Assembly: GCA_025057615.1 (NCBI GenBank)
Contig: JANXBF010000009.1
Coordinates: 1-45,771, forward strand
Direction of reading: 5' to 3'
Source of the DNA: Candidatus Calescibacterium sp.
Lineage (GTDB): Bacteria > DRYD01
Length of the DNA stretch: 45,771 nucleotides
Shown here: positions 1-45,771 of the stretch, piece by piece
How positions within the stretch are numbered: position 1 is the first letter of the stretch
How the letters are laid out: the number at the start of each line of letters is the position of its first letter
Made by a program: the position numbers and the translations under genes
The notes under the pieces: model-generated
What the model was told of the DNA's origin: nothing
What the model saw: only the letters and a program-made list of their open reading frames with translations
Databases searched by the model: none

Positions 1-894
1 AGATTTTGCTTTGACTATAATAGCTCCAGGATTAATCATCTTTATATTATCTTCAACTTTTTTTATATTTTCTTGGGAAGAAGAATCTATTTTGTTGATA
101 ACTGCTATGTGACACATTCTGGCGTTAACCTCACCAGGAAAATAAGACAACTCATGATCTGGCCTATGAGGATCAAAAACTGTTATCCATATATCTGGTT
201 TGAAAAATGGAAAATCATTATTACCTCCATCCCAAACTATTACATCAGCTTCTTTTTCAGCTTCCCTCAATATTTTTTCATAATCCACACCTGCGTAAAC
301 CACATGACCTTCTTTTATATGAGGTAAATATTCTTCACCTTCTTCAATAGTACAATTGTGTTTTATTATATCGTCAGGTGTTTCAAACCTCTGGACAATC
401 TGTTTTGAAAGATCCCCGTAAGGCATTGGATGCCTAACAACAACAACTTTCAATCCCATATCTTTTAATATTTTAGCAACTTTTCTTGAAGTCTGACTTT
501 TACCGCAACCAGTTCTTACAGCAGTCACAGCGACAACAGGCTTAGAAGAATATAAAAAAGTACTTTTAGGAGAAAGCAATCTAAAATTGGCACCCGCCTT
601 CAAAACTCTACTTGCAAGATTCATAACATAAACATGACTAACATCAGAATAAGAAAAAACAACCTCATCAACTGAATATTTTTCAATTAAACTTTCCAAA
701 TCATCTTCAGGATAAATCGGAATCCCATTGGGGTAATTCTTACCAGCTAGAACCGCGGGATAAATCCTATTTTCTATTGAAGGTATCTGTGTAGCAGTAA
801 AAGCTACAACCTGATAATCATCCTTATCTCTAAAAAACATGTTGAAATTATGAAAATCCCTTCCACCAGCACCCAAAATAATGACCCTTTTCAT
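1..894 (-). CDS. cyclic 2,3-diphosphoglycerate synthase-like NTPase, 5' part only (3' end cut by window edge)
   Basis: An open frame of 298 codons starts at ATG 894-892, preceded by AAAGGAGGG, and is still open at base 1. The N terminus (MKRVIILGAGGRDFHNFN) is a nucleotide-binding fold start. It is followed by FTATQIPSI and a YP..LAG..YPNGIPI stretch, as in proteins annotated as cyclic 2,3-diphosphoglycerate synthetase. A P-loop (VRTGCGKSQTS) lies at about residues 124-134, and VVWDGGNNDFPFF and VINKID give further GTPase-like motifs. Full-length members are about 440-460 residues, so roughly a third is missing. The archaeal enzyme makes a thermoprotectant from 2,3-bisphosphoglycerate; the role of bacterial homologues is uncertain, so the name is by family resemblance. 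The gene lies about 100 bp downstream of the sulfur operon on the same strand. Confidence 0.75.
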   Translation of the reverse strand, partial: MKRVIILGAGGRDFHNFNMFFRDKDDYQVVAFTATQIPSIENRIYPAVLAGKNYPNGIPIYPEDDLESLIEKYSVDEVVFSYSDVSHVYVMNLASRVLKAGANFRLLSPKSTFLYSSKPVVAVTAVRTGCGKSQTSRKVAKILKDMGLKVVVVRHPMPYGDLSKQIVQRFETPDDIIKHNCTIEEGEEYLPHIKEGHVVYAGVDYEKILREAEKEADVIVWDGGNNDFPFFKPDIWITVFDPHRPDHELSYFPGEVNARMCHIAVINKIDSSSQENIKKVEDNIKMINPGAIIVKAKS

Positions 895-991
895 AAAGAG
901 ACCCTCCTTTGAACAACTGCAATATAATTTTCTATATCAAATAAAGCAAAACCTTCTATAGAATAGATAACTACATAAAAATATTTTAAAA

Positions 992-1513
992 CTATAATTT
1001 TTTAGTTTCAAAAAAGTAAAATATACCTATAGCAAATATCGCTAAAATAACAATGATAATGTAAGGAGAAACATTAAAATACTGATATATAGTAATCTTT
1101 CCCAAATTACCAAACTCAATAATGGGTTTCAAATATGGATATAAATTTGCAAAGATCATAGAACCAACCAACATACCAAGTATAGCAAATAGAGCATGAA
1201 CCCTTCCTTCAGCCAAAGCAGCAACAGAAGTCCCAGGACAATACCCAGTCATGGCCCAACCTAAACCAAAAAGAATACCACCAACAACAATCGCACCAAT
1301 CATCATAGGTTTCAAATGAAGATTAATTAATCCCATTTGATACAAAACATTTACACCTATAGAACCAACAACAACTGCAGAGAACATAAATTTTATAATA
1401 GTCATATCTTTCAGTAATACCGCAGATACTTGTTTTTCATATCTTATAACCTTTGCAAGAGTAAGTATAGAACCAAAAATTACTCCAAATACTAAACCAA
1501 GTACTAATTCCAC
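992..1513 (-). CDS. YeeE/YedE-family transporter subunit, second half
   Basis: A small membrane protein of about 173 residues with four to five hydrophobic segments. The signature GYCPGTSVAALAEG near residue 86 carries the conserved cysteine of the YeeE/YedE family, whose members move thiosulfate or other reduced sulfur into the cell through a cysteine relay. It pairs with the upstream gene 1519-2046, which holds the other half (C-P-S-G-H-G motif). Together they equal one full-length transporter. The frame can be opened at GTG 1522, overlapping the upstream stop as GTGA, but GGAGG sits directly on that codon. GTG 1513 has normal spacing and is preferred. Last gene of the sulfane-sulfur operon. 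Confidence 0.82.
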   Translation of the reverse strand: MELVLGLVFGVIFGSILTLAKVIRYEKQVSAVLLKDMTIIKFMFSAVVVGSIGVNVLYQMGLINLHLKPMMIGAIVVGGILFGLGWAMTGYCPGTSVAALAEGRVHALFAILGMLVGSMIFANLYPYLKPIIEFGNLGKITIYQYFNVSPYIIIVILAIFAIGIFYFFETKKL

Positions 1514-1518
1514 ACATA

Positions 1519-2046
1519 TCACCTCCTACTTCTATATATCAAGTTTGCAAATATTATAGCAGAAGAGAAAAAAACAATAACAGCAAGCAAAGAACCCAAT
1601 GAAAGCTGCATCATACCACTCAAACCATGTCCACTTGGACAACCATCAGCCAACCTGGCACCAAAAGCAACAAAAATCCCTCCAATAAAAGCAAAAACAG
1701 CTCTCAGAATAAAGTTATTTCCAAAGCGCTCCCTGAAAATAGGAGGCACTAATTCAATCCTAAAACTCCCTGAAAGAATAGACGAAATCAAAGCCCCCAA
1801 AAATATACCAATAACAAACATAAATTGCCAATCAATAGTCAATTTTACTTTGTCATAATACTGATTTGATATATCATGAACAAAAAACTTTTCTATTAAA
1901 CCTGCCATTTTAACAAAAGTAGTAGAAGTACCCAAAAATTTGGTATCACCTATCAACACTGTGGTTAAATATACTATCAATATAGCAAGTATTCCAACTA
2001 AGATACCACCAATATAGGGATTCAAAACTCTCTCCTTCATACTCAT
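1519..2046 (-). CDS. YeeE/YedE-family transporter subunit, first half
   Basis: A membrane protein of about 175 residues with a cytosolic N terminus and at least four hydrophobic segments. Near residue 132 it has the motif GARLADGCPSGHGLSG, a conserved cysteine loop of YeeE/YedE (thiosulfate/sulfur) transporters. The ATG at 2046 is chosen because AAAGG precedes it by five bases; an in-frame GTG lies one codon earlier and another ATG two codons later. It lies 9 bp after the CsoR/CstR-type regulator and overlaps the second transporter half. The operon contains TusA, DsrE2 and a persulfide dioxygenase, so import of reduced sulfur or disposal of excess is the likely job. The substrate cannot be read from the sequence. 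Confidence 0.83.
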   Translation of the reverse strand: MSMKERVLNPYIGGILVGILAILIVYLTTVLIGDTKFLGTSTTFVKMAGLIEKFFVHDISNQYYDKVKLTIDWQFMFVIGIFLGALISSILSGSFRIELVPPIFRERFGNNFILRAVFAFIGGIFVAFGARLADGCPSGHGLSGMMQLSLGSLLAVIVFFSSAIIFANLIYRSRR

Positions 2047-2055
2047 CACAACCTT

Positions 2056-2361
2056 TCATAAATATTTTTCTATCAACTTGCTTACATATGATATCTTTTC
2101 TTTCAATTCCTGAAGTTCTTCAGATTCTTTAACATTAATATTAATGCAACAATTATTCTCCAAGATCTTTGATATAGCATTTGTGAAAGTTTTATGTATG
2201 GCTTGCTTAACAGCTGCCAACTGATGTATAACAATATCACAACTCTCCTCTTTTTCTATCATGTTTATTATAGCTCTTATCTGACCCTCTATCTTAGATA
2301 ATCTTGTAACCAGCTCCCTTTTATCAGCTTTATCCATTATTCTTAAATCATTCTTTACCAT
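2056..2361 (-). CDS. CsoR/RcnR/CstR-family transcriptional repressor, probably persulfide-sensing (CstR-like)
   Basis: A 101-residue all-helical protein with the typical family core: RLSKIEGQIRAIINMIE, then C41, the helix IHQLAAVKQAIHK, and Cys-Cys at 71-72. In copper-sensing CsoR the ligands are Cys, His and Cys at relative positions 0, +25 and +29. Here +25 is Ile (residue 66), so the metal-binding His is absent, and the second Cys falls at +30/+31. Two cysteines without the His is the CstR pattern, in which the pair forms di- to tetrasulfide bridges. The setting, among rhodanese, TusA, DsrE2 and a persulfide dioxygenase, supports this. Shine-Dalgarno GGGAG lies 9 bases before the ATG. Likely target: the ATACCCCTA repeats at 5838-5882. 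Confidence 0.85.
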   Translation of the reverse strand: MVKNDLRIMDKADKRELVTRLSKIEGQIRAIINMIEKEESCDIVIHQLAAVKQAIHKTFTNAISKILENNCCININVKESEELQELKEKISYVSKLIEKYL

Positions 2362-2387
2362 AATCTCACACTCCCTAATTCAAATAT

Positions 2388-3593
2388 TCATAATTTTACA
2401 AACTGCCCCAAAATAAGGATTACAAAATAAGAAACTAAACCAACAAATACAGCACCAATAAAGCCAATAACAAAAGGCTTTATTCCTATTCCTCTAAAAA
2501 CAGAAAAATTCGTATTCAACCCAACCGCAGCCATAGCAGTTCCCAACAAATACTTAGAACCCCAAAGCTCACCAATATTATTAACCAAGCTTTTCCATGA
2601 ATTAGAATCAAAAATTCCCAATGCAAGATTTCCATTCATTAAACCTATATCTCCTACAGATCTCAAAACAGCCATAAGAATAAAACCAATTATAAATGTT
2701 GGTATTAAAGAAATAACATTTATTTTTTGATGTTCCTCATCAACTCTACTTCTCAAATAAAGGAAGGCAAGCAGAGGAACAACAATTGCAAGAAATAAAT
2801 TCCTCGTCAATTTAGTTACAGTAGCAGCTTTAAATACAGTATCATCAGAAAAAACCTCTTTGTAGGTAAGAGCAGCACCAACTACCTGTGAAGTCTCATG
2901 AATAGCAGTTCCCAAAAACAATCCTATCTGTTCAGAAGTGGTAAACAAAAATTTAGCTAAATATGGATATAGAAACATAGCCAATAAACCAAATATAGTT
3001 ACGTTAGCTACAGAGTAAGCTATTTCTTTATTATCAGCTTTTATTGCAGGAGATACAGAAACAATAGCAGTAACACCACATATACTGGTACCAGCAGCTA
3101 TTAAAGTCCCCAATTTTTCTGGTAACTTCATCAACCTATTGATAAAATAAATAAATATTAGAGCTGAGAAAATCACGATTAAAACAATTGGTATTCCCCA
3201 AAATCCCAATTTCAACACCTCATTAACACTGAGCTTTATACCAACAAATATTATACCTAACCTGAGAATTTTGGTGACAGAAAAATCTATTCCATTCTTA
3301 AAAATATCAGAAAGCTTAAAAATATTAGAAACTATCATACCAAGAATTATAGCAATCAAAACTGAAGAAATAGGACTGCTCTTACCAGTGGGATCTATAC
3401 CCTGAATTTTCAGTAAAAATTTTCCAATACCATCAGCTATAGGTATAGCAAGCAACATCAAAATAACCGATAAGGCGAGTCCCGGAATTATAGATGGTAA
3501 TAAACGTAAGTTTTTAACTCCGAATAAAGCCTTGATAAATTTATTTTCATTTTCAATTTCTTTATCTACACTTCCTGTTTCCTTTGTACTCAT
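2388..3593 (-). CDS. YeiH-family putative sulfate/anion exporter
   Basis: A 401-residue integral membrane protein with about ten hydrophobic helices, of the YeiH/UPF0324 'putative sulfate exporter' family. Recognisable family segments are SVLIAIILGMIVSN, LRLGIIFVGIKLSV and GTSICGVTAIVSVSPAIKA in the middle, GTAIHETSQVVGAA near residue 230, and AMAAVGLNTNF near the C terminus. Start ATG 3593 follows GGAAGGGG. It sits between the DsrE2-like gene and the CstR-like regulator. Export of sulfite or sulfate made by the persulfide dioxygenase is a reasonable inference, because that enzyme produces sulfite. Biochemical proof of the substrate is thin for the whole family. Confidence 0.85.
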   Translation of the reverse strand: MSTKETGSVDKEIENENKFIKALFGVKNLRLLPSIIPGLALSVILMLLAIPIADGIGKFLLKIQGIDPTGKSSPISSVLIAIILGMIVSNIFKLSDIFKNGIDFSVTKILRLGIIFVGIKLSVNEVLKLGFWGIPIVLIVIFSALIFIYFINRLMKLPEKLGTLIAAGTSICGVTAIVSVSPAIKADNKEIAYSVANVTIFGLLAMFLYPYLAKFLFTTSEQIGLFLGTAIHETSQVVGAALTYKEVFSDDTVFKAATVTKLTRNLFLAIVVPLLAFLYLRSRVDEEHQKINVISLIPTFIIGFILMAVLRSVGDIGLMNGNLALGIFDSNSWKSLVNNIGELWGSKYLLGTAMAAVGLNTNFSVFRGIGIKPFVIGFIGAVFVGLVSYFVILILGQFVKL

Positions 3594-3615
3594 AAAACAT
3601 AACCCCTTCCCAAAA

Positions 3616-4227
3616 CTATATAAATATAGTCATAGCAGAATTGAGAGCGTGCGATAAGAAATAAGCAACTCCTCCAGACTCAACACCTTCCATAAGTTCA
3701 TCATCTTGAATACCCAAAACATCCTTAGACATTTCACAGGCTACAAACCTTATTCCCAGATCTTTAGCAATCTTTATCAAATCCTCAAGAGTATTAACGT
3801 TTTTTTCTTTCATCATCTTTTTTAACATCATAGCTCCTATACCTAAAAAATTCATCTTTGAAACCGGTAGATCGCTATAACTTTTTGGATTAAGCAGAGA
3901 GAATAATTTCTGATGCCATTTCTTATTTTTGAAGTTTCTTTTTACTTTTATAGAATTAATTCCCCAGAAAGTGAAAAAAATAGTAACCTCTTTACCAAAA
4001 GAAGCAGCACCAGTGGCAATTATCATCGAAGCAAGAACTCTATCCAAATCTCCAGAAAAAACAACTATTGAAACCTTATTTTTCTGACTTATAATTTCTG
4101 AAAGCTGGTCCTTTAAATTATTCAACTCTTCTTGTAATTTGTTTATCTGATTGTGCATTTCTGCAACAGATCTTTCTGTAACAGATCGGTTTTCAAATGA
4201 TTCATTTCTTATAGCTTCAAAAGACAT
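3616..4227 (-). CDS. DsrE2-like sulfur-carrier/peroxiredoxin-like protein with N-terminal coiled coil
   Basis: A 203-residue protein. Residues 20-50 are a predicted coiled coil (heptad-like EMHNQINKLQEELNNLKDQL). The rest is a DsrE/DsrF-type fold: VSIVVFSGDLDRVLASMIIATGAASFG, then FFTFWGINS, and a C-terminal FVACEMSKDVLGI holding the single conserved Cys (about residue 164), ending LNSAMTIFI. DsrE2 proteins carry persulfide sulfur and are commonly encoded with TusA and rhodanese, exactly as here. Start ATG 4227 is preceded by GGGGG. Residues 88-125 hold a Lys/Arg/Trp-rich stretch that may contact a partner or membrane. Function as a sulfur relay is inferred from family and context. Confidence 0.86.
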   Translation of the reverse strand: MSFEAIRNESFENRSVTERSVAEMHNQINKLQEELNNLKDQLSEIISQKNKVSIVVFSGDLDRVLASMIIATGAASFGKEVTIFFTFWGINSIKVKRNFKNKKWHQKLFSLLNPKSYSDLPVSKMNFLGIGAMMLKKMMKEKNVNTLEDLIKIAKDLGIRFVACEMSKDVLGIQDDELMEGVESGGVAYFLSHALNSAMTIFI

Positions 4228-4239
4228 ATATTTTCCCCC

Positions 4240-4488
4240 TTATTTTTTCTTAACATAGTGTATATATATTTCTTTTCCATTTTCGTCTTTCTCTGTAGAT
4301 TGAGAAATCAATTCTATTGTTTTATCAGTATTTGCCCAACCCTGAAAATCCTTAATTGATCCCTTATCTGTTGCTATTACTTTAATGACAGTTCCAGATT
4401 GCACCTTATTTAGTTCTTGCTTAGTTTTTACTAGCGGCATAGGGCACGAAAGACCTTTAACATCAAGAACCACATCAAAATTAGTCAT
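4240..4488 (-). CDS. tusA: TusA-family sulfur carrier protein
   Basis: An 82-residue protein with the TusA signature GLSCPMPLVKTKQEL. Cys15 in the CPMP motif is the residue that carries persulfide sulfur in this family, and the beta-alpha-beta pattern continues through VIKVIATDKGSIKDFQGWA. It is preceded by an almost perfect Shine-Dalgarno (AAAGGAGGTGAT). The 12-bp gap to the DsrE2-like gene implies co-translation and probable direct sulfur transfer between the two. In this operon it would accept sulfur from the rhodanese domain encoded upstream. A hairpin and a possible secondary promoter lie in the 106 bp before it. Confidence 0.92.
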   Translation of the reverse strand: MTNFDVVLDVKGLSCPMPLVKTKQELNKVQSGTVIKVIATDKGSIKDFQGWANTDKTIELISQSTEKDENGKEIYIHYVKKK

Positions 4489-4529
4489 TCCCTAATCACC
4501 TCCTTTATTCGCTTCTTTACTCCTTCTTT

Positions 4530-4541
4530 ATAACATGTTAT
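4530..4541. repeat. 12-bp perfect palindrome ATAACATGTTAT
   Basis: A perfect dyad lying between the hairpin at 4545-4575 and tusA. It could be a small operator or part of a larger leader structure. No protein can be assigned to it. Confidence 0.3.
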
Positions 4542-4544
4542 AGT

Positions 4545-4575
4545 GGTAGAGAGGAGAATTTATCTCCTCTCTACC
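4545..4575 (-). other. 13-bp perfect hairpin in the dioxygenase-tusA intergenic region
   Basis: GGTAGAGAGGAGA at 4545-4557 pairs perfectly with 4563-4575, with a 5-base loop. Neither side is followed by a T run, so a classical intrinsic terminator is unlikely. It begins about 11 bases after the TATAAT at 4586-4591 (read on the minus strand), which would place it at the extreme 5' end of a tusA-dsrE2 transcript as a stabilising structure. Alternatively it protects the 3' end of the dioxygenase mRNA. Confidence 0.6.
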
Positions 4576-4585
4576 AAATGTCTAT

Positions 4586-4591
4586 ATTATA
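4586..4591 (-). promoter_or_regulatory. possible internal -10 box (TATAAT) for tusA and downstream genes
   Basis: A perfect TATAAT on the minus strand just left of the dioxygenase stop codon. The best -35 is TTCACA with a rather long 19-bp spacer, so this is a weak candidate for uncoupling the carrier/transport genes from the dioxygenase gene. Confidence 0.3.
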
Positions 4592-4594
4592 TCA

Positions 4595-5791
4595 TTAATT
4601 AACATATGCTTGTGAAAGAGCACATATATTCTTGCCAGTTTCCAACTCTTGAGCTCTTTCTTCATCCACTTCAATAAGCTCTATATTAACTCTCTTTATA
4701 TCAACATACTCTTGTGGGAAAACAGGCAAGCTGGAAAGCATATACTTTACAAATTCATCCTTACCTTTTGTTATTAGTAAATTGAGAGCTTCATTAGATT
4801 TCTTAAGCACTCCTAAATTCTCTATAAATAAACCTTTTTCATTGGCTTCTGAGAATTTACTAAAGTGAGCAGGTAGAACAACTATATTATCATCAAGATT
4901 AACCAATCTCAAGAGGGATTCAGCTTGAATCGGAGCCCATGATTCTCCTCTACCACCTAAGTCAGGTCTTGCAACGGAAACTATAAATATCGTATCACCC
5001 GTGAAAAGATACTTATCATTTACTAAGAACACTAAATTACCCAAAGTATGTCCTGGAACATGCAAAACTTTTATTTTAGATTTTCCTAGTGTTAACACAT
5101 CTCCCTCTTTAAGAAAAGAGAACTGAACTTTTCCAATCATTACATCAACAGGGTGTATGGCATCAAACGGATGAAAATAGTATGGCACATTTAAAATCTT
5201 GGACAACTTAGGACCACCACTTATATGATCAGCATGTATATGTGTATCTAGAATAAAACTAATAGTTGCTCCTTTTTCCTTTATAAAATTCAAATACTTT
5301 TCAACATGTCTTAAGGGATCAATAATAGTTGCTTGGCCATCGGAGATAACTACCCAACTCAAGTCACCTCTGGAAACTCTACTAATTTGATAAATTGAAA
5401 GTTCAGGGGACTCAACAACTGTCTTGTAGTCGTAATAGTTGAACCAGTTTTGCATTCCTCCTTCTATATTGTAAGCATTGTAACCCAGCTTTACAAGATT
5501 TCTAGTGAATATTTCTGATGTGCCACCTTGATCACATACTACATAAAGTTCTTCGTTCTTAGAAAACATATTTGGAAAATTTTTTTCTATATAATTTGTC
5601 ATATCTTTATCTATGTCTCCAGAATCTAACATTTGTGCATAATACATGTTAAATATTGTGAAATTATTTTTGCCTTCTATTTTTTGAGCTTTAAACTTTT
5701 CTGGACTCCTTAGGTCAATAACGGTGACCTTTTCGTCTCTGAGTATCTTCTCGTACAACTGGCCTGGGGATATCACTCTTTGGCAACTCAT
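4595..5791 (-). CDS. rhodanese-metallo-beta-lactamase fusion, persulfide dioxygenase (ETHE1/CstB-like)
   Basis: A 398-residue two-domain enzyme. Residues 1-125 are a rhodanese domain (VTVIDLRSPEKF; active-site loop VVCDQGGTS with Cys at about 86). Residues 130-370 are a metallo-beta-lactamase domain of the sulfur dioxygenase type: DTHIHADHISGG at about 181-192, PGHTLGN, FTGDTIF, ARPDLGGRG and LPAHF supply the iron ligands. The expected chemistry is oxidation of glutathione- or thiol-bound persulfide to sulfite, with sulfur passed to or from the rhodanese Cys. In staphylococcal CstB the dioxygenase domain comes first; here the rhodanese leads. Shine-Dalgarno AGGAGG precedes ATG 5791. First gene of the operon, with a TATAAT and repeated ATACCCCTA upstream. 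No sulfide:quinone oxidoreductase is seen nearby. Confidence 0.9.
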   Translation of the reverse strand: MSCQRVISPGQLYEKILRDEKVTVIDLRSPEKFKAQKIEGKNNFTIFNMYYAQMLDSGDIDKDMTNYIEKNFPNMFSKNEELYVVCDQGGTSEIFTRNLVKLGYNAYNIEGGMQNWFNYYDYKTVVESPELSIYQISRVSRGDLSWVVISDGQATIIDPLRHVEKYLNFIKEKGATISFILDTHIHADHISGGPKLSKILNVPYYFHPFDAIHPVDVMIGKVQFSFLKEGDVLTLGKSKIKVLHVPGHTLGNLVFLVNDKYLFTGDTIFIVSVARPDLGGRGESWAPIQAESLLRLVNLDDNIVVLPAHFSKFSEANEKGLFIENLGVLKKSNEALNLLITKGKDEFVKYMLSSLPVFPQEYVDIKRVNIELIEVDEERAQELETGKNICALSQAYVN

Positions 5792-5837
5792 TTAGCTCAC
5801 CTCCTGTTTTACTCTTCTATTGTCCCTTGCCCTACCC

Positions 5838-5882
5838 ATACCCCTATCTGTTATACCCCTACCACTATATTATTATACCCTA
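5838..5882. promoter_or_regulatory. candidate CstR/CsoR operator: repeated ATACCCCTA
   Basis: ATACCCCTA occurs at 5838-5846 and 5853-5861, and ATACCCTA at 5875-5882, with a further CCCTACCCATA just left at 5830-5840. CsoR/CstR-family operators are known to be C/G tracts flanked by AT (TACCCC-type half-sites). The third copy lies on the -10 box, so binding there would block transcription of the sulfur operon, which encodes its own CstR-like regulator. The half-sites here are direct rather than inverted, which is a caution. Confidence 0.5.
5872..5877 (-). promoter_or_regulatory. -10 box (TATAAT) of the sulfur operon
   Basis: A perfect TATAAT on the minus strand, 81 bases upstream of the dioxygenase start. 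No convincing -35 hexamer sits 17 bp upstream (GGAGGA), so the promoter may depend on an activator or simply be weak. It is embedded in the ATACCC repeat series. Confidence 0.5.
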
Positions 5883-5914
5883 AAATTATCCAATTCCTCC
5901 ATAATTTTTTATAT

Positions 5915-5942
5915 AAAAATATTGATTTTTGTCAATATTTTT
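5915..5942. terminator. AT-rich 11-bp stem-loop, possible terminator of the KH-protein gene
   Basis: AAAAATATTGA at 5915-5925 pairs with TCAATATTTTT at 5932-5942 around a 6-base loop, and T-rich sequence follows on both strands. On the minus strand it would lie about 110 bases after the stop of the KH-like gene. The stem is almost all A/T, so efficiency is doubtful. Confidence 0.35.
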
Positions 5943-5975
5943 GAATAAATATAAAATTTTTGAATAAATATAAAA
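5938..5975. repeat. two tandem 19-bp direct repeats, AT-only apart from one G each
   Basis: The unit TTTTTGAATAAATATAAAA is present twice head to tail (5938-5956 and 5957-5975). With neighbouring TTATCC words (5886, 5990) it forms a repeat-rich intergenic region of about 260 bp (5792-6049) between two genes on the same strand. Confidence 0.6.
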
Positions 5976-6049
5976 ATTATCTAAAAAAATTATCCACTAC
6001 AATATTTAAATAATAAAAATAAACCCCAAATACAAATGATTACAGGACT

Positions 6050-6328
6050 CTATTTTTTGAGCACAAAATCCACATGTATTTTCTTATTAATTTTTGCACC
6101 GTAAGCCATAACTATTGCTTTAACCGAAGTTAACAGTACTTTATTTTTCACTATAAAATTGTAATCATTTTTGGCTGTTAAAACTTTTAAATATATATTT
6201 TTTGCATCCTCCTTGTAGTTAATAGAAAAACTTGAAAAAACTGTAGAAAGAAGATAATTCAAAATCTCTTTTGAATTTTCAGCATAGTTAGTAACTTTAT
6301 CACTACTACTCAAATTATTATCCAACAT
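6050..6328 (-). CDS. divergent KH-domain protein, KhpA-like, without a GXXG loop
   Basis: A 92-residue protein. The order of elements matches KhpA (YlqC), a small RNA-binding KH protein that works with KhpB/Jag: helix EILNYLLSTVF, a strand (NIYLKVLT), then NDYNFIVKNKVLLTSVKAIVMAYGAKINKKIHVDFV, which lines up with the family's IGRxGRTIxAIRTLV...KKVxxxIV. The RNA-gripping GXXG loop is replaced by VKNK, so nucleic-acid binding in the usual mode is doubtful. The ATG at 6328 is preceded by GGAAGGTGG at good spacing; a GTG three codons earlier overlaps that site. It lies directly downstream of glyA. The assignment rests on pattern similarity only. Confidence 0.5.
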   Translation of the reverse strand: MLDNNLSSSDKVTNYAENSKEILNYLLSTVFSSFSINYKEDAKNIYLKVLTAKNDYNFIVKNKVLLTSVKAIVMAYGAKINKKIHVDFVLKK

Positions 6329-6388
6329 AAAAACCACCTTCCAAACTTTTTAATAATATACAAAAAATAAACCCTTTAATAATATACA

Positions 6389-7645
6389 TTAATAATACAC
6401 GGGAAACGAAGAAGAAATTTCCTTAACTTTCTTAGAAACATACTCTTTTTTCGAAACATCTTTAAGAACCATGGAAACTAGCCTTGCTAATTCCACAACA
6501 TGCTCTTCTTTAAAACCTCTCGTAGTAATAGCAGCAGTCCCTATTCTTATTCCACTGGTTATCCTTGGAGGCTGCGGATCAAAAGGAATAACATTCTTAT
6601 TAACATATATTTCAACCTCATTTAAAATCTCCTCTGCCTCCTTACCAGTAAGAGCAGTACCCCTTAAATCAACCAAGAACATATGTGAATCAGTTCCTCC
6701 AGAAACTATCCTAAATCCTTCCTCTTGCAAAGTCTGTGCAAAAACCTTAGAATTTTTAACAACCTGCTTCTGATACTCCACAAAATCCTCAGTTTGCGCT
6801 AACTTAAAAGCAACAGCTTTAGCTGCTATTACATGCATCAACGGTCCACCCTGAACACCCGGAAAAACAGACTTATCTATATCTTTAGCATATTCCTTTT
6901 TACATAGAACTATTCCCCCACGAGGACCTCTCAAAGTTTTATGGGTAGTGGATGTTACAAAATCTGCAAAAGGAACAGGCGAAGGATAAACCCCAGCAGC
7001 AATTAGACCAGCATAATGAGCCATATCAAACATAAAAAAAGAACCAACCTCCTTGGCTATTTCTCCAAATATCTTACTATCTATTACTCTGGGATAACTG
7101 GAAGCTCCAGCAACAATTATCTTTGGCCTATACCTCAATGCCAAATCTCTCACTTCATCATAATCTATTAGCTCATTTACACGTGAAACACCGTAGTGAA
7201 TAACATTATAAATCTGTCCTGAAAAGTTAACCGGGCTCCCATGAGTTAAATGCCCTCCACAATTTAAACTCATTGTAAGAATAGTATCCCCTGGCTTGAG
7301 AAAAGCAAAATACACAGCCATATTAGCCTGAGCACCAGAGTGAGGTTGTACATTCACATGCTCAGCCTTATATAAACTTTTCAATCTATCTATAGCAATG
7401 TTTTCAATCCTATCTATATACTGACATCCAGAGTAATACCTTTTACCAGGATAACCTTCGGCATACTTATTAGATAAAGATGTCCCCATAGCCTCAAGAA
7501 CAGCCCTATAAGCGTAATTCTCAGAAGCAATCAAGTTTACACCCTGAGATTGACGTTGAGTTTCCAATTTTATCAACTCAAAAATCTCAGAATCAACATC
7601 CATTAAAGACTCATTTATCATCTTATAAACTTGAGTGTTTAACAA
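6389..7645 (-). CDS. glyA: serine hydroxymethyltransferase
   Basis: A pyridoxal-phosphate enzyme of about 418 residues that interconverts serine and glycine with tetrahydrofolate, feeding one-carbon metabolism. Diagnostic stretches are [31 protein letters not shown]-like [42 protein letters not shown], and [13 protein letters not shown], where the Lys of THK binds PLP. The start is ambiguous: GGGAGG at 7654-7659 serves TTG 7645 best (8-base spacing), GTG 7654 overlaps that site, and ATG 7621 lies just past the rph stop without a Shine-Dalgarno. The first choice makes the gene overlap the end of rph by 23 bases. It is followed by the KH-like gene. Confidence 0.95.
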
Positions 7646-8357
7646 TCTCAACACCTCCCTGCCTTAAAACATTAACCTGTAAATCGAAAATCTCTGCCGA
7701 TTTTTGAAAACTTATATCTATGATTCTATCCAATATTTGCTTGTTTACAGGTTTTTTTTCAGCAGAAAACTGCAGCTCAGTTATTGCCCCATCACTATTA
7801 ACCACAATATTAAGATCAATATCAGCACTACTATCCTCAAGATATACAGGATCAAGTAAAATCTGATTATCCTCTACTACAAAACTCATAGCCGCAATAA
7901 GATATCTCAATGGATTTTCACTGATACTTCCATTTTTTAACAACTTTTGAAAAGCATCAACAAGAGCAATAAAACCAGCATTAATACAAGCAACCCTTGT
8001 TCCACCATCCGCCTGTAAAACATCACAATCAACAATAACATAATGTTTCGGAAACTTGTAAACATCAAATGCACTTCTCAGAGCCCTACCTATAATCCTT
8101 TTTATCTCTTGAGATCTTGAATTAACAGGATTATAATTCCTCGTTGGAGTAGAAGAAGGAAGCAATCTATACTCAGCAGTTATCCATCCATGACCAAAAG
8201 ATTTACAAAAATCAGGTAAATTATCAGAAAAACTCACACTAACCAAAACCATAGTATTACCCATAACACCCAAAACAGAAGAAATAGGATACTTCAGATA
8301 ATTCAACTTGAATTCCATCTGCCTAAATTGTAGATTATCTCTACCATCTATTCTCAT
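7623..8357 (-). CDS. rph: ribonuclease PH
   Basis: A 244-residue phosphorolytic 3'-5' exoribonuclease that trims tRNA 3' ends. Family landmarks are [12 protein letters not shown] at the start, [48 protein letters not shown] and [21 protein letters not shown], all characteristic of RNase PH. The true start is ATG 8357 (MRIDGRDN), with AGGAGGAGCAGG upstream. The longer open frame to 8426 lies inside the preceding gene and is not family-like. The first 17 bases overlap the end of the acidic-tailed upstream gene, and the 3' end overlaps the likely glyA start, so the three are probably translated in a coupled way. Full length for the family. Confidence 0.96.
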
Positions 8358-9108
8358 TATCCTGCTCCTCCTCGTATAGATCATCATCATGAGTAATATC
8401 CTCAACAAAGAAATCATCCGGAACATTATCCTCTACAAAATCAACCATATCATCTTCATAATTTCCATAATTTATAACATCATTATCAATGAATTCCTCA
8501 AATCCATAACCTTCTAAATTTGAGCTCTCTCCATCCACAATCCCACTATCATCAAAAGTTTTAAAATCTATGAAAGAAAAATCGTCAAAAGAAACACTAT
8601 GATCAACCAGTTCCGACACATATCCAATATAAGGAGTCTCTGCCTCCTCTCTAACTATACCAACATTCTTTTTCAAAAGAATCGAATACTCAGATTTTCC
8701 ATATTTATTTTCTTCTGTATATACAATTTTATAAGTATTTTCTTCAATTATTTTTTTGTTCTGAAACAGTATTTTTGTAGGAATGAAACCTGCTTTACCC
8801 TCCCAATTCCACCAATCAACATCTTCAAAATTATAAGGTAAAAATGGAACCAACGGATCAAACACAACTAGATTATTTTCTACCTTCTTAGCATATAAAT
8901 ATATCCCATCATTCTGTATAACGTAAGACTCTTTCTTTATCTCCTCATCATCAATATAGTAAGAAAAAATATAAATAATTTTTTCGCTGAATGGGATCTT
9001 TTCATTAATCACAACTCTGGTTAAAACATAATCATTACTAAATTTTTCGGATATTTTATAAATCCAAAAATTTTTAATATTTAAGGGAAAATAATTCCAA
9101 AAGCCCAT
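8341..9108 (-). CDS. hypothetical protein with long acidic C-terminal tail, between clpC and rph
   Basis: A 255-residue protein with no recognised family. Residues 1-165 look like a beta-rich domain (alternating hydrophobic strands; landmarks YFPLNIKNFWIYKI, DGIYLYAKKVENN, DWWNWEGKAGFIPTK, NTYKIVYTEENKYGKSEYSILLKKNVGIV). Residues 170-255 are strongly acidic (runs such as [12 protein letters not shown]) with few positive charges, hence probably disordered. There is no signal peptide, so it should be cytoplasmic. Its ATG shares one base with the clpC stop (TAATG) and its 3' end overlaps rph, so expression is tied to both. A ClpC adaptor or substrate is conceivable from position alone. Confidence 0.72.
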   Translation of the reverse strand: MGFWNYFPLNIKNFWIYKISEKFSNDYVLTRVVINEKIPFSEKIIYIFSYYIDDEEIKKESYVIQNDGIYLYAKKVENNLVVFDPLVPFLPYNFEDVDWWNWEGKAGFIPTKILFQNKKIIEENTYKIVYTEENKYGKSEYSILLKKNVGIVREEAETPYIGYVSELVDHSVSFDDFSFIDFKTFDDSGIVDGESSNLEGYGFEEFIDNDVINYGNYEDDMVDFVEDNVPDDFFVEDITHDDDLYEEEQDNENRW

Positions 9109-11591
9109 TATTCATTATTAATTTCTACAACTTTGAGTTTAACCTGTTCACCCTTTGAAATCGAGTACTTTATCTCCCCATTCTCAACAAAAGCACGTAT
9201 TACAGCATTTTCAAAAACATTATTCTTTAACATTTCCTCAGCCAAACTTTCTTCCAATAAAGAAGTTATACTCCTTCTTAATGGTCTGGCTCCAAAACTA
9301 GGATTATAACCATGCTTAACTATCATTTCTTTGACCTTATCATCCACCTCTAATTTAATATTTCTTGAATTTATTTCCTTATACAAAGGTTTAAGAAGTA
9401 TATCAACTATTCCCTTAAGTTCATTAATCCCAAGTGGTCTAAAAACAAGAATTTCATCTATTCTATTAATCAACTCAGGTCTGAAAAGCTTCTTCACCTC
9501 TTCCATAACTTTTGTTTTCATTCTATTATAAACTTTATCGGGATCATCCTCTTTTTTCTCAGCTCTCAATCCTAGTTCCCTAGTTGTAACAGTTTCATGT
9601 GTCCCCACATTAGAAGTCATAATAATTATTGTATTTTTAAAGTCCACAGTCCTACCTTGACTATCAGTTAATCTTCCATCCTCAAATATCTGAAGTAATA
9701 TATTAAAAACATCGGGATGGGCTTTCTCTATCTCATCAAAAAGAACAACTGAGAAAGGTCTTCTCCTTACCCTCTCCGTTAATTGCCCTCCTTCTTCATA
9801 ACCAACATAACCTGGAGGAGCACCTATAAGCCTCGTAACAGAAAATTTTTCCATATATTCAGACATATCAATTCTAATCAGAGCATCCTCAGTTCCAAAG
9901 AGAAACTCTGCAAGAGCTTTTGCAGTCTCCGTCTTACCAACCCCCGTTGGTCCCAGAAACATAAAAACTCCGACAGGTCTTTTAGGATCTTTCAAGCCCG
10001 CTCTTGCTCTTCTGACAGCCTTGGAAATCTTTGTTATGACTTCATCTTGCCCAACTATCCTCTCCTTTATATAGTTTTCCATATTAATCAATTTTTCAGT
10101 TTCACTCTGAGTAAGCCTGGTTACTGGTATACCTGTCCAAGAAGACACAATATCAGCAACATCTTCCTCTTTCACAATATTCTCTTCATTATCAGGATTC
10201 GCTATCTTCATCCTCCATTGCAACTCTAACTCTTCCTTTTTCAATTTCAACTGTTCTTCCTCTTTTTTCAACCTTTTTGCTTGCTCAAAATCCTCAGAAT
10301 GAGAATAATACTCTTTTTCACGCTGTATCTCTTTTAATCTATTTTCTATATTCATTAACTCTGGAGGATACTGGTAAAGTTTTAACCTTAATTTTGCAGC
10401 AGCCTCATCTATAAGATCTATGGCCTTATCAGGAAGATACCTATCAGAGATATACCTATAAGAAAGCTTAACAGCAGCATTTATGGCCTCATCAGATATC
10501 TTAACCTTATGGTGTGCTTCATATCTATCCCTTAAACCTTTCAATATGGTTATAGCTTCATCTATGGAAGGCTCATCTACCATAACAGATTGAAACCTTC
10601 TTTCTAAAGCGGCATCCTTTTCTATATGCTTTCTATATTCCTGAATAGTTGTTGCACCTATGGTTTGGATCTCACCTCTTGCCAGAGCTGGCTTGAGAAT
10701 GTTGGAAGCATCTATAGCACCCTCAGCAGCACCAGCACCAATAATAGTATGCAATTCATCTATAAATAATATAATACTTCCCGAAGCTTCTCTTATCTCT
10801 TCCATAACTCTCTTCATTCTTTCCTCAAATTCACCCCTATACTTAGTTCCTGCCACCAAGCCAGCCAAATCCATAGCTATAACCCTTTTACCTCTGAGTA
10901 AATCTGGAACCTCATTCTTCACTATCTTTTGAGCAAGCCCTTCCACAATAGCAGTCTTACCAACACCTGGCTCACCTATCAAAACAGGATTATTTTTCGT
11001 TCTTCTTGAGAGAATTTGTATCACTCTCTGTATTTCTTTAACCCTACCAATAACAGGGTCAAGTTTACCCTCTCTCGCCAACTTAGTAAGATCTCTACCG
11101 TACATATCAAGAGTTGGTGTCTTTATCTCATGTTCCCTGTGTTTCCTAACAAAATCAAATCCCATTATCCTCACAAGCTCATCTTTGAGTGAGTTTATAT
11201 TAACATTAATTTTCTGAAGGATTCTATATCCAACACCCCCAGTTTCAGATAATATACCAAGAAGTATATGTTCAGGACCTATGTAATTGTGGTTCATAGT
11301 CCTAGCTTCATCAAAAGCGTTTTCTATTGCTTTCTTGGCTCTGGGGGAAAATTCCAAATCTATCTTTGAAGACAGGCTCTGCGATTTGCCCAAAAAATTC
11401 TCTATCTCTTTCTTCAACTTTTGATAAGTAATATCATATTTAGTCAATATTTTTGCTGCAATACTCTCTCCTTCTATAACTATACCCAGCAATAAATGCT
11501 CTGTTCCGACATGAGAAGATCCCAGATTTTTGGCCTCTTCCTGAGCATAGATTATCACCTTTTTAGCTCTCTCCGTAAAAGTTTCCCACAT
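9108..11591 (-). CDS. clpC: ATP-dependent Clp protease ATP-binding subunit ClpC
   Basis: An 827-residue AAA+ unfoldase of the ClpC type. It has an N-terminal double Clp repeat (residues 1-145, with [12 protein letters not shown] and [12 protein letters not shown]), a first ATPase with Walker [10 protein letters not shown] near 205 and Walker [10 protein letters not shown], a middle coiled coil with a UVR-like motif ([14 protein letters not shown]), and a second ATPase with Walker [10 protein letters not shown] near 545 and sensor region FGARPLRR. It would feed proteins to ClpP; clpP is not in the window. ATG 11591 (MWETF) follows GGAAGGTGG at good spacing; a GTG three codons earlier overlaps that site. 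The usual Firmicute neighbours ctsR-mcsA-mcsB are absent; nusA lies upstream instead. Confidence 0.96.
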
Positions 11592-11627
11592 ATTTTCCAC
11601 CTTCCTTATTTCATTTCCTGAAATGTT

Positions 11628-12782
11628 TCACTTTCTGAAATTTGAAGGAATATTTTTTATATCTATTTCCTCTATATTGTAGTCTTCTGAAACGGATACA
11701 GCCTCAAATATAGTCTCTTCTCTTTCCTCAGTTTTTCTTCTAACAGCAGTTTCACTTTTTATATCTATCTTCCATTTGGTTATAGTTGCAGTAAGCTTAG
11801 CATTATATCCTTCTCTGCCGATAGCTATAGACAACTGTTCATCTGGAACGACAATCTTAGCTATCCGATTGCTATAATCCAGGTCCATCGATAATATTTT
11901 AACATTTCCCAATGCTCTGGTAATGAAAACTTTAGGATCATCAGAAAATAGAATAACATCCACCCTTTCACCGTTGAGTTCATTAACAACATTTTGTATT
12001 CTGAAATTTTTAGGTCCCAAAAGAGTGGATACAGGATCCAAATAAGGAAGTTTGCTTTTGACAGCAACTTTTGTTCTGTAACCAGCTTGTCTAACCAAGT
12101 CTATTATTTCAATGTTTCCATCTTTTATTTCATTATATTCTTTTTCCATGATTTTTCGGACAAATAGAGGACTTTTTCTATTAAGTATAGCAACAATGTT
12201 AGTCTTGGATGGATCTTCTTTTATACCCATAATAAGAAAGAACATTCTCTTATTAACGTAATACGGTTCATTTCTGACTTGGTAATTAACAGGTAAAACA
12301 CCAACAGCTTTTTCAAATTCAACCCATACATTACCTTTTTCATCTCTCTTCCTAATTGTTCCGACATGAACATCTTTAAGATTCTTGTTTATTTCTTCAT
12401 AAGCAGCTTGATATTCCAATTCTTTTATTTTTTGTGCAAGTAACTGTTTAGCAACTATTGCTTCCGAACGAGAAAAATCCTTGTCATTGGCTTCAACAAA
12501 TATTCTATCCCCTTCCTTTATGTTTTTATCATACTTTTTATGAACCTCTCTAATAGTTATCTGAAGAGGATTTCCATCAGTTAAAGTCTTAACCACTTCC
12601 TTCTCAATAAGAATTTTCAAATCATCTTTTACTATCTCTATTTTTACATTTGGGGTAAGCTTATATTTTTTTCTGAACGACTTTGAAATTGAATCAGCAA
12701 GAATATCAATCAACTTCTCCAGAGGAATACCCTTTTCATAAGACAGCTGTCTTATAGCACTTAGTAAAGCTCTTGTTTGCAT
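11628..12782 (-). CDS. nusA: transcription termination/antitermination factor NusA
   Basis: A 384-residue RNA-polymerase-binding factor controlling pausing, termination and antitermination. It has the N-terminal RNAP-binding domain (residues 1-130, starting ALLSAIRQLSYEKGIPLEKLIDILADSI), an S1 domain (about 135-200, VGTIRKRDEKGNVWVEFEKAVGVLP), then two KH domains (KVAVKSKLPYLDPVSTLLGPKNFRIQNVVNELNGERVDVI and IVVPDEQLSIAIGREGYNAKLTATITKWKIDI). The usual 'DPVGACVG' is changed to DPVSTLLG. There are no C-terminal acidic repeats, as is normal outside Proteobacteria. It follows rimP by 12 bp (the classic rimP-nusA pair), but infB does not follow; clpC does, 36 bp after the nusA stop. Confidence 0.95.
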   Translation of the reverse strand: MQTRALLSAIRQLSYEKGIPLEKLIDILADSISKSFRKKYKLTPNVKIEIVKDDLKILIEKEVVKTLTDGNPLQITIREVHKKYDKNIKEGDRIFVEANDKDFSRSEAIVAKQLLAQKIKELEYQAAYEEINKNLKDVHVGTIRKRDEKGNVWVEFEKAVGVLPVNYQVRNEPYYVNKRMFFLIMGIKEDPSKTNIVAILNRKSPLFVRKIMEKEYNEIKDGNIEIIDLVRQAGYRTKVAVKSKLPYLDPVSTLLGPKNFRIQNVVNELNGERVDVILFSDDPKVFITRALGNVKILSMDLDYSNRIAKIVVPDEQLSIAIGREGYNAKLTATITKWKIDIKSETAVRRKTEEREETIFEAVSVSEDYNIEEIDIKNIPSNFRK

Positions 12783-12794
12783 TACTATTCCCCC

Positions 12795-13055
12795 TTATTT
12801 TATTCCTTTAGATTGAACTTCTAAAAAATATTTTTCTTCTATGAGATCCAATTCATCAAGATAAGAACCTATTCTCTTACTGTATATTTCGCAGTCTTTT
12901 ATAGAAGTTCCACTATCTCTGGATATTGTAAATCTCAAAACCCACCCCTTCTTATCTCTAAACATTTTTATATCATGCAGATTCAATTCTAAATCCTTGG
13001 CTATCTCTTCCGCTTTTCCTTTAATTCTTTCTATAATTTCCTGAGTTTCTCTCAT
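12795..13055 (-). CDS. rimP: RimP-like ribosome maturation factor reduced to the N-terminal domain
   Basis: 86 residues. The sequence follows the RimP N-terminal domain throughout: helix EIIERIKGKAEEIAKDLELNLHDIKMFRDKKGWVLRFTISRDSGTSIKDCEIYSKRIGSYLDELDLIEEKYFLEVQSKGIK, matching the family's 'GWVLRVYID...I.LDDCE..SR.....LD....I...Y.LEVSSPG'. Normal RimP (about 150 residues) continues with an SH3-like C-terminal domain that helps dock on S12. Here the frame stops right after the 'SSPG' position, and only 12 bp separate it from nusA, so the second domain is absent rather than frameshifted away. RimP assists 30S maturation; whether this half can do so is open. Confidence 0.8.
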   Translation of the reverse strand: MRETQEIIERIKGKAEEIAKDLELNLHDIKMFRDKKGWVLRFTISRDSGTSIKDCEIYSKRIGSYLDELDLIEEKYFLEVQSKGIK

Positions 13056-13119
13056 AAATTTCCCCTTAATTATTTTATTCTATATTTCAAAAATATAAAC
13101 CTTTAAACTAAAAAACGTT

Positions 13120-14721
13120 TTATTTTAGCATATTCTTTGAGAACTTCTTTCTTCTTGAATTGGCAAACCTGTGAGCTTCATCTCTTAACCTCCTAATAAA
13201 ATTCCAAATATTCTGATTTAAACTAATCTGCTTAACATTATCACAATCATATAAATAAATTTTATCATCAGGTTTAGAAATTGATATGAACTTTGTATTA
13301 GAAAACACACCTGAATCCTTGAATGCTCTTACTGCACTTAGAAGCTGATTTATTCCCCCATCAATAATCATAAGCTGCGGTAAAATCTCTAGAGATTTAT
13401 CATTAGAAAAATTCCTAAACCTTCTAATCACTAAATCATAAATATTTGATAAATCATCAAAATTGTTATACAGCTTAAAAATTCTGTACTTAGACTTAGA
13501 GAAATTTCCTTTTTCAAAAACAACAAGCGCTCCATAAACATTCTCACCGTAAAAGTGACTGATATCAACAACCTCAATCCTATATACAATATCAACACCT
13601 ATAATCACAGACAAATTCTTTAAAATTATATGAATATCATTTTGTTTCAAGTATTCAACCTTTTGCAAACAATTACTCATCAAGTAATTGAAATTATCAT
13701 CCATTTTATGTTGAATCTGAATCTTTTTTATTCTATCCGAAGTTTCATCATGATACAATTTCACATACTCATCAATAAGATGGATCAATTCTGAATAGTA
13801 CTCTTGCTGAACAAAGATTCTTTGAGAATGAATATTCAAAATAGTATTAAAAAGGATTTGAGCAGGAGTTAGATCCTCAAAATTCTGAATCTCCAATATT
13901 TTCATATCAGTTGGAGGAGAAAAAACACCCAATACGCACAAGTTATTATCGAAAACAATGTAAAGATAACTTTCTATTTTCGAATCAAGAATTTTACTCA
14001 GGTAACTCTTCACAGTGTACATTTTATTTCTATAAATTATTGCTTTTTCGAATTCGTGAGTTTCAGAAAAAATTCTTATTTTTTGCTGATATTCATCTAT
14101 TAGATCCTGAATAAAAGATTGTTTTAACTTAATAAAGTCAGTAGCCTGATGGAAGTTCTTATTATACTCGTCTTTAGATATTTTTCCCTGACAAGGACCA
14201 CTACAAAGACCAATATAATAATACATACATAAATCTGGCCTCTTATTATTAAAATTATAATCACATTGTCTGACACCAAACAAAGTGGAAATTATATTAA
14301 ATAATTGTTTAAAATTTAGATTATGTATAAAAGGTCCAAACATTTCAGTTGTATTAACATTCCACTCAGAAACGACTGAAAAAAAAGGGTATCCGTCTTT
14401 GTCTATAACACCAATATATTTTAAAGGATTTCTGTATTTATATTGTATGTTATAAATTGGTTTATATTGATATATCAGTTTGGATTCTAATATTTGAGCC
14501 TCCAAATCAGAGTTTGTGATAATATACTCCAAATCATCCGCCTTCTCAATAATTTCTCTAGATTTCTGATCACTGCAGTAGAAATAACTCCTCAACCTAC
14601 TCTTCAGCTCTTTAGCTTTACCAATATAAATAATAACTTTTTGTTTTTTAAAAATATATACTCCCGGTAAAGAAGGAATAGAAGAAAGATCCAATTTAAT
14701 CACAATTATATTTTTCAACAA
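13120..14721 (-). CDS. uvrC: excinuclease ABC subunit C, lacking the C-terminal helix-hairpin-helix region
   Basis: A 533-residue nucleotide-excision-repair nuclease. The GIY-YIG domain is at the N terminus (PSLPGVYIFKKQKVIIYIGKAKELKSRLRSYF), followed by a Cys-containing stretch (CMYYYIGLCSGPCQG), a UVR-like helix pair (HEFEKAIIYRNKM near 225), and the RNase H-like half (VVDISHFYGENVYGALVVFEKG, LPQLMIIDGGINQL, RRLRDEAHRFA). Typical UvrC has about 60 more residues with tandem HhH motifs after RDEAHRF; here only a short basic tail follows. The start at 14721 is TTG with a poorly placed AGG; GTG 14703 would also give a normal N terminus. It is the leftward member of a divergent pair with the plus-strand gene at 14778. 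Confidence 0.93.
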   Translation of the reverse strand: MLKNIIVIKLDLSSIPSLPGVYIFKKQKVIIYIGKAKELKSRLRSYFYCSDQKSREIIEKADDLEYIITNSDLEAQILESKLIYQYKPIYNIQYKYRNPLKYIGVIDKDGYPFFSVVSEWNVNTTEMFGPFIHNLNFKQLFNIISTLFGVRQCDYNFNNKRPDLCMYYYIGLCSGPCQGKISKDEYNKNFHQATDFIKLKQSFIQDLIDEYQQKIRIFSETHEFEKAIIYRNKMYTVKSYLSKILDSKIESYLYIVFDNNLCVLGVFSPPTDMKILEIQNFEDLTPAQILFNTILNIHSQRIFVQQEYYSELIHLIDEYVKLYHDETSDRIKKIQIQHKMDDNFNYLMSNCLQKVEYLKQNDIHIILKNLSVIIGVDIVYRIEVVDISHFYGENVYGALVVFEKGNFSKSKYRIFKLYNNFDDLSNIYDLVIRRFRNFSNDKSLEILPQLMIIDGGINQLLSAVRAFKDSGVFSNTKFISISKPDDKIYLYDCDNVKQISLNQNIWNFIRRLRDEAHRFANSRRKKFSKNMLK

Positions 14722-14777
14722 ATAAATTTAACAACCTATAAAGAAGGCCATAATTAATAAATGTAGAACCATATAGT

Positions 14778-15125
14778 ATGACATATGAGGATTTTGTAAA
14801 TCTTTTCTCAAAAATAGAAAAGTTATACTTCCTAAATTTAGATGAGCAAAATAATCATGACTTTCTAAATTTATTGATAAACCTACAAGATAAAACTAAA
14901 GATGATATTCAGATCTATGATTTCCTAGAAAGAAAGATAATAGAAAAACAAAAGATAATAATGAAAATAAAAAAAATAAAAAATCAAGTTGAAAATGAAT
15001 TGAAAATATTAAAAACAAATAACCTGGTTTTTCCTTCAACTTTACCACTATTTTTAACATTTTTTTTACAAACTAATATGAATAAAATTTGCAATAATGG
15101 GAATAAAAGAATTGAGAGAACATAA
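14778..15125 (+). CDS. small hypothetical protein, first gene of the plus-strand island
   Basis: 115 residues, mostly helical and lysine-rich in the middle (ERKIIEKQKIIMKIKKIKNQVENELK), giving a likely coiled coil, then a short hydrophobic stretch (FPSTLPLFLTFFLQT) and a basic tail. No family recognised. The start ATG has no clear Shine-Dalgarno. Codon use is like its neighbours and the frame ends 17 bp before the next gene's ATG. The hydrophobic stretch is encoded by a T-rich element found again after dnaA, so the 3' part might instead be regulatory DNA. Confidence 0.5.
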   Translation: MTYEDFVNLFSKIEKLYFLNLDEQNNHDFLNLLINLQDKTKDDIQIYDFLERKIIEKQKIIMKIKKIKNQVENELKILKTNNLVFPSTLPLFLTFFLQTNMNKICNNGNKRIERT

Positions 15126-15142
15126 GAACTACGGAGGGTAAA

Positions 15143-16135
15143 ATGAAAACAATTTTGGTAACAGCAATAATGTTAATAATAATAACGATGACAGTGTATT
15201 CCCAAACAATAAATGGTAAATTCATTAGATTCGGTGCAGACAGCGTTATAATTAAAACAGAAACAGATGTTCTGAATTTACCAATATCAAAAGAATTAGT
15301 AGTTATCGACAATAAAGGACAAAAGGTATCACCTGCTTCATTATTTGAAAATGCAAACATAACAGTAAAATATGAAGATGGAATAGTAAAATCAATAGTT
15401 ATTGATAATCAATTCATAAACTATATTAATAACCAAGATAATAAACCAGAATATCAATTATTATACAGAGAAACAAATTACAACTACAGTAATTTCCAAT
15501 CACCCTCAAAAGTCAGCTATGTTGGTTACTTACCCATGGATTACCAATCAATACTTTATCCTCCCGTTGATATATACAACGCAAAAATAAACTACTATAG
15601 TTATATGCCAGTTAATAACAGCTACACTTTCGGTGGATCAGAATCCATGGCAGCCGAAATAAAATTCTATGACAATTTATTAGCAAATAACTATTACTCC
15701 CCAAGATATTACTATGAAACAATGTCATCGATTATGGGTAATGATATACCAAATTATTACTATATATCTCAGATGCAAGAAAAGAGCAAGTACTACTATA
15801 AAAAAGACCCAATAGATACTAAAAACGGTGATATCCACTATTATGCAAACAATACAATTAGCAATTTTAACAACTATTACAATAATTACAACAATAGCAA
15901 TAATATCTTCGGAACCTTAGTAGAGGTAGATCAAAATAAATTAGTAATATTATCAGATAGAACTTACGAAATCGAATTAAGTAATTCATCAAACATATTT
16001 GTCAGAAAAGAAGGCAAATATGTTCCTTTATATAAAACGGAAGAATTAAAAAATCTCATCAACAAAAGAGTAGAACTAAAAGTATCTTCAAACAATAATA
16101 AATTAATAGCAAATACGATAATAATAAATAACTAG
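15143..16135 (+). CDS. secreted Tyr/Asn-rich protein with two similar terminal domains
   Basis: 330 residues. The start has a good Shine-Dalgarno (GGAGGG). Residues 1-20 are a signal peptide (MKTILVTAIMLIIITMTVYS, with likely cleavage after YSQ). Residues 21-90 (NGKFIRFGADSVIIKT...LPISKELVVIDNKGQ...ITVKYEDGIVKSIVID) and 250-330 (FGTLVEVDQNKLVILSD...IELSNSSNIFVRKEGK...RVELKVSSNNNKLIANTIIIN) share one pattern of short beta strands, suggesting a duplicated small beta-barrel or OB-like domain. The roughly 150 residues between are extremely rich in Tyr, Asn and Ser, low-complexity and probably extended. Exported function unknown; an envelope or surface protein is likely. It heads the run leading to rseP. 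Confidence 0.75.
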   Translation: MKTILVTAIMLIIITMTVYSQTINGKFIRFGADSVIIKTETDVLNLPISKELVVIDNKGQKVSPASLFENANITVKYEDGIVKSIVIDNQFINYINNQDNKPEYQLLYRETNYNYSNFQSPSKVSYVGYLPMDYQSILYPPVDIYNAKINYYSYMPVNNSYTFGGSESMAAEIKFYDNLLANNYYSPRYYYETMSSIMGNDIPNYYYISQMQEKSKYYYKKDPIDTKNGDIHYYANNTISNFNNYYNNYNNSNNIFGTLVEVDQNKLVILSDRTYEIELSNSSNIFVRKEGKYVPLYKTEELKNLINKRVELKVSSNNNKLIANTIIINN

Positions 16136-16195
16136 TGAACCTGATGAGATAAATGAAATTTTAATAAATCTGACATTTAATATGGGTTTTAAATA

Positions 16196-16702
16196 ATGGT
16201 ATTGCAAAAATTGGAAGAATCCATAAATTTCATAGTTTCTCAAATGGAGTTAAATAACATAGAATATGTGGATTTTGAACAAAAAGATGGGGATAAAACC
16301 TCATTAAAAATAAAAATAGTCAAACAAAATACTAATAGCAAATACATAAATATAGAATCTCCACAAACAATCAAAATTGACTCCGAATTACCAAACAATA
16401 AAGATAATCTCAATCAAGATTCAAAAGATCTTGGAGGATTCAAAATAAAATACATAGAAGACAATAAGCTTTATATAATCTCAACTCTAGTAGGAAAACT
16501 TAAACTTGATAGAAAAATAAATATAGGGGATATAATAAATCCAAAACAAAAAATAGGAGAAATAGAAATATTAAACATAAAAAACCCTATTTCGTTAGAA
16601 TTCAAAATAAGAATACTAGATATAATGACTAACTTTGAAGACAATGTTGATTACGGAAAAATTTTAATATTAGCAGAAAGGATAGAAGATGGAAATAGTT
16701 AG
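16196..16702 (+). CDS. biotin carboxyl carrier (AccB)-like protein without the biotinyl lysine
   Basis: 168 residues with the layout of AccB. The N-terminal helix (LQKLEESINFIVSQMELNNIEYVDFEQ) resembles AccB's, a polar Asn/Asp/Lys linker runs over residues 45-82, and a C-terminal beta sandwich (residues 83-165) follows the biotinyl-domain pattern: VGKLKL..., INIGDIINPKQKIGEIEILNIKNPI, VDYGKILILAE. The motif that should read EAMKM reads EILNI, placing Asn at the biotinylated Lys; a Lys lies two residues later. If the alignment is right this cannot be biotinylated in the usual way. Its stop overlaps the rseP start by 14 bp. A structural or regulatory role is possible; no carboxylase genes are nearby. 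Confidence 0.55.
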   Translation: MVLQKLEESINFIVSQMELNNIEYVDFEQKDGDKTSLKIKIVKQNTNSKYINIESPQTIKIDSELPNNKDNLNQDSKDLGGFKIKYIEDNKLYIISTLVGKLKLDRKINIGDIINPKQKIGEIEILNIKNPISLEFKIRILDIMTNFEDNVDYGKILILAERIEDGNS

Positions 16703-17786
16703 TGTAATACTTGTTATTATTGCTTTTTTCTTCATTATATTATTTCATGAATTTGGACACTATTTGGGGTGTAAGCTTGTTAAAGTAAAAGTTGAAGAGT
16801 TCTCTATTGGTTTGGGTAAAGAATTATGGTCAAAAAGAATTGGAGATACCAAATTCAGTTTCAGACTACTACCAATTGGCGGATACGTTCTGCCTGAAGG
16901 AGAAGAATATAAAAAAGATCAAGAATTATCAGAAACAAACTTCTATTCTAAACCTCTTTGGGCAAGATTAATAATAATAGCACTTGGACCAATATTTAAT
17001 TACATTCTGGCTATAATAATCTTCTTTTTCTTATATAGCATATACGATTATAAAATAACAACAGAAGTACTAATGGTGGCTCCAAATACACCTGCACAAA
17101 AAGCCGGGTTAAAACCCGGAGATATTATAACAAAAATAGACTCAATAAAATTCGATTACTACGAAGGCCAAAAACTAATAGAATACATACACCAAAGTAA
17201 AGACAGAACATTAGAAATTGAAATAAAAAGAGGAAATGAAACGAAAACTTTTAGGATACAAACAGTCTACAACAAAGATCATAATTTTTCTTATATAGGT
17301 TTCAATCCTAAAAAAGCAACAGTATATAGCATTAACCCTATTAGAGGAATAAAAGAATCGTTATTTACAACCTATGATCTAACAATAAAATATCTCAAAG
17401 TAATAATAAGTATCTTTAGTGGAAGCATACCATTAAAAACAGTTGTTGAGCAGTCTGCAGGTCCAATAGGAATAACAAAAATAATGTATGACTTCGCTAA
17501 CAATGGTATCTACAATTATTTGGTTCTCGTTGCTTTTATAAATATTGTCATAGGTTTATTTAACTTATTTCCTTTTCCCGCTTTGGATGGAGGAAGAATA
17601 CTCTTCATCTTAATAAACTACTTATTAATAGGTATTTCAAAAATTACCAAAAAGAAAATATCAATTGAACCAGATAAAGAAGAAATATTTCACAAAGTAG
17701 GATTAGCTTTGTTGTTAATACTCATAGTATTTATTTCTTATAATGATATAGTAAGAATAATAAGAGGTGAAAATTTTATTAAGTAG
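16689..17786 (+). CDS. rseP: RseP/site-2 intramembrane zinc metalloprotease
   Basis: A 365-residue membrane protease. The zinc motif HEFGH is in the first membrane helix (about residues 20-24). A periplasmic PDZ domain follows (APNTPAQKAGLKPGDIITKID, about 136-156). The C-terminal third has the second active-site motif NLFPFPALDGGRILF with the catalytic Asp, and a last membrane segment. The family cuts anti-sigma factors or signal-peptide remnants inside the membrane. It starts within the AccB-like gene (14-bp overlap), so is translationally coupled. tRNA-Leu begins 22 bp after its stop, so the tRNA is probably cut out of the same transcript. Confidence 0.94.
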   Translation: MEIVSVILVIIAFFFIILFHEFGHYLGCKLVKVKVEEFSIGLGKELWSKRIGDTKFSFRLLPIGGYVLPEGEEYKKDQELSETNFYSKPLWARLIIIALGPIFNYILAIIIFFFLYSIYDYKITTEVLMVAPNTPAQKAGLKPGDIITKIDSIKFDYYEGQKLIEYIHQSKDRTLEIEIKRGNETKTFRIQTVYNKDHNFSYIGFNPKKATVYSINPIRGIKESLFTTYDLTIKYLKVIISIFSGSIPLKTVVEQSAGPIGITKIMYDFANNGIYNYLVLVAFINIVIGLFNLFPFPALDGGRILFILINYLLIGISKITKKKISIEPDKEEIFHKVGLALLLILIVFISYNDIVRIIRGENFIK

Positions 17787-17808
17787 AATTAATAAGAGAA
17801 GGGGTTAA

Positions 17809-17894
17809 GCCGGAGTGGCGGAATTGGCAGACGCAGGAGACTCAAAATCTCCCGGAGCTCGCACTCCGTGTGGGTTCGAGTCCCACCTCCGGCA
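17809..17894 (+). tRNA. tRNA-Leu (anticodon CAA)
   Basis: An 86-base class II tRNA. Acceptor GCCGGAG pairs with CTCCGGC, the anticodon stem GGAGA/TCTCC encloses CTCAAAA with anticodon CAA, a long variable arm follows (CGGAGCTCGCACTCCG), and the T loop is GTTCGAGTC. CCA is not encoded. It lies 22 bp after rseP and 9 bp before the start codon of the nuclease gene, with no room for a separate promoter or terminator. Confidence 0.97.
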
Positions 17895-17903
17895 AATAGC
17901 AAA

Positions 17904-18467
17904 ATGAAACTTAAGAAGGTTCAGGTTTATCAATTGGCAACAGATATAGTTACAGATGATGCTGTTGTCATCCTGAAAGAAGAAAACGGAACAGCAATAC
18001 TACCAATAATTATTGGACACTTTGAAGCTTCAAGCATAGCAATAGCCTTAGAAAAACTTAAAATTGAAAGACCTATGACACATGATTTAATCAAAAATAT
18101 ACTTGAAATACTAGACATAAAAATCCAAAAAGTGGTAATAACAGAATTAAAAGGTTCAACATACTATGCAACAATATATATACAAAAAGAAAATAAAGTA
18201 ATAGAAGTTGATGCAAGACCAAGTGACAGTATAGCAATAGCTGTAAGATTAGGATGTCCTATATTCGTAAATGAAAGCTTACTTCAAACACTACCAATAC
18301 TTGAGTATACAGAAAAAACATCTGAAGTCAAAAGTATATCCTCTATACCTGAAGATGAGGAAAAAGAAAAATTTAAGCAATTTTTAGAAAAAATAAAACC
18401 AACAGATTTTATAAAATATTTTCAAGAAGAACAGAAAAAAGAAGATCAACAAGAAAGGGATAGCTAA
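17904..18467 (+). CDS. bifunctional nuclease (BFN/DUF151) domain protein
   Basis: 187 residues. The BFN domain fills residues 1-140 (LKKVQVYQLATDIVTDDAVVILKEENGTAILPIIIGHFEASSIAIALE, and DARPSDSIAIAVRLGCPIFV with the conserved D-x-R-P-S-D-x-I-A motif). A Lys/Glu-rich tail follows. BFN proteins have been reported as DNase/RNase in plants and bacteria, but many members are untested. The correct start is ATG 17904; a longer frame back to 17868 runs into the tRNA. Only 9 bases separate the tRNA 3' end from the ATG and there is no Shine-Dalgarno, so tRNA 3' processing would leave a nearly leaderless mRNA. The stop is 2 bp before mtnP. Confidence 0.88.
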   Translation: MKLKKVQVYQLATDIVTDDAVVILKEENGTAILPIIIGHFEASSIAIALEKLKIERPMTHDLIKNILEILDIKIQKVVITELKGSTYYATIYIQKENKVIEVDARPSDSIAIAVRLGCPIFVNESLLQTLPILEYTEKTSEVKSISSIPEDEEKEKFKQFLEKIKPTDFIKYFQEEQKKEDQQERDS

Positions 18468-18469
18468 CC

Positions 18470-19288
18470 ATGTATAAAGCAGATATAGGTGTATTAGGTG
18501 GAACCGGATTTTACTCATTTCTAAAATCCAAAGAAATAGTTGTTGAAACTCCATATGGGAGCACATCAGATAAAATAGCTTTGGCAGAAGTAGAAGGTAA
18601 AATAGTAGCTTTTCTACCAAGGCACGGAAAAGATCATAGATATCCACCATCAAAAATACCTTACAGAGCAAACATCTGGAGTTTTAAAAAACTAAATGTA
18701 AAGTACATTATAAGTCCATGCGCCGCTGGATCACTACAACCACATATAAAACCTGGGCATATAGTAATATTAGACCAAATATTTGATAGAACTTACAAAA
18801 GAGAAAACACATTTTACGAGGGACCAATAACAACACATATGTCGTTTGCTAACCCTTACAATGAATATTTAAGAAATTTGTTTATAAACAAAGCGAAACA
18901 GATGAATCTTCCATATCATGAAAAAGGAACAGTAGTAGTAATAGAAGGCCCTAGATTCTCAACAAAAGCAGAAAGTAAATTTTATTCACAAATGGGATTT
19001 GATGTAATAAACATGACGCAAATGCCAGAAGCAATATTAGCAAGAGAGTTAGAAATTCCATTCGTTGGAATAGCTTTAATTACAGATTATGATGTTGGAC
19101 TAGAAGGACATCCAGAAATAGAACCAGTTTCTCATAAAATAGCAGTAGAAAATTTTCTAAAAAATCAAGAAAAACTAAAAGAATTAATATTAAACACCAT
19201 AAAAGACATAGATTTAAATAGAGAAGAAGAAGAAAACAAAGCTTTAGAAAATGCCAGATTTTCTGTGGATTGCATCAAATTATTTTGA
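18470..19288 (+). CDS. mtnP: S-methyl-5'-thioadenosine phosphorylase
   Basis: A 272-residue purine phosphorylase family enzyme cleaving 5'-methylthioadenosine to adenine and methylthioribose-1-phosphate (polyamine/SAM salvage). Motifs: GVLGGTGFYSFL at the N terminus, FLPRHGKDHRYPPSKIPYRANIW (the MTAP phosphate and substrate region), GHIVILDQIFDRT, VVVIEGPRFSTKAESKFY, INMTQMPEAILARELEIPF and ITDYDVG with the base-contacting Asp. Shine-Dalgarno AAGGGA lies about 10 bases before ATG, inside the previous gene. The C terminus has a Lys/Glu-rich tail. Inosine-preferring relatives exist, but the PRHGKDH/NMT pattern fits MTAP. Confidence 0.93.
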   Translation: MYKADIGVLGGTGFYSFLKSKEIVVETPYGSTSDKIALAEVEGKIVAFLPRHGKDHRYPPSKIPYRANIWSFKKLNVKYIISPCAAGSLQPHIKPGHIVILDQIFDRTYKRENTFYEGPITTHMSFANPYNEYLRNLFINKAKQMNLPYHEKGTVVVIEGPRFSTKAESKFYSQMGFDVINMTQMPEAILARELEIPFVGIALITDYDVGLEGHPEIEPVSHKIAVENFLKNQEKLKELILNTIKDIDLNREEEENKALENARFSVDCIKLF

Positions 19289-19307
19289 AAATACATAAAA
19301 AAATACT

Positions 19308-19859
19308 GTGAATAGAAAGTCTATTAAATTAGGTTCAAAATTATTGGAAATAGTTTTGGGAGATATAACAAATCAACCAGACATAGAAGCAATCGTCAAT
19401 TCTGCTAATAGAGATTTGAAACCAGGAGGGGGGGTCTCTGGAGCCATACATAAAAAAGCAGGCCCACAATTATATGAATCCTCAAAAAAATTGGCCCCCA
19501 TAAAAGTATCACAAGCAGTTATCACAGAAGGTTTCAATTTACCCAACAAGTACGTCATACATACCTTGGGACCAGTATTTGGAGTTGATAAACCAGAAAG
19601 TGAACTATTAAAACAAACATACATAAACTGTATTCAATTGGCTGACAAATATAACATAAAGTCCATAGCTTTTCCATCTATTTCAACTGGAATATTTGGA
19701 TATCCGATAGAATCAGCTTCGCATATAGCAATAAAAACTATAGAAACAGAATTACCGAAAACAAAAATAGATTTAGTCCGAATAGTATTATATACTCTCG
19801 AAGACTATAAGGTTTATGAAGGGGTTGTAGCTCAAAAGGACAGAGCGTTGCCCTCCTAA
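19308..19859 (+). CDS. macro domain (ADP-ribose-binding) protein whose frame ends inside tRNA-Arg
   Basis: 183 codons. The macro fold is clear: IVLGDITNQPDIEAIVNSANRDLKPGGGVSGAIHKKAG at the N terminus, VIHTLGPVFG, and IAFPSISTGIFGYPIESASHIA, the ADP-ribose phosphate loop. Such proteins bind or hydrolyse ADP-ribose adducts or O-acetyl-ADP-ribose. The GTG at 19308 lacks a clear Shine-Dalgarno. The natural domain end is about EDYKVYE; no stop follows there. Translation continues for 12 codons (GVVAQKDRALPS) through the first half of tRNA-Arg and stops at TAA 19857-19859, which overlaps anticodon base 36. Excision of the tRNA would therefore remove the stop codon. Confidence 0.88.
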   Translation: MNRKSIKLGSKLLEIVLGDITNQPDIEAIVNSANRDLKPGGGVSGAIHKKAGPQLYESSKKLAPIKVSQAVITEGFNLPNKYVIHTLGPVFGVDKPESELLKQTYINCIQLADKYNIKSIAFPSISTGIFGYPIESASHIAIKTIETELPKTKIDLVRIVLYTLEDYKVYEGVVAQKDRALPS

Positions 19860-19894
19860 GGCAAAGGTTGCCGGTTCGATTCCGGCCAACCCCA
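19821..19894 (+). tRNA. tRNA-Arg (anticodon CCT)
   Basis: A 74-base tRNA. Acceptor GGGGTTG/CAACCCC, D arm with AGCTCAAAAGGACAGAGC, anticodon stem TTGCC/GGCAA with loop CTCCTAA (anticodon CCT, reading AGG), T arm GCCGG-TTCGATT-CCGGC. CCA is not encoded. Its first 39 bases are also the last codons and stop of the macro-domain gene, and its 3' end lies 11 bp before dnaA. Confidence 0.97.
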
Positions 19895-19905
19895 AATTCT
19901 AAAAA

Positions 19906-21195
19906 ATGGAAAAAGAACTCCTTAATCTATTCATAGATGAACTCGGTCAAATCGCTTACGACATATGTTTCAACATAAGTAACTCATCAATAGATAAAAA
20001 CGAAAAAAAGATGAATATAATAACTACTGACAGCTCAATAAAAGAATGGATAGAAAAAAAATATTCCCCACTAATAAAAGAAGTATTAGAAAAATACTTT
20101 AATGATGATTCCTGGACAATAGAAGTTAAAGTAAAAGATAATGAACAAGAAATAGTAGAAACATCTTTAGATATATTAAATCCATTTTTTAATTTTGACA
20201 ATTTCGTAGTAGGTAATAGTAACCAATTTGCATACGCAGCTTCATTAGCAGTTGCTCAGAAACCAGGTAAAGCCTATAACCCTTTATTCATATATGGATC
20301 AACAGGATTGGGAAAAACACATTTATTACATGCAATAGGTAATCTGGCTTACAAAAGAAAAATATCAAAAAAAATAATATATATAACATCAGAAAGATTT
20401 ATAAATGATCTTGTTAACTCCATAAAAGAAAAAAAAATAGAAGATTTCAGAAATAAATATAGGAAAGCGGAAGTACTACTAATTGATGATATTCAATTTA
20501 TAAGTGGAAAAGAAAGAACACAAGAAGAATTATTCCACACATTTAATGAATTATATTTAGATAATAAACAAATAGTACTCACAAGTGATAGACCACCAAA
20601 AGACCTAGAAGGAATAGAAGAAAGGCTAAAATCCAGATTCCAATCCGGTCTAATTGCAGACGTTCAACTACCAGATTTTGAAACTCGTAAGGCAATACTA
20701 AAGAAAAAAATAGAAAACTATAATATAGATTTTGATGAACAGGTTGTAGATTTTTTAGCACAAAAATTCAGAAACAATATAAGAGAAATAGAAGGAGCCA
20801 TAATTAAAATAGTAGCATACGTCAATCTTAATAAAATTAATATTGAAAAAGTAAAAATAGAACATATTTCAGAAATAATAAAAGACGTAACAATAGATGA
20901 CAATAAAATAACTCCTGAAAACATAATAGACACAGTATCAGAATATTTCAGTGTAACCAAAGATGAAATATTTTCTAATTCAAGGGAAAAGAGAATAGTC
21001 TACCCTAGACATGTAATAACCTATCTACTGAGAGATATACTAGGCCTCTCTTTTAAAGGAATAGGAAGCTATTTAAAAAAAGATCATACCACTATAATGC
21101 ATTCTTATGAAAAAATTAATATAATGTTAGCAAGTCCCAAAGTATACAAAGATATAACGAATATTAAGGAAAAATTATATGATAAATATCACTAA
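19906..21195 (+). CDS. dnaA: chromosomal replication initiator protein DnaA
   Basis: 429 residues. A short domain I lies at 1-80, then the AAA+ core with Walker A IYGSTGLGKTHLLHAIGN (about 129-146), Walker B VLLIDDIQFISGKERTQEE, sensor LTSDRPPKDLEGIEERLKSRF, and the DNA-binding domain IV with REKRIVYPRHVITYLLRD and the box-contacting DHTTIMHS (about 394-401). It melts and organises the replication origin. The start is 11 bases after tRNA-Arg and has no Shine-Dalgarno. No DnaA-box cluster or dnaN lies next to it, so the origin is probably elsewhere. Last large gene of the plus-strand island. Confidence 0.97.
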   Translation: MEKELLNLFIDELGQIAYDICFNISNSSIDKNEKKMNIITTDSSIKEWIEKKYSPLIKEVLEKYFNDDSWTIEVKVKDNEQEIVETSLDILNPFFNFDNFVVGNSNQFAYAASLAVAQKPGKAYNPLFIYGSTGLGKTHLLHAIGNLAYKRKISKKIIYITSERFINDLVNSIKEKKIEDFRNKYRKAEVLLIDDIQFISGKERTQEELFHTFNELYLDNKQIVLTSDRPPKDLEGIEERLKSRFQSGLIADVQLPDFETRKAILKKKIENYNIDFDEQVVDFLAQKFRNNIREIEGAIIKIVAYVNLNKINIEKVKIEHISEIIKDVTIDDNKITPENIIDTVSEYFSVTKDEIFSNSREKRIVYPRHVITYLLRDILGLSFKGIGSYLKKDHTTIMHSYEKINIMLASPKVYKDITNIKEKLYDKYH

Positions 21196-21263
21196 ATCCA
21201 GCCTAATCTAATTTTAACATTTTTTTTACAATCTACAAAACAACAAAATGATAAACATAAAAA

Positions 21264-21269
21264 TATAAT
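21264..21269 (+). promoter_or_regulatory. possible -10 box (TATAAT) for the 56-residue gene
   Basis: A perfect TATAAT 40 bases before the ATG at 21309, with an AAGGAG Shine-Dalgarno between. No clear -35 is visible at 17 bp. The upstream T8 tract (about 21220-21227) could help end the dnaA transcript. Confidence 0.35.
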
Positions 21270-21308
21270 TAGCATAGTTTACCAAAAATTAAAAAGGAGT
21301 TGATAAAA

Positions 21309-21479
21309 ATGACAAAAACAGCCGAAAAAGAAAAAGGAACAACTGTAAATGAAGAATACTCAAAAGAAAAGAAAAAAACGGTTGAAGAAATTTATTCAAC
21401 CAAGAATATCAACAAGATAGAGTTAATCAATTACGGCAGTTTAATTGTATACCTAATAAGGAAAGCTTTGGGTAAATAA
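21309..21479 (+). CDS. 56-residue charged protein, function unknown
   Basis: ATG 21309 has a good Shine-Dalgarno (AAGGAG, 9-base spacing) and the frame runs 56 codons to TAA 21477-21479. The N-terminal half is Lys/Glu-rich and polar (EKEKGTTVNEEYSKEKKK); the C-terminal half is amphipathic and basic (INKIELINYGSLIVYLIRKALGK). It converges on the minus-strand tRNA-Leu, whose 3' end lies 5 bp beyond the stop. No family recognised. The strong ribosome site argues for a real small gene. Confidence 0.6.
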   Translation: MTKTAEKEKGTTVNEEYSKEKKKTVEEIYSTKNINKIELINYGSLIVYLIRKALGK

Positions 21480-21484
21480 CTTTT

Positions 21485-21569
21485 TGGGGGAGGCGGGAGT
21501 TGAACCCGCACGGGAGTGATTCCCATTGGATCCTAAGTCCAACGCGTCTTCCATTTCCGCCACTCCCCC
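21485..21569 (-). tRNA. tRNA-Leu (anticodon TAG)
   Basis: An 85-base class II tRNA on the minus strand. Acceptor GGGGGAG/CTCCCCC, anticodon stem TTGGA/TCCAA with loop CTTAGGA (anticodon TAG), long variable arm (TGGGAATCACTCCCG), T loop GTTCAACTC. CCA is not encoded. It begins 11 bp after the stop of the GH3 gene, so it is probably processed from that transcript. Confidence 0.96.
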
Positions 21570-21580
21570 CACTATTATCT

Positions 21581-23053
21581 TTATACTATCTCAATCCTAT
21601 TTATTCCTTCTACAAATTTTGATAACCATTTCGTTAAATTGAGTAAATGAACTTCTGAAAACCCACCAATATTGACAACATAGTCCCCTCTGATAAATGG
21701 ATTTGAAAAACTCAATACAAAAACATCTTTGTTTAAACTTCCCAATTTATCAATAAAAAACTGGTATGAATTATCCATAACCAAATAGCATACTAAAACG
21801 GGAGATTTAAAATCCACACTCTTAATAACATTATCAACTTGATTAGGATCCAAAATTTCAACAAAATTGATGTTATTGAATTTACCTCCAAAAAAAGATC
21901 TCAAAAGTGACTCAATTTTCTGATTTATACCAATTAATTTTATGTAATTACTACTCAGAATGAAAATTGTTGGTAAGTCAGAAGTAAAAAAACTCTTAAA
22001 TATCTTCTCGTTACCCTTTTGAATAATTGGAATTTCATAATCATTAAACATCCATTTTTTCAACTTTTTTAATTCTTCAAGAATACTTTCATAATTTTCT
22101 AATTTTTTCAGCCTCTTTAAAAATCTGTTTATTTTTTGACATTTCGAAAACACCAATTCTCTGAATTGTAAGTCTTTTTCTGCTCTATCAGCTAAAAACT
22201 CTATAGATCTCATTTTCAATTCATCATCACCAAGTATCAATAGAACATCAATACCAGCGTAAAGAGAATTAAGTAAGACGTCTTCCCATTTAAAATTTTT
22301 CAAAGCTTTCATGTTAAGAGCATCAGAAAAAATTAATCCATCATAAGGCTGATACAAATCAAGGACTTTTTTAGACATAGTGGCAGGAAAATTATCAACA
22401 TTTTCATAAACCACATGGGCAGACATTATAGATGGAAGTATAGATTTATTAAAAATGAATGGATACAGATGTTCGTCAGTTAATGTAGAAACCGGTAAAT
22501 CTAAGTGACTATCAACATTAGTATCTCCATGGCCAGGAAAATGTTTACCAGTACACAAAATATTAACCTCATTATATGCTCGAATATACATTTTGGAAAA
22601 GATAGAAACTTTATGACTGTCATTACCAAAACTTCTAACCCCAATTATAGGGTTTTCATTATTGGTATTCACGTCCATAACAGGAGAAAAGTTAAGATTG
22701 AAACCCAAATATTTTAGGATCAACCCATTAAATTTAGCAACTAAATAAGCGTCACTTTCATTATTTATAGATGATTGCGAACAAACAGCAGGAAAATCAG
22801 GATAATCAAATCTGAATACCACTCCACCTTCTTGATCAACACTCCTAAAAACATCAACTCCAAACTTCTTTTCAAAAATATCAACATAATGTTCATTCAT
22901 CTCTTTTAGTTTCAGCCAACCGTTAGGTGAATGATCAACATCTTTATAAAACAGGATATAACCCGCAAATGGAAATTTGGTCAGAAAATTAGGATCCTGA
23001 ATATCTATCAGTATTAGTCTTGATACAATATTTTTCAAATCTATGTTTTTCAT
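21581..23053 (-). CDS. glycoside hydrolase family 3, NagZ-like beta-N-acetylglucosaminidase
   Basis: 490 residues with the GH3 barrel in residues 1-320: VDQEGGVVFRFDYPDFPA, FNLNFSPVMDVNTNNENPIIGVRSFG, the NagZ-type loop GKHFPGHGDTNVDSHLDLP (His acting as acid/base in NagZ-like members), and LIFSDALNMKAL with the nucleophile Asp. Residues 330-490 form a second, less conserved domain. There is no signal peptide, so a cytoplasmic role in cell-wall (muropeptide) recycling or breakdown of beta-linked amino sugars is likely. It follows proline dehydrogenase by 14 bp, and tRNA-Leu(TAG) follows it. Confidence 0.9.
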   Translation of the reverse strand: MKNIDLKNIVSRLILIDIQDPNFLTKFPFAGYILFYKDVDHSPNGWLKLKEMNEHYVDIFEKKFGVDVFRSVDQEGGVVFRFDYPDFPAVCSQSSINNESDAYLVAKFNGLILKYLGFNLNFSPVMDVNTNNENPIIGVRSFGNDSHKVSIFSKMYIRAYNEVNILCTGKHFPGHGDTNVDSHLDLPVSTLTDEHLYPFIFNKSILPSIMSAHVVYENVDNFPATMSKKVLDLYQPYDGLIFSDALNMKALKNFKWEDVLLNSLYAGIDVLLILGDDELKMRSIEFLADRAEKDLQFRELVFSKCQKINRFLKRLKKLENYESILEELKKLKKWMFNDYEIPIIQKGNEKIFKSFFTSDLPTIFILSSNYIKLIGINQKIESLLRSFFGGKFNNINFVEILDPNQVDNVIKSVDFKSPVLVCYLVMDNSYQFFIDKLGSLNKDVFVLSFSNPFIRGDYVVNIGGFSEVHLLNLTKWLSKFVEGINRIEIV

Positions 23054-23067
23054 TTCTATTTACCCCA

Positions 23068-24000
23068 TTATTTTTTTATTAATGAATAGAGTATAAGCAA
23101 CAAGTTTGATGGCTTCTCTGCTATTCTACGCACAAAGTATTCATACCAATCTGAACCTATGGGAATATAAAGCCTCAAGTTATACCCCTGTTCAATTACC
23201 TTCTTTTGTAGCTCTGGTCTAACTCCAAAAAGCATTTGAAACTCAAAATTCTCTTTAGATATCCCCTTATACTGAACATAATTCTTTATCCTTTCTATTA
23301 ACCTATGATCATGAGTAGCAAAAGCAGGATAAACTTTATCTACATTATCCAACATCTTTACAGAAATATTATAATAATTTTCATCAATCAATCTCCTATT
23401 AGGAAAAACCTTATCAAAAGGTTCCTTATAAGCTCCTTTACAAATTCTAATAATAGGTTTGGTATCCCACGTAAAAGAAAGTATCCTATCCTCTATATCT
23501 TTGGATGTTCTGTATAAATAAGATTGGAAAGTTATATCCAAATTATTATATTTCTCATCTTTTCTAAAAGTATCAAACATATTAAGAATATTATCAACAT
23601 ATATTGATTCTTCCATATCTATATGAACCCTCATATTGATCTGAGAAGCTATACTCAATATCTCACCCAAATTATTCTTACAATAATCATAATCAATAAG
23701 TAATCCTAAAGCTGTAAGTTTAACAGATATGGTAATGCCTTGGTAATTGGATACCTTTCGAATAATATCCATCAAATTGTCCTTATACTTTTCAACTTTA
23801 TCTTTTGAAGAATAATGTTCTCCCAAAAAAGAAATAGTAATTTTATAACCAGAACTCAAAATTTCATCTATCTTACCAACAAAAGAATCTATATTCTCTG
23901 CACCAACATATCTAAAAGCTAAAGATTTAATAGATGGTATCTTGCTAATACTCTTTGTAATAGGATTACCTAATAACGAAATAATAATTACTTTTAACAT
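23068..24000 (-). CDS. proline dehydrogenase, monofunctional
   Basis: A 310-residue FAD enzyme oxidising proline to pyrroline-5-carboxylate. Recognisable blocks are ISVKLTALGL, VHIDMEES, TFQSYLYRT, IRICKGAYKEP, FATHDHRLIE, FEFQMLFGVRPE and the substrate-binding RLYIPIGSDWYEYFVRRIAEKPSN. The size fits the stand-alone class, not the PutA fusion. The partner glutamate-semialdehyde dehydrogenase is in this window but about 20 kb away (43959-45560). The start ATG overlaps the stop of the ABC permease by one base (TAATG), so it sits at the end of the ABC operon. Confidence 0.93.
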   Translation of the reverse strand: MLKVIIISLLGNPITKSISKIPSIKSLAFRYVGAENIDSFVGKIDEILSSGYKITISFLGEHYSSKDKVEKYKDNLMDIIRKVSNYQGITISVKLTALGLLIDYDYCKNNLGEILSIASQINMRVHIDMEESIYVDNILNMFDTFRKDEKYNNLDITFQSYLYRTSKDIEDRILSFTWDTKPIIRICKGAYKEPFDKVFPNRRLIDENYYNISVKMLDNVDKVYPAFATHDHRLIERIKNYVQYKGISKENFEFQMLFGVRPELQKKVIEQGYNLRLYIPIGSDWYEYFVRRIAEKPSNLLLILYSLIKK

Positions 24001-24785
24001 TACTCCTTATCGGTTAAAAATAAAACCGACAAATAGATAAATAATAGATTAAAGATAACAAAATATACAACATTTTTAATGTCTATAACACCTTTTGAAA
24101 AATTTTCAAAATTATTGGCCAAAGAAATAGTTTTCACCAAATTTTTATAGGTAACGTTTGCAAAGTCACCAGTAAACCCTATCAACCAAAAAATAAGAAC
24201 AACTACTAAAGAAATAGCCCATGCAGGTATAATATCATCAACAAAAGTAGAGACAAAAACAGAAATTGAAATAACAGACAAACCTAATAAAATTAACCCC
24301 AGAAAACCTGCAAAAACTACACCAAAATCAATTGAACCCTTATTTATAAAAGAATAAATAACAATAAACAAAACTATATACAACATTGCAAAAAATAAAA
24401 AAACCAAATATATGAGAAAAGATGATAAAACTTTTCCCAATACCAATTCAGTTTCTTTAAAAGGGTAAGTAAAAAGCAATTCTATTGTTTTCAACTTCTT
24501 TTCTTGTGCAAACGACTTAGCAGCTATGATAGGTATTATAAGAATACTAAAGAAAGCCACAAATCCCAAATATGGAGTAACAATCATATCATTAACATTG
24601 AAATTTTTGGCAAACGTTGGAAAACTAACAGCAACAAAAGCAGCTTGAAAAAATGAATATACAGCACTGATAAAAAAAATAGTTAAAAATAATAAGGCAA
24701 TAAACATTGAAACAAACGGAAAAATAGTAGACAAATACTCAAGTATATCCTTGGAAACAATAAGATTTATCTTCCTGAAATCCAT
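24000..24785 (-). CDS. ABC-2 type transporter permease
   Basis: A 261-residue permease with six hydrophobic helices (about residues 15-40, 65-85, 110-130, 150-170, 180-205, 235-258). The sequence AAKSFAQEKKLKTIELLFTYPFKETELVLGKVLSSF is the typical coupling-helix region of ABC-2 exporters of the GldF/NatB kind. It pairs with the ATPase gene 20 bp upstream. Substrate unknown. One-base overlap with the proline dehydrogenase gene. Confidence 0.88.
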   Translation of the reverse strand: MDFRKINLIVSKDILEYLSTIFPFVSMFIALLFLTIFFISAVYSFFQAAFVAVSFPTFAKNFNVNDMIVTPYLGFVAFFSILIIPIIAAKSFAQEKKLKTIELLFTYPFKETELVLGKVLSSFLIYLVFLFFAMLYIVLFIVIYSFINKGSIDFGVVFAGFLGLILLGLSVISISVFVSTFVDDIIPAWAISLVVVLIFWLIGFTGDFANVTYKNLVKTISLANNFENFSKGVIDIKNVVYFVIFNLLFIYLSVLFLTDKE

Positions 24786-24804
24786 AATTGTATTTCTCCT
24801 TTCC

Positions 24805-25731
24805 TTATTCTTTTATGGCTTCTAAAAACAAATTCTCCATGGTTAATGCATTTCTGTTTACATACAAGAAATACAAGCCATTATCATAGAATTTTTTATT
24901 TATTTCCTTAACTTTTTCCTCTTCATCTCTTTTTATATTAATTCTTATAGAATTGGTATCAAAAACTGGATCGAGTCCAAATTCTTGAATCAAATTTTTT
25001 ACCTTTTCTTTTTTATTCTCATCTAATTGATCAAACAAGTATTCTACAGTTAATTGGTTTTGTGTTTTAGCTTTTAATTCTTGAATTTTTCCACTCATTT
25101 TTATTCTTCCTTTATGGATTATGGCCACATTGTCACATATAGCCTCAACCTCTTGCATTATATGAGTACTCAATATTATGGTCTTATCATGAGAAAGGTC
25201 TTTTATAAGCTTTCTTATTTCTATTATCTGTGCCGGATCCAATCCCTGTGTAGGCTCATCAAGAATTATAACTTTGGGATTGCCTATTATAGCTTGAGCA
25301 ATTCCTACTCTCTGCTTGTAACCCTTTGATAATTCTCTTAAAAATCTATTTTTGTAATCTTTTATACCAACCAACTCAATTACTCTTTCAACTTCCTTAT
25401 CAACTTCTTCAACATCTTTAGCTAAAGCAACGAATCTCAAAAAATCTAATATAGTTAAATTATCATATATAGGAAAATTTTCAGGAAGATATCCCATCAA
25501 CTTTCTGACCCTATATGGATTTTCAGAAACATCTAAGGAATCTACATAAACCTTACCAGAATTGGGTTTAAAATATGTGGTTATTATTTTCATCGTTGTA
25601 GTTTTTCCTGCACCGTTCAATCCTAAAAATCCAGTTATCTTACCCTCTTCAAAACTTACAGATATATCCTGTATGGCAACTCTGTTACCATACTTTTTAG
25701 TAACATTTTCTAGCACAACTATTTCCTTCAT
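24805..25731 (-). CDS. ABC transporter ATP-binding protein (GldA/NatA-like)
   Basis: A 308-residue ATPase. Walker A GLNGAGKTTTMKII, Q-loop near YLPENFPIYDN, signature LSKGYKQRVGIAQAI, Walker B PKVIILDEPTQGLDPAQI, and the switch His in LSTHIMQEVEAI. The extra C-terminal 90 residues are usual for ABC-2 exporter ATPases. Shine-Dalgarno GGAGAAAGG precedes ATG 25731. It forms a two-gene exporter with the following permease and lies 29 bp after atpD. Confidence 0.93.
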   Translation of the reverse strand: MKEIVVLENVTKKYGNRVAIQDISVSFEEGKITGFLGLNGAGKTTTMKIITTYFKPNSGKVYVDSLDVSENPYRVRKLMGYLPENFPIYDNLTILDFLRFVALAKDVEEVDKEVERVIELVGIKDYKNRFLRELSKGYKQRVGIAQAIIGNPKVIILDEPTQGLDPAQIIEIRKLIKDLSHDKTIILSTHIMQEVEAICDNVAIIHKGRIKMSGKIQELKAKTQNQLTVEYLFDQLDENKKEKVKNLIQEFGLDPVFDTNSIRINIKRDEEEKVKEINKKFYDNGLYFLYVNRNALTMENLFLEAIKE

Positions 25732-25760
25732 GGCCTTTCTCCTAAAATTTTCGTTTTTTA

Positions 25761-27239
<1,479 letters not shown>

Positions 27240-29591
27240 TCATGTCCCCCTTCTATAGATTCCCTTTGTTGAAAGCTCATTAAATATTGAATTAATTATA
27301 TCATTTATTTCCTGATTGGTTATCTCAAATTTAGGCTTTAATTCAAGCCTAAAAGTGTAACTCATATTTTCATTATCAAGCTTATATATATCGATAAGAT
27401 AACACCTACTAACTTTCACTTTATTAGAAAAATTTAAATCTAATAATCTTAAAAAATCATGATAATTAAAACTAGAAGAGGTATAAAATGAAACATCTTT
27501 ATATATCGGAGGGAACTCAGAAAAATCTGAGAATAACTCTGTTCCTCCATAAACCGTAAGTTTATCCAAATCAATCTGACCAACCAAAGTATATGGAGGA
27601 TAATAAAAATAATCAAGAAGGTAATCATTTAAAACTCCTACAATTCCAATATTCTGATCACCTAAAAAAATTTGATAAGCAGGATTAAGGAAAACAAAAT
27701 CTCTACAGTAAACCAAATTCAAATCATAAAAAATATTTTTCAATCTTTCAATCTCAAAAATAACAAATTTATCTGGATCAGAAATAAATGATTTCATTTC
27801 ACTATAAGCAACAAACCCTAATTGATAATATTCTTTTTTGTTAAAAACCTTACCTATTTCAAATATTTTCAAATGCTTATAGCCAGCTTTATAATTATTA
27901 GAAGCTATATTTATAACTGAAGGTAAAACTGAATTCCTATAGGCCGAATGATCAATCGACATATAATTATCTATTTTAATGAATTCTTTACCAAAAATAT
28001 CCAAATAAATGGGATTCATCAAATTATATCCTATTACCTCAAGATATCCATTGCAAACAAATTTATCCCTTATCTGATCAATCTTGTGTATTGAATCTTG
28101 AACAAAAAAATAAGTATCATTAAAAGAAGATAGATAAATCTTTTCAGGATAATCAACAACATTTCTCGCTAAATTCCCAAATCCTCTAAACCTACAGAAT
28201 TCTTCAGCAATATCCCACCAAGCATTTATATCATTCCTGTATGTCTTTATCTGAACCTCATCATCATTTTTGAAAATAAAATCAACAGCAAATAATTTTA
28301 ATATCCTTTCTATCTCATTTCTGTTAAATTCCACTCCTATGAATTCATTTATCTTTTTCACACTAAAATCAACTGATTTTGGAAATTCCGGTTTTCCTGC
28401 AAAAGAGTAACCAGGAATATCACACTTTAAACCAAACTCACTGATTAATTCAATAAATCTTCCGTGGCAAAAATCTACATATACCGAAGGAATATTCTTA
28501 TCAAACCTCTTAGAGGAATTTGTAAATAGTCCCAATCTTTTAGAGGTCTTCCTAACAGAGGAAGAATTAAAATTAGCTATCTCAATTATTACATTAGATG
28601 TACCTTCTTTAATTGAAAAATTTCTAGATCCTATTACACCAGCAAGAGCCAAAGTTTTACCATTTCCATCAGAAATAATTATATCGGTTTCTTCTACTTC
28701 ATAATCTTTTCCATCAAGTGCCTGTATTACCTCTTTTTTATTACCTTGTCTAACTACTATAAATCCATCTATATCATCCATATCAAAAGCATGCAAAGGC
28801 TGAGAAAACTCATACATCAAAAAGTTGGTCAAGTCTACCACATTGTTTATAGGTTTAGTTCCCATCCAACTCAACACAAGCTGAAACTCAACAGGAGAAT
28901 AATCTATTTCAACATTATTCAATATAATAGCCTTATAGTACTTGCAATAAGGAGATAATATTTTTATTTCATAATCAATTTTATTTCCAAAATTTGTTAT
29001 ACTTTCTATATTTCTGAATGGACAGTTCAGAAAAAAACTCATTTCCTTACATAAATGATACACACCAAGAGTTTCAACTTTATTTGGTAAAGGCTGAATT
29101 TCTATAACCCAATCTCTGGTTCTAATTACCTGATTCAAATTTTTACCAACATTACTGGATAACTTACTATCAAAATTGAATTTACTTACACCAGAACCAT
29201 AAGCTTTGACATTTTCCCAACCCAACTCCTCAGTAGACAGCATCATACCATAACTATCTAGTCCCCTTATTTTTCTGTTTTCTATTTTCAAACCATTAGG
29301 CAAAACACAACCATGAACTGCAACCAAAACAATATCACCAATCTCAACTGAAGAGTCTGCCGTTAATACCTGAATAATATCATTTCCTAAATTAACCTTG
29401 CAAACATAAATCCTATCAGCATTTGGATGCTTCTCTTTGTAAACAATTTTTCCAATTCTAACATTATCCAAATTATGACCAACTTCATAAACATTTTCCA
29501 CCTGAATACCTATCCTGAAAAGTGTATCAACCAGCAAATCTTTGTCACATATCCCAAGATACCTATTAAAAAAAACAAGTGGTATTAACAT
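27240..29591 (-). CDS. pheT: phenylalanyl-tRNA synthetase beta subunit
   Basis: 783 residues. It has an N-terminal tRNA-binding (EMAP-like) domain (VRIGKIVYKEKHPNADRIYVCKVNLGN...ADSSVEIGDIVLVA), then B3/B4 editing regions (NNVVDLTNFLMYEFSQPLHAFDMDDI, ALDGKDYEV...DIIISDGNGKTLALAGVIG), B5, a catalytic-like core (EEFCRFRGFGNL), and a C-terminal ferredoxin-fold anticodon-binding domain (PPIYKDVSFYTSSSFNYHDF). It starts one base after the preceding gene's stop and ends 3 bp before atpD. The alpha subunit gene pheS, usually directly upstream, is not in the window. Confidence 0.96.
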   Translation of the reverse strand: MLIPLVFFNRYLGICDKDLLVDTLFRIGIQVENVYEVGHNLDNVRIGKIVYKEKHPNADRIYVCKVNLGNDIIQVLTADSSVEIGDIVLVAVHGCVLPNGLKIENRKIRGLDSYGMMLSTEELGWENVKAYGSGVSKFNFDSKLSSNVGKNLNQVIRTRDWVIEIQPLPNKVETLGVYHLCKEMSFFLNCPFRNIESITNFGNKIDYEIKILSPYCKYYKAIILNNVEIDYSPVEFQLVLSWMGTKPINNVVDLTNFLMYEFSQPLHAFDMDDIDGFIVVRQGNKKEVIQALDGKDYEVEETDIIISDGNGKTLALAGVIGSRNFSIKEGTSNVIIEIANFNSSSVRKTSKRLGLFTNSSKRFDKNIPSVYVDFCHGRFIELISEFGLKCDIPGYSFAGKPEFPKSVDFSVKKINEFIGVEFNRNEIERILKLFAVDFIFKNDDEVQIKTYRNDINAWWDIAEEFCRFRGFGNLARNVVDYPEKIYLSSFNDTYFFVQDSIHKIDQIRDKFVCNGYLEVIGYNLMNPIYLDIFGKEFIKIDNYMSIDHSAYRNSVLPSVINIASNNYKAGYKHLKIFEIGKVFNKKEYYQLGFVAYSEMKSFISDPDKFVIFEIERLKNIFYDLNLVYCRDFVFLNPAYQIFLGDQNIGIVGVLNDYLLDYFYYPPYTLVGQIDLDKLTVYGGTELFSDFSEFPPIYKDVSFYTSSSFNYHDFLRLLDLNFSNKVKVSRCYLIDIYKLDNENMSYTFRLELKPKFEITNQEINDIINSIFNELSTKGIYRRGT

Positions 29592-29592
29592 T

Positions 29593-30285
29593 TCAATCTA
29601 CAATCTTAACTATATTATGAACATTGTTTTCCATAACATAATCTTCGACTTTTATTATAGTATCAATATTAATCTCTTGCAATCTATTTGTTCCTAGAGA
29701 ACCATCAAACTCGAAATACGAACTTATATTAACAACAAAGCTTCCTTGAAGCGTCTGCTTTTGCCCCGTAATACTTTCCATATCTATAGGAATTGTTACA
29801 CTACTTTCCACACTCTTACCTTCTATAAAAAATATATTATCCTTAACACTCTTCAAAGTATAATTAACATTGATATCCATATATTTATTATAGCCAGGTA
29901 AATTAAACTTTATTGTACTATTCCAATACTGACCAACATCAACTTCATATTCTGGAAATACCAGAGTACTAACTTCTTGACTACCAGCAGAATCCAAAAT
30001 ATTACCAAACTCATCAACAAGCATATATATAGTCTGGTTAGTAACTGGAATTATTACTGTCTTTATCTCATCATCTATGTTTTCATCAGGTTGCCTATTA
30101 GAAACCCTAACCCTTATATGAAAACCATCATCATCTTTTGCTATCGTTTTCAAATTTATATCAGAAAAATATATTAATCTTGAAACATCTATAACCTCAA
30201 TTGCTTTAGAAATTTGTCTTATTGTATTACTTTTCGTAATGTATTTGATGGTTTTTCCAACTGGATAATTGAATCTTAAAAACAT
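29593..30285 (-). CDS. hypothetical beta-rich protein between rplA and pheT
   Basis: 230 residues, no recognised family. Opens MFLRFNYPVGKTIKYITKSNTIRQ, then alternating short strands (FHIRVRVSNRQPDENIDDE, YMLVDEFGNILDS, VDVGQYWNSTIKFNLPGYNKYMDINVNYTLKSVKDNIFFIEGKS). The layout 'Y..G....Y......V......f.l.l.y.....' resembles cell-envelope beta proteins of the DUF6263 kind, but there is no signal peptide. Good Shine-Dalgarno (AGGAGG). Lies 23 bp after rplA and 1 bp before pheT, so it is in the ribosomal operon's 3' extension. Confidence 0.7.
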   Translation of the reverse strand: MFLRFNYPVGKTIKYITKSNTIRQISKAIEVIDVSRLIYFSDINLKTIAKDDDGFHIRVRVSNRQPDENIDDEIKTVIIPVTNQTIYMLVDEFGNILDSAGSQEVSTLVFPEYEVDVGQYWNSTIKFNLPGYNKYMDINVNYTLKSVKDNIFFIEGKSVESSVTIPIDMESITGQKQTLQGSFVVNISSYFEFDGSLGTNRLQEINIDTIIKVEDYVMENNVHNIVKIVD

Positions 30286-30308
30286 TATAAATTACCTCCT
30301 ACGTATAG

Positions 30309-31016
30309 TTAAAAATCAAATTTATCTGCTAAATCAATTAGAACCTTATTGTCCAACTTAATAGATGGGGACATAGTAGTAGAGATATATGCTGTTTCAA
30401 TAAAAACACCTTTAGCTGTAGAAGGTCTGGCTTTCAAAAGTGTTTTAACAGCAGCAAGCAAATTTTCATATATTTTCTCTTTACCAAAAGAAACCTTCCC
30501 AAGAGGTATATGGTAATTACCCAGTTTATCATTTCTTATTTGGATCTTACCTTTTTTCAACTCCTCAACTATTTGCTTAATATTATTACCAACTGTGCCA
30601 GCCTTAGGGCTCGGCATCTTAGGGCCCAAAACTTTACCAAGTTGCTTACCAATAATCGGCATCATGTCCATAGTAGAAACAGCAACATCAAATTTTACTT
30701 CCCCTTTTTTAACTTGCTCGATTAAATCATTTCCTCCAACATAATCAGCTCCCGCTTTTTTAGCTTCATCAGCCAGATCACCTTGTGCAAAAACCAAAAC
30801 AATAGGAGATTTACCTATACCATGCGGTAAAACAACATTTGTCCTGACAGTCTGATCAGACTTTGTTGGATCTATTGAAAGTTTACCGTGCAATTCAAAC
30901 ATTTCATCAAACTTACAATTCCAATTACTAAGTATAAATTCGATAGCTTCCATGGGATGATATTTTTTTGTATGATCAATCCTTTCAGCTAAAGCAGAAT
31001 ATCTTTTACTTGCCAT
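30309..31016 (-). CDS. rplA: 50S ribosomal protein L1
   Basis: 235 residues of the L1 stalk protein. KRYSALAERIDHTKKYHPMEAIEFIL begins the first domain; the second carries VVLPHGIGKSPIVLVFAQGDLADEAKKAGADYVGG; the conserved TMDMMPIIGKQLGKVLGPKMPSPKAGTV follows; the ending STTMSPSIKLD is typical. L1 also binds rRNA and often represses its own operon. GGAGGT precedes ATG. rplK lies 12 bp upstream; rplJ does not follow. Confidence 0.98.
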   Translation of the reverse strand: MASKRYSALAERIDHTKKYHPMEAIEFILSNWNCKFDEMFELHGKLSIDPTKSDQTVRTNVVLPHGIGKSPIVLVFAQGDLADEAKKAGADYVGGNDLIEQVKKGEVKFDVAVSTMDMMPIIGKQLGKVLGPKMPSPKAGTVGNNIKQIVEELKKGKIQIRNDKLGNYHIPLGKVSFGKEKIYENLLAAVKTLLKARPSTAKGVFIETAYISTTMSPSIKLDNKVLIDLADKFDF

Positions 31017-31028
31017 AATTTTTACCTC

Positions 31029-31499
31029 CTATTCAACTACTTCTATTCCCATATTTTTTGCTTGTGCTGCCACTATTTTTACAGCAGAATCAATATTTTT
31101 GGTATTCAAGTCAGGAAGCTTCATCTTAGCTATTTCAACCAATTTTTCCCTTGTAATCTTTCCAACTTTGGTCCTATTTGGCTGCGGGCTCCCACTCTCT
31201 ATCCCAAGAGCCTTGAGCAAAAGAGTCGAAGTTGGAGGAGTTTTCAAAGTAAATTTATAGGTTCTATCACTGTAAACATAAACTATAGCTGGAACGATAT
31301 AGCCTTGCATTTTTGAGGTCTGAGCATTATAATTTTTACAAAACTCAGCTATATTCAATCCATATTGTCCCAAAGCTGGACCCACAGGTGGAGCAGGAGT
31401 TGCCTTACCTGCCTCTAAATACAACGTTAAAGTTGAAACCAAAACTTTCTGTCCCTTAGGAACCCCAGCACCAATTTTTTCCTTAGCTTTTACTGGCAT
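31029..31499 (-). CDS. rplK: 50S ribosomal protein L11
   Basis: 156 residues, about 15 longer than usual because of an N-terminal extension (MPVKAKEKIGAGVPKGQ) before the normal start of the fold. Motifs: LEAGKATPAPPVGPALGQYGLNIAEFCKNYNAQT, FTLKTPPTSTLLLKALG, VGKITREKLVEIAKMKLPDLNT. L11 forms the GTPase-associated centre with 23S rRNA. Shine-Dalgarno GGAGT. nusG is 21 bp upstream, as in most bacteria. Confidence 0.97.
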   Translation of the reverse strand: MPVKAKEKIGAGVPKGQKVLVSTLTLYLEAGKATPAPPVGPALGQYGLNIAEFCKNYNAQTSKMQGYIVPAIVYVYSDRTYKFTLKTPPTSTLLLKALGIESGSPQPNRTKVGKITREKLVEIAKMKLPDLNTKNIDSAVKIVAAQAKNMGIEVVE

Positions 31500-31520
31500 A
31501 ATACCAACTCCTTTATAATG

Positions 31521-32108
31521 TTATCCTATTTTCTCACATTCAGTTAAATCTATTTCAATGGGAGTCTCTCTTCCAAAAATGACAATAGATACAACAGCTT
31601 TACCTTTCTCAGGGTAGATCTTTTCTATTACCCCTTGACTATCAACAAATGGTCCATATGTTATCCTGACTCTATCACCAACATTAATTTCAACCCTTTT
31701 AGTTGGAACGTTACCCTCTATAAAAGGTCTTATCTTCATTATTTCTTCATAAGTCAAAGGTGTTGGCCTGTTTTGGGGACCAACAAATCCAGTAACACCT
31801 TGAATACTCTTAATAAAACTCCAAGTCTCATTATCAAGAATCATCTCGACAAAAACATATCCAGGAAAAATTCTTCTCCTAACCTCTCTTTGCTTCCCAG
31901 ATTTAATCTTTACTTCCCTTTCAAAAGGAACTATAAGTCTAAATATCTTATTATCTAAACCAAGATTTTTAGATTTTATTTCAATATTATTCTTCACTTC
32001 CTCTTCCATACCAGATAGAGTATGGACTATATACCACTCTGCATCTGGATGACTCTTCAATTTATCATCTGAATCAATAACTTCCACTTCTTCCTTTTTT
32101 TCTTCCAT
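31521..32108 (-). CDS. nusG: transcription termination/antitermination protein NusG
   Basis: 195 residues. An acidic Glu/Asp-rich N-terminal extension of about 20 residues is followed by the NGN domain (EWYIVHTLSGMEEEVKNNI...RRIFPGYVFVEM, GVTGFVGPQNRPTPLT) and a KOW domain (INVGDRVRITYGPFVDSQGVIEKIYPEKGKAVVSI). It binds RNA polymerase and couples to Rho or S10. ATG 32108 is preferred over GTG 32117 because AAGGG lies at normal distance from it. Sits 31 bp after secE. Confidence 0.97.
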   Translation of the reverse strand: MEEKKEEVEVIDSDDKLKSHPDAEWYIVHTLSGMEEEVKNNIEIKSKNLGLDNKIFRLIVPFEREVKIKSGKQREVRRRIFPGYVFVEMILDNETWSFIKSIQGVTGFVGPQNRPTPLTYEEIMKIRPFIEGNVPTKRVEINVGDRVRITYGPFVDSQGVIEKIYPEKGKAVVSIVIFGRETPIEIDLTECEKIG

Positions 32109-32139
32109 ATTATTCACCCTTCTGAATATTAATTTGCAA

Positions 32140-32331
32140 TTAAAGATTTATTTTTAATACATATTTAAAGATCGATTTCAAAATAAAATCTATAATTTCC
32201 ATATATATAGCTGCAAAAAAAACAATTATAGTAATCGATTTAGTAGCATTAATCACAGCTTGCCTATCAGGATAGGCTATTTTCTGAAGTTCCTCCTTTA
32301 CTTCTCCTATAAAACCAATTATTTTTTTCAT
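32140..32331 (-). CDS. secE: preprotein translocase subunit SecE
   Basis: 63 residues. An amphipathic N-terminal helix with the family motif EVKEELQKIAYPDRQAV precedes one membrane helix (ITIIVFFAAIYMEIIDFILKSIF). This is the short single-span SecE of most bacteria. Located between rpmG and nusG as usual. Confidence 0.95.
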   Translation of the reverse strand: MKKIIGFIGEVKEELQKIAYPDRQAVINATKSITIIVFFAAIYMEIIDFILKSIFKYVLKINL

Positions 32332-32342
32332 CTTCCATTTTA

Positions 32343-32368
32343 GGGAGGAAGAATCTTTCCTTCCTCCC
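32343..32368. other. hairpin between rpmG and secE
   Basis: GGGAGGAAG (32343-32351) pairs with CTTCCTCCC (32360-32368) across an 8-base loop. No T run follows on the minus strand (CCCTAAAATG), so it is not a strong terminator. It ends 11 bases before the secE start codon and could limit secE translation or act as an mRNA processing site. Confidence 0.5.
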
Positions 32369-32376
32369 TCATTATT

Positions 32377-32541
32377 TTACTTCACTTCGGAATGTTCTGT
32401 ATGTTCTCTACAATGCTTGCAGAACTTTTTCATTTTCAATTTTTGTGTTGTTTTAACCCTGTTTTTAGAAGTAACATAGTTTTTGGCCTTACATTTAGTA
32501 CATCCTAAATATATTAGTATTCTGTTCCCTTTAGCAGCCAT
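32377..32541 (-). CDS. rpmG: 50S ribosomal protein L33
   Basis: 54 residues read from ATG 32541 to TAA 32377: MAAKGNRILIYLGCTKCKAK, then NYVTSKNRVKTTQKL, then KKFCKHCREHTEHSEVK. Two CxxC pairs (CTKC and CKHC) form a zinc ribbon, the zinc-dependent (C+) version of L33. Between tuf and secE, its standard place. Confidence 0.96.
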   Translation of the reverse strand: MAAKGNRILIYLGCTKCKAKNYVTSKNRVKTTQKLKMKKFCKHCREHTEHSEVK

Positions 32542-32557
32542 AATTTATCACCTTCAA

Positions 32558-33754
32558 TTAAGATAATAATTCAGTTACAACTCCAGCACCTATAGTTTTT
32601 CCACCTTCTCTTATAGCAAATCTCTGTCCTTTCTCAAGAACCACAGGTTGTATTAATTCAACTTCAAACTCAACATTGTCTCCAGGCATAACCATCTGAA
32701 CATTCTCAGGTAATTTTATTGTCCCTGTAACATCAGCAGTTCTTATGTAGAATTGCGGTCTATAACCAGAAGTAAATGGTTTCTGCCTTCCACCCTCATC
32801 TTTAGATAACACATATACATTTGCTTTAAATTTGGTATATGCCTTAACAGAGCCTACTGCAGCGGCCACTTGACCCCTCTCAACTTCATCCTTACCTATA
32901 CCTCTTAATAAAAGACCAACATTGTCTCCAGGTATAGCCTCATCCAATATTTTTCTAAACATTTCTATACTTGTTACTACAGTCTTAATCGGATCTCTCC
33001 TTAAACCTATTATTTCAACTTCGGTATTTGGTAACAACTTACCTCTCTCAACTCTACCTGTGATAACAGTTCCTCTTCCCGTTATACTAAAAACGTCTTC
33101 AATAGGCATCAGGAATGGCTTATCAATTTCTCTTGGTGGTTCTTCAAAATAATCATCCATTGCCTTAACAAGATCAAGTATCTTCTGTGTCCATTCATTT
33201 TCTTCATTAGATTCCAGAGCCTTCAAAGCACTACCCCTAATAATTGGAGCATTATCCCCATCAAAACCATATTTGGAAAGCAACTCTCTTACTTCCATCT
33301 CCACCACATCAACCAATTCATTATCCACCGAAGGATCATCCACTTTATTAATGAAAGCGATAATTCTTGGGACACCAACCTGTCTTGCCAATAGTACGTG
33401 TTCCTTTGTTTGAGGCATAGCACCATCAGTTGCAGCAACAACCAAAATCGCTCCATCCATTTGAGCAGCACCAGTTATCATGTTTTTAATATAGTCCACG
33501 TGTCCCGGGCAATCTACATGTGCATAATGCCTCTTTTCACTCTCATATTCAACATGAGCTATGTTAATGGTAATACCCCTTGCTTTTTCTTCAGGAGCTT
33601 TGTCTATTTGATCATAAGCCATGAACTGAGCCATTTTTCTCATTGATAAAACCTTAGTTATTGCAGCTGTTAGAGTAGTCTTACCATGATCTATATGTCC
33701 TATAGTTCCCACGTTTAAATGTGGTTTTGTCCTAACAAATTTAGATTTTGCCAC
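32558..33754 (-). CDS. tuf: elongation factor Tu
   Basis: 398 residues. G1 [11 protein letters not shown]2 region [18 protein letters not shown]3 DCPGHVDY, G4 NKVD, G5 SALKAL, then the two beta-barrel domains with [15 protein letters not shown] and the C-terminal [11 protein letters not shown]. Delivers aminoacyl-tRNA to the ribosome. GTG start with AGGAGGG upstream. fusA and rpsL do not precede it within the window; the manC-type gene does. Confidence 0.98.
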
Positions 33755-33816
33755 TTTCTATCCCTCCTTTTCTGTCAATTACAATTAAATTATTCTTCAA
33801 AAAATAATCCTATCCT

Positions 33817-35184
33817 TCAAACTCTATCATATTTATCATTAATTCTTATAATATCATCTTCAGATAGAATATCCCCCAATTGAATCTCTATTATTTCTAT
33901 ATTTTCATTAGAATTATTTATTACCTTATGAACACTACCCTTAGGTATATGAAAAAATTTCCCAGGAGATATATCCACAATAGTATTATCAATAACTAGT
34001 TTCCCTCTACCATTAACAACAACCCAATATTCATCTCTATGGTTATGGTATTGCAAAGATAATTCTTGAGAAGGATAAATAACAATATTTTTTATTCTAT
34101 ATCTACTCCTAGACTTTTCAATCTCCCTATAATATCCCCAAGGTCTAAAATCAAAAGAATTATATTCCCGCTGTTCTCTTGAAATATTTTCTAGAATTTT
34201 TGATATTTTTTGAGTCTTCCCTTTTTTAGATACAAGTTGAAAATCACTGGTATCAACTATTACAAGATCATCAACATCAATAAAACAATATTTTTTATCA
34301 CGAAAATTTTCAAATTCATCCAAGATAACATCAACATTAGAATCAACATGTATAACCTTTTCATTATTTATATTAGATATTTTAATAATCTCTTCAAAAC
34401 TACCCAAATCCGACCATCCGAAATTACTCTGTAAAACAGCTAAATTAGAACTCCTCTGGCTATAAAGATAATCTATAGAAATGTTAGGAAAAATATCAAT
34501 CTTGGTTTCCAAAACCTCTAAATTTGAAAAACTCCCTAAATCAGGATTGACAGAAAACAAATCATGCAAGAAAAACCTGAAATTAAAAGCATATATACCA
34601 GAATTCCATAAATAATAATCCTTCTTTAGGTAATACATCGCTCTACTTTTATTGGGCTTTTCGACAAATCTATCAACCGTAAATAAACTATCATCAATAT
34701 TATAACCTTTTTTTATATATCCATATTCCGTAGAAGGAAAAGTTGGTTTTACCCCAACAATAAAAGTTCTTTGGTATTTCCCCAAAAATACAATCAAATC
34801 TTTAACAGATACATTAAACGAATTATCGTTAAAAATAAAATGATCAGAAGGGAAAAAAATAAAATTTGAATCATTTAAACCTAAATTATTTAATATTTTA
34901 AATGTAGAGTACAAAAATGCATAAGCCGTATTCTTTGATTTCTCTTCCAAAACTATTTTATGAGAAATATCTTGCAAATCTCTTCTTATCAAATACAAAT
35001 GTTTCTTATTAGCACATACCCAAATATCATCAAAAATTTTCAAATTTTTTAGACGCTCATAAGTAATTTGCAATAAACTCTTTCCTCTAAATATTCTTAG
35101 AAATTGCTTTGGATAATTTATCCTCGAAAGAGGAAAAAGCCTCGTTCCAAAACCACCAGCTAAAATAACAGCTATATTATACAT
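33817..35184 (-). CDS. manC: mannose-1-phosphate guanylyltransferase / mannose-6-phosphate isomerase (bifunctional)
   Basis: 455 residues from ATG 35184 (MYNIAVILAGGFGTRLFPLS); sequence upstream of that in frame belongs to the preceding gene. The N-terminal nucleotidyltransferase has GGFGTRLFPLSRINYPKQFL, FFPSDHF, YGYIKKG, VDRFVEKPN and WNSGIYAF. The C-terminal cupin isomerase has QLSLQYHNHRDEYWVVVNGRGKL with the zinc ligands and IPKGSVHKV. It makes GDP-mannose from mannose-6-phosphate for surface glycan or glycolipid synthesis. It overlaps the archease gene by 8 bp. A GT9 glycosyltransferase is further along on the same strand. Confidence 0.93.
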   Translation of the reverse strand: MYNIAVILAGGFGTRLFPLSRINYPKQFLRIFRGKSLLQITYERLKNLKIFDDIWVCANKKHLYLIRRDLQDISHKIVLEEKSKNTAYAFLYSTFKILNNLGLNDSNFIFFPSDHFIFNDNSFNVSVKDLIVFLGKYQRTFIVGVKPTFPSTEYGYIKKGYNIDDSLFTVDRFVEKPNKSRAMYYLKKDYYLWNSGIYAFNFRFFLHDLFSVNPDLGSFSNLEVLETKIDIFPNISIDYLYSQRSSNLAVLQSNFGWSDLGSFEEIIKISNINNEKVIHVDSNVDVILDEFENFRDKKYCFIDVDDLVIVDTSDFQLVSKKGKTQKISKILENISREQREYNSFDFRPWGYYREIEKSRSRYRIKNIVIYPSQELSLQYHNHRDEYWVVVNGRGKLVIDNTIVDISPGKFFHIPKGSVHKVINNSNENIEIIEIQLGDILSEDDIIRINDKYDRV

Positions 35185-35581
35185 CCAACACAACCCTGCA
35201 AAAATAGTTATCCAAATCCACTTCAAAATTATGATAAGTGGGAGATTTTATATAAGAAACAAACCTTCTTAATTTAACTGCCTCAGTAACAAAAATGGCA
35301 GTATTTTGAATAATATTTAAATCCTTAACTTTACAAACCATTAACCTTTTTACTTCAACAAAATATATATACTTATTTATGAAATTAAAGACTAATTCTT
35401 GTGGATTATCAAAAAATAACTTAAATTCAAAATCACGAAATCTTTTCATCTTAAAATCATCATTTTTTGAAACAAATATCTCCCATAAAGCAGCTAAAAT
35501 ATCGTTAAAAAATCCTATCAAGCTATCACTTTTGATACTCAACATAATATCCGCTGTATGATCCTCAAACCTATAAGGCAT
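35177..35581 (-). CDS. archease family protein
   Basis: 134 residues. N-terminal PYRFEDHTADIMLSIKSDSLIGFFNDILAALWEIF matches archease ('HTADI.l...g.sl.elf..a..am'), and the end HNFEVDLDNYFCRVVLDV matches its C terminus. Archease activates the RNA ligase RtcB (GTP-dependent guanylylation) in archaea, eukaryotes and some bacteria. rtcB is not in the window. The sequence between the ends is divergent. Its start shares a base with the permease stop and its end overlaps manC. Confidence 0.82.
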   Translation of the reverse strand: MPYRFEDHTADIMLSIKSDSLIGFFNDILAALWEIFVSKNDDFKMKRFRDFEFKLFFDNPQELVFNFINKYIYFVEVKRLMVCKVKDLNIIQNTAIFVTEAVKLRRFVSYIKSPTYHNFEVDLDNYFCRVVLDV

Positions 35582-37083
35582 TATTCTTTCTTGGCCAACC
35601 TACTGTGCTTATATCCATACAAGAAATATATAGAAACACCTATAATTGTCCAAATCGCTAATCTAAACCATGTATCAAGAGGTAAGAAAACCATTTGCAA
35701 TACACAAGCTAAAGCACCCAGAGGAGCTAAAACAAAAACAAGTGGCATTTTAAATGGTCTATTCAGTTCTGGCCTTTTAATCCTCAATACAGCAACAGCA
35801 ACGCAAACAATACTAAAAGCTAATAAAGTCCCTATAGAAACCAACTCTCCTAGAATATTTATTGGGAAAATCGCAGCTATAAACATTGCAGCAACTGTAA
35901 CCACAATAGTTGAAATATATGGAGTTTTAAATCTGCTATGAATCTTTGAAAACGATTCAGGTAACAATCCATCTCTTGCCATAGCAAAGAAAATCCTAGT
36001 CTGACCTAACAAAGTCATTAAAATAACCGAAGTCAAACCAGCTATAGCACCCAGCTTTACAACCAACATCAACCAACCGAATTGCGGTCCCATCGCATTA
36101 ACAGCAACAGCTATGGGAGCAGGAACATGTAATTTGCTATAGTGCACAACACCAGTCAATACCAAAGAAACAGCTATGTAAAGTAAAGTCGCAATAAATA
36201 GGGAACCAAGAATACCAATGGGAACATCCCGCTGAGGATTCTTTGCTTCCTGAGCAGCAGTCGATACAGCATCAAACCCTATATAAGCAAAAAATACAAC
36301 TCCTGCAGCTCTGAGAACACCCGACCAACCATACTCACCAAAATTTCCAGAAGAAGGAGGAATAAAAGGATCCCAATTGGCAACATCAATATTACCAAAA
36401 CCAATAACAACAAATAATAACAAAACAAATGTTTTCAATATTACAATAATATTATTAACTATAGCAGATTCACTTATACCAATCAAAAGTATTAATCCCA
36501 CTACAAACACAATCAAAACTGCAGGTAAATTTATATAACTACCAGTAAAATGTAATCCCAGATACTTTTCAATAAAAGATAAATCTTTTCCAGACTCAAT
36601 AATTTTTCTTTTTTCTTCACTACTCAATATATCCAGTGGAGCATTGGTTAAAACCGGAGATATGTGTATACCAAATTGTTTAAGCAAATCAACTACATAG
36701 CCAGACCAACCGACAGCCACCGTCGCCCCAGCTATTAGATACTCAAGAACCAAGTTCCAAGCTATAAACCAAGCCCAAAATTCACCAAGAGTAGCATAAG
36801 AATAAGTATAGGCACTACCCGCAACAGGAACCATGGCTGCAAATTCGGCATAAGCCAACCCAGCCAAAGCACAAGCAATACCAGAAATTATAAACGATAT
36901 TGCTACAGCAGGACCAGCATATGAAGCAGCAGCATGTCCAGTTATCACAAATATCCCAGCACCTATTATTGCACCCAACCCCAACGAAATCAGAGCAATC
37001 GGCCCCAAAGCTCTCTTTAATTGAGGTCCCTCTTCTAAATCCTTCAGAAACTCTTCAACCCTCTTAGTCCGAAACAAATTCAT
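35581..37083 (-). CDS. APC-superfamily amino acid permease
   Basis: About 500 residues, with 12 predicted membrane helices. The first carries the APC motif LISLGLGAIIGAGIFVITGHAAASYAGPAVAISFIISG; GLAYAEFAAMVPVAGSAYTYSY and FFAYIGFDAVSTAAQEAKNPQRDVP are typical of the cationic-amino-acid-transporter (YfnA-like) subfamily. ATG 37083 has GGGGGG at good spacing, inside the end of rbfA; the longer frame to 37125 lies in rbfA. Likely imports an amino acid; proline-degrading enzymes in the window make catabolic use plausible. Confidence 0.92.
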   Translation of the reverse strand: MNLFRTKRVEEFLKDLEEGPQLKRALGPIALISLGLGAIIGAGIFVITGHAAASYAGPAVAISFIISGIACALAGLAYAEFAAMVPVAGSAYTYSYATLGEFWAWFIAWNLVLEYLIAGATVAVGWSGYVVDLLKQFGIHISPVLTNAPLDILSSEEKRKIIESGKDLSFIEKYLGLHFTGSYINLPAVLIVFVVGLILLIGISESAIVNNIIVILKTFVLLLFVVIGFGNIDVANWDPFIPPSSGNFGEYGWSGVLRAAGVVFFAYIGFDAVSTAAQEAKNPQRDVPIGILGSLFIATLLYIAVSLVLTGVVHYSKLHVPAPIAVAVNAMGPQFGWLMLVVKLGAIAGLTSVILMTLLGQTRIFFAMARDGLLPESFSKIHSRFKTPYISTIVVTVAAMFIAAIFPINILGELVSIGTLLAFSIVCVAVAVLRIKRPELNRPFKMPLVFVLAPLGALACVLQMVFLPLDTWFRLAIWTIIGVSIYFLYGYKHSRLAKKE

Positions 37084-37372
37084 GATATCCCCCCCTATCA
37101 TATTCAAATACGAACTCAGGAACACTCTTAATTTTCAACAATCTGAACAGATCAGTCCTTATCCTATTAGAATTCCTATTCAAAAAATCCTCCATATCAT
37201 TGCATTTATCATTGCTATCTAAACAACTAAATAAAAATTTAGCTTTCTTCAAATCTGAAGATAATAAAACCCTATTTATTTGAATATTATGCAAATTCAT
37301 TCTACTATGAAGATAAACACTTATTTCTCTCTGCAATAACTTACGTATTTTTTCTATCCTTTCAACCTTCAT
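37064..37372 (-). CDS. rbfA: ribosome-binding factor A
   Basis: 102 residues with the RbfA KH-type pattern: start VERIEKIRKLLQREISVYLHSRM, strand INRVLLSSDLKKAKFLFSCLD, helix LNRNSNRIRTDLFRLLKIKSVPEFVFEYDRG. It helps late 16S rRNA 5' end maturation in the 30S subunit. Usually next to infB/nusA; here it is detached, overlapping the roadblock-like gene by 4 bp (ATGA) and the permease by 20 bp. Confidence 0.9.
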   Translation of the reverse strand: MKVERIEKIRKLLQREISVYLHSRMNLHNIQINRVLLSSDLKKAKFLFSCLDSNDKCNDMEDFLNRNSNRIRTDLFRLLKIKSVPEFVFEYDRGGYHEFVSD

Positions 37373-37740
37373 TTGTTTTCAGATTTTATCTTATCTATTA
37401 TCTTCCCCAAATATTCAGCATTTTTACCGACAAACTTGACAATAAAATAGTTTGGTTTAAATAAAATAACAAGTATCCTATTGTTATCCTGATAATCATC
37501 AGCTATAATTGAAAAATCATTGGTATTAAAGATAATTGTTATGAGATCCGACTTTGACTTTGTTGCTTCATAAGCCTTAAGAGATTTAGAAACAGCTCTA
37601 CTTATCTCCTCAACTTCATTCAAATTCATCTGTTTTTTCAAGGAATACTCAATTGGTACTTCTTTTTCTCTATCAACTATAAATATCCCTAATATATCTT
37701 CAGAAGTTTCCAAAAATTTACTCATTAATTCCGAGTACAT
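37369..37740 (-). CDS. roadblock/LC7-like small protein
   Basis: 123 residues with the alpha-beta pattern of roadblock/LC7 domains: a helix (YSELMSKFLETSEDILGIFIVDRE), a long helix (VEEISRAVSKSLKAYEATKSKSD), paired strands (LITIIFNTNDFSIIADDY, RILVILFKPNYFIVKFVG), and a final helix. Bacterial roadblock proteins often regulate small GTPases of the MglA kind; no such GTPase is encoded here. It has a GGAGG site 6-7 bases before ATG and lies just upstream of rbfA. Assignment is by pattern. Confidence 0.5.
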   Translation of the reverse strand: MYSELMSKFLETSEDILGIFIVDREKEVPIEYSLKKQMNLNEVEEISRAVSKSLKAYEATKSKSDLITIIFNTNDFSIIADDYQDNNRILVILFKPNYFIVKFVGKNAEYLGKIIDKIKSENK

Positions 37741-37781
37741 AATGATACCTCCTTAATAAAGTCTTCAAAAAGTATTTCTTC

Positions 37782-37804
37782 AAAAAAAAAGCTTTTCCTT
37801 TTTT
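37782..37804 (-). terminator. possible terminator after the PepSY-type gene
   Basis: On the minus strand AAAAAAG, a 6-base loop and CTTTTTT followed by further T's form a short stem with a T tract. It overlaps the stop codon of the PepSY-type gene at 37803. The stem is nearly all A/T, so strength is uncertain. Confidence 0.4.
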
Positions 37805-38078
37805 ATTTTTTGCCGCCTTTTTTCAATTGAATATCAACAAAAAGAATAATCCCAGTTACAGATAGTCCAATCAGAACCAAACCAACAATAATAGCCCAAT
37901 ACTTCAAAATTCCCCATTCATAAGTGTGAATAGTGAAAGCAATGTCCTTGATCTCCTTAGGAATATCTTTCCTGAAAACAAGAATTATACCAGTAATAGA
38001 AGTTGCTATAAAAAACAAAGAAAATATAAATCCAAACCAAGAATGCAGCGTTCTAACTAATCTAATAAAACCACTCAT
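37803..38078 (-). CDS. small PepSY-associated membrane protein
   Basis: 91 residues with two membrane helices (about 12-35 and 57-80). The N-terminal motif RLVRTLHSWFGFIFSLFFIATSITGIILVFRKD is that of PepSY-associated TM proteins (iron-reductase-like, His in the first helix); a second His lies in the loop (IHTYEWG). The basic tail KKGGKK is cytosolic. Too short for a complete PepSY protein, so probably a two-helix membrane partner. It is 7 bp after the CPBP protease gene. Confidence 0.65.
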   Translation of the reverse strand: MSGFIRLVRTLHSWFGFIFSLFFIATSITGIILVFRKDIPKEIKDIAFTIHTYEWGILKYWAIIVGLVLIGLSVTGIILFVDIQLKKGGKK

Positions 38079-38085
38079 AAATTAA

Positions 38086-39090
38086 TTAATCTATATAAAC
38101 CCAGAAAATCATAGATAAGAAATTGTAAAAAGAATGTAAAATATAAGTATAAATAATATCTCTCTTAATCAAATATACAAAACTCAAAAAAACACCCATA
38201 AAAAAAATGAGAATGGTATTGATAATACTTTCGAAATGAACCAAAGCAAAAATCAAAGATGAAAAAAATACAACCAACCACCTGTTGAAAAAATTTAATA
38301 AATAATCCATCAAATACTTACGAAACATCAGTTCTTCAACCAACGGAACAAAAAAAACAATACCCAAAAAACCAAATACCAATTCATATATTCCCGCATA
38401 TTTAATGTAAATCACCAATAATCCTAAATTCCTATAATCTATATCCCCTAAAACAAAAAAATAAACAATAGTCAAAATAAACATTATAAGAGTACAACAA
38501 AAAAGCAAAATCAAAACAATATAATCCTTTTTAAACAAAAAAAATAAATTATTTAAAAAACTAAACAAATCTATTCTATTGTACTTATGTAAAATACCCA
38601 AAACTATTAAAGGAGCACCAATAACAACACTAAACAAAAGAATAATCTTTGCAATCATAATCTCATACATTAAATTATCATTTACAAAAGTAGATAGCAA
38701 CGAAAAAATGACATTAATACCCAAAAACTGCAAAAAAATTTGCATGAAATAATATCCAAAAAATAAAAAATAAAAATTCATATAATTATAACTAACTTCC
38801 TTTTTATTATTTGTCCTAATAACCAAATAGAGAGAAATCAATATAAAAATCAACACAAAATATCCAAAAATAACCTTATCCTGCTGATTATCAAAATTGC
38901 TAACCTCATAAAAATCTATAAGTCTATGCTTATCTGTAAGTATAAGATAAACATCATCCGAATTACTTTCTTTAACATCAAAATTTGCAAAATTATTCAA
39001 AAAATAAAAGAACACAACAAAAAATAAAAATAGAATAAAGAGAATAACCTCTGAAAATCTATAAATACTCTTTTGCTTGATAAAAAACAT
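38086..39090 (-). CDS. CPBP-family intramembrane metalloprotease (Abi/Rce1-like)
   Basis: 334 residues with about eight membrane helices. The C-terminal third holds the CPBP motifs: EELMFRKYL (EExxxR), SSLIFALVHFES (FxxxH) and ILHSFYNF (HxxxN/B). Prokaryotic relatives cut membrane peptides or act in bacteriocin immunity; the N-terminal 200 residues are unrelated. ATG 39090 is within the preceding gt9 gene, and a TTG at 39105 would extend it by five residues; neither has a good Shine-Dalgarno, suggesting coupled translation. Confidence 0.85.
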   Translation of the reverse strand: MFFIKQKSIYRFSEVILFILFLFFVVFFYFLNNFANFDVKESNSDDVYLILTDKHRLIDFYEVSNFDNQQDKVIFGYFVLIFILISLYLVIRTNNKKEVSYNYMNFYFLFFGYYFMQIFLQFLGINVIFSLLSTFVNDNLMYEIMIAKIILLFSVVIGAPLIVLGILHKYNRIDLFSFLNNLFFLFKKDYIVLILLFCCTLIMFILTIVYFFVLGDIDYRNLGLLVIYIKYAGIYELVFGFLGIVFFVPLVEELMFRKYLMDYLLNFFNRWLVVFFSSLIFALVHFESIINTILIFFMGVFLSFVYLIKRDIIYTYILHSFYNFLSMIFWVYID

Positions 39091-40105
39091 ACTTAGCAAA
39101 CTCAATAGGATTTGTCAATTCAAAATCCAGATCACCAACATGTTCATCATTAAATATATCCAATTTAACTATTTTTTTATTATCTGACAGTGGTGCCCAC
39201 CTTTTTGTATCAAAATCAAAATATCTATTAGTAAAAATAGCAACAACACTGGTATTAAATGCAGAAGCCATATGAAGTATACCACTATCAAAACATATAA
39301 CACATTTACAGTTTTTTATCAGACCCATCAATTCAATAATATTTGGGTTCAAAGCAAATTCAAATTCTTGCTTCCTTCTGGAAACAAATCCAACCTTCAA
39401 ATTTTCTCCTACCTCCCTCTTACATTCACTAAAAATTGTATTTACAAAGACTCTAATCCAATTCTTGCCAGCATTATCCCCAAAAAATAGCTCTTTATCA
39501 AAAACTAATAAGTCATACCTGTCAAAAGGAATATCAGGCAAAAAAATTTCAGGTCTGTAACTAACCAAATCACCTAACTCTAAATCAAAATCCAACCTAA
39601 CAACATCCAAATTCTGAAATATCTCATGTCTGACATTGCTATAATCATCGATAACACTTTTATCAATATTATCAACATAGTGTATAAAATCCCTTGAGAA
39701 AAATGATCTATTAAATCTCGTAGCATAAAAATACGTATATTTCCTGTTTGCTCTTAAACTTTTTCCTAACAAATAACTAACAGTTGTAGGACTGAAAATA
39801 AAAACTTTCTCAAACCTATACTTTTTCTTGTTTTTCCAAAAAATAACCCTCAAATAGTTATAAATATCAATAAATACAGAAAATCCACTGGCTTTCCCAT
39901 AATAAAGATTAATTGGTAAAATTTCTATTATGTCAAAATATGGATGTATTATCTCAGAATTATATAAAAACAACTGAGAATTATATTCATTTAAAATAGC
40001 AACAATTTTATAATCAGAATACTTCTTTCTTATCATTTTAATAGCCGGTAAAGTTAGAATAGTATCACCAATTCTATCCAGTCTTACTACTCCAATGTAC
40101 TTCAT
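39059..40105 (-). CDS. glycosyltransferase family 9 (heptosyltransferase-like)
   Basis: 348 residues. N-terminal IGVVRLDRIGDTILTLPAIKMIRKKYSDYKIVAI is the GT9 signature (D-x-I-G-D). The C-terminal half carries the nucleotide-sugar site with IKNCKCVICFDSGILHMASAFNTSVVAIF and RWAPLS. GT9 enzymes move ADP-heptose or a related sugar onto lipopolysaccharide core; the donor cannot be told here. ATGA overlap with the preceding PolX-like gene, and 32-47 bp overlap with the protease gene. With manC it supports synthesis of a surface glycan. Confidence 0.9.
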   Translation of the reverse strand: MKYIGVVRLDRIGDTILTLPAIKMIRKKYSDYKIVAILNEYNSQLFLYNSEIIHPYFDIIEILPINLYYGKASGFSVFIDIYNYLRVIFWKNKKKYRFEKVFIFSPTTVSYLLGKSLRANRKYTYFYATRFNRSFFSRDFIHYVDNIDKSVIDDYSNVRHEIFQNLDVVRLDFDLELGDLVSYRPEIFLPDIPFDRYDLLVFDKELFFGDNAGKNWIRVFVNTIFSECKREVGENLKVGFVSRRKQEFEFALNPNIIELMGLIKNCKCVICFDSGILHMASAFNTSVVAIFTNRYFDFDTKRWAPLSDNKKIVKLDIFNDEHVGDLDFELTNPIEFAKYVFYQAKEYL

Positions 40106-41835
40106 AAATTATGGATTATTTTTTTTACTTCTTCTGCTTTTTTTGAATTAAGTACATTGTCTTTTTTGCACCACGCTTTCCTGGCCCACTTAACCCCATA
40201 ATTAATGTAATTCATCTGATTCAAACTATGGGCATCAGTATTTATAACAACATTTAGCTCCCTATTCCTCAAAAATCTATAACTTATGATCAAAGAATAA
40301 TCCAAGTCCAATCTATCCAAATGACAATTTATCTCCACATACTTACCATTATTGTTAACATAATCAAATATTTCAAACATTTTTTCTTGTGAAATAAGTA
40401 TGGGATTCCTTACACCCAAAACTCGTGCAGTCGGATGACAAAATACCAATCCCTTACTTTTACCCAAGGAATTTAATACCCTCCTATAATTCATTTGCTC
40501 AGACAAATTGAAATCAGAATGAATTGATAGGTTAATATAATCAATCTTTTCTATCAAATTTTTTGACTTTTCATTACTATCCGAAAAAAGATCACCATTT
40601 GGACCTATGTTTTCCTCAACACCCCAAAAAACAACTAAATCACAAAATTCTAAATTCCCATATTCATCAATCTTATCAACCAAATAATCCACATGATCAG
40701 ATATACCAATATATTCATATCCCTTTAACTTAGCAAAACTAATAATTTCATTAACAGAGTTCTTACCATCAGAAAAAGTTGTATGTATATGCAAATCACC
40801 TTTTATATCTTCTATACTTATCAAATCTTTAAAATCATTATCTTTAGCTATTTTAAAAATACCCGGATAGTCAATCAATTCAACAGGAATAGGATTTATT
40901 CCCAAATAACAATAAAAATCATCCAAATTAGAAAAATAATTTCTGAATTTAGATAAAAGTTTCTTAACATCTTCCTCAATCAAAGAAAAGATAATTCCCT
41001 TTTCATCCTTAAATTCAGAAAAACTCAAATATCTACCAGAAAACAAATAATACAAATTGAAAATAACATGGTCTTTCGAAAATACGAAAACTATTGGAAC
41101 TTTACAAAATGAAATCCAGAAAGTAAAAATACTATAATCCCCAAACCATTCAATTTCATACTTAAGTATATACAATTCCAATTTTTTCAGAGTTTCAAAT
41201 GTCCACTTTAAAGGATCATCAATATTAAAAGGAAAAATAAAACAAATGTTCTCTATAAACTTGTCAAATCTTGCAATAGAACCACTTTCAAAAAATTCCA
41301 CCCCCTTTTCTTCTAACTCACTTTTAATCAATTCATAAACTAGGTAAACTTCATGAAAAAAACCAATACCATAATAACTCTTGATAAAAAAATCAATATA
41401 CTCCCCTATTTTTTGCCTGAATATCCGATAATCAATGACAACACCATACTCAGCAAGTAACCTGTAAAAATTGATGTAAAATCTTTCATCTTGACTCAAA
41501 AAATATAGATCCCTAATACAAAACAATTTATAATCCAACCTATCAAAATCAATACTCAAAGAATAATTAAACACTTTAGAAATAAACCAATAAAGCAACC
41601 TTTCCTTGAATTTAAGTATACCGCCAAAATTATTTATTTCCTCAAATTTGGATAAAATATTTTTATCAAAAAATCTCGAATTATAATCAAGCTTCCCAAG
41701 CTTAATGCTTTCAAAAATTTGATCCCTTATAAAAGACAGTTTTCTTTTGTAATACTTTATTTTATTCAAATTTGAATTCTCCGACATATAGATAAGAAAA
41801 GTATAACTATCAAAAGCTTCTAAAGCATTCAACAT
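40102..41835 (-). CDS. PolX-like protein: degenerate DNA polymerase beta region fused to an intact PHP domain
   Basis: 577 residues with the PolX layout. Residues 1-110 follow the 8-kDa/HhH part (ALEAFDSYTFLIYMSENSNLNKIKYYKRKLSFI). The palm at about 184-198 reads GSIARFDKFIENICFIF where active PolX has GS.RR...DIDLL, so the metal-binding Asp pair is missing. Residues 343-577 are a PHP phosphoesterase with all usual metal ligands: GDLHIHTTFSDG, GISDH, GVEENIG, SIHSDF, FCHPTAR, NTDAHS. PHP in bacterial PolX is a 3'-5' exonuclease or AP-endonuclease-like activity. So this is probably a nuclease derived from PolX. It lies directly after ftsW and overlaps the GT9 gene. Confidence 0.85.
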   Translation of the reverse strand: MLNALEAFDSYTFLIYMSENSNLNKIKYYKRKLSFIRDQIFESIKLGKLDYNSRFFDKNILSKFEEINNFGGILKFKERLLYWFISKVFNYSLSIDFDRLDYKLFCIRDLYFLSQDERFYINFYRLLAEYGVVIDYRIFRQKIGEYIDFFIKSYYGIGFFHEVYLVYELIKSELEEKGVEFFESGSIARFDKFIENICFIFPFNIDDPLKWTFETLKKLELYILKYEIEWFGDYSIFTFWISFCKVPIVFVFSKDHVIFNLYYLFSGRYLSFSEFKDEKGIIFSLIEEDVKKLLSKFRNYFSNLDDFYCYLGINPIPVELIDYPGIFKIAKDNDFKDLISIEDIKGDLHIHTTFSDGKNSVNEIISFAKLKGYEYIGISDHVDYLVDKIDEYGNLEFCDLVVFWGVEENIGPNGDLFSDSNEKSKNLIEKIDYINLSIHSDFNLSEQMNYRRVLNSLGKSKGLVFCHPTARVLGVRNPILISQEKMFEIFDYVNNNGKYVEINCHLDRLDLDYSLIISYRFLRNRELNVVINTDAHSLNQMNYINYGVKWARKAWCKKDNVLNSKKAEEVKKIIHNL

Positions 41836-42942
41836 TTACACACTCTTTTGAAACACTATTTTGTTATGAACATCAATTTTTTTTACTTCATACGGCTTAT
41901 TGATTATACTTACTATAATACCAAGAGCTATCCAATTGACAATTAGAGAAGTACCACCATAGCTTACAAAGGGTAGAGTAACACCAGTAGCAGGCAACAA
42001 TGATAAAGTAACTGAAATATTTATAACAGCATTGACAAAAATCATAAACCCTAATCCAAACAGTACTAACCTATAAAAAACATTATTAACTCTTAAAGCT
42101 TTATAAACAACAAATGTAAAAAATAAAACAAATATAATCAAAATAATGATATTTCCAACCAACCCGAGTTCCTCACCAATCACAGCATATATGAAATCCG
42201 TATGTTTTTCAGGTAAATAATAATTCTTCTGAAAACTATTACCAAATCCGACACCCCATATATGACCTCTACCATGGGCTATCAAACTCTGAATTATATT
42301 ATACCCATAACCCAGCGGATCTTTCCAAGGATCAATAAAAGCCAATATCCTCTTAACTCTGTAACTCTTAGTAAATAAAAGCACCCAAAAACCAATGAAA
42401 GAAAAAACAGCAAGAGGTAAAAAATGCCACAACGGAGTACCACCAACAAACATTATAGTTAAAAATAGTAAAGCAACAATAGAAGCGTTACCCAAATCAG
42501 GTTCCAAATTTATAAGAATAGCAAAAATCAACATTAACAAAAACGGAGGAACAAAACCTTTCTTAAAATCTTCAACAACATTCATCCTATTAGAAATAAA
42601 ATAAGCTGTATATAATACAATTGTTAGCTTAGCAAACTCCGAAGGCTGAATGTTAACAGGCCCTATGCCTAACCAAGCTCTTGAACCGTTAACCTCAACA
42701 CCTAAAGGAGTTAAAACCAAAACCAATAATAAAATATTTATAACAACAATGGGAACCAAATAATGCTTTATATTTTCAATATCCATCCTATAAACAACAA
42801 AAAACATGATTATACCAACAGAAAGAGCAACTACCTGTTTTAAAACCAATGATAAATCAAATGTAGCAGAATATACCATAGCAACACCAAACAAAGACAA
42901 AAGAAAAAATATAAAAAATATATATTTACTTACAGTATTCAA
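41836..42942 (-). CDS. ftsW: FtsW/RodA/SpoVE-family peptidoglycan glycosyltransferase (FtsW-like)
   Basis: 368 residues, ten membrane helices. Typical SEDS motifs: NGSRAWLGIGPVNIQPSEFAKL, INLEPDLGNASIV, RILAFIDPWKDPLGYGYNIIQSLIAHGRGHIWGVGFGNSFQKNYYLPEKHTDFIYAVIGEELG, and LPATGVTLPFVSYGGTSL. It polymerises glycan strands during division with a class B PBP. FtsW is preferred over RodA from the 'LPEKHTDFIYAVIGEELG' stretch. TTG start without Shine-Dalgarno, 2 bp after the prs stop. No mur or fts neighbours, so this is a displaced cell-division gene. Confidence 0.92.
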   Translation of the reverse strand: MNTVSKYIFFIFFLLSLFGVAMVYSATFDLSLVLKQVVALSVGIIMFFVVYRMDIENIKHYLVPIVVINILLLVLVLTPLGVEVNGSRAWLGIGPVNIQPSEFAKLTIVLYTAYFISNRMNVVEDFKKGFVPPFLLMLIFAILINLEPDLGNASIVALLFLTIMFVGGTPLWHFLPLAVFSFIGFWVLLFTKSYRVKRILAFIDPWKDPLGYGYNIIQSLIAHGRGHIWGVGFGNSFQKNYYLPEKHTDFIYAVIGEELGLVGNIIILIIFVLFFTFVVYKALRVNNVFYRLVLFGLGFMIFVNAVINISVTLSLLPATGVTLPFVSYGGTSLIVNWIALGIIVSIINKPYEVKKIDVHNKIVFQKSV

Positions 42943-42944
42943 TT

Positions 42945-43931
42945 TTAATCAAAAAGCTCACTTATTGATTTTTTCAGATATATCCTTTTTATAACCTCTG
43001 ATATAAGACCTGATACTGAAGCAACAACTATTTTTCGATTTGTCTTTCTTACAGGTATAGTATCAGTTACAAATATCTTCTCTATAGGAGAATCGTCAAT
43101 CAATTCTACGGCATTGGAGGAGAAAACAGGATGTACAGCCATAGCGTATATTTTATTAGCACCCATGTTTTTCAGTTTCTCAGCAGCACGAACCAAGGTC
43201 TTAGCAGTGGATACCATATCATCAACTATTATCACATTTTTATTTTCTATTTCCCCGACAACCTCCATAGATTCAACTTCTTCTATGTCTGGTCTCCTCT
43301 TAAACATAACGGCAATTGGTAACCCCATTTTTTCAGAATACATCCGTGCTCTTATAACACTTCCAGCATCAGGAGCAAGTATAACAAAGTCATCTTTGTC
43401 AATCTTACCTATATTCTCAAAAAAAGCATTGACAAGAATAGTGTAAGCATAAAGATTATCAACAGGTATATCAAAGAATCCTTGTATAGCAGGCGCATGT
43501 AAATCTATGGTAACAACTCTATTGGCACCAGCAACATTAATCAAATTGGCCACAAGCTTGGCTGTTATTGGCTCTCTCCCCGATATCTTCTTTTCTTGCT
43601 TGGCATATCCAAAATAAGGTATAATAGCCGTTATACTGCTTGCAGATGCTCTTTTAATAGCATCTATTATTATAAGCAATTCCATTAGATTATCATTAAC
43701 CGGTGGACAAGTGGATTGGATTATAAAAACCTCTTTACCTCTGACATTTTCCAAAATTTTCACCCTTATCTCCCCATCAGAAAACTTCGAAATTATACTA
43801 TTAGCAAGTGGTATATCCAAATTATCAGATATTCTTTTAGAGAGTTCTGAATTAGAATTTCCGCCGATTAAAACAAGCCTATTGAACAAAGAGGGATAAT
43901 CAATTTTACCCTCAGTCTCTGAAGTAATCAT
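42945..43931 (-). CDS. prs: ribose-phosphate pyrophosphokinase
   Basis: 328 residues. It makes PRPP from ribose-5-phosphate and ATP for nucleotide, His and Trp synthesis. Motifs: SKFSDGEIRVKILENVRGKEVFIIQST, PYFGYAKQEKKISGREPITAKLVANLI, VVTIDLHAPAIQGFFDIPVDNL, APDAGSVIRAR, and the PRPP loop VIIVDDMVSTAKTL. The usual YARQDRK is YAKQEKK. GGGGGG precedes ATG. Next to ftsW on one side and the semialdehyde dehydrogenase on the other. Confidence 0.96.
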   Translation of the reverse strand: MITSETEGKIDYPSLFNRLVLIGGNSNSELSKRISDNLDIPLANSIISKFSDGEIRVKILENVRGKEVFIIQSTCPPVNDNLMELLIIIDAIKRASASSITAIIPYFGYAKQEKKISGREPITAKLVANLINVAGANRVVTIDLHAPAIQGFFDIPVDNLYAYTILVNAFFENIGKIDKDDFVILAPDAGSVIRARMYSEKMGLPIAVMFKRRPDIEEVESMEVVGEIENKNVIIVDDMVSTAKTLVRAAEKLKNMGANKIYAMAVHPVFSSNAVELIDDSPIEKIFVTDTIPVRKTNRKIVVASVSGLISEVIKRIYLKKSISELFD

Positions 43932-43958
43932 AAATTAACCCCCCTACCGTTTTACTAT

Positions 43959-45560
43959 TTAAAAATCTATCTTTTCAGAAACTGTCCTGCCCTGCAAAAA
44001 GTACAATAAGTAATCAGGGCCACCGGCTTTTGCATCAGTTCCAGACATATTAAAACCACCAAACGGATGAACACCCACAACAGCACCAGTACATTTTCTG
44101 TTAATGTACAGATTACCGCAATGAAAACCATTTACCGCTTTTTCAATATTATATCTATTTTCACTGAAAACCGCACCCGTAAGACCATAATCAGTAGAAT
44201 TAGCAATATCCAAAGCATTATCGAAATCATCAAATTTCATAACAGCTAAAACCGGGCCAAATATCTCATCCTGAGCTATAGTATCATTAACATTTACATT
44301 TTCAAAAACAGTCGGCTCAATATAATACCCTCTGTCCTCAAACAACTTATTACCACCATACACCAACCTATTCTGTTTCTTCCCAATTTCAATATATTCC
44401 ATTATCTTATCCTGAGCAGATTTATTTATAACTGGCCCTATGAACTTATTTTCTTTTGGTAATCCAATTTCTACAGATTTTAGCCTTTCCAAAAATAGAG
44501 CCATAAATTTGTCGTATATATTCCTATGTAACAATAACCTGGAACAAGCGGAACACTTTTGACCCTGATATCCAAAAGCAGACACTAATACACTAGCAAC
44601 AGCATAGTTAATAAATTCTTCATTTCTCAAATCATCTACAATTATAGCATTTTTCCCACCCATTTCAGCTATGACCCTTTTAAGATGCTTTTGACCAGAT
44701 CTAACAACAGAAGCATCTTTATATATACTCAGTCCAACCTCTTTTGAACCAGTAAAAGCAATCATCCTTACATCAGGATGTTTAACAAGGTAATCTCCTA
44801 CCACACTACCTCTACCAGAAAGGTAGTTTAGCACCCCATCAGGTAAACCAGCTTCCTTCATAACTGAGTAAAAGAAATATGACATAAAACAAGAATCATT
44901 TGCAGGCTTAAGTATCACAGTATTACCTGTGACCATAGCAGCAATAGACATACCCGCAGGAATAGCCAAGGGGAAATTCCATGGAGGAATAACAACAACA
45001 ACTCCCAAAGGTAAATAATGGTAGTAATTCTTTTCACCCGGAAACCTTAACAACTTATGTGGATTCTCATGTAAATTTACCATCTGCTGAGCGTAATATT
45101 CAAGGTAGTCTATAGTTTCAGCAACATCCGCATCAGCCTCAGCGTAATTCTTACCAACCTCCAAAATCATCCAAGCCATAGCTTCATATCTTCTCTGTCT
45201 AAGTATATTTGCAGCCCTAAAAAATATATTTGCCCTCTGATAGACATCCAACTTTGACCATTCTCTGAAAGCTTTTTTGGCTGCTTCCACGGCTAATTCA
45301 GCCTGTTCAATATTGGCATCCTGAAAAACACCAACAATTTGTGAATAATCACCAGGATTTATAGATCTAATCTTTTTTTCAGAATAGTACTCTTTACCAC
45401 CTATAAATAAAGGATATTCTTTATTGAGGTTTTTTTCCACATAATCTATCGCGTCTCTCAACTTTTGAACCACCGTTGAATCAGAAAAATTTAAGAATGG
45501 CTCAGTTTGATAATCACTTTTGGAATAGTTTATTAACTCTTTTTTTGGTATTGTTTTCAT
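43959..45560 (-). CDS. L-glutamate gamma-semialdehyde (1-pyrroline-5-carboxylate) dehydrogenase
   Basis: 533 residues, NAD-dependent aldehyde dehydrogenase oxidising glutamate semialdehyde to glutamate, the second step of proline breakdown. Motifs: FIGGKEYYSEKKIRSINPGD, PLGVVVVIPPWNFPLAIPAGM, IAFTGSKEVGL, VIAEMGGKNAIIV with the general-base Glu, FGYQGQKCSACSRLL with the catalytic Cys, and EIFGPVLAV. The length, the GYQGQKCSACSR loop and the C-terminal GGFNMSGTDAKAGGPDYL are those of the stand-alone P5C dehydrogenases. GGGGGG precedes ATG. The proline dehydrogenase is at 23068-24000. Confidence 0.95.
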   Translation of the reverse strand: MKTIPKKELINYSKSDYQTEPFLNFSDSTVVQKLRDAIDYVEKNLNKEYPLFIGGKEYYSEKKIRSINPGDYSQIVGVFQDANIEQAELAVEAAKKAFREWSKLDVYQRANIFFRAANILRQRRYEAMAWMILEVGKNYAEADADVAETIDYLEYYAQQMVNLHENPHKLLRFPGEKNYYHYLPLGVVVVIPPWNFPLAIPAGMSIAAMVTGNTVILKPANDSCFMSYFFYSVMKEAGLPDGVLNYLSGRGSVVGDYLVKHPDVRMIAFTGSKEVGLSIYKDASVVRSGQKHLKRVIAEMGGKNAIIVDDLRNEEFINYAVASVLVSAFGYQGQKCSACSRLLLHRNIYDKFMALFLERLKSVEIGLPKENKFIGPVINKSAQDKIMEYIEIGKKQNRLVYGGNKLFEDRGYYIEPTVFENVNVNDTIAQDEIFGPVLAVMKFDDFDNALDIANSTDYGLTGAVFSENRYNIEKAVNGFHCGNLYINRKCTGAVVGVHPFGGFNMSGTDAKAGGPDYLLYFLQGRTVSEKIDF

Positions 45561-45663
45561 AATATTTTACCCCCCACTACTAAATAGAATTCACATTAAT
45601 AAAATTCACAAGAAAATAAATATATTCCTCTATTTAGAAAAACAAACAGAAAAAATCTAATAG

Positions 45664-45771
45664 TTACAATACTCTGTAAGTATCCAAATATTTGGAAGCT
45701 ATTTTTAGATAATGATATTCTTGTGAAGTTTTACGAGAATTTTCCTTAATTTTATACAATAATTCCCTATT
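45664..45771 (-). CDS. 3' end of a gene running in from beyond the window
   Basis: From the right window edge a minus-strand frame is open for 35 codons and stops at TAA 45664-45666 (ending HYLKIASKYLDTYRVL). The composition is like real coding sequence here, and it is followed by a 103-bp AT-rich gap (45561-45663) holding the leader of the dehydrogenase gene. Too short to name. Confidence 0.4.
   Translation of the reverse strand, partial: NRELLYKIKENSRKTSQEYHYLKIASKYLDTYRVL

Follow-up and report, generated by a model that had tools for sequence, protein, structure and literature searches.

A macro-domain gene with its stop codon in the anticodon loop of a downstream tRNA-Arg gene

Can a bacterial protein gene do without a stop codon of its own and end inside the tRNA gene that follows it, and does such an arrangement serve to regulate either product? 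The question arises from a window of 45,771 nucleotides (the whole stretch of DNA analyzed here, contig JANXBF010000009.1) of Candidatus Calescibacterium sp., a small-genome uncultured bacterium with a tightly packed genome, represented by a draft assembly of 91 contigs with a completeness of about 84%. One run of genes in this window lies entirely on the positive strand with short gaps: rseP, for a site-2 protease (16689 to 17786; TIGR00054 above cut-off), tRNA-Leu(CAA) (17809 to 17894), a gene with a bifunctional nuclease domain (17904 to 18467; PF02577), the S-methyl-5'-thioadenosine phosphorylase (MTAP) gene (18470 to 19288; TIGR01694 above cut-off), the macro-domain protein gene (19308 to 19859), tRNA-Arg(CCT) (19821 to 19894), and dnaA (19906 to 21195; TIGR00362, 1e-138). 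At tRNA-Leu(CAA), the second tRNA of the run, the preceding gene stops 22 nt short and there is no overlap.

The macro-domain gene, recognized from its open reading frame and its match to Pfam Macro (PF01661, 6e-39, 133 bits against a cut-off of 22), starts with GTG and encodes 183 amino acids. Its frame contains no stop ahead of tRNA-Arg(CCT) and is first closed by the TAA at 19857 to 19859, within the tRNA. A first-pass annotation of this DNA had reported the missing stop, as well as the sharing of anticodon base 36, and we confirm both: ARAGORN places the anticodon CCT at 19855 to 19857, so that the TAA makes up the 3' end of the anticodon loop, U36, A37, and A38. The overlap on the positive strand measures 39 nt (19821 to 19859) and holds the last 12 macro codons, GVVAQKDRALPS, plus the stop; on the tRNA side it takes in the acceptor 5' strand, the D arm, and the anticodon arm up to the end of its loop. 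The tRNA, found by ARAGORN and Rfam (tRNA model, 73.4 bits), forms a full cloverleaf with intact stems (MFE of -30.3 kcal/mol, z of -2.7) and has no encoded CCA. The draft genome, about 84% complete, yielded no other full-length copy of tRNA-Arg(CCT). The same-strand overlap of a protein gene with a tRNA gene is genuine, and the entry of an open frame without a stop into an intact downstream tRNA is a feature of selB/selC-type overlaps. Since the base preceding the tRNA completes a GAA codon, the RNase P cut expected at 19820 to 19821 (from the tRNA 5' end and the presence of an RNase P RNA gene) would fall on a codon boundary, between GAA and GGG.

The junction, VYE followed by GVVAQKDRALPS and the stop, is identical in two other species of the genus, whose macro proteins share 96% (genome G003, locus L032) and 70% (genome G002, locus L033) identity with that of the host (genome G000). 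The pairwise dS values were 0.51 and 2.0, and the dN values were 0.019 and 0.207, respectively. All amino acids of the tRNA-encoded tail are the same in L032 and L033, and the sole difference within the overlap is a silent C-to-T change (GAC to GAT) in the D loop, at tRNA base 21 counted along the tRNA. The sequence of tRNA-Arg(CCT) is 99 to 100% conserved, the TAA occupies tRNA nucleotides 37 to 39 in all three genomes, and the seven codons abutting the tRNA contain only one amino-acid difference. At a dS of 2, a neutral model (a rough Jukes-Cantor estimate) predicts 2.7 changes to a stop within the final four codons before the tRNA, and a probability of about 0.07 that none occurs. The conserved junction, the dN and dS figures, and this neutral estimate show that the frame has been maintained as coding sequence all the way to the tRNA boundary. 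Within the tRNA stretch itself, selection on the protein and selection on the tRNA are inseparable. The overlap is carried by three genomes, all of them drafts; the contig of a fourth species ends inside the macro gene.

Are the residues encoded by the tRNA part of the protein proper? The first-pass annotation had held that the natural protein probably ends near VYE. All 28 homologues that lack the tRNA junction extend at least 4 residues beyond the VYE position. The sister-genus proteins, whose C termini read IYKDTLNTLINSET and TYKESLTNILK before the stop, end 8 and 11 residues beyond it, compared with 12 in the host. In the alignment of homologues that had been proposed as a check, the tRNA-encoded tail is common to three species of the genus, and none of the 28 homologues ends at VYE. 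An AlphaFold model built from a 29-sequence alignment (mean pLDDT of 95.6) contains a C-terminal helix at residues 164 to 178, seven of which (172 to 178) are contributed by the tRNA. The pLDDT was 81 for the block 171 to 180 and about 48 for residues 181 to 183, a part of the tail that may be no more than tolerated. Among solved macrodomains, 49 of the 50 matches listed reach model residue 173 or beyond; the structure alignments extend to residue 177 for Escherichia coli YmdB, 180-181 for the O. iheyensis macrodomain, and 178 for AF1521. The O. iheyensis macrodomain (5lau) and YmdB (5cb5) have the same fold as the host protein over the whole chain (Z of 31.1 and 29.2), and, as in both, the C-terminal helix of the host protein passes the VYE position. 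On the strength of homologue length, solved structures, and the AlphaFold helix, we rejected a protein ending at VYE. For the same reasons, the tRNA-encoded tail, which would have to be translated, appears to take the place that the end of the last helix normally fills.

The best solved match (Z of 31.1, rmsd of 1.2) and the ADP-ribose-binding sequence assign the protein to the macro fold of MacroD type, with one departure. The loop encoded at 19425 to 19451 reads GGGVSGAIH, where the MacroD type has GGGVDGAIH. Ser44 thus replaces the Asp of MacroD-type hydrolases, which is present in the wild-type O. iheyensis protein, unlike in the host; the activity may differ, and hydrolase activity should not be assumed from the sequence.

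RNase P RNA, tmRNA (tag AEELALAA), and SmpB are all encoded in the genome; the last two are the components that an arfA-like stop-less mRNA calls for. Given the intact tRNA and these three genes, RNase P cleavage, predicted from the position of the tRNA 5' end, should leave a macro mRNA without a stop. The earlier suggestion that tRNA 5' processing would strip the stop from the macro mRNA is therefore well founded, as the cut site precedes the TAA and RNase P RNA is encoded. The macro gene and the tRNA likely share one transcript. Promoter- and terminator-like sites in the region occur at chance level and do not bear either way on a separate promoter for the tRNA, and a search for repeats around the junction returned nothing relevant. 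Competition of the two products for each transcript, another part of the earlier proposal, is plausible, and translation first with processing afterwards would fit equally well.

We favor, with a probability of roughly 0.72, a compact-genome overlap in which the 5' half of the tRNA doubles as the final 12 codons plus stop of the macro gene and both products come from one transcript. The macro mRNA and tRNA-Arg(CCT) would be made as a single operon transcript, on which ribosomes would traverse the tRNA half in its unfolded state and stop at the UAA in the anticodon loop. Once no ribosome is present, the tRNA would fold, RNase P would cut at 19820/19821, and the tRNA would be released; tmRNA would then rescue the last ribosomes on the macro mRNA, which would now lack its stop. 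Such successive use of one transcript, translated while unfolded and then folded and cut, is the simplest model. Loss or rearrangement of sequence in a packed genome most likely placed the tRNA at the end of the gene, and the overlap would have been retained for the part that its tRNA-encoded residues play in completing the C-terminal helix. The model works without a dedicated regulatory link to either tRNA supply or dnaA.

A link of that kind would nevertheless follow if RNase P processing and macro translation were mutually exclusive, with the balance between them setting the level of the macro protein, and perhaps of DnaA, against the supply of tRNA-Arg. The cut on a codon boundary that removes the stop, the encoded rescue machinery (tmRNA and SmpB), and the persistence of the arrangement over a dS of about 2 would all suit such a switch, and the same has been proposed for selB/selC (Mukai 2021, PMC8124441). 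Unlike SelB and tRNA-Sec, however, the macro domain and tRNA-Arg(CCT) have no functional tie and no known common pathway. The genome also encodes tRNA-Arg(TCT), which is expected to read AGG by wobble, and AGG is a seldom-used arginine codon (7 AGG versus 37 AGA in six genes of the window). Moreover, only three species, all of one genus, have macro, tRNA-Arg(CCT), and dnaA side by side; the sister genus carries a macro gene that has its own stop and lies beside alaS (on the other strand) with no tRNA there, and tRNA-Arg(CCT) is elsewhere. The unrelated genes hisC and tadA overlap other tRNAs in a similar manner, which points to a general by-product. We therefore consider the switch unlikely, and would grant a dedicated switch of any form that same low standing at best. 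The separation of the trio in the sister genus and the presence of tRNA-Arg(TCT) leave the proposed connection among ADP-ribose metabolism, tRNA-Arg supply, and dnaA without support. Still harder to credit is the broader view that the locus is a true RNase P/ribosome switch among macro, tRNA-Arg(CCT), and dnaA and that overlaps with ordinary tRNAs (macro, hisC, tadA) impose a widespread, overlooked tmRNA-dependent control in compact bacterial genomes.

Two further readings were weighed. If RNase P always acted first, the functional macro protein would end at VYE and be released by tmRNA or another rescue factor, and the tail would never be made. This would agree with tRNA processing being generally fast and with the encoded tmRNA system, and E. 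coli ArfA sets an example of a protein produced from an mRNA that lacks its stop (PMC10070815). It is opposed by the residues found beyond VYE in every homologue compared, by the solved structures and the AlphaFold model that extend past this point, and by tmRNA tagging, which would direct the product to proteases; we regard it as decidedly improbable. That the overlap is an artefact, whether from a sequencing error, a tRNA pseudogene, or a falsely extended frame, might be suspected in a draft of 91 contigs, and we assign this a chance close to negligible. Three independent assemblies share the junction, two of them at 96% and 70% protein identity to the host. This rules out a sequencing error, including one before 19821 of the sort that the first-pass annotation had named as fatal to its proposal; in addition, the tRNA is conserved with its stems intact and dN is far below dS.

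Genes for selB that contain or end inside tRNA-Sec have been described in Alphaproteobacteria, Dyella/Luteibacter, and Nitrospirae, with the selB stop at tRNA-Sec nucleotides 46 to 48 in Dyella/Luteibacter, and processing of tRNA-Sec was proposed to yield stop-less selB mRNA and repress selB (Mukai 2021, PMC8124441). A literature search for other bacterial protein/tRNA overlaps found only this paper. The two cases resemble each other in the open reading frame that enters a tRNA in the same direction, in a stop inside the tRNA (in Dyella/Luteibacter), and in the proposed stop-less mRNA; close relatives of these selB genes keep their own stop before the tRNA. They differ in that the host locus combines an elongator tRNA-Arg with an unrelated macro protein, its stop uses anticodon base 36, its tail replaces a conserved helix end rather than adding an extension, and its products are functionally unconnected. 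Thus, the macro/tRNA-Arg(CCT) pair belongs to a rare, already described class of overlap, here with an elongator tRNA and an unrelated protein; since the pathway shared by SelB and tRNA-Sec has no counterpart, it is the same kind of overlap and not a selB/selC case.

Animal mitochondria also contain gene/tRNA overlaps, such as the tRNA-Lys within cox1 of Armadillidium vulgare (cited in PMC8124441). Protein gene and tRNA there have bases and one transcript in common, as would apply here, but in compact mitochondrial genomes and not in a bacterial chromosome with tmRNA rescue. In E. coli arfA, an RNase III cut removes the stop and tmRNA controls the product (PMC10070815). By analogy, the macro/tRNA-Arg locus could work like arfA, because, with an RNase cut ahead of the stop codon, translation would come to rely on ribosome rescue; tmRNA control of arfA is established and the cut there is made by RNase III, whereas the host cut would be made by RNase P at a tRNA.

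How common are such overlaps? A scan of the 37 tRNAs of the host and the 44 of G002 revealed one further gene running well into a tRNA, so that 2 of the 37 host tRNAs have a protein gene (at least 100 amino acids) ending inside them. This gene, a class I/II aminotransferase that we call hisC from its sequence rather than from a curated model, lies at 2848-4048 on the minus strand in the host (L106, G000:C8; other loci L144, L156-L158, and L161). It runs 23-24 nt into tRNA-Arg(GCG) in the host, G003, and G002, with the tail ARSSSG before the stop. In G001, of the same genus, hisC has its own TAA 2 nt before tRNA-Arg(GCG) and 13 nt more sequence, and the sister-genus hisC has its own stop and no tRNA nearby. 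The state with an own stop is therefore probably ancestral, and a loss of about 13 bases would have joined the frame to the tRNA. The dN of the longer hisC stretch is unreliable, as its two sequences were compared without gap alignment, and the figure considered for hisC is that of the last 25 codons. No such ancestral step was seen for the macro gene in the sister genus (alaS neighbor, own stop, no tRNA). In the host genome, 19 of 28 upstream genes end at most 50 nt from a tRNA or inside it; with many genes ending 0-50 nt before tRNAs, a small deletion is enough to create an overlap. Frames entering the host's 37 tRNAs were closed inside the tRNA in 59 of 111 cases.

Four control genomes from other families, with 157 tRNAs, contained four protein ORFs (at least 100 amino acids) ending inside a tRNA: two transposases in one genome (G016) and two tadA-like deaminases from two different families, which end 25 nt (L178, 1163-1645) and 14 nt (L234, 578-1054) inside tRNA-Ser(CGA). 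We set aside the G016 transposase ORFs as insertion effects, and frames that only start inside tRNAs as over-extended start codons. Without the transposases, the excess in the host over the controls was not significant (2 of 37 versus 2 of 157, Fisher p of 0.17). Protein genes ending inside tRNAs are thus uncommon but recurrent. In G016 (L173, L178, L179, and L182), copies of one transposase family lie just upstream of tRNAs, with frames running into or through them, a placement that suggests insertion next to tRNAs. G002 holds a 183-amino-acid ORF (L149, 950-1501) that shares a single base with tRNA-Ser(GGA): the G of its TAG stop is also tRNA base 1.

With the macro/tRNA-Arg(CCT) locus, the kind of overlap published for selB and tRNA-Sec is extended to an ordinary elongator tRNA and to a protein whose fold appears to be completed by tRNA-encoded residues; together with hisC, the locus shows how gene/tRNA overlaps arise inside one genus. 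Annotation rules that bar such overlaps would truncate or drop real genes. These loci also provide natural test cases for the question of whether RNase P cleavage is a source of stop-less mRNAs for tmRNA.

Downstream, dnaA starts 11 nt past the tRNA, and no Shine-Dalgarno sequence was seen at 19895-19906. After 3' processing of the tRNA, the dnaA mRNA leader would be very short. Several genes neighboring dnaA likewise have no clear Shine-Dalgarno sequence.
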